Shown here piece after piece: positions 1-36,900 of a stretch of DNA of 36,900 nucleotides. Every line of letters starts with the position of its first letter. Within the stretch, counting starts at the first letter, position 1. The position numbers were made by a program, and so were the translations under genes. A model generated the notes under the pieces. It had not been told where the DNA came from. It did no database searches and saw only the letters and a list, made by a program, of their open reading frames with translations. This DNA is from a virus: positions 1-36,900 of IMG/VR virus record IMGVR_UViG_3300046543_001038, one strand, 5' to 3'.

Positions 1-845
1 ACGACGCGATCGTCGCCGTCTCCTGGTGGGACGCCGCCACGCACCGCTACGAGGAGCTGCTGACGGAGGTGGCGGACCTCCGGAACCCGGGGAACGTGCT
101 GAAGGTCCTCTCGCAGGAGCGGATCTCCCGGTACATGGCGGAGCAGCTACACCTCGGGGTAGACGTGGCCCGCTTCGGGGACGACGACAGCGTCATCTAC
201 CCGCGCAGGGGCCCGCTCTTCTTCGAGCCGGTGGTGGTGCACGGGCTCGACACGGTGCAGCTCGTGGAGGCGATCCTCAAGAGCGTCGACGCGCTGGGCA
301 GGACCGGCGAGGTCGTGAAGGTGAAGATCGACACCACGGGGAGCGCGGGCGCCTACGACCTGCTCGCCGTGTCGATGGCGGAGCGCAAGGCGGCCAAGGC
401 GGCGGCGAAGCACTCCGGCAAGCCGGACCCGGAGGTCCAGATGCTGGTGGTGCCCATCAACGTCTCGGAGCGCGCGACGAGCAAGCCGAGCGACACCTCG
501 AAGGGCTACATGCGGCTGCGGGACCAGCTCTGGTTCGCGGGCGCCTACTTCCTGCGGGACGAGGCGATCGTCCCCCCGAACATGAAGCTCGAGGAGGAAC
601 TCCTCACGCCGACGTACACGGTCGACGCATCCGGGCGCTACGTGGCCGAGAGTAAGGCGGACGTGAAGAAGCGCCTGAAGCGATCCCCCGACCTCGCCGA
701 CGCATTCTGCATGAGCGTCTACGACGGCGTCCCGCCGGTGCCCTGGACCGACAAGGTCAAGAACGCGCCCGGCCCCGGCTGGGGATCGGTCTCCCTCTCC
801 TCCTTGGGCGGGGGCCACGACGACGACAAGCCCGCGGGCATCTAG
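1..845 (+). CDS. terL: Terminase large subunit, C-terminal nuclease part (5' truncated by window)
   Basis: The reading frame is open from base 3, with no start needed, so the gene begins before the window. Only the RNase H-like nuclease half of the DNA-packaging motor is present; the ATPase half lies upstream. Visible motifs are LGVDVARFGDDDS at about bases 150-190 (first catalytic Asp, D-x-A-R-x-G), VKIDTTGSAGAYDLL near 320-365, and RSPDLADAFCMSVY near 685-720 (the late Asp with a following DA). These match the metal-binding acidic positions of terminase nucleases that cut concatemeric DNA at the portal. A Gly/Asp-rich tail follows. The stop codon overlaps, by four bases (CTAG), the stop of the convergent HNH gene. 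The portal gene follows after that insertion, the usual head-gene order. Confidence 0.9.
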   Translation, partial: DAIVAVSWWDAATHRYEELLTEVADLRNPGNVLKVLSQERISRYMAEQLHLGVDVARFGDDDSVIYPRRGPLFFEPVVVHGLDTVQLVEAILKSVDALGRTGEVVKVKIDTTGSAGAYDLLAVSMAERKAAKAAAKHSGKPDPEVQMLVVPINVSERATSKPSDTSKGYMRLRDQLWFAGAYFLRDEAIVPPNMKLEEELLTPTYTVDASGRYVAESKADVKKRLKRSPDLADAFCMSVYDGVPPVPWTDKVKNAPGPGWGSVSLSSLGGGHDDDKPAGI

Positions 846-1417
846 CGTCTCCTTTTGAGGATGCTCCCCAGCCCACTAGGGCCCTCTTCGCACCACTTGT
901 TTCTATCGGGATCCCAGTGGTGTTGGAACATCCAGGCGAGTAGGGCGCCCTTCTCGAGAGGGGATTCCGAGTTGGCGATCAGGGCGGACTTGACGCACGC
1001 CCAGGATAGCCACTTGGAGAAGTCGCCTAGTCCGTAGTCGGACTCCTCCGTCCCCTCTCGACCTTCCTTTGGGAAGAGGGGGCGCAGCCGTAGTCCTTTT
1101 GAATCGACGCACTCCACGACGAACGGAGCGCTGTCGATGCCGACGACGGATCCTACGTAGAGTCCTTGCTGACGAACCCTCTTTCGTTCGTCGACGTCCT
1201 GGTGCCACTCGACGAGATCTGCTTCGAGCTTGTAGACCCTCTCGTGGAGGTCGTTCTTCCACTCGCTCGGCAGGCGGTCGCTCTTCTCGAGATTGCACTT
1301 CTCGCAGGCGAGTACGAGGTTCCGGGGCAGCGACGTCCCTCCTCGAGAGAATGGGACCACGTGATCTTCGTGGAAGGGACCTTCTCCTCGAAGGCAGTAG
1401 AAGCATCGTTCGTTCAT
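842..1417 (-). CDS. HNH endonuclease, free-standing (191 aa)
   Basis: The N-terminus carries CFYC (C-x2-C), then EDHVVPFSRGGTS, RNLVLACEKCN and a following lysine, the normal order of an HNH (His-Me finger) nuclease with a zinc-binding knuckle. The rest, about 120 residues, is charged and not recognised. Such genes in phages are usually homing endonucleases that cut alleles lacking them; the target cannot be told here. The start is taken as the ATG at 1417 because the HNH motif begins within a few residues; an upstream in-frame extension runs through the 18-bp palindrome and is unlikely. The gene is wedged between terminase and portal on the opposite strand, divergent from the portal across a 52-bp gap. 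No purine-rich ribosome-binding site precedes it. Its 22-nt leader resembles those of the two other minus-strand genes near 4 kb. Confidence 0.85.
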   Translation of the reverse strand: MNERCFYCLRGEGPFHEDHVVPFSRGGTSLPRNLVLACEKCNLEKSDRLPSEWKNDLHERVYKLEADLVEWHQDVDERKRVRQQGLYVGSVVGIDSAPFVVECVDSKGLRLRPLFPKEGREGTEESDYGLGDFSKWLSWACVKSALIANSESPLEKGALLAWMFQHHWDPDRNKWCEEGPSGLGSILKRRR

Positions 1418-1439
1418 GTCCCCAGGGATGGCGCGCGAC

Positions 1440-1457
1440 TCATAAATCGATTTATGA
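1440..1457. repeat. 18-bp palindrome, copy 1
   Basis: Perfect palindrome TCATAAATCGATTTATGA, identical in seven places. This copy lies in the 52-bp gap between the divergent HNH gene (starts 1417) and the portal gene (starts 1470). It is 22 nt from the HNH ATG and 12 nt from the portal ATG. The right flank is CCTCCTCC, shared in kind with copies 2 and 5. With so little room, it is the best candidate for the control element of both genes. Confidence 0.9.
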
Positions 1458-1469
1458 CCTCCTCCTAAG

Positions 1470-3890
1470 ATGGCCAAGAAGACCTCCAAGCAGACGGTCG
1501 CCGCCGTCCCCGAGCACGACCCCGTCGTATCGCAGGCGCTGCACTTCCTCGCCGACAACCCGGCGGTCTTCCAAGCGCTCTTCGCGCCGAGGACGCAGTT
1601 CGCGGCCCCGGACTCGAGCGCCCCCGCCGCGCTCTCGCGCCCGAAGGCGGGCAGCACGGTCCCGCAGGCGAGCGACGGCAAGAAGGCGCGCGCCGAGTCC
1701 CTGCCCCCCAAGGAGGGGTTCCCGCGCCCGAGCTTCCCGATCGCGGTCGCGCAGCAGGAGGACAACTCCCAGCTCTCCCCGCCCCCGCTCGTCGACCGCT
1801 ACCCCACGGTCGTCGGGGGCCAGCTCTCCTTCAACTACGTCGCCACCGTCGCGCGGCTCGCCACCACGGGCTACCGCCAGCAGGCGGTCGACCTCTGGAG
1901 GGAGCTGCTCGAGCAGGACCCGCACCTCTCCGCGGTCATGCAGAAGCGGATCCTCTCCGTCGCGAACGGGAAGCTCGAGTTCCTGCCCGCGGACCCGGAC
2001 TACGAGCTGGCGCAGTCCGCCTGCGATATGGTCAAGAAGGAGGTCGCCCGGATCCCGGACCTCACGCAGGCGCTCGTCACGCTGCTCTGGGCCCTCTACT
2101 ACGCGGTCCAGGCGAGCGAGATCATCTGGACGCGCGACGCCGACGGCTGGCACGTCGTGCGGCTCGACTTCGTGCACTCCCGCCGCATCGCGTGGCCGGA
2201 CATGCAGTCCTGGGACGCCTACATCTGGGACCAGGGACAGGTCTTCGGCTGGAACTCCCCCTGGGGCTCCACGCCCACCAACGCGGGCGTCTTCGGGCTC
2301 CGGCTCGCAGACTGGCCGGGCAAGTACGTCTTCTTCGCCCCGCAGCTCTTCGCCGACTACCCCACCAGGGACGGGCTCGCGCGGCAGCTCGCGATGTGGG
2401 CGCTCTTCAAGCGCGTCCCGGTCCGCGGCGCGATCGACTACCTCGAGAGGTTCGCCAAGGGCTTCCTCGACATCACGTTCACCACCCAGGCGGGGGACGA
2501 GCCTCGGTCAGCGACGGACGAGGACATCGGGGCCGCGCAGGGGCTCGCCAACGTGCTCGGCGCGGGCAACGGCCGCACGGTCACGCACCCGAACTCGATC
2601 AAGATCGAGCCGAAGTCCTTCGAGGGCGGCGGGGGCAAGGCGAAGCTCACGTGGAGCGAGTGGCTGGGGATCTGCAACTCCGAGATCTCGAAGCTCGTCC
2701 TCGGCGGTACGCTCGGCACCGAGGGGGCTTCCTCCGGCGGCAACGGATCACGCTCGCTGGGAGAGGTCCAGGAGCGGGCGGAGACGGACCTCGAGCAGTT
2801 CGACGCCACGGCGCTCGCGGAGTGCCTGCGGCGGGACCTCGTCACGGTCCTGATCCGGCTGAACATGCCGGAGGCGCTGGGAGTCGTCCCGCGGTGCCTC
2901 ATCCACATCGAGGCGGAGCCGGACGCGAAGAGCGTCGTCTCGAACGCCATCCAGCTCGCGGACCGGGGAGTGCCCCTCGACGCGGACGACGTGGCGCAGA
3001 AGGCGGGGCTCAAGTGCGTGCCGAACGAGCAGAAGGACGCCAAGGGGCGCCCGAAGCCGCGCCGCATGTTCAAGAGCGACTTCATCGACCCCTCGCTCGT
3101 CGACGACACCCTCATGTCCGAGGAGGCGAAGCAGTCGGCCCAGGACGACAAGGACGCCGCCAACGACCTGGCGATGCAGAAGGCTAAGCAGCCCGTCGTC
3201 TCCCCCATCGGGGCTCCTGGGGGCAAGCCCGCCCCGGCAAACGGCAACGGCAAGAAGGTCGCCCCGAAGCCCGCCAAGGCGAAGGTGGCTGCCAAGCCCC
3301 CCGCCAAGCCTGCCCCGAAGCCCGCTCCGGCGGGGAAGAAGAAGCTGGGGGACGACTCCCTCACGTTCCTGCTCTCCGCTCGCTCTACGGTCCTGAAGCT
3401 CGACTCCTACGAGGAGCGCACCGACAGGGACATCGTGCGGGAGGTCTACGAGATGCTGCTCGACGACTACCCGCCGAGCGCGCTCGACTGGGTGCTCGCC
3501 GCGAAGTGGGTCGGGCCGCTCGAGGTCCCGATGGCGGGCATCGACTTCTCGGAGCGCGAGACGTGGAGGGCCTCGCACGAGGACATCTCCTCCTACGTCG
3601 ACAAGCTCCGCGCCGCGCTCGCGGGCGGCAAGAAGCGCAAGCCGGCGGTCTTCGTGAAGACGCCGAGCAACCCGCTCGACCAGATCGTGGACGGGCACCA
3701 CCGCACGCTCTCCGCGGAGTCGCTCGGCGTGCCCGCCTGGGCCTACGTCGCCACCGTCTACGTGGACAACGGCCCGTGGTCGACGCTGCACGGGCGCCAG
3801 CTGGCCGGTTCCTCGAAGGAGGACGTGGTCGAGAACCCGTCCCTCATCTACGAGGAAGAGGACACGCACGACGACGAGGCGGCGGAGTAG
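1470..3890 (+). CDS. Portal protein (Mu gp29/DUF935-like) with C-terminal ParB-like domain
   Basis: This 806-residue protein is longer than ordinary portals. Residues about 90-540 look like the DUF935 (Mu gp29) portal: LWRELLEQDPHLSAVMQKR, then LVLGGTLGTEG and the helical stretch around RSLGEVQERAETDLEQFDA. The portal is the dodecameric ring at the head vertex that docks the terminase and the tail. Residues about 573-629 are a low-complexity Ala/Lys/Pro linker. Residues about 630-790 form a second domain with D741-G742-H743-H744-R745 in IVDGHHRTLSAESLG, followed by AYVATVYVDNGPWSTLH. This resembles the ParB/sulfiredoxin-fold domains found in some phage head proteins; its role there is not established. 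The ATG at 1470 has no Shine-Dalgarno sequence, only CCTCCTCCTAAG before it. The gene abuts the convergent DUF2158 gene with no gap. Confidence 0.88.
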   Translation: MAKKTSKQTVAAVPEHDPVVSQALHFLADNPAVFQALFAPRTQFAAPDSSAPAALSRPKAGSTVPQASDGKKARAESLPPKEGFPRPSFPIAVAQQEDNSQLSPPPLVDRYPTVVGGQLSFNYVATVARLATTGYRQQAVDLWRELLEQDPHLSAVMQKRILSVANGKLEFLPADPDYELAQSACDMVKKEVARIPDLTQALVTLLWALYYAVQASEIIWTRDADGWHVVRLDFVHSRRIAWPDMQSWDAYIWDQGQVFGWNSPWGSTPTNAGVFGLRLADWPGKYVFFAPQLFADYPTRDGLARQLAMWALFKRVPVRGAIDYLERFAKGFLDITFTTQAGDEPRSATDEDIGAAQGLANVLGAGNGRTVTHPNSIKIEPKSFEGGGGKAKLTWSEWLGICNSEISKLVLGGTLGTEGASSGGNGSRSLGEVQERAETDLEQFDATALAECLRRDLVTVLIRLNMPEALGVVPRCLIHIEAEPDAKSVVSNAIQLADRGVPLDADDVAQKAGLKCVPNEQKDAKGRPKPRRMFKSDFIDPSLVDDTLMSEEAKQSAQDDKDAANDLAMQKAKQPVVSPIGAPGGKPAPANGNGKKVAPKPAKAKVAAKPPAKPAPKPAPAGKKKLGDDSLTFLLSARSTVLKLDSYEERTDRDIVREVYEMLLDDYPPSALDWVLAAKWVGPLEVPMAGIDFSERETWRASHEDISSYVDKLRAALAGGKKRKPAVFVKTPSNPLDQIVDGHHRTLSAESLGVPAWAYVATVYVDNGPWSTLHGRQLAGSSKEDVVENPSLIYEEEDTHDDEAAE

Positions 3891-4082
3891 CTACGATTTC
3901 CTGAGGTTCGTGAGGCACTCGGGTGAGAACGAGTACTCGGAGAACTTGGACTCGTCCTCGTTCCACCACGTGCAACGGACGTACGGTTCGCCCATTACTT
4001 CGTGGATCTGGCCGACGGTCAACTGCGGACCCCCGGACTTGAGCTGGACGATATCCCCTTTTTTGAACCCGGTCTCTTTCAT
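3891..4082 (-). CDS. DUF2158 (YodC-like) small protein, 63 aa
   Basis: The sequence GFKKGDIVQLKSGGPQLTV, followed by a C-terminal half with VRCTWWNEDESKF, matches the small DUF2158 family, which folds as a compact SH3-like barrel. The family has no firm biochemical role. The start is set at the ATG at 4082 because family members begin just before the KxGDxVxLKSGG motif. It is the second gene of a short minus-strand pair, 113 nt after the 85-aa gene. Its leader (TCGCGGCATCC then A and TCCCGG) is nearly the same as the leader of that upstream gene, and there is no Shine-Dalgarno. It ends directly against the portal stop codon. The pair looks like an accessory ('moron') insertion into the virion module. 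Confidence 0.85.
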   Translation of the reverse strand: MKETGFKKGDIVQLKSGGPQLTVGQIHEVMGEPYVRCTWWNEDESKFSEYSFSPECLTNLRKS

Positions 4083-4195
4083 ACCGGGATGGATGCCGCG
4101 AGCGGGTCGGGGGCAGGACACTGCTCGGGAGACTTGCGGACGGGGATCCGGCCAGCCCCGTGAAGTGCGCTCCTGGGTGGTGTCCTCCCCCCGAC

Positions 4196-4453
4196 TCAAG
4201 CGGCGGAGAGGGACTTCACGATCGAGTGGAGCCGGAGCGCGAGGAGCCCGAGCGGGGTGGGGTAGTAACTCCCCTCGTCCGGCTCCCCGCAGTACATGCA
4301 GGGGAGCCCCTCCTTGAAGACTAACAGGCCCCTGGCCACACAACGGTCGACGACGTCGTCATCCTTGTAGGCGTCGTCTGGCGCACACCCATCGCAGACG
4401 GTCGATAGTCCGTCGATGAGCGCGTTCTCTTCCTCGGCGGTGAGTCCCCTCAT
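4196..4453 (-). CDS. Hypothetical protein, 85 aa, cysteine-containing
   Basis: I do not recognise this family. The protein has two cysteine pairs, CDGC near residue 20 and CMYC near residue 52, which could bind a metal. The segment DDVVDRCVARGLLVFKEG and the end YYPTPLGLLALRL resemble the recognition helix and wing of a small winged-helix fold, but this is only an impression. The ATG at 4453 is 22 nt from palindrome copy 2, exactly the distance seen at copy 1, which supports both the start and the gene. It is the first gene of a minus-strand pair with DUF2158 and is divergent from the secreted-protein gene at 4527. A regulatory role is possible given its position next to a conserved palindrome. 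Confidence 0.65.
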   Translation of the reverse strand: MRGLTAEEENALIDGLSTVCDGCAPDDAYKDDDVVDRCVARGLLVFKEGLPCMYCGEPDEGSYYPTPLGLLALRLHSIVKSLSAA

Positions 4454-4475
4454 GCCGGGAGGGATGCCGCGACGC

Positions 4476-4493
4476 TCATAAATCGATTTATGA
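4476..4493. repeat. 18-bp palindrome, copy 2
   Basis: Identical TCATAAATCGATTTATGA in the 73-bp gap between divergent genes starting at 4453 (minus) and 4527 (plus). The distance to the minus-strand ATG is 22 nt, the same as at copy 1, and the sequence between shares the core CATCCCT. The right flank is CCTCTCTCC. Confidence 0.9.
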
Positions 4494-4526
4494 CCTCTCT
4501 CCCAACCGACAGAAGGATTCCCTGAC

Positions 4527-5150
4527 ATGAAGCCGTTCCGCATCCTCGCAGCCTCCGTGCTGGCCGCGTGCCTCTCGACCGCCGTCGTCACCGTGGCGTG
4601 CAGGCCGGCTCCTTCCGCGTCCTCGACGACCCCGCCCCCCGCGGCCTCCGCGCACAAGTTCGGGCTCGGCGTGAACAACACGAACGAGATCGGCAACCAG
4701 CTCGCGGAGCAGGGGCTCTTCGAGTGGCAGAAGAACTGGTCGGACGGGACGGACTCCGGGGGCAGCCTCGCGGAGATCGTGATCGACGGCATCGGCCCGG
4801 GCCCGATCAACATCCCGATCTCGCAGTGCCAGTTCGTCACGAGCGCCGCGCTCACGGCGAGCCAGACGACGTACGCGACGATCAACGTCTACAAGCGCCC
4901 GGGCAACAACCCGGACGGCGGGCTCGGCGCCACGCTCATCGCGTCGGCCTCGACGACGACCAACCAGGCAGACGCGGCGGCGGACGCGGCGTCCACCGGG
5001 AGCTGGTTCGCCTGGCAGAACGTCGTCGTCCCCGCCTCCGCGAACGCCTTCGTCGCCCCGGGCGACGTGATCACGGTCGCGATCACGAAGACGTCCACGG
5101 GCGTCGGCGTGCCGCAGGGCGTGCTCACCTGCTACACGACGATCCTCTAG
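4527..5150 (+). CDS. Secreted or lipid-anchored protein with a virion-like beta domain (207 aa)
   Basis: The N-terminus is a signal sequence: MKPFR, a hydrophobic run to about residue 24, then TVAC at 22-25, an imperfect lipobox. A Ser/Pro/Ala-rich spacer follows. The rest, from about residue 75, is a beta-rich domain with VTSAALTASQTTYATINVYKR, GSWFAWQNVVV and VAPGDVITVAITKTSTGVGVP. The pattern recalls beta-sandwich domains of phage structural or decoration proteins, here fused to a signal sequence. It may be an outer-membrane surface protein, for example in superinfection exclusion, or a virion protein with a fortuitous hydrophobic start. The ATG has a good ribosome-binding site (AAGGA, 9 nt upstream). 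It is the first gene after palindrome copy 2 and lies 11 nt upstream of the protease gene. Confidence 0.7.
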   Translation: MKPFRILAASVLAACLSTAVVTVACRPAPSASSTTPPPAASAHKFGLGVNNTNEIGNQLAEQGLFEWQKNWSDGTDSGGSLAEIVIDGIGPGPINIPISQCQFVTSAALTASQTTYATINVYKRPGNNPDGGLGATLIASASTTTNQADAAADAASTGSWFAWQNVVVPASANAFVAPGDVITVAITKTSTGVGVPQGVLTCYTTIL

Positions 5151-5161
5151 GCCCGACCCTC

Positions 5162-7576
5162 ATGACGGAGAAGGTCACGCTCGACCTCTCCGCGGGGGAG
5201 GTCCACACCCCGAGCACCATCGGCGTGCAGGGCTACGCGATCGGGAGCGCGACCCCGTCTCAGGACGGGACGTCGATGGTCCCGAAGAAGCCGTCCCCGA
5301 TCCACGGCCCGGTGGTGGACTCGGACCACGTCGCCTCCCTCGTCCTCGTGCAGGACCGGGAGGGGAGGCTCCTCACCGTCTCGCGCCCCGACCCGCCGCA
5401 TGAGCCCAGCATCCCAGGCGGGATGGTCGAGGACGGGGAGACCGCGTTCGCGGCAGGCGTCCGGGAGCTGAGGGAGGAGACCGGTGTAGACGTCGCGGAC
5501 CTCTCCCTCGTCGCCTCGGTGCGCTGCCCGCTTTCCAACCGCCTCGTGCGCGTCTTTCGCGCCGGCAGCTACTCCGGGACCGCCTCCGCGCTGGAAGCCG
5601 GTTCTAGGGTCGAGTGGATGGCCCCCGCCGCCCTCCTCGCGCAGGCGGGGCGCTACACGGACTCGATCAAGAAGCTGCTCCCGCTCTTCGGGGGCTACAA
5701 CGAAGGACCCTCGTTCGGCATGACTGACCCCAAGCAGGTGGCGAGCGAGAAGCGGAAGGCCGATCGACTTGCTCGCCGGAAGAAGACCGCCGCGGGACGC
5801 GGCAAGGGCACGATCCACGTTCGGGCGGACCTCGCTCCGGGAGGGGCACTGCACGTGAGGCACAACATGCGAGACGAGAAGACCTACTTCGCTCCGGACG
5901 GCTCCTGGGGAGTACGCTCTCTCGTGGGCGGCGAGTTCCTCCTCCGGGACTTCCGCCGCATCGCGGCCGAGCAGGAGATCGACCCCGCGGCCGTCGGCGT
6001 CCAGCTCGTCGGGAAGCCGACGTGGGCGGACGGCACGGCGAAGAAGCTCACCTGGGTGAAGCTCGCGCAGGTCGGCGCCTGGAAGGGCCACCCCGCGGGC
6101 GAGTTCGAGATGACGCCGGCCACGTTCTCCGAGATCAAGGCGAACTTCGAGGCGCGCGGGCTCCCGATCCAGTACGACATGGAGCACTATTCGGAGCTGT
6201 CCGCCGAGCAGATGGACCCAGAGAAGGGGGCGCCCTCCCACGGCTGGGTGCACCGGATGGACAACCGCGGCGTCGCGGGCCTCTGGGGCCTCACGGAGTG
6301 GCTCGATACGGCGCGGGACGGGATCAAGGAGGGCAAGTACGCCTTCCTCTCGCCCGCCATCCGATTCGGCTCGAAGGACACGGTCTCGGGCAAGAACATC
6401 GGCGCTCGCATGACGAGCGTGGCGATCACGAACCAGCCCTTCCTGACCGACCTCGGGCAGCTCCGCGCCGCGCGCCTCTTCGGGCTCTCGGAGATGATCG
6501 AATCGGGCTCGGTCGAGGGGACGTCTTCGATCTTCAACCTCGGGCTCGCGCACCACCCGACCGAGTACATGCCCAAGGTCCGGGCGTGCATGGGCCTGCA
6601 CCCGACGTCGACGGCGGCGGAGTGCCGGGACCGACTCGACACTATCCGCTCGCACTACGACGCGGACCAGGCGGGGGACCGGGACGGGAGCAACGAAGGC
6701 GTGAAGCTCTCCGAGCACCTCCTGCCCTTCCGCGACATGTTCGGCGACTCCTCCCTCGGCATGACCTGGGACGAGGTCCTCGACAAGGTCCAGGACATGA
6801 TCGACGCCTCGATGGACGAGCACGTCGCCACGATGCACCCCGGGGCCGCGTCGATGACCGACAAGCTCCCCGCCGACACGCAGACCCCCGCAACCACCAC
6901 GGAGAACGACGAGATGGACCCGAAGCTGCTCAAGGACGCCCAGGACAAGGCGACGGCGTCTGAGGACAAGGCGAAGGCGCTCGAGGCCGAGAAGACCGCG
7001 CTCGAGGCGCAGGTGACCACGCTCACCGACAAGGTGAAGGCCGGCGAGGCGTCCGTGAAGAGCGCCGACGCGGCGAACGCGGACCTGCTCGAGATCGTGA
7101 CCGCCGTGAGCACCGTCGCGCTGAAGGACGAGATGCCGAAGGCGGTCGTCCTCCGCCTCGTCGAGGAGAACAAGGTCCTCCTGACCGCGAAGGCGGCCCG
7201 GGAGGAGGCGGACCTCGAGCGCGACGTGCAGATCGCGAAGGAGACCTGGCAGGACTCCCGGAAGCTCTCGGACAAGGACTTCGCGAAGGGCGACGGCAAG
7301 GCGAAGAAGGACGGCTGGGTGATGACCCTCGCGCGTAACGACCGCGCGTCCTTCAACGAGACGTTCCCCCCGGTTCCGGTCGGGGAGCGCCACCTCCTGC
7401 GCACCATCACGCCGGTCGAGGAGCGCCCGAAGCCCGAGAAGGTCCCCGCGTCCTCGACCGAACTGACCGCCAAGCTGATGTCCGACAAGGGGCTGAGCTA
7501 CTCCGACGCCTGCTCGGAGGCCTCCGCGATCATCGCGAACAAGAAGACCTACGAGTCGATCCCCTCGAAGAAGTAG
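5162..7576 (+). CDS. Nudix domain fused to Mu I-like capsid protease and scaffold (804 aa)
   Basis: Three parts are visible. Residues about 55-180 are a Nudix hydrolase domain with a complete Nudix box: G87, E93, R101-E102, E105-E106 and G108 (G-x5-E-x7-R-E-x2-E-E-x-G), preceded by SIPGG. Such enzymes hydrolyse nucleoside diphosphates linked to another moiety. Residues about 290-445 match the phage I-like (Mu gpI) head maturation protease, with YDMEHYSE, GWVHRMDNRGVAGLWG, YAFLSPAIRF and VAITNQPFL. Residues about 585-660 are an Ala/Lys/Glu coiled coil typical of scaffold, followed by a charged tail ending TYESIPSKK. An extra segment at about 460-560 (HHPTEYMPKVRACMGLHP) is not recognised. The start is the ATG at 5162, just after the upstream stop. 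The capsid gene follows 61 nt downstream, as expected for a protease that processes it. Confidence 0.88.
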   Translation: MTEKVTLDLSAGEVHTPSTIGVQGYAIGSATPSQDGTSMVPKKPSPIHGPVVDSDHVASLVLVQDREGRLLTVSRPDPPHEPSIPGGMVEDGETAFAAGVRELREETGVDVADLSLVASVRCPLSNRLVRVFRAGSYSGTASALEAGSRVEWMAPAALLAQAGRYTDSIKKLLPLFGGYNEGPSFGMTDPKQVASEKRKADRLARRKKTAAGRGKGTIHVRADLAPGGALHVRHNMRDEKTYFAPDGSWGVRSLVGGEFLLRDFRRIAAEQEIDPAAVGVQLVGKPTWADGTAKKLTWVKLAQVGAWKGHPAGEFEMTPATFSEIKANFEARGLPIQYDMEHYSELSAEQMDPEKGAPSHGWVHRMDNRGVAGLWGLTEWLDTARDGIKEGKYAFLSPAIRFGSKDTVSGKNIGARMTSVAITNQPFLTDLGQLRAARLFGLSEMIESGSVEGTSSIFNLGLAHHPTEYMPKVRACMGLHPTSTAAECRDRLDTIRSHYDADQAGDRDGSNEGVKLSEHLLPFRDMFGDSSLGMTWDEVLDKVQDMIDASMDEHVATMHPGAASMTDKLPADTQTPATTTENDEMDPKLLKDAQDKATASEDKAKALEAEKTALEAQVTTLTDKVKAGEASVKSADAANADLLEIVTAVSTVALKDEMPKAVVLRLVEENKVLLTAKAAREEADLERDVQIAKETWQDSRKLSDKDFAKGDGKAKKDGWVMTLARNDRASFNETFPPVPVGERHLLRTITPVEERPKPEKVPASSTELTAKLMSDKGLSYSDACSEASAIIANKKTYESIPSKK
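6914..7576 (+). CDS. Possible internal-start scaffold protein (220 aa)
   Basis: An in-frame ATG at 6914 has GGAG nine bases upstream. The product would be only the coiled-coil scaffold part of the protease-scaffold gene, starting MDPKLLKDAQDK. In Mu (I and Z) and lambda (C and Nu3), scaffold is made from an internal start of the protease gene. The same arrangement is inferred here and is not proven by sequence alone. Confidence 0.5.
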   Translation: MDPKLLKDAQDKATASEDKAKALEAEKTALEAQVTTLTDKVKAGEASVKSADAANADLLEIVTAVSTVALKDEMPKAVVLRLVEENKVLLTAKAAREEADLERDVQIAKETWQDSRKLSDKDFAKGDGKAKKDGWVMTLARNDRASFNETFPPVPVGERHLLRTITPVEERPKPEKVPASSTELTAKLMSDKGLSYSDACSEASAIIANKKTYESIPSKK

Positions 7577-7637
7577 TCCGCCCAACCCGCGACGCGCCGC
7601 CCCGCCGACTCCACCTCCCCTCGAAGGAACCGACCAA

Positions 7638-8759
7638 GTGCCCATCGCAGTGAAAGACCTCGAAGGGGAGGTCCGATTCTACATCGACGGCGAGGTCGCC
7701 AAGGACGCCAACGGGAAGACCGTCGCCGAGCCCTCCTCCCTCCGCGACCTGAAGGACGACGAGAAGCTCGCCACGCTCGGCAACCTCCTCCTGAGGGACC
7801 GCGCCGGCACCCCGGAGGGCAAGCAGGTGCTCCTCGACCTCGCCCCCGGGGACGTCGCCACCGCGAAGACGGTCGCCGAGTTCGGCGCCTACGTCGACGG
7901 GTGCATCGCGGACGAGGTCTGCGCCCCGATGTTCGTCCCGCACGACCGCGGGGTCTGGTACGTCGAGAGCCCGCTCGACATCATCCGGATCGCGGCCCCC
8001 TACGCGGACGGCACCGGCTCCCCCCCGGTGGTGAGCCCGAGCTTCAAGCAGTCGACCTTCATCACGAACCAGTACGCGCTCGCGGTGAAGCTCCCTCGGC
8101 GCACGGTGACGAACGCGGACTGGGACCTGAAGGCTCGCGCCCTCCGCTTCCTCATCGAGGCGCTGCGCGTGCGGCGGGAACTCCGGGTCGCGACCCTGCT
8201 GATGGCCACCGCCACATGGAACGCAGCGAACCAGATCACGGTGGCGGCGGGCGCGCAGTGGAACGGCGGCCCCGGCGCGGACCCGCTCAACGACGTCTTC
8301 CTCGCGCGGGCCGCGGTGACGATGCCGGCGACGCACCTCATCATCTCGGAGAACGTCGCCCCCTACTTCTTCGCCCCCGGCGCGAACTCCCGCGTGAGGG
8401 ACTTCGTCCAGGCGGGGGGGAAGCTGCCGAATGTCCTGCAGGCGGGCGCGCTCTACGCGAACGCCGGGGTGAACGCCTACGTCTGGGGGACCTTCAAGGC
8501 GGGGGTCACCCCGGTGAACGTTCCCCTCATCAGGGTCTCCCCCGACCCGACGATGATCCAAACCGCGCGCACCTTCCGCTGGCTCGGCGACGGCGCCTCG
8601 CCCGACGGGGTCCGCAAGGAGGGCGTGCTCGTGCGCTCCTTCTTCGACCCGCGCGACGAGTGCGACTGGATCGTCTGCTCCTACAACGACTTCGACACGC
8701 TGCTCACGCCGAACTCGGCGCAGCAGGCGGGGTCGCTCATCGTCGGCGCGCTCCAGTAG
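7638..8759 (+). CDS. Major capsid protein 1 (HK97-fold candidate, 373 aa)
   Basis: The gene lies directly after the protease-scaffold gene. The start is a GTG at 7638 with AAGGAA upstream. The N-terminal 100 residues are charged and could be a delta-domain removed by the protease. The middle and C-terminal part (IEALRVRRELRV from about residue 172; AAGAQWNGG; NVYVWGT-like NAYVWGT; TARTFRWLGDGASPDG at about 308; LVRSFFDP) is clearly homologous to the second capsid-like protein at 9376. This shared part is likely the HK97-type shell fold. Position, size and the adjacent decoration protein support the call. Which of the two paralogues makes most of the shell cannot be told. Confidence 0.8.
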   Translation: MPIAVKDLEGEVRFYIDGEVAKDANGKTVAEPSSLRDLKDDEKLATLGNLLLRDRAGTPEGKQVLLDLAPGDVATAKTVAEFGAYVDGCIADEVCAPMFVPHDRGVWYVESPLDIIRIAAPYADGTGSPPVVSPSFKQSTFITNQYALAVKLPRRTVTNADWDLKARALRFLIEALRVRRELRVATLLMATATWNAANQITVAAGAQWNGGPGADPLNDVFLARAAVTMPATHLIISENVAPYFFAPGANSRVRDFVQAGGKLPNVLQAGALYANAGVNAYVWGTFKAGVTPVNVPLIRVSPDPTMIQTARTFRWLGDGASPDGVRKEGVLVRSFFDPRDECDWIVCSYNDFDTLLTPNSAQQAGSLIVGALQ

Positions 8760-8861
8760 CCCGCCCACTCGCAACCGATTCTCCGTTCTTGAGCGGGGGC
8801 TCCGTCGAGCCTCACGCGCGCGTACCCCCGTTCATCACCCACCCCTCAGGAGACCACGAAG

Positions 8862-9287
8862 ATGGCCGCAACTGATTTCCAGACCGCACGCATCCCGCTC
8901 GGCGTCCAGGAGTTCCCCGTCAAGAACACGGACGCCGTCGCGATGGTGACCGGTCAGGTCGTGAAGCTCGACACGGCCCACCTCATGAGCGCCTCCCAGG
9001 GCCAGGTCGGCGTCCTCCTCTGCACCGTCGTCACGGACCGCCCCCTCGGGATCGTGATCGAGGCTATCCCGGTCAACGGGCAGGGCCGGATGCAGATCGT
9101 CGGCGCGGCCTGGGCCATCGCCGCAGCCGCCATCACGGCGGGCTCGGTCGTCGGGGCATCCGGCGCCACTGCGGGCGACGTGATCGCCTACACCGCGACG
9201 GACCCGTACATCGGCGTCGCGCTCACGGCGGCGGTCAACGCGGCCGACCCCGTTCTCGTCCTCATCCAGCCGGGCACCACGGCGTAG
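8862..9287 (+). CDS. Head decoration / capsid cement protein (DUF2190-like, 141 aa)
   Basis: This small, Ala/Val/Gly-rich beta protein has the style of capsid cement proteins such as DUF2190: VAMVTGQVVKLDTA near the start, repeated 'GDV'-type turns (ATAGDVIAYT), and an ending with IGVALTAAVNAADPVLVLI. These proteins bind the outside of the expanded shell and stabilise it against internal DNA pressure. The gene sits between the two capsid paralogues, which strengthens the call. Its ATG follows CAGGAG with a short spacer. The 102-bp gap upstream shows no clear promoter or terminator. Confidence 0.7.
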   Translation: MAATDFQTARIPLGVQEFPVKNTDAVAMVTGQVVKLDTAHLMSASQGQVGVLLCTVVTDRPLGIVIEAIPVNGQGRMQIVGAAWAIAAAAITAGSVVGASGATAGDVIAYTATDPYIGVALTAAVNAADPVLVLIQPGTTA

Positions 9288-9375
9288 TCCCCCACCCCTC
9301 TCCCCGAACCGTCTCCCGCGGGCTCTCGTAAGAGCTGCGATCTCTCTCCCTCCCACCACGAAGGAATTTTCACAA

Positions 9376-10707
9376 ATGTCGCAGCTCATGTTGCTCCGTG
9401 ACGTCCCGCTCCCCAGCCAGGGGGACGACAACTTCGGCCTCACGCAGAGGCAGGAGTTCGTAGACCTCGACTCCGGCAAGGTCTACGAGGACGCGGAGGG
9501 CGTCCGCTTCCTCCGCCAGATGCACGAGGTCGACCACGTCGTGACCGGGAACAAGACCGGGTCGCGCGCGGTCACGGTGAAGGACGAGAACGGGCGGAAG
9601 ATCCACAACTCGCAGATCTCTGACGCGGCGGCGCTCCACTACGCGGACAAGCGCGTCCTCTCGACGGGTCGCCGGGAGAAGTTCTCCGGGCGCGGCGTCC
9701 AGATGAACATCAAGCAGGCGGAGGCGTACGACCGCCTCTTCAACATGGACCTCGCCCCGAGCGACGTCCACACGAACAGCGCGCTCCCGACGTACGCGGC
9801 CGGCTACCGGATCGCGGACGGGATGGCGGACGTCGCCTCCCCGGTCATCCTCACGCCGAAGCAGGCGGACGTCTTCTACACCTGGAACCAGAACTCCGAC
9901 TTCCAGCGCAAGCTCCCCGTCGCGGGCGCCCCCGGCGCGGGCTACGGAGAGGTGAACCCGGCGCTCTCCCCGAGCACCTTCACGACGGTCCAGTACACGC
10001 TCGGGGGCTTCATGCCGACCGAGGTGGTCGCGAACGCGGACACCCCGATCCGCCCCTTCGTCAAGCTCACGCAGGTCGTCATCGACGCCCTCCGCCTCGA
10101 GCGCGAGTACCGCGTCGCCGCGGGCCTGCAGACGAGCGGCAACTGGAACGCCGGCAACGTCACCACGCTCCTCGCCGGGGCGCAGTGGAACGGCGGCGGC
10201 GCCAGCGACCCGATCTTCAACCTGCACAAGGCCATCGAGTCCTCGTACCTCCCCGTCACGGGCATCCTCTGGAGCGAACTGGTCGAGCACGACTTCGTGC
10301 GGAACCCGAACGTCCAGAAGTACTTCACGTACAAGGACACGGTCGACGGGATCCCCGACCCGCAGAAGATCTCCTCCACGCTCCGCCTCCCGCCGATCTA
10401 CACGGCGATGATGAAGTACGTCACGGGCTCGACCCTCACGTACGTCTGGGGCAACCACGTCGTGCTCCTGCACAACACGGGCGACCTCTCGAGCCAGATG
10501 GACGTCGCGACGGCGCGCACCTTCCGCTGGAACGGCGCCGAGGGCGCGACGCCGGACGGGACGCTCTCCGCGGGCTTCCTCGTGCGGACCTTCTTCGACC
10601 CGAAGCGCGGCGCGCGCGGCGGGACGCAGGTGGTCGTGGTGCACTCGGACACCGAGGTGCAGACCTCCGGCTACGCCGGGGCCCTGATCCTGAACGCACA
10701 CATATGA
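9376..10707 (+). CDS. Major capsid protein 2, paralogue of the first (443 aa)
   Basis: From about residue 234 this protein aligns with the capsid protein at 7638: VIDALRLEREYRVA, NWNAGN, AGAQWNGG, TYVWGNH, TARTFRWNGAEGATPDG and LVRTFFDP occur in the same order and at similar spacing. It is about 70 residues longer, mainly at the N-terminus. The ATG has AAGGAA at a good distance. It may be a second shell subunit, a specialised vertex subunit, or the main capsid protein with the other serving a minor role. Its 3' end runs straight into two strong hairpins and palindrome copy 3, so it looks like the last gene of a capsid block. Confidence 0.8.
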   Translation: MSQLMLLRDVPLPSQGDDNFGLTQRQEFVDLDSGKVYEDAEGVRFLRQMHEVDHVVTGNKTGSRAVTVKDENGRKIHNSQISDAAALHYADKRVLSTGRREKFSGRGVQMNIKQAEAYDRLFNMDLAPSDVHTNSALPTYAAGYRIADGMADVASPVILTPKQADVFYTWNQNSDFQRKLPVAGAPGAGYGEVNPALSPSTFTTVQYTLGGFMPTEVVANADTPIRPFVKLTQVVIDALRLEREYRVAAGLQTSGNWNAGNVTTLLAGAQWNGGGASDPIFNLHKAIESSYLPVTGILWSELVEHDFVRNPNVQKYFTYKDTVDGIPDPQKISSTLRLPPIYTAMMKYVTGSTLTYVWGNHVVLLHNTGDLSSQMDVATARTFRWNGAEGATPDGTLSAGFLVRTFFDPKRGARGGTQVVVVHSDTEVQTSGYAGALILNAHI

Positions 10708-10771
10708 TATCACTGGGCTTCTAGCCCTCTGGTATCTTGAGAGTCCGGGCTGCAGAGCACCGCGGCCCGGA
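10706..10771 (+). terminator. Two consecutive hairpins after capsid gene 2 (possible terminator or processing site)
   Basis: The first hairpin spans 10706-10736: GATATCA pairs with TGGTATC and, inside a 2x2 internal loop, GGGCT pairs with AGCCC around a 3-nt loop. The second spans 10744-10771: TCCGGGC pairs with GCCCGGA around a 14-nt loop. Neither is followed by a real T-tract, so intrinsic termination is uncertain. RNA protection or Rho-linked termination are alternatives. Palindrome copy 3 starts two bases later. Confidence 0.5.
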
Positions 10772-10773
10772 TC

Positions 10774-10791
10774 TCATAAATCGATTTATGA
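10774..10791. repeat. 18-bp palindrome, copy 3
   Basis: Identical TCATAAATCGATTTATGA; the palindrome extends by one pair on each side (C...G). It follows the double hairpin after the capsid block and precedes the ATG at 10812 by 20 nt. Flanks differ from the other copies (GCTGGGAG on the right, which serves as ribosome-binding site). Confidence 0.9.
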
Positions 10792-10811
10792 GCTGGGAGC
10801 TACGAACGAAC

Positions 10812-11324
10812 ATGTCGAAATTCAAGCTGATCGTCGCCTCGTGCATGCCCGACCCCGAGGGGCTCTCGACGGAGCCGGTGCACTACGCGGCGGGGACCGT
10901 CCTCTCCCTCTCGGACGAGGACGGCGCGCGAGCGTTCGCCCAGGGCGCCGCGGTGCCGTTCGGGCACGACGGGTGCCCCGAGTGCGAGAAGCAGGGCCGC
11001 CCGTGTACCATCGAGTGCTGGCGCGGGTTCGGGGAGAAGGACGAGGACTACTTCCCCGCGATGGTCGCGCACGAGGACCGCAAGCGGGAGGCGGCGTTCC
11101 GCGCCCGCTCGCAGCCTTCCCAGGAAGGTCCTCCTGTCGGGCATACCATTTCCGACGAATGGACGAACAACGGTCCCTCGGTGGACATCACCGCTCCCTC
11201 CTCCACCACGGAGGTCCCCTCCCTCACCGCCGTCACTACGGGGGACCTTACGGCCACTCCCGACCCGGTCTCACCCCCCGTCTCGAGGGGGCGCAAGCCC
11301 TCCGAGACCCCGCCCTCGACCTGA
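10812..11324 (+). CDS. Hypothetical protein, 170 aa, with a cysteine cluster
   Basis: I do not recognise the family. The first 60 residues are a compact segment (MSKFKLIVAS, YAAGTVLSLSDEDGARAFA) and could form a small alpha/beta domain. It is followed by a cysteine cluster, GCPECEKQGRPCTIEC, near residues 56-71, a likely zinc site. The C-terminal third is Ser/Thr/Pro-rich and probably disordered. The start ATG at 10812 has GGGAG 12 nt upstream; an in-frame ATG inside the palindrome at 10788 is an alternative. It is the first gene of the head-completion block. A structural or assembly role is inferred from position only. Confidence 0.65.
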   Translation: MSKFKLIVASCMPDPEGLSTEPVHYAAGTVLSLSDEDGARAFAQGAAVPFGHDGCPECEKQGRPCTIECWRGFGEKDEDYFPAMVAHEDRKREAAFRARSQPSQEGPPVGHTISDEWTNNGPSVDITAPSSTTEVPSLTAVTTGDLTATPDPVSPPVSRGRKPSETPPST

Positions 11325-11358
11325 GCGCGCCATCTAGGGAGGGGAGGAGTAACCAACC

Positions 11359-11799
11359 ATGTCCAGGAAGCTAGCAGCAGCACCCGCGGAGAAGACCACC
11401 CAGGCGAGCCCCGCCTCGAACGTCCCCCGCATCACCAAGAAGCTCCCGCGCGAGACGGACTTCCAGCGCGTCGCGAAGGAGAGCAACCTCGCGGGCGTCT
11501 ACCGCATCATCACGAGCAACGTGATGGTCCCCCGCCCCGAGAGCGAGTGGAAGGACGAGGACGGCAAGCACCGCCCGGGGGAGCCCACCCTCGAGCTGGC
11601 GCAGCCCGGCGACGAGGTCTACCTCGGCAACGAGGACGCGATGCGCCTCCTCGCCCAGGACATCGTCGAGGAGATGAACGCCTACCCCTCCCGCGTGGGG
11701 AAGGTCTTCACGCCCCCGAAGGTCGCCCACAACATGAACGCCGCGCCGGGGGAGAAGGCTCCCCAGTACCCGCCGCCCGCGCACGGCTCGGTCATCTGA
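11359..11799 (+). CDS. Hypothetical virion-module protein, 146 aa
   Basis: The protein starts with a basic, Ala/Pro-rich region and then has a folded segment (FQRVAKESNLAGVYRI, EPTLELAQPGDEVYLGNEDAMRLLAQDIVEE). The 'LAQPGDEVYLGNEDA..LL' pattern is seen in small phage head proteins that lie between capsid and connector genes, but I cannot name a family. A strong ribosome-binding site (GGGAGGGGAGGAG) precedes the ATG. The stop codon overlaps the ATG of the next gene (TGATG), so the two are translationally coupled. Confidence 0.65.
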   Translation: MSRKLAAAPAEKTTQASPASNVPRITKKLPRETDFQRVAKESNLAGVYRIITSNVMVPRPESEWKDEDGKHRPGEPTLELAQPGDEVYLGNEDAMRLLAQDIVEEMNAYPSRVGKVFTPPKVAHNMNAAPGEKAPQYPPPAHGSVI

Positions 11800-12029
11800 T
11801 GCCCGCCCCCGGGAGGACGAGCACCGTCATCAACGCGGCGCTCGTCCTCTACGGGCAGTCCGTGTTCGGGCCCGACGCCGCAGCGTACGGGCGGGGCAGC
11901 GAGAAGGGCGGGAGCGCGCAGTTCGAGGAGGTGGCGGACGAGATCCTCTCTTCCGACGCGAGCCCGAACTGCGTAGAGGTCGTGAGGCGCGCGGTCCGCC
12001 GCGCGGTCCGCCGCGCGGGCCGGCGGTGA
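11799..12029 (+). CDS. Small hypothetical protein, 76 aa, basic C-terminus
   Basis: A short frame held between coupled neighbours: its ATG overlaps the previous stop and its stop overlaps the GTG of the next gene. The first 60 residues look like a globular segment (TVINAALVLYGQSVFGPDAAAY, EEVADEILSSDASPNCVEVV). The end is an Arg-rich repeat, RRAVRRAVRRAGRR. The coding case rests mainly on the tight overlaps and matching codon bias. Function unknown. Confidence 0.55.
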   Translation: MPAPGRTSTVINAALVLYGQSVFGPDAAAYGRGSEKGGSAQFEEVADEILSSDASPNCVEVVRRAVRRAVRRAGRR

Positions 12030-12547
12030 CGGAGTCGATCCTCCAGGGGGAGGACCTCACCACCTACTCGACGTTCGACGACGTGACGGCGGAGTTCACC
12101 CCGACGACGCTCGGGCAGCTCTGCGGTGACGACGGCAACCTCGTCATCGCGGCGGGCAACCCGGCGCTCGTGCGGGCGCGGAAGAACGCGCACGCCGAGA
12201 TCACCTCGAACCTCGCGCCCGTCTACGGGGCGGGGGGGATGCCGCAGGTGCAGCCCGGGCACGTCTCCGAGCTGCTGAAGACCGCCGAGCTGGCCTACGT
12301 CCGATATTTCCTCTACGCGAGGAAGCCGGAGATGGCGGCGAAGATCGGGGAGAAGTACCTCGAGCAGCTCTGGAAGTTCGCCGAGACGCGGGCGGACCGG
12401 ATCAAGTCCGCGATCCAGGAGATCTCGCCGAACGACAACCCGCCGCCGGAGCCCCCCGCGAACGTGGGCGGGTTCACGAAGGACAAGGGACCGAAGCTGA
12501 GCGGAGACGACGGCACCGGCGGGCCCATGAACATGGGCGACTATTGA
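12026..12547 (+). CDS. Head-tail connector, Mu gp36-like (DUF1320), 173 aa
   Basis: The protein follows the pattern of DUF1320/gp36: an early TLGQLCGDDGN, the helix NPALVRARKNAHAEITSNLAPVY, and then LLKTAELAYVRYFLYARKP. This is the family's D-x-A-x3-I-x3-L and 'aYrYlL' arrangement. In Mu this protein sits between capsid and tail genes and is thought to act in neck assembly. The C-terminal 40 residues are Pro/Gly/Asp-rich and probably flexible. The GTG start overlaps the upstream stop (GTGA). Confidence 0.75.
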   Translation: MTESILQGEDLTTYSTFDDVTAEFTPTTLGQLCGDDGNLVIAAGNPALVRARKNAHAEITSNLAPVYGAGGMPQVQPGHVSELLKTAELAYVRYFLYARKPEMAAKIGEKYLEQLWKFAETRADRIKSAIQEISPNDNPPPEPPANVGGFTKDKGPKLSGDDGTGGPMNMGDY

Positions 12548-12564
12548 CCCACCAGGAAATAAGA

Positions 12565-13047
12565 ATGAAGACCGCAATCGCAGCAGTAGCCGTGCTCGCG
12601 GTGATGCTCGCCGCGATAGCGGCGCTCGTCTTCGTCGCGTCGAGCCCCCTCCACGACGAGCCGCCCTCGACGGTGACCCACCGCATGGGGGCGATCAATC
12701 CGGTGAACGGCTCCCCGAACTTCAACGACCCGGTCATCACCGGGGGTATCTGCCTCGACACGGAGCCGCAGCCGCTCGCGTACGTCGACGCCTCCCTCTC
12801 GGACGGCGGGACGCAGGACGGGGGCTGGTACGCGGACGCCGGGGCCGGCAGGATCCCGAAGGCGCTCCTCCTCGCGTGCAGCGGCACCACCGCGAACGTG
12901 GCGGTGGACATGCTCGGCTTCGGCGGGAAGCCCGGGCAGACGAACGTGGTGCTCACGGGGGTCGCCTGCGGGGTGCCTCTGCCTTTCGCCGTAACGAAGG
13001 TCTACCAGGTAGGCACCACGGCCACGACCGTACAAATTTGCTACTAG
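12565..13047 (+). CDS. Signal-anchored hypothetical protein, 160 aa
   Basis: The N-terminus is a clear membrane or signal segment: MKTAIAAVAVLAVMLAAIAALVFVA. After it comes a Gly/Asp-rich beta-type region with DASLSDGGTQDGG and DAGAGRIPKA, and spaced cysteines (GGICLD, LLACSG, VACGV, QICY) that could form disulphides outside the cytoplasm. I do not recognise a family. AGGAAA stands 8 nt before the ATG. The gene sits inside the head-completion block, although the protein looks exported. The 'DGG/DAG' style is frequent in secreted proteins of myxobacteria. Confidence 0.6.
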   Translation: MKTAIAAVAVLAVMLAAIAALVFVASSPLHDEPPSTVTHRMGAINPVNGSPNFNDPVITGGICLDTEPQPLAYVDASLSDGGTQDGGWYADAGAGRIPKALLLACSGTTANVAVDMLGFGGKPGQTNVVLTGVACGVPLPFAVTKVYQVGTTATTVQICY

Positions 13048-13057
13048 TGGGGCCCCG

Positions 13058-13411
13058 ATGAAGACGAGCATCTACGCGGATCAGTTCGCGATCGTGGGGG
13101 ACGGGTTCCCGAACGCGCAGCCGTGGACGTCGGGGCAGATCGTGAACACCCCGACCCCCGCCTACGAGGCGAACTGGGTCCTCACGGTAGGCTCGAATCA
13201 GCTCGCGGTGCCCCCGGGCACGCTCTGGATGAAGGTGATCTCGGGACCCAGCGGCGCGGCGAAGACGTGGCGGGGTGGGACGATCGCGGACGCGGGGACG
13301 AGGATGCACCCGACCTACGCCTCGACGTTCTGGTTCGACCCCCTCGCGCTCCCGGCGACCGTCTACATCACGGCGACGGCGAACGAGACCGTCTACGTGG
13401 TCTGCGGATGA
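13058..13411 (+). CDS. Hypothetical beta-rich protein, 117 aa
   Basis: A small protein with alternating beta-strand patterns and aromatic residues (WVLTVGSNQLAVPPGTLWMKVISG, STFWFDPLALPATVYITATANETVYVV). It has no signal peptide. The size and style suggest a virion component such as a decoration or head-fibre piece, but this is inference. It follows the signal-anchored gene by 10 nt and has GGGG upstream of its ATG. Confidence 0.6.
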   Translation: MKTSIYADQFAIVGDGFPNAQPWTSGQIVNTPTPAYEANWVLTVGSNQLAVPPGTLWMKVISGPSGAAKTWRGGTIADAGTRMHPTYASTFWFDPLALPATVYITATANETVYVVCG

Positions 13412-13432
13412 GCCTGCGGCATAGCTAGTCGC

Positions 13433-13858
13433 ATGAGCGCATGGGAGAAGCCGGGCCCTGACCTCGCCACATCGGAGTGGAGGGAGAAGGTCTGCGCGAT
13501 CTGCTGCTCCTGCAACCTCCCCCTCCGCTTCATGGAGGGTCCGCTCTGCGACGCCTGCCTCGACCTCGACGAGGTCCGCCCGGTGCGCGACAAGTACTAC
13601 GGGGTGAAGAGCGTCGATAAGAACCGGGTGGCCGAGGAGCGGCGGCTCGCGGAGGATGAGACCCGGTACTGCGAGGAGGGCTGGTGGGACGAGTTCCGCG
13701 GCTTCTCCGACGACCCGGGGGAGAGCGGTGTCCGCCCGTCCCTCCGGAGCACGCTGCAGGTCGACATGTGCTGCCTCGGGCGGATCGTGCTCTGCCTCCC
13801 CCGCAAGAGCACGATGGACACGATGCGGGACGGGCTGCGGCCCCAGAAGGCGCGCTGA
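13433..13858 (+). CDS. Hypothetical zinc-ribbon-like protein, 141 aa
   Basis: The N-terminal part contains VCAICCSCNLPLRF and then LCDACLDL. These paired C-x2-C motifs at residues about 21-45 would fit a small zinc ribbon. The middle is charged with several Trp and Tyr residues (YCEEGWWDEFRGF). The C-terminus is hydrophobic then basic. No family is recognised. It lies 21 nt after the previous gene and 12 nt before the gp10-like gene. Confidence 0.6.
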   Translation: MSAWEKPGPDLATSEWREKVCAICCSCNLPLRFMEGPLCDACLDLDEVRPVRDKYYGVKSVDKNRVAEERRLAEDETRYCEEGWWDEFRGFSDDPGESGVRPSLRSTLQVDMCCLGRIVLCLPRKSTMDTMRDGLRPQKAR

Positions 13859-13870
13859 GGGAGGTCTCCC

Positions 13871-14329
13871 GTGGGCTACGCGAAGTCGGACACGTCTCGG
13901 TGCCGGCACGCGCTCCGGGGACTGCTCGGTGAGGTCGAGTGGGCCGTGCGCGACGCGGTTGAGACCGGGGGCAGGGTCGCCGAGGTGGCGGCCCGCCAGA
14001 CGACGGCGTGGAAGGACCGCAGCGGCAAGACCCGCAAGACGATCCGCTACTCGAGCTGGAAGCAGGGCTTCGGCTTCAAGCTGACGGGCAAGGGCGCGAG
14101 CCTCTTCCTGGAGGGCGGGACCGCGGCGCACCTCATCACCTCGGAGAATGGCAAGATGCTCCGCTTCGTGATCGGCGGGACGGTCTTCTACCGGGCGAGC
14201 GTCTACCACCCTGGGACGAAGGCGACGTTCTTCCTCGAGCACGCGGTGGTCGAGGGCGCGCAGACGGTCTCCCGCAACCTGCCGAGGCTCATCGCGCGCG
14301 CGGCGCAGAAGCGGGGACTCGGGGGATGA
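13871..14329 (+). CDS. Neck / tail-completion protein, HK97 gp10-like, 152 aa
   Basis: The order SLFLEGGTAAHLI, then LRFVIGGTVFYRASVYHPGTKATFFLEHA, followed by a C-terminal amphipathic helix, is the signature of the HK97 gp10-like family. The 'GT.aH.i' and 'v.HPGtka..Fl..A' motifs are both present. These small proteins join the connector to the tail. The start is a GTG at 13871 with GAGG upstream. The stop overlaps the ATG of the next small gene. Confidence 0.8.
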   Translation: MGYAKSDTSRCRHALRGLLGEVEWAVRDAVETGGRVAEVAARQTTAWKDRSGKTRKTIRYSSWKQGFGFKLTGKGASLFLEGGTAAHLITSENGKMLRFVIGGTVFYRASVYHPGTKATFFLEHAVVEGAQTVSRNLPRLIARAAQKRGLGG

Positions 14330-14487
14330 GCAGGTCGAGGCACAACGGGTGCGGGCGCAAGGCATGCGGAGTCTGCCGCCCCCACAAGAAGTGGAAGAAG
14401 AACTCCGTCTCGAACGAACGGCCGTCGGTCCGCCGGAGGCTCCAGGAGCCAGTGAATGACGGACGAGGAGAGGAAGCGAGAAGCTGA
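14326..14487 (+). CDS. Small basic protein, 53 aa, with CxxC motif
   Basis: The ATG overlaps the upstream stop (ATGA) and has GGGG before it. The product begins MSRSRHNGCGRKACGVCRPHKKWKKN and so has three closely spaced cysteines in a basic context, suited to a nucleic-acid-binding knuckle. Similar tiny proteins occur between phage neck genes. The end overlaps the MuF gene by 32 nt in another frame, which lowers certainty. Confidence 0.5.
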   Translation: MSRSRHNGCGRKACGVCRPHKKWKKNSVSNERPSVRRRLQEPVNDGRGEEARS

Positions 14488-15064
14488 GGTCGCGGCTGCC
14501 GCGCTCCTGCTCCTCTCGAAGCGCGCCACGCACACGATCCAGCTCGCCCTCCTCGGGGCGGCGCGTAGGGGCTCCTCCGCCCCGCTGCTCGCGACCCGGG
14601 ACGACGTCGAGGCCTCCGTAGCCAAGGCGGTCGCGGGTGCCCGTTCCGGCGCCCAGGCGCTCGCTGGCGAGGCTTTCGCCCGGCAGACGGGGGTTAGCCC
14701 CTCCTCGACCCGCAGGGCCCTAGGAACGGGTCGCGACGCCTCCGGCTCCCTCGCGGACCAGTGGGCGACGCGGGCGGAGGTGGGAGACTCCTTCGAGCAG
14801 GCGGCGCGGGACCTCGACTGGGCGGCTGCTCGCACGGCGAAGACGGAGGTGTTCTCGGAGTACTCGCTCGAGTCCCGGGAGGCGTTCGACTCGCTGGCGG
14901 CCAAGGGCGTGCGCGCGGTGCGGATCTGGAAGGCCCAGCTCGAGGCGTGCCCGATGTGCAGGCCGCTCCACGACACGGAGGCGGACGCCTTCGGGCAGTT
15001 CCCCTACGGGGACCCCCTGCTGCACGTGAACTGCATGTGCTTCGTCATCACGGAGGTCCGGTGA
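14456..15064 (+). CDS. MuF / SPP1 gp7-like minor head protein, 202 aa
   Basis: The C-terminal half matches the Phage_Mu_F domain. There is a helix with ARTAKTEVFSEYSLESREAF, then VRIWKAQLEACPMCRPLHDTEAD and finally DPLLHVNCMCFVITEV. This is the family's 'W...D..CP.C..L..' and 'HpnCrC' pattern. MuF proteins are minor head proteins injected or bound near the portal. In Mu and SPP1 the gene directly follows the portal gene; here it lies about 10.5 kb further on, in the connector block. At about 200 residues it is short, containing little beyond the C-terminal domain. Confidence 0.8.
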   Translation: MTDEERKREAEVAAAALLLLSKRATHTIQLALLGAARRGSSAPLLATRDDVEASVAKAVAGARSGAQALAGEAFARQTGVSPSSTRRALGTGRDASGSLADQWATRAEVGDSFEQAARDLDWAAARTAKTEVFSEYSLESREAFDSLAAKGVRAVRIWKAQLEACPMCRPLHDTEADAFGQFPYGDPLLHVNCMCFVITEVR

Positions 15065-15423
15065 GCAAGGGAGTCTTCGAGCTGCTCCTCGAGCGCGCGG
15101 GTCGGCTCCGGACTGCGGGAGCCACCATCTCGGAGGTCCCCGCGCTCACGCCGGAGGACGACCTGACGCTGAAGGGGCTCGCCCGCGTGATGAGGGAGTA
15201 TACCGACCTCCCGCGACACGCCGCGCTCCGCATGGGGGAGGTAGTCACCCCATTCACGAATCGCGAATCGGCGAGGGTCTCCATCCAGGTCCTGAAGCCG
15301 TGCAAGCGCGGGCTCCCGCTCTCGACGGTGACGTTCCGCGGGAGGAGCGTGGCGGAGGCGGCGCACGAGGCAAAGCGCTTCGTCGAGTCGATCCTCCCCT
15401 GCGACGCCCCGGACGGTTCATAA
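15061..15423 (+). CDS. Hypothetical protein, 120 aa
   Basis: The GTG start overlaps the MuF stop (GTGA), and the codon bias matches the neighbours. The protein is mixed alpha/beta with LLLERAGRLRTAG, TLKGLARVMREYTDLP and the ending VAEAAHEAKRFVESIL. No family is recognised. The stop codon TAA lies inside palindrome copy 4, so gene end and palindrome overlap by six bases. Confidence 0.65.
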   Translation: MSKGVFELLLERAGRLRTAGATISEVPALTPEDDLTLKGLARVMREYTDLPRHAALRMGEVVTPFTNRESARVSIQVLKPCKRGLPLSTVTFRGRSVAEAAHEAKRFVESILPCDAPDGS

Positions 15424-15435
15424 ATCGATTTATGA
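15418..15435. repeat. 18-bp palindrome, copy 4
   Basis: Identical TCATAAATCGATTTATGA. It overlaps the end of the 120-aa gene. It runs into GAGGTGAG, which is the ribosome-binding site of the GTG at 15445. The right flank GGTGAG is shared with copy 6 only. Confidence 0.9.
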
Positions 15436-15444
15436 GGTGAGTAC

Positions 15445-16296
15445 GTGACCGAGCCCCTAGTCCCCCCGCGGGTAGTCCCGCTCGACGCGCAGGGGGACGG
15501 GAGCACCTCCCTCTGGGGCGGGCTCTTTCTGCCGATGGGGCAGGGCCCGGTCGGCGTCGCGCCCCTCCCGGACTGGGCCCCGCACGGGGAGCTGCTCCGG
15601 GACGCGGACCCGGCGCGCTTCTACGCGATCGACTTCCTCGTCTGGACCCTCTGCTTCAATTTCTCGCAGCGGCTCGCGGTCGCAGGGAAGTCGGTGGCGC
15701 GCCCGATCCCTCAGGCGGTGAAGTCCGTCGGGCTCGTCGACCCCGTGCCGTTTATGGTCGAGGAGTCGTCGCAGTTCGACTACCCCCTCCTCTGCGTCTA
15801 CCGCCGCCGGAGTACCCCGGGGCAGGTGACGGTCAACTACCCGTTCCGCACCTCCCGCTGGGAGATCCGCTACGTCCTCCCCTCCCTCGGCTTCGATGCG
15901 GCCTCCCGCCTCACCCCGATATTCGAGGCGGTCGAGGCGTCCATCGAGGACATGGTCTGGAAGGGCTACCACCCGCAGTACGCGCCCCCGGGCGGCACGG
16001 TCGGCCAGCTCGTCTTCCAGAAGGCGGGGATGATGGAGGTCGAGACGATGGACTCCGCCTGGGAGTACGTCGACACGGACGGCGGGGGGATCGTCCACGC
16101 GATGCTGAAGCTCGAGTGGGACGTGAAGGTCCGCAAGATGGACGTCCTCACCCCTCCCGGCGCCACCACGGTGCGCGGCGCGCCCGTGCCCTTCTCCGGC
16201 GCCGACGCGACGATCTCGATCGCGGCGGAGGGCGGCGACCCCTCCCCCGTCCCGATCGTGACCCTGAAGACCGACGGCCCCGCCTCCGGCACCTGA
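15445..16296 (+). CDS. Putative tail terminator / head-tail joining protein, 283 aa
   Basis: The gene lies between the connector genes and the sheath, where tail terminator proteins are found. The central part has FDYPLLCVYRRRS, then YPFRTSRWEIRYVLPSLG and LTPIFEAVEASIEDMVWKG. A 'reported units, R.ei.v..' strand pattern followed by a long helix is consistent with tail terminators, but similarity is weak. The C-terminal 60 residues (GAPVPFSGADATIS onward) look like an added beta segment. GTG start with GAGGTGAG upstream, directly after palindrome copy 4; it is the first gene of the sheath-tube block. Confidence 0.55.
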   Translation: MTEPLVPPRVVPLDAQGDGSTSLWGGLFLPMGQGPVGVAPLPDWAPHGELLRDADPARFYAIDFLVWTLCFNFSQRLAVAGKSVARPIPQAVKSVGLVDPVPFMVEESSQFDYPLLCVYRRRSTPGQVTVNYPFRTSRWEIRYVLPSLGFDAASRLTPIFEAVEASIEDMVWKGYHPQYAPPGGTVGQLVFQKAGMMEVETMDSAWEYVDTDGGGIVHAMLKLEWDVKVRKMDVLTPPGATTVRGAPVPFSGADATISIAAEGGDPSPVPIVTLKTDGPASGT

Positions 16297-16334
16297 CCTA
16301 CCCGAACCCAACCCCGAAGAAGGACGAGAACCAG

Positions 16335-16859
16335 ATGGGCCGCAACGTTCACGCGAAGATGCGCGAGGCAGCCGCGGAGGCGTCGACGACGCTCAAGGTC
16401 CTCTACCGCCACGGGCTCGTGACGAACTTCGAGGCGATGAAGGCGGGCATCCGCAAGTTCGTCGGCGTCTCGATGTGCCACGACCGGGACGAGAAGGGCG
16501 ACCCCTGCGGCGACCACGGGAGCTTCCTCACCACGGACCTCCCCGAGGAGCTGCCGCAGACGAAGGAGTACCTGATGGCCATCTGCGAGGGCCACCTCGC
16601 CGCGATGGACGAGCCCACCGCGCGCCGGGCCGCCGCCTACGGCAAGTGCGAGTGGTCCACCCTGATGGCGACCGCCGAGGAGCTGAAGCTCGCGGCGGAC
16701 ACGCGGTCGGCGATCGACAAGGCTGACGCGGAGCTGGTCCGCAAGGCGAAGGTCAGCCTCTCCCCCGCCAACCCGGTGAAGGACCCCTCGAAGGACCTCC
16801 TCCCGAAGGTGGTCGCTCCCGATCCCGCGCTCCCCTCTTCGACCCTGAAGACCGCCTAG
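16335..16859 (+). CDS. Hypothetical protein, 174 aa, possible zinc binder
   Basis: The N-terminal half is helical (MREAAAEASTTLKVLYRHG). It is followed by a Cys/His-rich segment, MCHDRDEKGDPCGDHG, and later ICEGH, which together could hold a zinc ion. The C-terminal 40 residues are Pro/Lys/Ser-rich. It precedes the sheath gene by 48 nt. An AAGGA sequence stands before its ATG. No family is recognised; a tail-assembly role is only a positional guess. Confidence 0.6.
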   Translation: MGRNVHAKMREAAAEASTTLKVLYRHGLVTNFEAMKAGIRKFVGVSMCHDRDEKGDPCGDHGSFLTTDLPEELPQTKEYLMAICEGHLAAMDEPTARRAAAYGKCEWSTLMATAEELKLAADTRSAIDKADAELVRKAKVSLSPANPVKDPSKDLLPKVVAPDPALPSSTLKTA

Positions 16860-16907
16860 GTCTCCCCCCGCGCTCCCTAGCCCCCCGCCCACCGGAGAAA
16901 GACGACG

Positions 16908-18470
16908 ATGCCTGGTTCGATCAACCTGCAGGGGATCGCCCTCAGCAACCCGACGCCGATGTTCGCGCTCGAGATCGATTTCGCGGTCGGTCAGCCGGTC
17001 GGGATCGGCACCGCGCGCCCCATGCTCCTGATGGGGAACATGACGACGGCGGGGACGGCGACCGCGGACACGGTCGTCTACGGACCGGACACCCCGGTGC
17101 AGTGCCAGAACGAGCAGGACGTGATCCTGCTCTTCGGCGCGGGCTCGGAGCTGCACCGCATGTTCCGCCGCGTGGCGAAGATCCAGACGGTCGTCTCGGT
17201 CTACCTCATCGCGGTGACCGCCTCCTCCGGGACGGCGGCGGTGTTCACGATCACGCTCGCGACGGTGCCGACCGCGAACGGCAACTGGCGGATCTTCATC
17301 GACGACGAGTTCGTCGACACGTCCTTCCTCTCCGGCGCGACGCTCGCGAGCATCACGACGCAGGCGGTGACGAACCTCAACACGCGGACCTACTGGGCCG
17401 TCACCGCCGCGCAGGCGACGGTGGGCACCGCGAACGACTCGGTCTCGTTCACCTGCAAGATCAAGGGACCCCGCGGCAACCTGCACCGGGGCATGGCGGC
17501 GCTCTCCTTCCCGGGGGCGACCTCCGGCGCGATGACGACCACGCAGACGACAGACGCGGCGTTCGCGTCTGGCGCAACGGCCGACTCCAACGTGACCGCG
17601 CTCGCGACGATCCTCGCCTCCCGCTACTACTACACGGTCAGCGCGGCGGAGGACGCCACCCAGTTCGGTGCCGTCGCTGCCCAGATGACGACCTCCGCGC
17701 TCCCCATCACGGGGCTGCGGCAGCGCGCGTTCGCGGGCTCCTCGGACACGCTCTCGAACGTCCAGACGGTGGCGACGGGGATCAACAACCCGCGCACGGA
17801 CATCATCTGGCTGCAGACCTCCCCGATCGTGCCCTCGGAGCTGGCCGCCATCGCGGCGAGCGTCTACGCGCAGGGGGAGATGAGCGGATCGACCCCGATC
17901 TGCAACTTCAACTTCTACGGGAACGGGGCGAACGACACGTGGCCGGTCATCGCGCCGCGAATCGCCGCGAACGCCCCGTCCTCGACGAGCGTCACGAGCG
18001 CGCTGAACAACGGCGTGACCCCGATCGGCGTGAACAACAACAAGTCGACGTACCTCGTCAAGGCGATCACCACGCGGTCGCTCAACGGCGCGGTGAACGA
18101 CTACCGGATCCGCGACCACCACAAGGTCACGGTCTGCGACTTCTTCGGCGACGACCTCCTCAACAAGTTCAGCGCGAACTTCCAGAAGAAGAACCTCGCG
18201 GACGACCCGCCCGTCGGATCGACGGCCCCGCCCCCGAGCGGGAACACGGTCTCGCCGAACCGGATCAAGGAGGCGGCGGTCCGCCTCGTCACCGACTACG
18301 GCGAGCTGCCGGCGGGCAACCAGCTCCTCGTGAATACCGCGCAGATCAAGGCGGGGATGATCTGCCAGCGCGAGAAGCCCTACAACAACAACAGGGTAAG
18401 TCTACTTATTCCCCTGCAGACCGTCGACACCCTCGACCAGATCGCGACGCTCGCCGAGCAGGTCGCCTGA
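16908..18470 (+). CDS. Contractile tail sheath protein (520 aa)
   Basis: The start INLQGIALSNPTPMFALEIDF resembles Mu gpL-type sheath starts. The end is also typical: TRSLNGAVNDYRIRDHHKVTVCDFFGDDLLNKFS, then SPNRIKEAAVRLVTDYGE and a final RVSLLIPLQTVD. These C-terminal strands interlock with neighbouring sheath subunits. Length is right for the family. The middle has Ala/Thr-rich insertions that would form the outer domain. Codons 18396-18410 (GTA AGT CTA CTT ATT) are rare for this genome. A near copy of the last codons occurs out of frame 44 bases downstream, a possible recombination scar. The sheath proves a contractile tail. Confidence 0.88.
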   Translation: MPGSINLQGIALSNPTPMFALEIDFAVGQPVGIGTARPMLLMGNMTTAGTATADTVVYGPDTPVQCQNEQDVILLFGAGSELHRMFRRVAKIQTVVSVYLIAVTASSGTAAVFTITLATVPTANGNWRIFIDDEFVDTSFLSGATLASITTQAVTNLNTRTYWAVTAAQATVGTANDSVSFTCKIKGPRGNLHRGMAALSFPGATSGAMTTTQTTDAAFASGATADSNVTALATILASRYYYTVSAAEDATQFGAVAAQMTTSALPITGLRQRAFAGSSDTLSNVQTVATGINNPRTDIIWLQTSPIVPSELAAIAASVYAQGEMSGSTPICNFNFYGNGANDTWPVIAPRIAANAPSSTSVTSALNNGVTPIGVNNNKSTYLVKAITTRSLNGAVNDYRIRDHHKVTVCDFFGDDLLNKFSANFQKKNLADDPPVGSTAPPPSGNTVSPNRIKEAAVRLVTDYGELPAGNQLLVNTAQIKAGMICQREKPYNNNRVSLLIPLQTVDTLDQIATLAEQVA

Positions 18471-18514
18471 AGACTATGTACCGGACCCTTTTCCTCAGCG
18501 AGCAGGTGGCCTGA
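18456..18514 (+). repeat. Imperfect direct repeat at the sheath 3' end
   Basis: GAGCAGGTCGCCTGA (18456-18470, the sheath end) recurs as GAGCAGGTGGCCTGA at 18500-18514, with weaker similarity just upstream of both. Each copy could encode an ending EQVA and a stop. The second copy is not in frame with the sheath. It looks like the relic of an older gene end. Confidence 0.6.
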
Positions 18515-18565
18515 CGGCGGCGCCCTTTTCTCCCTCCTCCCCGCCAAGATAGCTCCCTCCTCCAG

Positions 18566-18595
18566 CGCCCCCCGTCCAAGCGGGGGGCGTTTTTT
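18566..18595 (+). terminator. Rho-independent terminator after the sheath gene
   Basis: A 9-bp GC stem (CGCCCCCCG pairing with CGGGGGGCG) closes a 6-nt loop (TCCAAG) and is followed by six T residues. This is a textbook intrinsic terminator and the only one seen in the window. It lies between sheath and tube, so the tube must be expressed by read-through or from its own promoter, and it may set the sheath-to-tube ratio. Confidence 0.88.
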
Positions 18596-18642
18596 CGTTC
18601 TCCCCCAGATGTCATCGCAGCTCGCAGAAGGAACCGCCGCCC

Positions 18643-19020
18643 ATGTCCGGTAACCTCGTCATCTACACGAACGCCTTTGTCACCCTGAACAACGCGATCC
18701 TCTCTCAGGAGGCGAGCGTCTCGATCCGCCGGACGACGGGCTCGCAGATCGTCGGCACCGTGCCCCTCGGGTACGCGGGGGAGTCCCCCGGCATGTCGAT
18801 GTGCGAGATCGACATCGAGAGCGCAGTCCCGATCGCGGGCTTCGAGTACGACTCGGGCACCGTGATGCAGGGCCTCATCCCCGTCGAGCTGGGCATCGTT
18901 GCCGCGGGCAAGACCGCGAAGGCGAAGGGCTTCATCATCGAGGACGACTTCAAGCACGCGCTCAACCAGGAGGCGAAGCAGTCGATCAGGTTCCGCGGAC
19001 AGTTCCCGGTGTGGGAGTGA
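18643..19020 (+). CDS. Tail tube protein (125 aa)
   Basis: A compact beta-rich protein directly after the sheath, where contractile phages carry the tube gene. Visible strands include LVIYTNAFVTLNNAILSQEASVSIRR, GESPGMSMCEIDIESAVP and the ending HALNQEAKQSIRFRGQF. This follows the usual tube pattern in which an early strand repeats and the end returns to the central barrel. About 125 residues fits. AAGGAA precedes the ATG. The stop overlaps the start of the next gene. Confidence 0.75.
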   Translation: MSGNLVIYTNAFVTLNNAILSQEASVSIRRTTGSQIVGTVPLGYAGESPGMSMCEIDIESAVPIAGFEYDSGTVMQGLIPVELGIVAAGKTAKAKGFIIEDDFKHALNQEAKQSIRFRGQFPVWE

Positions 19021-19412
19021 GCGGGGGGATCCGCTACGCGACGTTCCTCTACGTCGCCGTCGACGGGAGGCTCCAGACGGAGGAGAGTCGGGTCGAGGTC
19101 GTCCACGACTGCAACGAGCCCGTTCGGGTGAAGGTGACCTACGCCTTCATGGACGCGAAGCTCGAGTTCGACCCTCGTGAGGAAGTGCGGGCTCGGTCCG
19201 GCGCCGAGCACAAGGTGAGCATTCACGCGGTCTCAAACCGGACCCGGTGCCCGAGCCAGGACGACTTCGAGTCGGATTCCGTCGGGCTCCTCTCGATCAA
19301 GGCGAAGGTCGTCGCCTGGGGCGCGGTTGGGGACTTCCCCGGGGGCCGCGGGAGCAAGAAGGAGTGGGGGAGCTTCTGGGTCCTCTTCGAGGAGCTGGGA
19401 GTGGAGGTCTGA
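19017..19412 (+). CDS. Hypothetical tail protein, 131 aa
   Basis: The GTG start at 19017 overlaps the tube stop (GTGA). The protein is beta-rich (YATFLYVAVDGRL, PVRVKVTYAFMDAKLEFDP, GLLSIKAKVVAWGAVG) and ends in WGSFWVLFEELGVEV. It could be a second tube-like or tail-completion protein. I recognise no family. It lies between tube and chaperone genes in the same operon. Confidence 0.65.
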   Translation: MSGGIRYATFLYVAVDGRLQTEESRVEVVHDCNEPVRVKVTYAFMDAKLEFDPREEVRARSGAEHKVSIHAVSNRTRCPSQDDFESDSVGLLSIKAKVVAWGAVGDFPGGRGSKKEWGSFWVLFEELGVEV

Positions 19413-19413
19413 G

Positions 19414-20063
19414 ATGAGCAACAAGCACCAGGAGGCGCCGCAGGACGTCGCGCCGAGCCTCCTCTGGGCGATGTACACGAAGGCGCCGAGGGAGTACGAG
19501 CTGGTCGACCTCCCCGTCGGCGAGAAGTTCGCCCTCACGGGGGCACTCCCGCAGCTCGCGATGGTGCCGCTCTCCGCCGAGGAGACGATGCTCTGCCGCG
19601 CGGAGGCGGAGGACTACGCGAAGAAGTGCCTCCTCAAGGCACCTCCGAGGGAGGACGAGCAGAACCTCGCCTTCCGGAGCATCTACGACGACGAGGTCGC
19701 GATCCGGGTCCTCTGGAGGTCCTGCCGCGACCCGAACGACCCGACGCTGCGCAAGAAGGTCTTCCCTGGCCCGAAGCCGATGCGGGAGATGCTCACGCTC
19801 GACCAGATCGGGGTCCTCTCGCACGCCTACGTGCGCATCGAGCGACTGCTCTCCCCGATCCGGTACATCCTGTCGAAGGAGGAGATGGACGGGCTCCTGA
19901 TGCGGCTCCGGGAGGGTGGGCGCGAGTCCGCCCCTTTAGACTATCTGTCATCGGCGCTGCTGAAGGAGCTGCTGATGCATTCGGTGTCGAACCCTCCGCC
20001 GTCACCGACGCCCAGTACCTCGCCTGGTGGGCAGCCCGACTCGAGCGGGAGTCCGGCAAGTGA
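19414..20063 (+). CDS. Tail assembly chaperone, -1 frameshift form (about 216 aa)
   Basis: If ribosomes slip back one base at 19932-19938, the reading frame changes after codon 175 and adds 41 residues before TGA at 20061-20063. The added part (RLSVIGAAEGAADAFGVEPS, then TDAQYLAWWAARLERESG) looks like a real folded helical domain. Its second half has strongly C/G-ending codons like genuine genes of this phage. This fits the lambda G/GT scheme, where the T domain recruits the tail tube subunit. Unlike lambda, the shifted protein is shorter than the unshifted one. Confidence 0.72.
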
Positions 20064-20178
20064 GGAGCGCGTCGAGGGGCTTCCGGAGGAGAGTCCCCCG
20101 GAGACCGCCTCGACGGAGGCCCCCTCTACGAGTGCTCCCGACGAGCCCGAGCTGAGGAAGAAGCTGATCCTCGGCTAG
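19414..20178 (+). CDS. Tail assembly chaperone, unshifted form (254 aa)
   Basis: Placed directly before the tape measure gene, as lambda-type G genes are. The N-terminal 170 residues are mixed, with LVDLPVGEKFALTGAL, LSAEETMLCRAEAEDYAKKCLL and LTLDQIGVLSHAYVRIERL. At codon 174-175 a canonical -1 slippery heptamer appears. Past that point the unshifted frame continues for 79 codons as a Pro/Ser/Thr/Glu-rich tail that looks disordered. The chaperone binds the tape measure protein during tail assembly and is normally absent from the finished virion. It is odd that the unshifted product is the longer one. Confidence 0.78.
   Translation: MSNKHQEAPQDVAPSLLWAMYTKAPREYELVDLPVGEKFALTGALPQLAMVPLSAEETMLCRAEAEDYAKKCLLKAPPREDEQNLAFRSIYDDEVAIRVLWRSCRDPNDPTLRKKVFPGPKPMREMLTLDQIGVLSHAYVRIERLLSPIRYILSKEEMDGLLMRLREGGRESAPLDYLSSALLKELLMHSVSNPPPSPTPSTSPGGQPDSSGSPASEERVEGLPEESPPETASTEAPSTSAPDEPELRKKLILG
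19932..19938 (+). other. Programmed -1 frameshift site CCCTTTA
   Basis: The zero-frame codons are GCC CCT TTA, so the heptamer C CCT TTA fits X-XXY-YYZ exactly. TTA is a rare codon in this GC-rich sequence. GGAGGGTGGG lies at 19911-19920, ending 11 nt upstream; such Shine-Dalgarno-like sequences can stimulate slipping. Position, before the tape measure gene, is the classical one. Confidence 0.78.
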
Positions 20179-20189
20179 TAGTCACTCGC

Positions 20190-20207
20190 TCATAAATCGA
20201 TTTATGA
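20190..20207. repeat. 18-bp palindrome, copy 5
   Basis: Identical TCATAAATCGATTTATGA in the 39-bp gap between the chaperone and the tape measure gene, 10 nt before its ATG. The right flank CCTCCCC resembles those of copies 1 and 2, although here no minus-strand gene is present. Confidence 0.9.
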
Positions 20208-20217
20208 CCTCCCCAGA

Positions 20218-22515
20218 ATGACCAACGCCCCCGTAGTCATCACATTCCAGGTCGAGGGCGTCCAGGCCCTGCGTGGGATCTTCGACTCCGTCGAGGCGCG
20301 GATGATCCAGTTCGACCGGACCACGTCCCGGTCGCAGGGCACTGGCTCGCAGGAGCGTGTCCGGGGCACCCGCCGGGAAGTCGACCAGCGCGAGAAGGAG
20401 TACGAGAAGCTCGTCCGCACCGCCGCGAAGTGGGAGCGCGAGGGCGTCCGGGACGCGGAGCGCGCGGCGCTCGCGAAGGTCAACGCGGAGAAGACCGCGG
20501 CGAAGCAGAAGGAGAAGATCTTCGAGCAGACGACGCACGCGCTCGCCCGCCAGGTGAGCGAGGAGGTCCGCGCCGTCGAGCTGGGGGAGAAGCGCAAGGC
20601 GCGCGCGATCGCGGCTTCTGCGGCCGAGGAGAACGCGATGCGGCGCCGCTACGGGCGCGCGGCGGGTCGCAACGTGCTGCAGGGGCTCGGGGGCATGGCC
20701 TCCGCCGCCACGAGCATGCTCGGGATGGGGCTCGCCGTGGGCGGGGGCTTCGCCATCACGAGTGCGGCGCGCAAGGAGATGGCCTTCGGCAAGGAGGTCG
20801 CGGCCACCTCGAACATGTCCTACATCCCCGGGACGACGACCCGCGAGGAGGTGGCCCCCGAGGTCATCGCCGCGATGGCGAAGAAGACCCAGGGTCTGAC
20901 GAACATCGACAAGGAGGAGGTCGCGCAGGGTATCAAGCGCTACGTCGGGCTCTCCTCCGACTTCCAGGGGCTCTCGAAGCAGACGTCGTCGGGGAAGACC
21001 GGGCTCGAGGAGCTGGCGATCCTCTCCAAGGCGTCCGGAACGGGGCTCACCACGCTGATGGAGGCGGCGGCGAGCATCAAGGTCGCCAACCCGGGCATGA
21101 ACTCGGACTCCCTCATCAGCACGATGAGGTCCACCCTCGGAGCCGGCAAGAAGGGCTCGCTCCCGCTCGACGTGATGGCGCAGTTCGTCGGCGAGGCCCA
21201 GAGCGGGGCCGGATCCTTCACGGGGAGCGAGACGAGCGGGGGGCTCGCGAAGAACCAGGCGAGCCTCATCGGGCTCGTGCAGCTCGCCGGCACGATGACG
21301 GGCGGGAACGCCGCGCGCGCCGCGATGGCGGTGAAGGACTTCAGCGGCGACATCATGCGTGAGGGCATCAAGTCCAAGCTGATGACCGCGAAGGACATCT
21401 ATGAGGGAGGGGACCCCCGCAAGGGTCTCCTCGCGCCGTCGCAGCTCCTCGAGAACGTCTTCAAGAAGACGGAGGGCCGCGCGGACCTCGAGCAGAAGAT
21501 CATGGGCCAGCGGTCTATGCCGTTGATGAGCGCCCTGAACCTCGCCTACAAGCAGGCGGAGGCGGTCCAGAAAGGGTCCGGGATCGAGGCGGTCCACAAC
21601 AGGGTCCAGGAGTTCACGAACGTCTCCTACTCGCCCGCCGACACGATGAAGGAGTTCGCGCAGTCCATGGCGGCTGACGGGGAGCGTATCGACAAGGCGT
21701 TCAATCACATCGAGGAGATCATCGAGGGGCACGTCGCCCCCTTCCTCAAGAAGTTCGCCGACGCGCTCGAGTCGCACCAGGCGGACATCGACGCCTTCCT
21801 CGGCGCGCTCGCGGAGGTGGCGGGCTTCATGGTCAGCCACCCGTGGCAGGCGCTCTTCATGGTCCTAGAAGCCGAGATGGTCAGCTCGATCGTGAAGGCG
21901 GGGATCTCGCAGACGATCAAGGAAGCCTTCGCGGGGAACTTCGCGAAGGGGATAGGGGCCTCCATCCCGCTCGTCACGGGGGCGATCGCAGCCCTCGCAT
22001 TCGCTATCCAGGGGGGGATGGCCGCGATCGACGCGGCCGTGGAGAAGAGCAAGGGGGACGAGAGCAAGAGCGCGGGCCTAGTCGCTCGCGCTGGTTACCT
22101 GTCGGCCAGGGTCTCCGCCGGTCACGCGACAGAGTCCGAGATCAACGAGGCCAAGGGACTCCAGGCCAAGCTGGGGAAGCAGGTCGCGGGAGAGAAGGAG
22201 GGTCTCAACCCCGGCTTCTCGTCCGTCGTCACTAATCCCCGAGCGTTCTTCGCAGCCGCAGGGAAGTCCGTAGGCTCGAATCACCTCGGGTTGGAAGAAG
22301 CGTCGAACCAACTCGTGACGGAGTACAAGCAGCACAAGGCTCTCCTCGAAGAGCTGAACAAGACGCTCCAGGGGCTCGGGGGAACTGTCTCCGGGAAGCG
22401 AGACGTCGCGACGTTCCAGAGGGGAGCCGGACCTCTCCAAGTCAACCACGGCACGCCGGCGCGGAGCGACTCTCAGGCGGACGCCTCCCGCGGGGGACAA
22501 CGAGGCGGAGGGTAA
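20218..22515 (+). CDS. Tape measure protein (765 aa)
   Basis: The gene follows the chaperone and precedes the hub genes. Residues about 45-145 are a long charged coiled coil rich in Lys, Glu, Arg and Ala. Hydrophobic Gly/Ala stretches follow: LGGMASAATSMLGMGLAVGGGF near 155-180 and PLVTGAIAALAFAIQGG near 583-600. These are normal for tape measure proteins, which line the tail tube and set its length. At 765 residues, the tail would be of moderate length. No Shine-Dalgarno precedes the ATG; the leader is CCTCCCCAGA, directly after palindrome copy 5. The C-terminus is Gly/Arg/Ser-rich. Confidence 0.85.
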   Translation: MTNAPVVITFQVEGVQALRGIFDSVEARMIQFDRTTSRSQGTGSQERVRGTRREVDQREKEYEKLVRTAAKWEREGVRDAERAALAKVNAEKTAAKQKEKIFEQTTHALARQVSEEVRAVELGEKRKARAIAASAAEENAMRRRYGRAAGRNVLQGLGGMASAATSMLGMGLAVGGGFAITSAARKEMAFGKEVAATSNMSYIPGTTTREEVAPEVIAAMAKKTQGLTNIDKEEVAQGIKRYVGLSSDFQGLSKQTSSGKTGLEELAILSKASGTGLTTLMEAAASIKVANPGMNSDSLISTMRSTLGAGKKGSLPLDVMAQFVGEAQSGAGSFTGSETSGGLAKNQASLIGLVQLAGTMTGGNAARAAMAVKDFSGDIMREGIKSKLMTAKDIYEGGDPRKGLLAPSQLLENVFKKTEGRADLEQKIMGQRSMPLMSALNLAYKQAEAVQKGSGIEAVHNRVQEFTNVSYSPADTMKEFAQSMAADGERIDKAFNHIEEIIEGHVAPFLKKFADALESHQADIDAFLGALAEVAGFMVSHPWQALFMVLEAEMVSSIVKAGISQTIKEAFAGNFAKGIGASIPLVTGAIAALAFAIQGGMAAIDAAVEKSKGDESKSAGLVARAGYLSARVSAGHATESEINEAKGLQAKLGKQVAGEKEGLNPGFSSVVTNPRAFFAAAGKSVGSNHLGLEEASNQLVTEYKQHKALLEELNKTLQGLGGTVSGKRDVATFQRGAGPLQVNHGTPARSDSQADASRGGQRGGG

Positions 22516-22518
22516 CCG

Positions 22519-23613
22519 ATGTCAAACTTCACCGCCGCGCAGGCGACCCTCACGCTCGGGAACATCATCCAGGAGCAGGCTGCCCAGGCCCTCTTCGGGG
22601 AGCTGCTCCCCTTCATCTGGAAGGACGTCGGTATCCCGTACACCGACGTCAAGGTCACGCTCCGGCAGGACCTCGCGATCCACAAGTTCTCCGACCTCGA
22701 CGGCGCGGACGTGGAGCCCACCGGACGGAGCCCGCTCGAGATCACGGCGAAGGTCCCGTTCCTCAACAACATCGCCCGCGCCCCGAGCGAGACGTGGTCC
22801 TCCGGGGACCTCTACCCGAACCAGTTCCGCAAGTTCTTCGCCGCCTGCATCGACCGAGTGCCGGGGTACCTGCAGCACCCGGAGTTCGGCCCCATCTACT
22901 GCGTGGTCTCGCACTGCGAGATCGACCTGAAGGCTACGACGAGGGACGGGGTCTACGTCGACGTCTCGTGGCTCGAGACCTTCGAGCCGAACGGATCCGT
23001 CTCCCCGAGCATCACGGGGGCCGGGCAGATCAGCGCCGCGTCGCAGGCGGGCGTCGACCTCGACTCCCTCCTCCCGCAGCTTCCCAAGAGCGCGTTCCCG
23101 CAGCTCCCGGACCAGACGACGAGCTTCGCGGACTTCGCCCGGGGCCTGCAGGGGGTAGCCGACCAGCTCTCGCTCCTGCAGTACCAGACGGCTGGGAAGA
23201 TCGACTCCGTCGTCGCGCAGGTGCAGCGCACGCTGAACGCCTTCTCGCAGGCGACGGGGCAGCAGGGGGACGGGAGCAGCCCACAGTCGCTCACGCAGCA
23301 GGACCTCCGCAACCGGGTCAACGCGGCGATCAGCGTCCAGAGCTGGCCCACGCGCGACGCCTGCGACCGCTACATCGCGTCGCTCAGCACGATCAAGCAG
23401 GACCTCCTCGCGAGCGGCCGGCAGGTGAGTCTCTACATCCCCGCGGCCGACACGTCGCTCCCGATGATCGCGACGACGCTCCCGGCGAGCATCTCCGACC
23501 TGATGAACCTGAACCCCGCGCTCCTCCAGAAGCTGGTCGTCCCGGCCTACACGTCCGTGCGCTACTACGCGGGGAGGGTGACCTCGCTCACCTCCCAGGG
23601 AGTCGGCTCCTGA
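22519..23613 (+). CDS. DNA circulation / tail baseplate protein, Mu gpN-like (364 aa)
   Basis: The N-terminal 150 residues have the features of the 'DNA circularisation' domain of Mu gpN relatives: FIWKDVGIPYTDVKVTLRQD, then VPFLNNIARAPS, the DLYPNQFRKFFAACID helix, PGYLQHPEFGPIYCVV and VDVSWLETFEP. This is the family's barrel in which a helix is followed by a 'HP.fG' loop. In virions these proteins join tail tube end and baseplate hub. The rest is helical, Gln/Ser-rich. It starts four bases after the tape measure stop. Its end overlaps the proposed start of the hub gene. Confidence 0.78.
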   Translation: MSNFTAAQATLTLGNIIQEQAAQALFGELLPFIWKDVGIPYTDVKVTLRQDLAIHKFSDLDGADVEPTGRSPLEITAKVPFLNNIARAPSETWSSGDLYPNQFRKFFAACIDRVPGYLQHPEFGPIYCVVSHCEIDLKATTRDGVYVDVSWLETFEPNGSVSPSITGAGQISAASQAGVDLDSLLPQLPKSAFPQLPDQTTSFADFARGLQGVADQLSLLQYQTAGKIDSVVAQVQRTLNAFSQATGQQGDGSSPQSLTQQDLRNRVNAAISVQSWPTRDACDRYIASLSTIKQDLLASGRQVSLYIPAADTSLPMIATTLPASISDLMNLNPALLQKLVVPAYTSVRYYAGRVTSLTSQGVGS

Positions 23614-25016
23614 TCCCGGGCTACCCGGACGCGGGCTCGCAGTCCGACGAGCTGGTGCTGGTCCTCCCGGACGCGGGCATCACGATCGACCGCTGGGAGT
23701 ACTACAGCTTCGACAGCGACTTCCTCAGCCCGACGGACTCCTGGCACTTCGCCACCTCCGGGAAGAACCTCTCCTCCCGCATCGTCGACAACCTCTACGT
23801 CGGCGCGCGCGTGCTCCTCCAGATCAACGGGAAGACGCAGGGCGGGGGCTTCATCGACGTGGTCGACACGCACTCGGACCCCCACTCGGGAGTCGTCTAC
23901 ACGATCCAGGGGCGGGACGCCTTCTCCCCCGTCGTCGACGCCGGGGCGGACCCGCTCCTCTACACGTTCACGCCGCAGCAGACGCTCGAGGACGCGGTCA
24001 CCACGATCTTCGAGAACTTCGGCTTCAAGAACTTCGACATCTCGAACGACGCGAACCGCACCGTGATGACGGGCGTGCGCACCTCGTCGAAGAAGGGCAA
24101 GGCGCTGAAGGCGACGAAGATCGCGCAGCAGCTCCAGCCCTACCCGGGCGAGGGTTGCTTCTTCTACCTGACGCGGTTCCTCCACCGCTTCGGGCTCTGG
24201 TGCTGGCCGAGCGCGGACCAGTCGACGGTGATCGTCTCCCAGCCCGCGTATGATACGCCGCCGACCTTCCACATCGTCCGGAAGTCGGACGGTTCTCGAT
24301 CGAACGTGAAGAGCGGGGGGATCCGGGAGGACGGGACGGACCAGCCCTCCTGCATCCTCGCGACCGGGGCGACCTACGGGTCGAACCAGCCGCGCGCTGG
24401 GATCAAGGTCATCGTCGTCAACGAGCTGACCGGCATCTCGGTCGACCGCACCGTGGTCGAGAGCGAGTTCGGGAGCGCGTTCAACGCGAAGACTGGGCAG
24501 GTGACCAACATCACCCAGACCTCGACGCAGCTCACCCCGATCGGCAACGTCCTCGGGCTCATCTCCCGCTACTCGGAGGCGTTCTACCCCCCGCCGCGCG
24601 AGCAGTTCGCCGCCTACCTCGGGACGCTCGCGCGGGAGGACCCGGTCGCGCGGCCGATGTTCCTGCACGACGACGAGGCGAAGACGCAGGACCAGCTCCT
24701 CCGCTTCGCCTACCGAGAGCTGTCGCTCCGGCAGCAGCGGATGTGGACCGGCCACTACGTTGTCGAGGGGCACACACAGGGCCCGGCGAAGACGCCCTGG
24801 GCGGTCGACACCATCGTGACGGTCGACGACGACGCGGGGAGGGGCTTCCACGGCCCGATGTACGTGCGGGGCCGGACCTTCGAGAAGAGCAGGGGAGAGG
24901 GCACGCGGACGCAGCTCCGCCTGATCCTCCCGCACACCATCGACTTCGGTGGTCCGCCCGTCTCCGGGGACGGGACGACGATCCCGACGGTCGTCATCGT
25001 GGGGCAGACCGGGTGA
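23610..25016 (+). CDS. Baseplate hub protein, Mu gpP / gp27-like (about 468 aa)
   Basis: The protein begins with strands ELVLVLPDAGITIDRWEYYSFDSDFLSPTDSWHF and goes on to ARVLLQINGKTQGGGFIDVV and VYTIQGRDAFSPVVDAG. This is the pattern of Mu gpP and T4 gp27-type hub proteins, which form the trimeric ring below the tube. The late part (VDTIVTVDDDAGRGFHGPMYVRGRTFEKSRGEGTRTQL) also fits. The start is uncertain: no ATG or GTG exists at the expected point. CTG at 23610 overlaps the upstream stop (CTGA) and has GGGAG seven bases before it. A GTG at 23655 would remove the first strand residues and lacks a ribosome-binding site. Confidence 0.8.
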   Translation: MIPGYPDAGSQSDELVLVLPDAGITIDRWEYYSFDSDFLSPTDSWHFATSGKNLSSRIVDNLYVGARVLLQINGKTQGGGFIDVVDTHSDPHSGVVYTIQGRDAFSPVVDAGADPLLYTFTPQQTLEDAVTTIFENFGFKNFDISNDANRTVMTGVRTSSKKGKALKATKIAQQLQPYPGEGCFFYLTRFLHRFGLWCWPSADQSTVIVSQPAYDTPPTFHIVRKSDGSRSNVKSGGIREDGTDQPSCILATGATYGSNQPRAGIKVIVVNELTGISVDRTVVESEFGSAFNAKTGQVTNITQTSTQLTPIGNVLGLISRYSEAFYPPPREQFAAYLGTLAREDPVARPMFLHDDEAKTQDQLLRFAYRELSLRQQRMWTGHYVVEGHTQGPAKTPWAVDTIVTVDDDAGRGFHGPMYVRGRTFEKSRGEGTRTQLRLILPHTIDFGGPPVSGDGTTIPTVVIVGQTG

Positions 25017-25020
25017 GAGT

Positions 25021-25038
25021 TCATAAATCGATTTATGA
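25021..25038. repeat. 18-bp palindrome, copy 6
   Basis: Identical TCATAAATCGATTTATGA, 4 nt after the hub stop and 9 nt before the ATG at 25048. It runs into GAGGTGAG, the ribosome-binding site, just as copy 4 does. Confidence 0.9.
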
Positions 25039-25047
25039 GGTGAGCGC

Positions 25048-25410
25048 ATGGCACTCCTAGCGGGGACGGTCGCGATCGGGATGAACGCGGACGGGAGCCC
25101 GACCTACGTGGGCACCGGCCTCGCGCTCGCGCGCGCGCAGGCGCTCGTCCCGGTCCGCGCGGCGGGGCAGTACCCGCTCCCGACGGTCGGGCAGACGACG
25201 GCGCCCTTCTTCCCGAACGCGCCCTGCACGCTCGCGATGGTCACGTCCCGCAAGGCGGGGCTCACGGCGCTCTACTCCAACATCCAGGCGGAGGTGATCG
25301 CGACCGCCGCCGCAGACGTCACCTACCTCACCGGTCACGCGGTCGTCCCCGCGGGTAGCCTCCTCGACTCCGGGGGCCACGCCTGCACGGGCTCGACGGT
25401 CCTCACCTGA
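25048..25410 (+). CDS. Hypothetical baseplate-region protein, 120 aa
   Basis: A small Ala/Thr/Val-rich protein with beta patterns (LLAGTVAIGMNADGSPTYVGTGLALARAQALV, AVVPAGSLLDSGGHA). Its size and style resemble small structural or membrane-puncturing accessory proteins, but I recognise no family. It is the first gene after palindrome copy 6, with GAGGTGAG as ribosome-binding site. Its stop overlaps the ATG of the spike gene by one base (TGATG), so translation is likely coupled. Confidence 0.62.
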   Translation: MALLAGTVAIGMNADGSPTYVGTGLALARAQALVPVRAAGQYPLPTVGQTTAPFFPNAPCTLAMVTSRKAGLTALYSNIQAEVIATAAADVTYLTGHAVVPAGSLLDSGGHACTGSTVLT

Positions 25411-26186
25411 TGGCGCCCCCCTCCCTCCGCAGCATGTTCGCGTTCGGGCTCGACGTGATGGCGTCCGCGCTCGACGCGACGACGAACGCCATCACGATGG
25501 TGCTCGGCGACTCCACCTCCGGGTCGACCGACTCGAGCGACAACGAGGGGATGGGGTGCGGCCCGAGCTTCGTGTCGATGGCGGCTCCCCCTTCCTCCGG
25601 GGCGCCGAGCTGCCAGGTGGTGGCGATCCGGCAGGGGGACAAGAACGTCGTCATCGCGGCGAAGGACTTCCGCGCCTGCGACCGCTACGCGAACCTGCAG
25701 CCGGGGGAGGCGTGCATGTTCGCCACCGTCGGGCGGGCTAGGATCCTCGCGAAGAAGAACGGCGCGATCACGCTCTACACGACGGACGACAACACCGCGT
25801 CCGGCAACCCCGTCTTCTTCACGCTCGACCCGAAGAAGGGGCTCCTCTTCGTCGCCCCCTGGGGGCGCTTCGAGTTCTCCCCGACCCGCTTCATGATGAA
25901 GCACGGCTCCTCGGACGGGAGCAAGACGAACTTCCGCATCGACGCGGGGGGTGCGGACATCCCCGCGCCCCTCTCCGGGCTAGGGGTAGGAAGCTACTTC
26001 ACGGTCAAGAGCGGGACTATCACGCTCTCCGGGCTCGTGAACGCGGGCGTCGGACCGCTCTTCTCCCCGGTCGCCTACGGGCTCGCGGAGGACCCGCTCA
26101 CGATGCCGGGGACCCCTATCGCCCCCGTCGGATTCGGCGCCCCCTGCGGGCTCATCACGTCGGCCTCCTTCCGGATCGGTACCTAG
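25410..26186 (+). CDS. Baseplate spike / puncturing protein, Mu gp45-like (258 aa)
   Basis: The core CQVVAIRQGDKNVVIAAKDFRA, then LQPGEACMFATVGRARILAKKNGAITLYTTDDN, has the pattern of gp45/gpV spikes. An OB-like domain with a 'l.pGe..lf...g..i.l...g.i.l' strand series precedes a beta-helical tip. The trimeric spike closes the tail and pierces the outer membrane. The order hub, small protein, spike, W-like, J is the normal baseplate order. The C-terminal 90 residues (VGSYFTVKSGTITLSGLV onward) are less usual and may form the tip. Confidence 0.72.
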   Translation: MAPPSLRSMFAFGLDVMASALDATTNAITMVLGDSTSGSTDSSDNEGMGCGPSFVSMAAPPSSGAPSCQVVAIRQGDKNVVIAAKDFRACDRYANLQPGEACMFATVGRARILAKKNGAITLYTTDDNTASGNPVFFTLDPKKGLLFVAPWGRFEFSPTRFMMKHGSSDGSKTNFRIDAGGADIPAPLSGLGVGSYFTVKSGTITLSGLVNAGVGPLFSPVAYGLAEDPLTMPGTPIAPVGFGAPCGLITSASFRIGT

Positions 26187-26477
26187 ATGGGCTGCCTCAA
26201 CAAACCTTCCGTCCCGACCAGCGACATCCCCGGCCTCTCCACGCCCACCGTGACGCCCGGACTCCCGAGCGTCGCACTCGGGGGCCTCCTCCCGTGCTGC
26301 GGGGGGACCATCGGGGGCGCGATCAACCCGGCGGACTTCCTCCCCCCTCTCCCCATCCCCCCGGGCCCGATCGTCCCGACCCCGATCATCGTGGCGCTCC
26401 AGCTCCTGATCACCACCCTGAACGCCGCGGTCGACGCCCTCCCCCTGAGCTGTCCGCTGGACTCCGGAGAAGACTGA
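26187..26477 (+). CDS. Small proline-rich protein, 96 aa
   Basis: It starts immediately after the spike stop. The protein is rich in Pro, Gly and Leu (LPPLPIPPGPIVPTPIIVAL) with cysteines at LPCCGG and LSCPL. It might be a spike-tip or lipid-interacting accessory protein such as a PAAR-like cap, but no PAAR motif is seen. The tight packing and codon bias support that it is coding. Confidence 0.6.
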   Translation: MGCLNKPSVPTSDIPGLSTPTVTPGLPSVALGGLLPCCGGTIGGAINPADFLPPLPIPPGPIVPTPIIVALQLLITTLNAAVDALPLSCPLDSGED

Positions 26478-26924
26478 GTGGGAATCCCGTACGGGGCAGG
26501 CAACCAGCCCGCGGGCTGGACTCCCCCCAGCGCCTACTACCCGATCCCCTCGCAGGTCCCCTACGTGGTCTTCCCCGACCCGACGTCCGGGCTCGCGGAC
26601 ACGGGGCGGCTCATCGACCAGGGGACGAGGCAGTTCGTCTACACCGCCGCGGGCGACGCGCAGGGGATGCCGAGCGTCGCGCAGTGCCTCCTCATCGCGT
26701 GGGGGACGATCAAGCTGCAGGCGACCATCCCCACCTTCGTCGCGGGCTGGGAGAACCGGGTCCAGTCCCTCTACCTCAACGCGGCCCGCTTCCTCCTCGC
26801 GAACAAGCTCATGTCCATCGTGTCCTTCCAGACCACTCGCTTCGGGAACAACGGGGTGAAGGTGAACATCAAGTGGAGGGACCTCACCACGGGGATCGAG
26901 TACCCGTACACGGTGCCGAGCTGA
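26478..26924 (+). CDS. Baseplate wedge protein, Mu gp46 / W-like (148 aa)
   Basis: Between spike and baseplate J, the position of gp46/W (T4 gp25-like) genes. The C-terminal half has a long helix, SLYLNAARFLLANKLMSIV, followed by TTRFGNNGVKVNIKWRDLTTG, which fits the helix-then-strands layout of that family. The N-terminal half is unlike gp25 and not recognised. Start is a GTG at 26478, right after the upstream stop. Confidence 0.62.
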   Translation: MGIPYGAGNQPAGWTPPSAYYPIPSQVPYVVFPDPTSGLADTGRLIDQGTRQFVYTAAGDAQGMPSVAQCLLIAWGTIKLQATIPTFVAGWENRVQSLYLNAARFLLANKLMSIVSFQTTRFGNNGVKVNIKWRDLTTGIEYPYTVPS

Positions 26925-26925
26925 C

Positions 26926-28476
26926 ATGACTACGCCCAACGGAACGTTCCAGGTCAGGGACGAGGCGACCATCCAGGCGGCGTGGCTCCGGACCTACCGG
27001 AACGGCTTCGTCCAGTACGGGCTGCCCGCGCCGAACACGCTCCCCGGGAGCGAGCCGTGGATCCGCGCCCTCGCCTTCGCGCGGCAGCTCACGGTCACGG
27101 AGTCGAACGGGGTCGTCTCGGTCAACAACCAGATGCCCGACAGCGCGCAGGGTGACTACCTCGTGCGCTGGCTCTCCCTCCTCAACCTCTCGATCCGACC
27201 CGCGGGTGGGAGCGCGGGGAACATCACGCTCAACAACTCGCAGGCCACCGTGGTCCCCCTCGGGGCGACGCTCGTGGACACCACGGGGCTCGTCTACGCG
27301 GTCGCCGTGGGCGGCACGTACGCGGTCAACGCGCAGGTCCCGGTCGTGAGCCTCTCCGGCGGCGTGGCTACGAACCACGTCAACGGGGACGTCCTGCGCT
27401 GGATCGTCCCCCCGACCTACTGCGGCCAGACCGTCGTGGTGGGGCTCCCCGGGGCGGAGGACGGGCTCGTGGGGGGCGTGGACGCCGAGAGCGCGGAGAA
27501 CGCCCGCGCGCGGATGGTGCTGCGCTTGCAGAACCCTATGGGGGGCGGCAACTGGACGACCTTCGCCCTCCTCGCGGCCGCTTCTACGCCCGTCGTGCAG
27601 GCGGCGTTCGTCTACCCAGCCGCGAACGGCTCGGGGACGGTGCACGTCGCGTGCGTCGCCTACGCCTCGACGCTCGCCGCGAGCAACGCGCGGAACCGGG
27701 ACGTCTCCGCCGCCGTGATGACCTCGACCGTCGTCCCCTTCGTGACGGGCAATGTGGCGGAGTACGCCGAGGTCGTCGTGACGACGGTGACGAACCAGCC
27801 GGTCGACGTCGCCGTCGGGCTCTCGCTCCCCGCCGCGCCCGCCGCGAGTCCCCCCGGTCCCGGGGGCGGGTGGCTCGACGGGATCCCGTGGCCGAACAAC
27901 TCGACGGGGGCGGCGAGCTTCAAGTGCTCGATCACGGCGGTCGCGTCGTCGACGCAGTTCACGTGCGACGCGCCGACCGCGCCGATCCCCGGAGTCTCCC
28001 GGATCGCGTGGCTCGACCCCGCCACGTGGAAGCTCTACACGGCTACCGTCGTGGCCTTCACGGGCACCGGCGGCGCGTTCGTCTGCGAGATCGACACCCC
28101 GTGGGCGACCCTCATCACGAGCTTCGCCACGTACGCGGTCCTCTACGTCTTCCCCCAGATGGTCAACCAGACCACCTACGTGACCGCCTTCCTCGGCGCC
28201 TTCGCCGCGATGGGGCCCGGCGAGAAGACGAACGCCGCGGGCCTCGTCTCCCGCGCCGTGAGGCACCCCCTCCCGACGACGCAGTTCCCGTACACGCTCG
28301 GGAACTCGCAGCTCCAGGCGGTGACGGACTCCGACCCGAACGTGACCGCCTCGACCTGGTACTACCGCGGCGGGCTCGCCGCCCCCTACGCGCCGACCCT
28401 CCCGGGCTCGATCGCGAATCCTCCCGGTCAGCTGGTCCCGAAGAACATCGGCTTCTACCCCAACGTGAGCACGTGA
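26926..28476 (+). CDS. Baseplate J-like protein, Mu gp47-like (516 aa)
   Basis: The typical course of Baseplate_J is visible: DEATIQAAWLRTYRNG at the start, DYLVRWLSLLNLSIRPAGGSAGNITLNNSQATVVPLGATLVDTTGLVYAV, then GAEDGLVGGVDAESAENARARMVLRLQNPMGGGNWTTFALLA. The central 'DaE....R...r.......gg....y...a' part is the most diagnostic. The protein forms the iris of the baseplate that triggers sheath contraction. An extra segment at about residues 300-390, after the Pro/Gly stretch, appears to be an inserted domain. The GTG of the next gene overlaps the stop. Confidence 0.83.
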   Translation: MTTPNGTFQVRDEATIQAAWLRTYRNGFVQYGLPAPNTLPGSEPWIRALAFARQLTVTESNGVVSVNNQMPDSAQGDYLVRWLSLLNLSIRPAGGSAGNITLNNSQATVVPLGATLVDTTGLVYAVAVGGTYAVNAQVPVVSLSGGVATNHVNGDVLRWIVPPTYCGQTVVVGLPGAEDGLVGGVDAESAENARARMVLRLQNPMGGGNWTTFALLAAASTPVVQAAFVYPAANGSGTVHVACVAYASTLAASNARNRDVSAAVMTSTVVPFVTGNVAEYAEVVVTTVTNQPVDVAVGLSLPAAPAASPPGPGGGWLDGIPWPNNSTGAASFKCSITAVASSTQFTCDAPTAPIPGVSRIAWLDPATWKLYTATVVAFTGTGGAFVCEIDTPWATLITSFATYAVLYVFPQMVNQTTYVTAFLGAFAAMGPGEKTNAAGLVSRAVRHPLPTTQFPYTLGNSQLQAVTDSDPNVTASTWYYRGGLAAPYAPTLPGSIANPPGQLVPKNIGFYPNVST

Positions 28477-28955
28477 CTCTCCCTGATATCGACAGCTTCC
28501 TCACCACCTACGGGGGGGTGAAGTCCGATGCGGCGATGCCCGTGCTCGACCCCGTGACCGACAGGTCCGCGGCGGGGGCGAACTCCGCGCTCCTCACCAT
28601 CGCGGCGCTCACGCACACGGTCGCCCGGGCCTACGTGACCATCACGCTGAGTGCTACCCCGAAGGTCCTCCTGACGAGGGGGAAGTACGACGCGGTCTGG
28701 GGGCGGAACCTCGTCCCGACCGTCACCTACGTCGGGGTCGGGCACTCGACGGTCACGTTCCCCACGACGACACTCGACGCCTCGGGGGGGCTCCACGTCG
28801 TGAACGTCCGCTGGGCGAGGAGCATCCCCGGCCTCGGGGTCCCCTTCGCGCAGCCGACCATCACCGGCCTCAACACGGTCGACCTCTTCTACGGGACGAG
28901 CGGGGGCCCGTCCGACTTCACGAACGCATTCTCCATCCGCCTTGAGGTCGGCTGA
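28473..28955 (+). CDS. Baseplate-region protein, paralogue A (160 aa)
   Basis: GTG start overlapping the J-like stop. The protein shares its layout with the gene at 29517: LPDIDSFLTTYGGV at the start against LPDVDSIDDYGGV, then THTVARAYVTITLSATP against THVVARAWARIVLGVAP, a shared 'DAVWG' and an ending LEVG against VRVG. The two are tandem paralogues parted by an HNH gene. Beta-rich; probably a small baseplate or appendage subunit. No named family is recognised. Confidence 0.7.
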   Translation: MTLPDIDSFLTTYGGVKSDAAMPVLDPVTDRSAAGANSALLTIAALTHTVARAYVTITLSATPKVLLTRGKYDAVWGRNLVPTVTYVGVGHSTVTFPTTTLDASGGLHVVNVRWARSIPGLGVPFAQPTITGLNTVDLFYGTSGGPSDFTNAFSIRLEVG

Positions 28956-29007
28956 ACATGCCCCTCCCCGATCTACCTCATCCTTGGAAGATGCTATCTA
29001 AGGAAGG

Positions 29008-29520
29008 GTGACAAGAAAACTAAGCCTTCAGTTTTGTACGTTCCTCGACTGCCTTCGGAAAATCGATAGTCGAGGAAAGTGTAAGAAGCACGCATCTATC
29101 GATCGACTACGAGATCCATCGAGGAAGCGATGTTCGATAGAAGGATGCCCGAAAGCAGTTTTCTGCCGAGGCTGGTGCAAAATGCACCACAACCGAGTTC
29201 TAAATGAAGGGTCTCCTGGCGAAGCCTCTTCGAGGTTCCGAGGAGAGCGGGGCGATGGTCACATCACCGAACACGGGTATCGAGTTCTTTTCCGAGGGGG
29301 AAAATACGTACTCGAGCATCGACTTTTCATGGCCGAATGGATCGGACGACCTCTCCTCGCCAGTGAGGAAGTTCATCATAGGAACGGGGATCGTCTCGAT
29401 AACAGGAGAGAGAATCTCGAACTCTGGTCATCGTCGCAGCCGGCTGGACAACGGATCGAAGACAAGGTCGTTTGGGCGAAAGAACTGCTACGGCTCTATG
29501 ATCCGGAAAGCCTAAAATGA
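29008..29520 (+). CDS. HNH homing endonuclease with two zinc-finger-like repeats (170 aa)
   Basis: The N-terminal part has two related cysteine units: CTFLDCLRKIDSRGKCKKH and CSIEGCPKAVFCRGWCKMHH. The C-terminal part has EEVHHRNGDRLDNRRENLELW, the standard HNH nuclease motif (H-H-x-N-x2-x-D-N-R-x-E-N-L). The gene is distinctly poorer in GC than its neighbours and uses A/T-ending codons, a sign of recent entry. It is placed between two paralogous baseplate genes. The GTG start has AAGGAAG just before it. Its stop overlaps the ATG of the downstream paralogue (ATGA), so the insertion kept translation of the operon intact. Confidence 0.88.
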   Translation: MTRKLSLQFCTFLDCLRKIDSRGKCKKHASIDRLRDPSRKRCSIEGCPKAVFCRGWCKMHHNRVLNEGSPGEASSRFRGERGDGHITEHGYRVLFRGGKYVLEHRLFMAEWIGRPLLASEEVHHRNGDRLDNRRENLELWSSSQPAGQRIEDKVVWAKELLRLYDPESLK

Positions 29521-29996
29521 GCCCATTGCCTGATGTTGACTCTATCGACGACTACGGCGGAGTGCTCGTCGACGAGCGCCCGGTAGACGACCCCACGTCC
29601 CAGCGGAGCGCCGGCCAGGTCAACGCGGCCTTCGACAGCGCGGCGGGGGCGACGCACGTCGTCGCGCGCGCGTGGGCCCGCATCGTCCTCGGGGTGGCCC
29701 CCACCCTCGCGATGTCTAACCCCAACGACGCGGTCTGGGGGGTCGCACCGGCGCCGGTGCCCGCGCACACCGGGACGGGCGCGTACACGCTCACCTTCCC
29801 GGCGACGGTCTCCGACGAGATCGGGAACCCCCACTCCCTGAACCTCCGCTGGGCGGACTTCACGATCGAGGGGGCCACGTTCGGCTTCGCCCAGGGGTTC
29901 ATCTCCTCCGCGAACGTCGTCACGTTCTCGACAGGCGACTCCGCGGGCGCCCCCAACAACCTCTCGGGGATCACGCTCCTCGTCCGGGTGGGCTGA
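29517..29996 (+). CDS. Baseplate-region protein, paralogue B (159 aa)
   Basis: Homologous to the 160-aa protein at 28473: shared LPD-D-S start, YGGV, T-H-V-A-R-A, DAVWG and a V-G end. It starts within the HNH stop and its own stop overlaps the next ATG. The gap to paralogue A is filled by the HNH gene. Predicted small beta-rich structural protein of baseplate or fibre base; the exact role is unknown. Confidence 0.7.
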   Translation: MSPLPDVDSIDDYGGVLVDERPVDDPTSQRSAGQVNAAFDSAAGATHVVARAWARIVLGVAPTLAMSNPNDAVWGVAPAPVPAHTGTGAYTLTFPATVSDEIGNPHSLNLRWADFTIEGATFGFAQGFISSANVVTFSTGDSAGAPNNLSGITLLVRVG

Positions 29997-31003
29997 TGGG
30001 GACCGGGACCTACGGGGGGTTCTCCTTCCAGCCCGAGCAGTACGGCGGAGGGCGCCGGAGGATCGAGTACATCCTCGACGCGCTCCTGCAGTCCTCGCAG
30101 GACGAGATCGGGCTCAACATCGCGCCGGGCGGGCTGGGGAACGTCCCCTCGAACGTGTGGCTCGAGGACGCGGCCACTGCGCGCGGGATCGACTCCGCCT
30201 GGAGCACCAACGTCCGGGGCTCGAACGAGTTCGACCCGCGGCGGACGCAGGCGATGCTCCCCCGCTGGGAGGCCATCTTCGGGATCGTCCCCCCGCGGGG
30301 AGCCACGCCCGCGCAGAGGCGCGCGGCGGTGACGTTCGCGTTCCAGGCGCTCGGGAAGAGCCCGACGCCGGGGCAGATCACCGACGACCTCACCTACCTG
30401 GGGACGACCCTCGACGGGGCGAGCACGGTCTTCGTCGGGATCACGAACACGAGCAGCGCGGTAGGCCCCCTCATCTACCCGGGCTTCAACGGGGTCTCCG
30501 TCGGCTCCGTGCGGATCACCGCCTCAGGGTCCGGCTACGGTGCTCCCCCGAGCGTGACGTTCACCGCGCCCCCGGGAGGGGACCAGGCGACGGGCACGGC
30601 GGTGCTCACGGGCGGGGCGGTCACCTCGGTGACGATCACCCACGCGGGCTCCGGCTACGTCGTGGTCCCCACCGTGACGTTCGGGAGCGGGGCGGCGGCG
30701 GGCACCGCATACATGGCGAACCCGAACTGGTACGACCCGAACTCGACCACGACGCCGGGGGTCTCCCTCGTCGACTGGTGGAGCGCCGTCCTGAACGTCG
30801 CGGTCCAGGTCACGCAGCCGGCGGGGATGAGCGGGACGACGTTCCACGACCTCGTCAGCGCGATGGGCGCGTACCTCGACGGAGCGCTCCCCGCGTGGTG
30901 CACGTTCGACTTCTACCAGCTCGCTCACCCGGGGTTCCCCTTCAACACGGAGGGATTTTATCTAGACGAGCCGAACCTCTCCGTAGAGTCCTTCCGAGTA
31001 TGA
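29996..31003 (+). CDS. Mu gp48-like (DUF2313) baseplate protein with an inserted GSGY domain (335 aa)
   Basis: The N-terminal 140 residues (LQSSQDEIGLNIAPGG, RRTQAMLPRWEAIFGIVPPRG, RRAAVTFAFQALGKSPTPGQ) and the C-terminal part (WWSAVLNVAVQV, FHDLVSAMGAYLDGALPAWCTFDFY) match gp48/DUF2313 proteins, which link the baseplate to tail fibres. Typical members are about 190-200 residues. The extra length is a beta insert at about residues 172-240 with two matching units, GSGYGAPPSVTF and GSGYVVVPTVTF, a repeat type common in phage fibres. The ATG overlaps the upstream stop. Confidence 0.72.
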   Translation: MGTGTYGGFSFQPEQYGGGRRRIEYILDALLQSSQDEIGLNIAPGGLGNVPSNVWLEDAATARGIDSAWSTNVRGSNEFDPRRTQAMLPRWEAIFGIVPPRGATPAQRRAAVTFAFQALGKSPTPGQITDDLTYLGTTLDGASTVFVGITNTSSAVGPLIYPGFNGVSVGSVRITASGSGYGAPPSVTFTAPPGGDQATGTAVLTGGAVTSVTITHAGSGYVVVPTVTFGSGAAAGTAYMANPNWYDPNSTTTPGVSLVDWWSAVLNVAVQVTQPAGMSGTTFHDLVSAMGAYLDGALPAWCTFDFYQLAHPGFPFNTEGFYLDEPNLSVESFRV

Positions 31004-31052
31004 TCAAGCCTAATGCTACCCGATCCGGGGGGATTGTGGTAATGTTTGGGCT

Positions 31053-31676
31053 ATGGGAAAGCCGGCTACTACACTCGACTCGATCTTGGAACGGTGTATC
31101 CGGACCGAGAAGAATAAGCACGTCGGAGGGATTGGTTGCCTCGAATGGACCGGGGGTAAAGATAAAGATGGTTACGGAGAGGTCTCGATTCGAGATCATA
31201 GAAAAACCGTCCATCGGGCTGTTTGGATTTTCACCAACGGAAGTCCTTCTCCAGAGTCTCCATGTGTCCTTCACCATTGCGACAATCGACCTTGTTGCGA
31301 AATTCGCCATCTCTGGACTGGTACGATCGGGGACAACAATAGAGACAAGACTGCGAAAGATCGACAGGCCAAAGGTGAAACTCACGGAAGTCGTACTCAC
31401 CCGGAACGACTTGCTAGAGGAGATCAGAATGGCTCGCGTCTCTATCCAGAGAGACTCGTTCGAGGAGATGCCCATCATAGTCGAACATCTCCCGAAAGAT
31501 TTCCGAGGGGGGAGACTCACGGGATGTCGAAGCTCAATGAGACTAGCGTCCGAGACATCCGAGACAGAGCTGCTGGAGGAGAATCGTACGAGAGTCTATC
31601 CGATGTTTACGGCGTTTCCGAGTTTACTATCGGACGAGTCGTTCGACGTGAGGGTTGGAAGCACGTCAAGGACTAG
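31053..31676 (+). CDS. HNH homing endonuclease with 15-residue repeats and a helix-turn-helix (207 aa)
   Basis: The nuclease core is CVLHHCDNRPCCEIRHLWTG followed by GDNNRDKTAKDR, a His-Me finger of the type seen in phage homing enzymes. Residues about 115-160 hold three near copies of a 15-residue unit: SRTHPERLARGDQNG, SRLYPERLVRGDAHH and SRTSPERFPRGETHG, a likely extended DNA-binding arm. The end has a helix-turn-helix-like stretch around YESLSDVYGVSEFTIGRVV. The gene is poorer in GC than its neighbours, with A/T-ending codons, and sits in a gap between the gp48-like gene and the first appendage gene. Confidence 0.87.
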   Translation: MGKPATTLDSILERCIRTEKNKHVGGIGCLEWTGGKDKDGYGEVSIRDHRKTVHRAVWIFTNGSPSPESPCVLHHCDNRPCCEIRHLWTGTIGDNNRDKTAKDRQAKGETHGSRTHPERLARGDQNGSRLYPERLVRGDAHHSRTSPERFPRGETHGMSKLNETSVRDIRDRAAGGESYESLSDVYGVSEFTIGRVVRREGWKHVKD

Positions 31677-31679
31677 GCA

Positions 31680-32495
31680 GTGATTCGGCCGGTCAAACCA
31701 GGCGGGTGGTCCCGCCACATGAGCCCCTCCGCCGCGGAGCTGGCGCAGATAGACCAGCGCCTCGCGGCCCAGGGGCTCGACATCTCCCCCGCGGGAGATA
31801 CCGCAACCGGCACGCTCTCGCTCCTGCACGACCCAGTGCGGGTAGGCGTGACCCCGAAGATGACGGGGTCGGTCTCCGTCGCGGCGGGGACGCTAGGCAC
31901 TGGCCCGGGAGGGGGGACCCTCATCTGCACCGGATCCACTCCCACGTACACGGTGGCGAGGACGAGGCGCGTCCGCTTCTCGATGCTCGAGCTGGCGCGC
32001 TCCTTCCCGAACATCTCGGGGGGCGTGATCCACCAGGGCAACACCCCGGTGGTAGACCCCGCCTCAGGGGGCATCACGCAGGCCCCGTCGAACGCGCCGG
32101 GCTTCGCGGCCTTCCCGGACGCTCAGATCACGCTCCCGATCTCGAAGCCCCACCACCGCGCGACGATCACCTCAGTCGCGCTCTACTTCTTCTTCCCGAT
32201 CTTCTCCGGCGTCATGTTCGGCGCGTCGGGGCAGATAACGCTCCAGCGGATCCACAACGTGACGGGGGCGATCACTTCCTACGGACCCTCCACCGCGGTC
32301 CCGACCGTCCCCCAGAACCAATTCTCTACCGCCTATGCGGCGACGATCTCCGGGCTCGCTGTCGTCGTCGACCTCACCACGTACGTCTACCGGATCGTGC
32401 TCCAGGACATCAAGACGACGGGCTCGGTCACGGTCGTCTGGACGGGCGGCGAGGTGAACTACTCCGGCATCGCGGACGAGGAGTTCTCTCAATGA
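31680..32495 (+). CDS. Tail appendage / fibre-type protein 1 (271 aa)
   Basis: First of three adjacent beta-rich genes of similar build. There is a short helical start (SPSAAELAQIDQRLAAQG), a Gly/Thr/Val-rich body and a C-terminal domain with PHHRATITSVALYFFFPIF and LTTYVYRIVLQDI. The third gene ends similarly (NTYVYVAKVTDDDI). GTG at 31680 gives 271 residues; ATG at 31719 is an alternative start. Its stop overlaps the next start (ATGA). A host-contact or fibre role is inferred from position after the gp48-like gene. Confidence 0.6.
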   Translation: MIRPVKPGGWSRHMSPSAAELAQIDQRLAAQGLDISPAGDTATGTLSLLHDPVRVGVTPKMTGSVSVAAGTLGTGPGGGTLICTGSTPTYTVARTRRVRFSMLELARSFPNISGGVIHQGNTPVVDPASGGITQAPSNAPGFAAFPDAQITLPISKPHHRATITSVALYFFFPIFSGVMFGASGQITLQRIHNVTGAITSYGPSTAVPTVPQNQFSTAYAATISGLAVVVDLTTYVYRIVLQDIKTTGSVTVVWTGGEVNYSGIADEEFSQ

Positions 32496-33340
32496 GCCTC
32501 TCCAGAGTGTGGCCCAACGGGTCCGCGTCGATGTACTCCCCGAGCGGGTCCCCGCAGCTCGAGTCGCAGGAGATCGCCGCAATCGACCAGAACATGCAGG
32601 CGGCGCTCGACAAGTCCTTCAAGGGGGGGACCGCCTACGGGACGATAACGCTCGGGGCGGGTGGGAAGGTCAGCCTCGACTCTCCGTCCTCCCAGTTCGT
32701 CGTCTCGGGGACCGGCGCGACGACCGCGACTGGCGGACGGATCAAGTGCGGGAACAACGACTTCCCGGTCCGCAGCGCGCCGGTGAACGTCCGGAGCTTC
32801 GTGAGCGCGGCCGAGATGTTCTCGAACCTGAACGGCTTCGACTCCGCCTTCTGGCCCGCGGGCGTGAGCCCGACTTGGAAGTGGTACGTCGATCCCGCTG
32901 GGAGCATCTACGCGGGCACCAACGCGGCGAAGACTCCGAACGGGGCGGCTATCATCCCCCTCACCCGTCTCTCGGACGGTCAGTCCTTCGTCGACGTCCA
33001 GGTGAACTTCCTCGTGAGCGCCAGTAACCGAGGAGGGGCATATCCTCCGGGAAGGTTCCCGGGCGCGAGGACCTTTCGCTACGACCCGTTCCTGAACGTC
33101 ACCACTCCTCTCTCAGACTGGACGTACTTCACGGCTCCCGTGAGCCTGATCGCATATCAGAACGGGGGGAACGCGAACCTCCTCACCGTAGCGGCTACGG
33201 GGACAATCGAAGTCTCGAAGTACCTCTACTTCGTCGCCATCCTCGACGAGGACTACGCGGGAGACGTGGTCGCGCTCTCGGCGAACGAGTTCGCCGGCGT
33301 GCAGCCGCTCACCACTTCCGTAGACCTCAGGTTCCAGTGA
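32492..33340 (+). CDS. Tail appendage / fibre-type protein 2 (282 aa)
   Basis: Its start, with SQEIAAIDQNMQAALDKSF, parallels the helical IDQ segment of the preceding gene. The body has TAYGTITLGAGGKVSL and the C-terminal strand KYLYFVAILDEDYAGDV, equivalent to the 'TYVY' strands in the neighbours. The protein is probably a trimeric or jelly-roll-type appendage subunit. Both ends overlap neighbouring genes by four bases. No precise family can be given. Confidence 0.6.
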   Translation: MSLSRVWPNGSASMYSPSGSPQLESQEIAAIDQNMQAALDKSFKGGTAYGTITLGAGGKVSLDSPSSQFVVSGTGATTATGGRIKCGNNDFPVRSAPVNVRSFVSAAEMFSNLNGFDSAFWPAGVSPTWKWYVDPAGSIYAGTNAAKTPNGAAIIPLTRLSDGQSFVDVQVNFLVSASNRGGAYPPGRFPGARTFRYDPFLNVTTPLSDWTYFTAPVSLIAYQNGGNANLLTVAATGTIEVSKYLYFVAILDEDYAGDVVALSANEFAGVQPLTTSVDLRFQ

Positions 33341-34689
33341 CCATCCCCACCAGTTCCCCCGTCTCCGTCCTCGCGGTGACCAACAACGCGGGCAGCGCGC
33401 AGTTCCAGACGAGCCCCGCGCACGGGCTCGCGAACCTGCAGATCGCCACCGTCGCGGGCTGCCGCAACGTCTCCGGCGCGCTGGTCGCGGGGTACAACGG
33501 GGCTGCGACCGTCACGGTGATCGACGCCTACAACTTCACGATCTCCGCCGCGTACGTGGGGGGTGCCCCCGGCTACTCCTTCGGGGGAGGAGTCTGGGCC
33601 ACGGGTGCGGAGCTGACCTCCGCGGAGCTGACCGAGTTCGACTCGAAGCTCGCCCTCCGCGCGACGGACAAGACGGGGGACGCCCTCTCCGGGCAGTACA
33701 CCCTCTCCGGTACTCCCGGGATCCTGATCTCGGACCCTACCGCGCAGGTCGTCACCAACTCGCCCGGATCCCAGATAGTCACCTCCGGCGCGGGCGTGAA
33801 GTACCTCCTCGGGGACGGGGACGACGTCGTCCTCGACCCTCCCCGGCCGCGGTCGATCTTTATCAGCATGACGGAGGCGCTGAACGAGTACGGCTCCGAC
33901 GCGATCCAGTTCGGGCAGCAGCTCGCCCCCGTGATGACCGTCCAGAGCAACAACACCAGCTCGACCCCGACGGTCTTCTGGCTCCCCCTCTCCCGCCTCC
34001 ACGACGGGGCGATTCTGGTCGCCGCGACCCTCTACTTCTTCCCGAGCCCCGGCTTCCCGGACCTGCCCCCGACGGTGATGCCGACACTCCAGCTCTTCCG
34101 GATGGACCCGAGCGCGGACGTCGCACTCACCTCCCTCGCCGCGAACGGACCCGCGGTCTTCCCGTTCCCCGCGAGCCCGAAGTCCTACGCGGAGACCCCG
34201 CCAGTCCCCGCGAGCGGCTTTGTCACCCCCTCCTTCCTCCTGATAGGGGAGACGGTCCAGATCGCGGCCGGGCAGCTCCTCGGTGACGCGGCGGGGAACA
34301 CGTTCAAGGTGAAGGTCTCCGGGAACTACACCGCGAGCACCCCCGTCCCCATCGTCGCGGTCGCACCGGCCACCGGGACGTTCTTCGCGGCGAATGGGAA
34401 CGACGCGGGGGGGACGGTCCTCACGTGGGCATCCGCCCCCTCCGGGCTGGGCCCCACCGCGACGGTGACCGCCGCCGGGCTCTCCGGGGGTCTGAACTCC
34501 TTCTACGCCCAGAAGCTCGTCTTTACACCCGACTCGAGCCTCTCGGTCATCAACCAGAACACGTACGTCTACGTCGCCAAGGTGACGGACGACGACATCA
34601 CCAACGCGAACGGCGGGGTGGCGGTCAACACCGCCTACGCCGGCATCCGACTCGACTTCGCGGGGATCACCTCGCTGGCCCCCCAGTAG
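33337..34689 (+). CDS. Tail appendage / fibre-type protein 3 (450 aa)
   Basis: The N-terminal 90 residues resemble phage fibre modules: FQTSPAHGLANLQIATVAG, then NGAATVTVIDAYNFTISAAY, the common 'aHGl..gd.v.i.g' and '..v.v.da.tFt..' pattern. The rest parallels the two preceding genes, ending with NTYVYVAKVTDDDITNANGG and YAGIRLDFAGI. It is the last plus-strand gene before palindrome copy 7; its stop TAG lies within the outer arm of the extended palindrome. GTG start overlapping the upstream stop. Confidence 0.62.
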   Translation: MTIPTSSPVSVLAVTNNAGSAQFQTSPAHGLANLQIATVAGCRNVSGALVAGYNGAATVTVIDAYNFTISAAYVGGAPGYSFGGGVWATGAELTSAELTEFDSKLALRATDKTGDALSGQYTLSGTPGILISDPTAQVVTNSPGSQIVTSGAGVKYLLGDGDDVVLDPPRPRSIFISMTEALNEYGSDAIQFGQQLAPVMTVQSNNTSSTPTVFWLPLSRLHDGAILVAATLYFFPSPGFPDLPPTVMPTLQLFRMDPSADVALTSLAANGPAVFPFPASPKSYAETPPVPASGFVTPSFLLIGETVQIAAGQLLGDAAGNTFKVKVSGNYTASTPVPIVAVAPATGTFFAANGNDAGGTVLTWASAPSGLGPTATVTAAGLSGGLNSFYAQKLVFTPDSSLSVINQNTYVYVAKVTDDDITNANGGVAVNTAYAGIRLDFAGITSLAPQ

Positions 34690-34713
34690 CTCATAAATCG
34701 ATTTATGAGCTAC
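34686..34713. repeat. Palindrome copy 7, extended to 28 bp
   Basis: The 18-bp core TCATAAATCGATTTATGA is at 34691-34708. Here the perfect symmetry extends five bases further on each side (GTAGC... ...GCTAC), giving 28 bp. It lies between convergent genes: the outer arms contain the stop codons of the plus-strand fibre gene (34687-34689) and the minus-strand lipoprotein gene (34710-34712). Confidence 0.9.
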
Positions 34714-34967
34714 GGCTGCATGCAGCACATCGCCCCGCCGCCCCTCGTATCGTCGCGGAGGCAGTCCCGGCCCGGGTCCGCGACGGGGAACTCCCCGGGC
34801 TCGCAGACGTAGTCGAAGGCCGAGGGCGTCGACTCGAACGCTCCCCCGTCCGGGAGGAGGCAGGGTCCGACGATCTTGCAGCCGCCCGAGGGGGCGGAGG
34901 AACCGGCTCCGGAGGAGCAGCCGGCCAGGAACGTAGCCACCAGCACCGCGGCGCAGAGGGTTCTCAT
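34710..34967 (-). CDS. Small cysteine-rich lipoprotein (85 aa)
   Basis: The start MRTLCAAVLVATFLAGCSSG is a textbook lipoprotein signal peptide with lipobox LAGC, so the mature protein would be lipid-anchored at its cysteine, outside the cytoplasm. The mature part is short, with further cysteines (GGCKIVGPC, DYVCEPG, RDCLRDD, MCCMQP) that may pair. The style, with 'PDGG' and a final Cys-Cys, resembles small secreted proteins of myxobacteria. It could alter the surface of a lysogen or infected cell, for example superinfection exclusion. Start chosen at 34967 for the signal peptide; a longer frame from 35024 is unlikely. No clear ribosome-binding site. Confidence 0.78.
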   Translation of the reverse strand: MRTLCAAVLVATFLAGCSSGAGSSAPSGGCKIVGPCLLPDGGAFESTPSAFDYVCEPGEFPVADPGRDCLRDDTRGGGAMCCMQP

Positions 34968-35023
34968 AGGACTGAAGGTAATTCTTTTTTCCCCGGATGC
35001 AAAAGAAAAGTTAGCCCCCATCA
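34968..35023. promoter_or_regulatory. AT-rich divergent intergenic region
   Basis: This 56-bp gap between the minus-strand lipoprotein and the plus-strand gene at 35024 holds an AT-rich patch with a run of six T and the stretch GCAAAAGAAAAG. Base composition suggests promoter material for one or both genes. No convincing -35/-10 pair can be assigned. Confidence 0.35.
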
Positions 35024-35806
35024 ATGTCCAGCATCTACACGCTCCCGCTCGCGCTCGACACGGGGGTGGACTACTCGAGCCCCGCCTTCCCGTGGTTCCA
35101 GGCGGACGGGGTGACTCCCCGGAGCCTGGTCGGCTACACGGCCCGGCTGATGCTGCGGGTGACCCGGAGGGACGTCCGGCCCCAGCTCGCGATCACGGAC
35201 GCGGCGAGCCAGAAGGGGAGGGTAGTCCTCGCGAACCCATCCCCTACGAACGGGCTCGTCACCTTCACGCTCACGCAGTACGGGCTCGCGTTCGTCCGGG
35301 ACCGCTCCGGGTCCTGGGACCTCCTCCTCGACTCGGGGGACGCCACCGCGGTCACGACGAAGCTCGCCTCCGGGACCTGGAGCCTCGAGAGGTCGGTCAC
35401 GGACGGCGCAGTCTCCATCCTCCCCATCACCACCGGAGCGGGCGAAGTGATCAACTTCTACGACCTCTCGTTCGCTGGAGGAGGCGGCTACACCGCCTCT
35501 CCCCAGGGGAACCAATTCACGATCCCGAGCGGGATCGGCAACAGCTCGGTCTCGGTCGACGCGACCGGCGGGGACGTCTACATGATCCTCGCCCCCGGCG
35601 CGGTGAACCGCGAGAAGAAGTTCATCACGATCGTCGGCGGGACGGGGAGCGCCTTCATCGAGTCGGCGCTCCCGAACCTCTTCGACCTCGCGAACGGGTC
35701 GAACAACCCGGGCGTGAAGGAGGTCTCCTTCTCGGGGACGGAGCAGACGTTCGAGTTCACCTGGTTCTCCCTCGCGAACGGCGGGCTCGGCGGGTGGTAC
35801 ACGTGA
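35024..35806 (+). CDS. Virion appendage protein (260 aa)
   Basis: The N-terminal 125 residues follow a pattern common in phage structural proteins: LALDTGVDYSSPAFPWFQADGVTPRSLVGYTARLMLRV, then GLVTFTLT, SGSWDLLLDSGD, KLASGTWSLERSVTDG. This describes a small beta domain beginning 'G.d....' and 'dl.Gy.a.l..r', seen near tail fibre and adsorption genes. The C-terminal half (SVDATGGDVYMILAPGAVN onward) is beta-rich and not recognised. There is no purine-rich ribosome-binding site; the leader is GTTAGCCCCCATCA. The stop overlaps the GTG of the next gene. Confidence 0.6.
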   Translation: MSSIYTLPLALDTGVDYSSPAFPWFQADGVTPRSLVGYTARLMLRVTRRDVRPQLAITDAASQKGRVVLANPSPTNGLVTFTLTQYGLAFVRDRSGSWDLLLDSGDATAVTTKLASGTWSLERSVTDGAVSILPITTGAGEVINFYDLSFAGGGGYTASPQGNQFTIPSGIGNSSVSVDATGGDVYMILAPGAVNREKKFITIVGGTGSAFIESALPNLFDLANGSNNPGVKEVSFSGTEQTFEFTWFSLANGGLGGWYT

Positions 35807-36900
35807 GGCGCCTAGCCATCTCGCTGGCGGCCCTGCTGGGGCTCCTGGGCGGCCTCTGGATCGTCTTCGGGGCGATCCCCTGCCTCCCGCTCCCCCCGGA
35901 CGTCCTCGACGCCTCTGCGGTCGATGCGGAGGCCCCCCGCAGGTTCGGCGCGGGCCAGACCCCGTCCCCCGCCTGCATCGTCTCAGACAACGGGGGGGCG
36001 TACACCGCGGCCATCCCGAACGGGATCACCGTCTCGCCGAACGACCCGATCGTCGTCAAGCTCGCCTCCTACGCGGGCGTCCGGTCGTGGTCCCTCACGG
36101 TCTTCGGGCTCGACGAACTCTCGACCGCCCCGGTCCTCTCCTACTCGGTGGGGCCCCCGGGCAGCTACTCGCTCACCTTCCCGAACGCGGCGGGGCGCGC
36201 GGTGCTCCTGCAGAGCGTCGTGAACGGCGGGGTCGACATCAACGGGGTGAAGCGGTCGTCCTACTCGACGACGATCGGGCTCTTCTCCCTCACCGCCTCG
36301 GGGCAGCGGGTACTCGCGACGGGGGAGACCTTCGAGACGTGCCCCGCGGGCTGGATCTGCGACTGGAACAACCAGCTCCGTGCGGTCGGCACCGGGACCT
36401 ACGGGGGGCTCTACACGACCAATGCAGGTACCCTAGTCCTGACCACGGGGCTGACCTACTACCAGGCGACCTTCGACACAACATTCTCGACCGCGAAGAA
36501 CACCTCGACATCCGCGAATGGGGTCAAGGTGCTGGCGGCTGGTCCCGTACTGGTCTCCGCGGAAGCGTCCTTCCACACGGGGGCGTCCTCGACGTCCCTC
36601 ATCTGGACGATCTTCAAGAACGGGACTTCCGTAGCGGGTACGAACGGGATCGAGAACACGTTTGGGTCGAGCGCATACTCCTCCACGTCGGTGCAGATCA
36701 TCGACACCGCGTCAGTGAACGACGTCTACACGCTCTGGGCGACCGCCTCGAGCAACACGATCACCGCCACCTACGTCGCTACCCTCACGGTCACGGGGCT
36801 CGGGACCCTCCAGGGAGTCGCGGGTCCCGCGGGACCGCCAGGTCCCCCGAGCGTCATCGGGGGAGGCTCCTGCGGCGCCCCCGTCTCCGGCGCGCTCGTG
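35803..36900 (+). CDS. Signal-anchored appendage protein with collagen-like segment (3' truncated by window)
   Basis: GTG at 35803 overlaps the upstream stop, and the frame stays open for 366 codons to the window end. The N-terminus is hydrophobic (RRLAISLAALLGLLGGLWIVFG), a signal or anchor, followed by a Pro-rich piece. The body is Thr/Ser/Gly-rich and beta-like. Near the end of the visible part comes a collagen-like run, GPAGPPGPPS, at about residues 340-350. Collagen-like runs are common in phage fibres, where they hold trimers together. A fibre with an N-terminal membrane segment is unusual. The product may be exported, or the hydrophobic start may bind another tail protein. Confidence 0.65.
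   Translation, partial: MRRLAISLAALLGLLGGLWIVFGAIPCLPLPPDVLDASAVDAEAPRRFGAGQTPSPACIVSDNGGAYTAAIPNGITVSPNDPIVVKLASYAGVRSWSLTVFGLDELSTAPVLSYSVGPPGSYSLTFPNAAGRAVLLQSVVNGGVDINGVKRSSYSTTIGLFSLTASGQRVLATGETFETCPAGWICDWNNQLRAVGTGTYGGLYTTNAGTLVLTTGLTYYQATFDTTFSTAKNTSTSANGVKVLAAGPVLVSAEASFHTGASSTSLIWTIFKNGTSVAGTNGIENTFGSSAYSSTSVQIIDTASVNDVYTLWATASSNTITATYVATLTVTGLGTLQGVAGPAGPPGPPSVIGGGSCGAPVSGALV

Follow-up and report, generated by a model that had tools for sequence, protein, structure and literature searches.

A Nudix hydrolase domain, a Mu I-like protease of apparently assemblin-like fold and a Z-like scaffold are encoded by one and the same reading frame at positions 5162–7576 of the window, the whole 36.9-kb stretch of DNA that constitutes the analysed IMG/VR virus record. 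The gene belongs to a phage with a contractile, sheath-bearing tail and encodes its head maturation protease and scaffold, which are of the Mu I/Z type; the fusion probably loads the Nudix domain into the virus particle. The gene and its main parts are the following:

5162–7576, plus strand: Nudix–head maturation protease–scaffold fusion gene, 804 aa (ORF, Pfam, PHROGs, and orthologues at 7131–9407 of contig L047 and 774–3050 of contig L050)
5327–5683, plus strand: Nudix domain, aa 56–174 (Pfam PF00293, 61.8 bits)
5420–5488, plus strand: Nudix box G87–V109, GMVEDGETAFAAGVRELREETGV, its signature residues all retained in L047
6032–6481, plus strand: maturation protease core, aa 291–440, with D339, H342 and S397 invariant (Pfam Mu-like_Pro, alignments A2 and A7, AF2 model)
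6914–7576, plus strand: Z-like scaffold of 220 aa, with a candidate start nested in frame (ATG, M585, GGAG at 9 nt), start and SD being identical in L047

The frame runs from ATG 5162 to TAG 7576 over 804 codons with no internal stop, and third-codon-position GC is high over its entire length (0.76–1.00 per 50 codons), which fits a single continuous coding frame. Among the PHROGs, the 804-aa protein matches head maturation protease (E 1e-22) as well as Nudix families. Two Pfam domains lie well above their curated cut-offs, namely NUDIX at aa 56–174 (E 1e-15; PF00293 at 58–62 bits against a cut-off of 21.1) and Mu-like_Pro (PF10123, Mu-like prophage I protease) at aa 308–498 (E 3e-20; 73.4 bits against 25.2). 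An earlier sequence-only reading had delimited the gene exactly, and its description of a complete Nudix box (given as residues 87–108; the full signature lies at aa 87–109) standing in one uninterrupted frame with a Mu I-like protease and a coiled-coil scaffold is borne out by these matches and by the charged, coiled-coil-like character of the C-terminal 220 aa.

Within the protease, D339 and H342 (of a D-x-E-H motif) and S397 (the Ser of a YxxLSP motif) are invariant throughout alignments A2 and A7. The AF2 model is confident over aa 271–425, with pLDDT values mostly between 80 and 92 in the core, and comparison of this model with PDB folds (VIA) returned herpesvirus maturation proteases in all of the first 23 rows. 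The best of them aligned over 118 residues at 3.0 Å with a Z score of 7.3, the first unrelated row having a Z of 4.4; as the best score stays below 8, the match to the assemblin fold is to be read together with the sequence match. A search of a viral structure library with the protease likewise returned prohead proteases and scaffolds. Taken at the level of the model, the protease thus has an assemblin-like fold. In an HMM search of the C-terminal 220 aa, no profile named the scaffold part. Mu-like phages usually have the scaffold nested within the protease gene (PMC2628397). The candidate nested M585 start and its SD are also found in L047, 4-mer SD coincidences being common (two observed sites, P 0.064).

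The Nudix domain apparently represents an intact hydrolase, carried as a passenger on the N-terminus of the protease. Every signature position of the pattern GX5EX7REUXEEXGU is present at aa 87–109, and likewise in L047. The two phages differ at nine of the 23 box positions, and all of these changes spare the fixed residues of the catalytic signature (chance P 0.006), which suggests that the catalytic signature has been selectively retained while other box positions changed. The best sequence matches of this domain are NudG/MutT-like and ADP-ribose pyrophosphatase-like; matches in NCBIfam are all far under the cut-offs, with a MutT/NudG-like profile first and NudE and NadM also listed. The nearest solved relatives are the CTP pyrophosphohydrolase of E. 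coli (NudG) and an ADP-ribose pyrophosphatase of Thermus. Structure prediction, proposed earlier as a check, supports the protease part as described above; over aa 1–195 the AF2 model has pLDDT values mostly below 50, because the alignment is shallow, and Foldseek on the Nudix part listed NudC and RppH only at E values of about 0.3–1.

Close relatives of the phage were found using the portal and the second capsid protein as baits. The same three-part ORF is complete in L047 and in L050 (758 aa, 58% protein identity to the window; 99.96% DNA identity to each other), and a third contig (L048) carries it truncated at the 5′ end. Between the window and L047, identity amounts to 56% in the Nudix part, 57% in the scaffold and 70% in the protease. 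The NG86 dN/dS values of 0.6 for the Nudix part and 0.36 for the protease are only rough, since strong codon bias depresses dS. In 18 more distant protease loci, from Helicobacter, Campylobacter, Neptunomonas, Oceanospirillum and viral contigs, no Nudix box was found anywhere; these loci encode standalone proteases of about 260–380 aa, one of which (L018) is interrupted. A scan of 398 Pseudomonadota genomes, in which two candidates per genome were scored, gave no match spanning both domains among the matches listed. Viral scans with the single full protein or the protease alone yielded standalone Nudix genes only, or nothing; an alignment of 12 protease sequences proved too diverse for use as a scan query.

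That the distant relatives possess the protease gene only would be expected if two separate genes had been merged here through a sequencing or assembly error. Such an error is ruled out by the orthologues in independent contigs: the identical join recurs in other metagenome contigs at 58% identity, and third-position GC runs through it continuously, so that we give this explanation practically no credence. The sequence-only reading had also envisaged that Nudix and protease frames might always be separate in relatives. The opposite was found, as the Nudix-bearing relatives are fused and the Nudix-free ones have no Nudix nearby.

The fusion ORF is located between the portal gene and two major capsid genes, and the order portal–protease/scaffold–major capsid is that of Mu I-like head maturation protease loci. 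The window also contains a tail sheath gene. The neighbouring head genes are these:

1470–3890, plus strand: Mu-type portal (Portal_Mu E 1e-51) with a ParB-like DGHHR domain at its C-terminus (about 3540–3780)
7638–8759, plus strand: major-capsid-like protein 1, MCP1 (phrog_1005), with motif LLDLAPGDVATA at nt 7830–7865
8862–9287, plus strand: phage cement protein, between both capsid genes (Pfam Phage_cement_2 E 5e-4, just below the cut-off)
9376–10707, plus strand: major capsid protein 2, MCP2 (phrog_1005 E 4e-26), with motif NMDLAPSDVHTN at nt 9742–9777

The DGHHR domain of the portal is conserved in L047, whose copy matches several ParB PHROGs (best E 5e-4), the window copy alone reaching only E 0.25. 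The AF2 model of the portal C-terminus has a pLDDT of 36, and the ParB-like assignment therefore rests on the HMM matches of the L047 copy and on the DGHHR motif. If this is correct, the phage would have a second head protein that bears a foreign domain. MCP1 and MCP2 are paralogues (32% identical) with the cement gene between them in both phages, possibly reflecting a vertex/hexamer split like that of T4 gp24/gp23. Between the portal and protease genes lies a putative lipoprotein (4527–5150; signal sequence and Cys), only 47% identical in L047 and with a palindrome of its own upstream; it is possibly a surface or exclusion protein. This 16-bp palindrome, CATAAATCGATTTATG, occurs in seven exact copies in the window (at 1441, 4477, 10775, 15419, 20191, 25022 and 34692; expected 0), mostly in short intergenic gaps about 25–50 nt ahead of a gene start. 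L047 has a different palindrome-like element, CGAAAACCAGTTTTCAAG, repeated at 922, 3815, 6421, 9416 and 10618, at corresponding gene borders, and both sets of repeats resemble phage-specific dispersed operators of the stoperator type. In a distant terminase relative (L056), a triple fusion of portal, 2H phosphoesterase and MuF is encoded at 11299–15753, and an 801-aa ORF at 16421–18826 matches Phage_capsid with its C-terminus and, weakly, a maturation protease with its N-terminus.

A short motif is shared by the capsid proteins and the fusion. DLAP[GS] occurs three times in the 35 predicted proteins of the window (10,307 aa; expected 0.06), in MCP1, in MCP2 and in the linker between the Nudix and protease parts, and it is restricted to the same three proteins in the relatives. 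As the capsid proteins are paralogues, the linker copy is the sole independent occurrence. In the four capsid sequences of the two phages, xDLAP[GS]DVxT stands out as the best-conserved stretch of the N-terminal part. Alignment of the paralogues becomes possible at this very point (aa 66 of MCP1 and aa 124 of MCP2), where their alignable shell domain begins and where one would expect an N-terminal propeptide to be removed. A score for this candidate cleavage motif was built from these capsid sites of only two phages. When the fusion was scanned with it, the top three matches fell at homologous places in both phages, at domain borders: before the Nudix domain (aa 6), in the Nudix/protease linker (aa 221) and at the protease/scaffold border (aa 565). 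These sites, together with the linker and a possible internal start, are located as follows:

5177–5212, plus strand: N-terminal capsid-like motif TLDLSAGEVHTP, aa 6–17, candidate processing site; the best match of the ORF (P 0.003; L047 P 0.002)
5801–5869, plus strand: invariant linker peptide GKGTIHVRADLAPGGALHVRHNM, aa 214–236, containing DLAPG, between Nudix and protease; candidate processing site, 23/23 residues identical to L047
5855–7576, plus strand: Nudix-free protease-scaffold from a possible internal start (GTG, V232, SD GGAGG at 10 nt), kept in L047
6854–6889, plus strand: third motif-like site MTDKLPADTQTP, aa 565–576, at the protease/scaffold border; second best in the window ORF (P 0.003)

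The match in the linker is partial and weak on the capsid-site score in both phages (P 0.2 as the second-best site of L047), and the aa 565 site ranks third, and weak, in L047. The three border motifs are accordingly put forward as candidate self-processing (maturation) sites, which would free the Nudix domain within the head; the suggestion that the domain is cut free during maturation thereby gains some sequence support. The shared motif could alternatively be a docking peptide.

The linker itself is under constraint. Between the window and L047, dN is 0.018 and dS 0.97 over aa 214–236, which means that the constraint acts on the peptide; the flanks are only 30% identical upstream and 50% downstream. 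The in-frame GTG at V232 with GGAGG at 10 nt is present in both phages (P 0.014 against synonymous reshuffles), and the lowest third-position GC of the gene is found in both at or beside the invariant linker and possible internal start. Since start and SD are conserved in both phages, a second product, a Nudix-free protease-scaffold beginning at 5855, is possible. An invariant 23-aa linker might also hint that the Nudix module together with the linker serves as a prodomain or regulates assembly, holding the protease inactive or in position until the prohead closes, with enzyme activity being secondary. In T4, the protease gp21 is kept inactive by residues at its own N-terminus until self-cleavage activates it (PMC9958956). 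The related proteases retrieved, however, lack any N-terminal module, and the catalytic signature of the Nudix domain is selectively retained; we regard this explanation as very doubtful.

Of the explanations considered, we favour a role of the fusion in carrying the Nudix domain into the particle. The observation at its base is that the Nudix domain is covalently fused to a core head protein, in one ORF whose order is kept in the orthologue. The C-terminal scaffold would bring the whole fusion protein into the prohead. Once the shell has assembled, the protease would strip the N-terminal propeptides from both capsid proteins at xDLAP[GS]DVxT and would cut its own polypeptide at the similar border sites. 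A free Nudix domain of about 23 kDa (about aa 8–225) would then stay in the head, be ejected with the DNA and, in the new host, hydrolyse a nucleoside-diphosphate-linked substrate, such as a defence signal derived from ADP-ribose or NAD. Initiation at V232 may yield a second, Nudix-free protease, in which case only part of the protease copies would carry cargo. For this full sequence of scaffold-driven packaging, border cleavage, retention of the Nudix domain and ejection to act in the host, we consider the chances evenly balanced. A more elaborate version, in which one gene gives rise to three nested products (Nudix-protease-scaffold, protease-scaffold and scaffold) and a single recognition sequence governs both capsid trimming and Nudix release, seems to us rather improbable; translation would then determine the dose of cargo, and capsid maturation its release.

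The Nudix enzyme could instead act within the cell that makes the phage, or inside the prohead ahead of DNA packaging; it would then be a late housecleaning or nucleotide-signal hydrolase, fused only for co-expression and not delivered to the next host. The phage Nudix proteins retrieved outside the fusion family are mostly standalone, the uncut protein could have activity in the cytoplasm, and the conserved internal start may already provide a Nudix-free protease. Fusion is nevertheless unnecessary for co-expression, and yet it has been retained over a divergence to 58% identity; moreover, the maturation proteases of known systems go into proheads, as in T4 (PMC9958956). We hold this possibility to be unlikely.

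T4 offers a parallel for the individual steps. About 55 copies of its prohead protease gp21 enter the prohead core, where the N-terminus is self-cleaved, while other core proteins (Alt and the internal proteins) are trimmed, losing only small N-terminal peptides, and IPI is injected (PMC9958956). Unlike in the present fusion, enzyme cargo and protease are separate proteins in T4. The Mu-like I/Z protease-scaffolds of DMS3, SuMu, KS10 and the Helicobacter and Campylobacter prophages resemble the fusion in protease homology, in the C-terminal scaffold and in their place upstream of the major capsid gene, and KS10 has a nested scaffold start comparable to the candidate one here, but they lack the Nudix domain and the 230-aa N-terminal extension present here.

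Fusions of this general kind have been described before. A 2022 survey of viral NAD+/ADP-ribose systems notes that MuF, the portal and the serine peptidase that processes the capsid each carry a fused Nudix domain in some of several phages, and suggests injection (PMC9503650, section 3.5.2). The domain pair is generally alike, as is the proposal of packaging and injection; the statement there takes up one sentence, which names no Mu I-like case. The survey distinguishes T4 NudE-like and NadM-like clades of phage Nudix proteins; NudE and NadM profiles occur among the NCBIfam matches of the present Nudix domain, but far under the cut-offs and after the MutT/NudG-like profile. In Burkholderia phage Bcep781, gp17 similarly joins a Nudix domain to a structural head protein; there, however, it sits on the C-terminus of the portal, and the head maturation protease, gp14, is separate and of another family (DUF2213). 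The view that the arrangement is not a known one was thus mistaken: in the light of gp17 and of the fusions reported in that section of the survey, it is not unprecedented. In a free-text literature search, no study of a Nudix domain on a prohead protease was found beyond PMC9503650. What is new here is that conservation, N-terminal position, candidate nested starts and candidate processing sites have been worked out. Polyvalent phage proteins carry host-directed domains on portal or MuF proteins (PMC5512222), and the present phage likewise has a ParB-like domain on its portal, whereas the Nudix cargo is borne by the maturation protease.

If the proposed model is true, a head maturation protease would double as a cargo carrier with built-in release, and the model makes a definite prediction of the sequence motif that a protease of this Mu-like type would cut. 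Phages would also have a way of loading enzymes that degrade nucleotides or ADP-ribose, directed against host defences upon infection.
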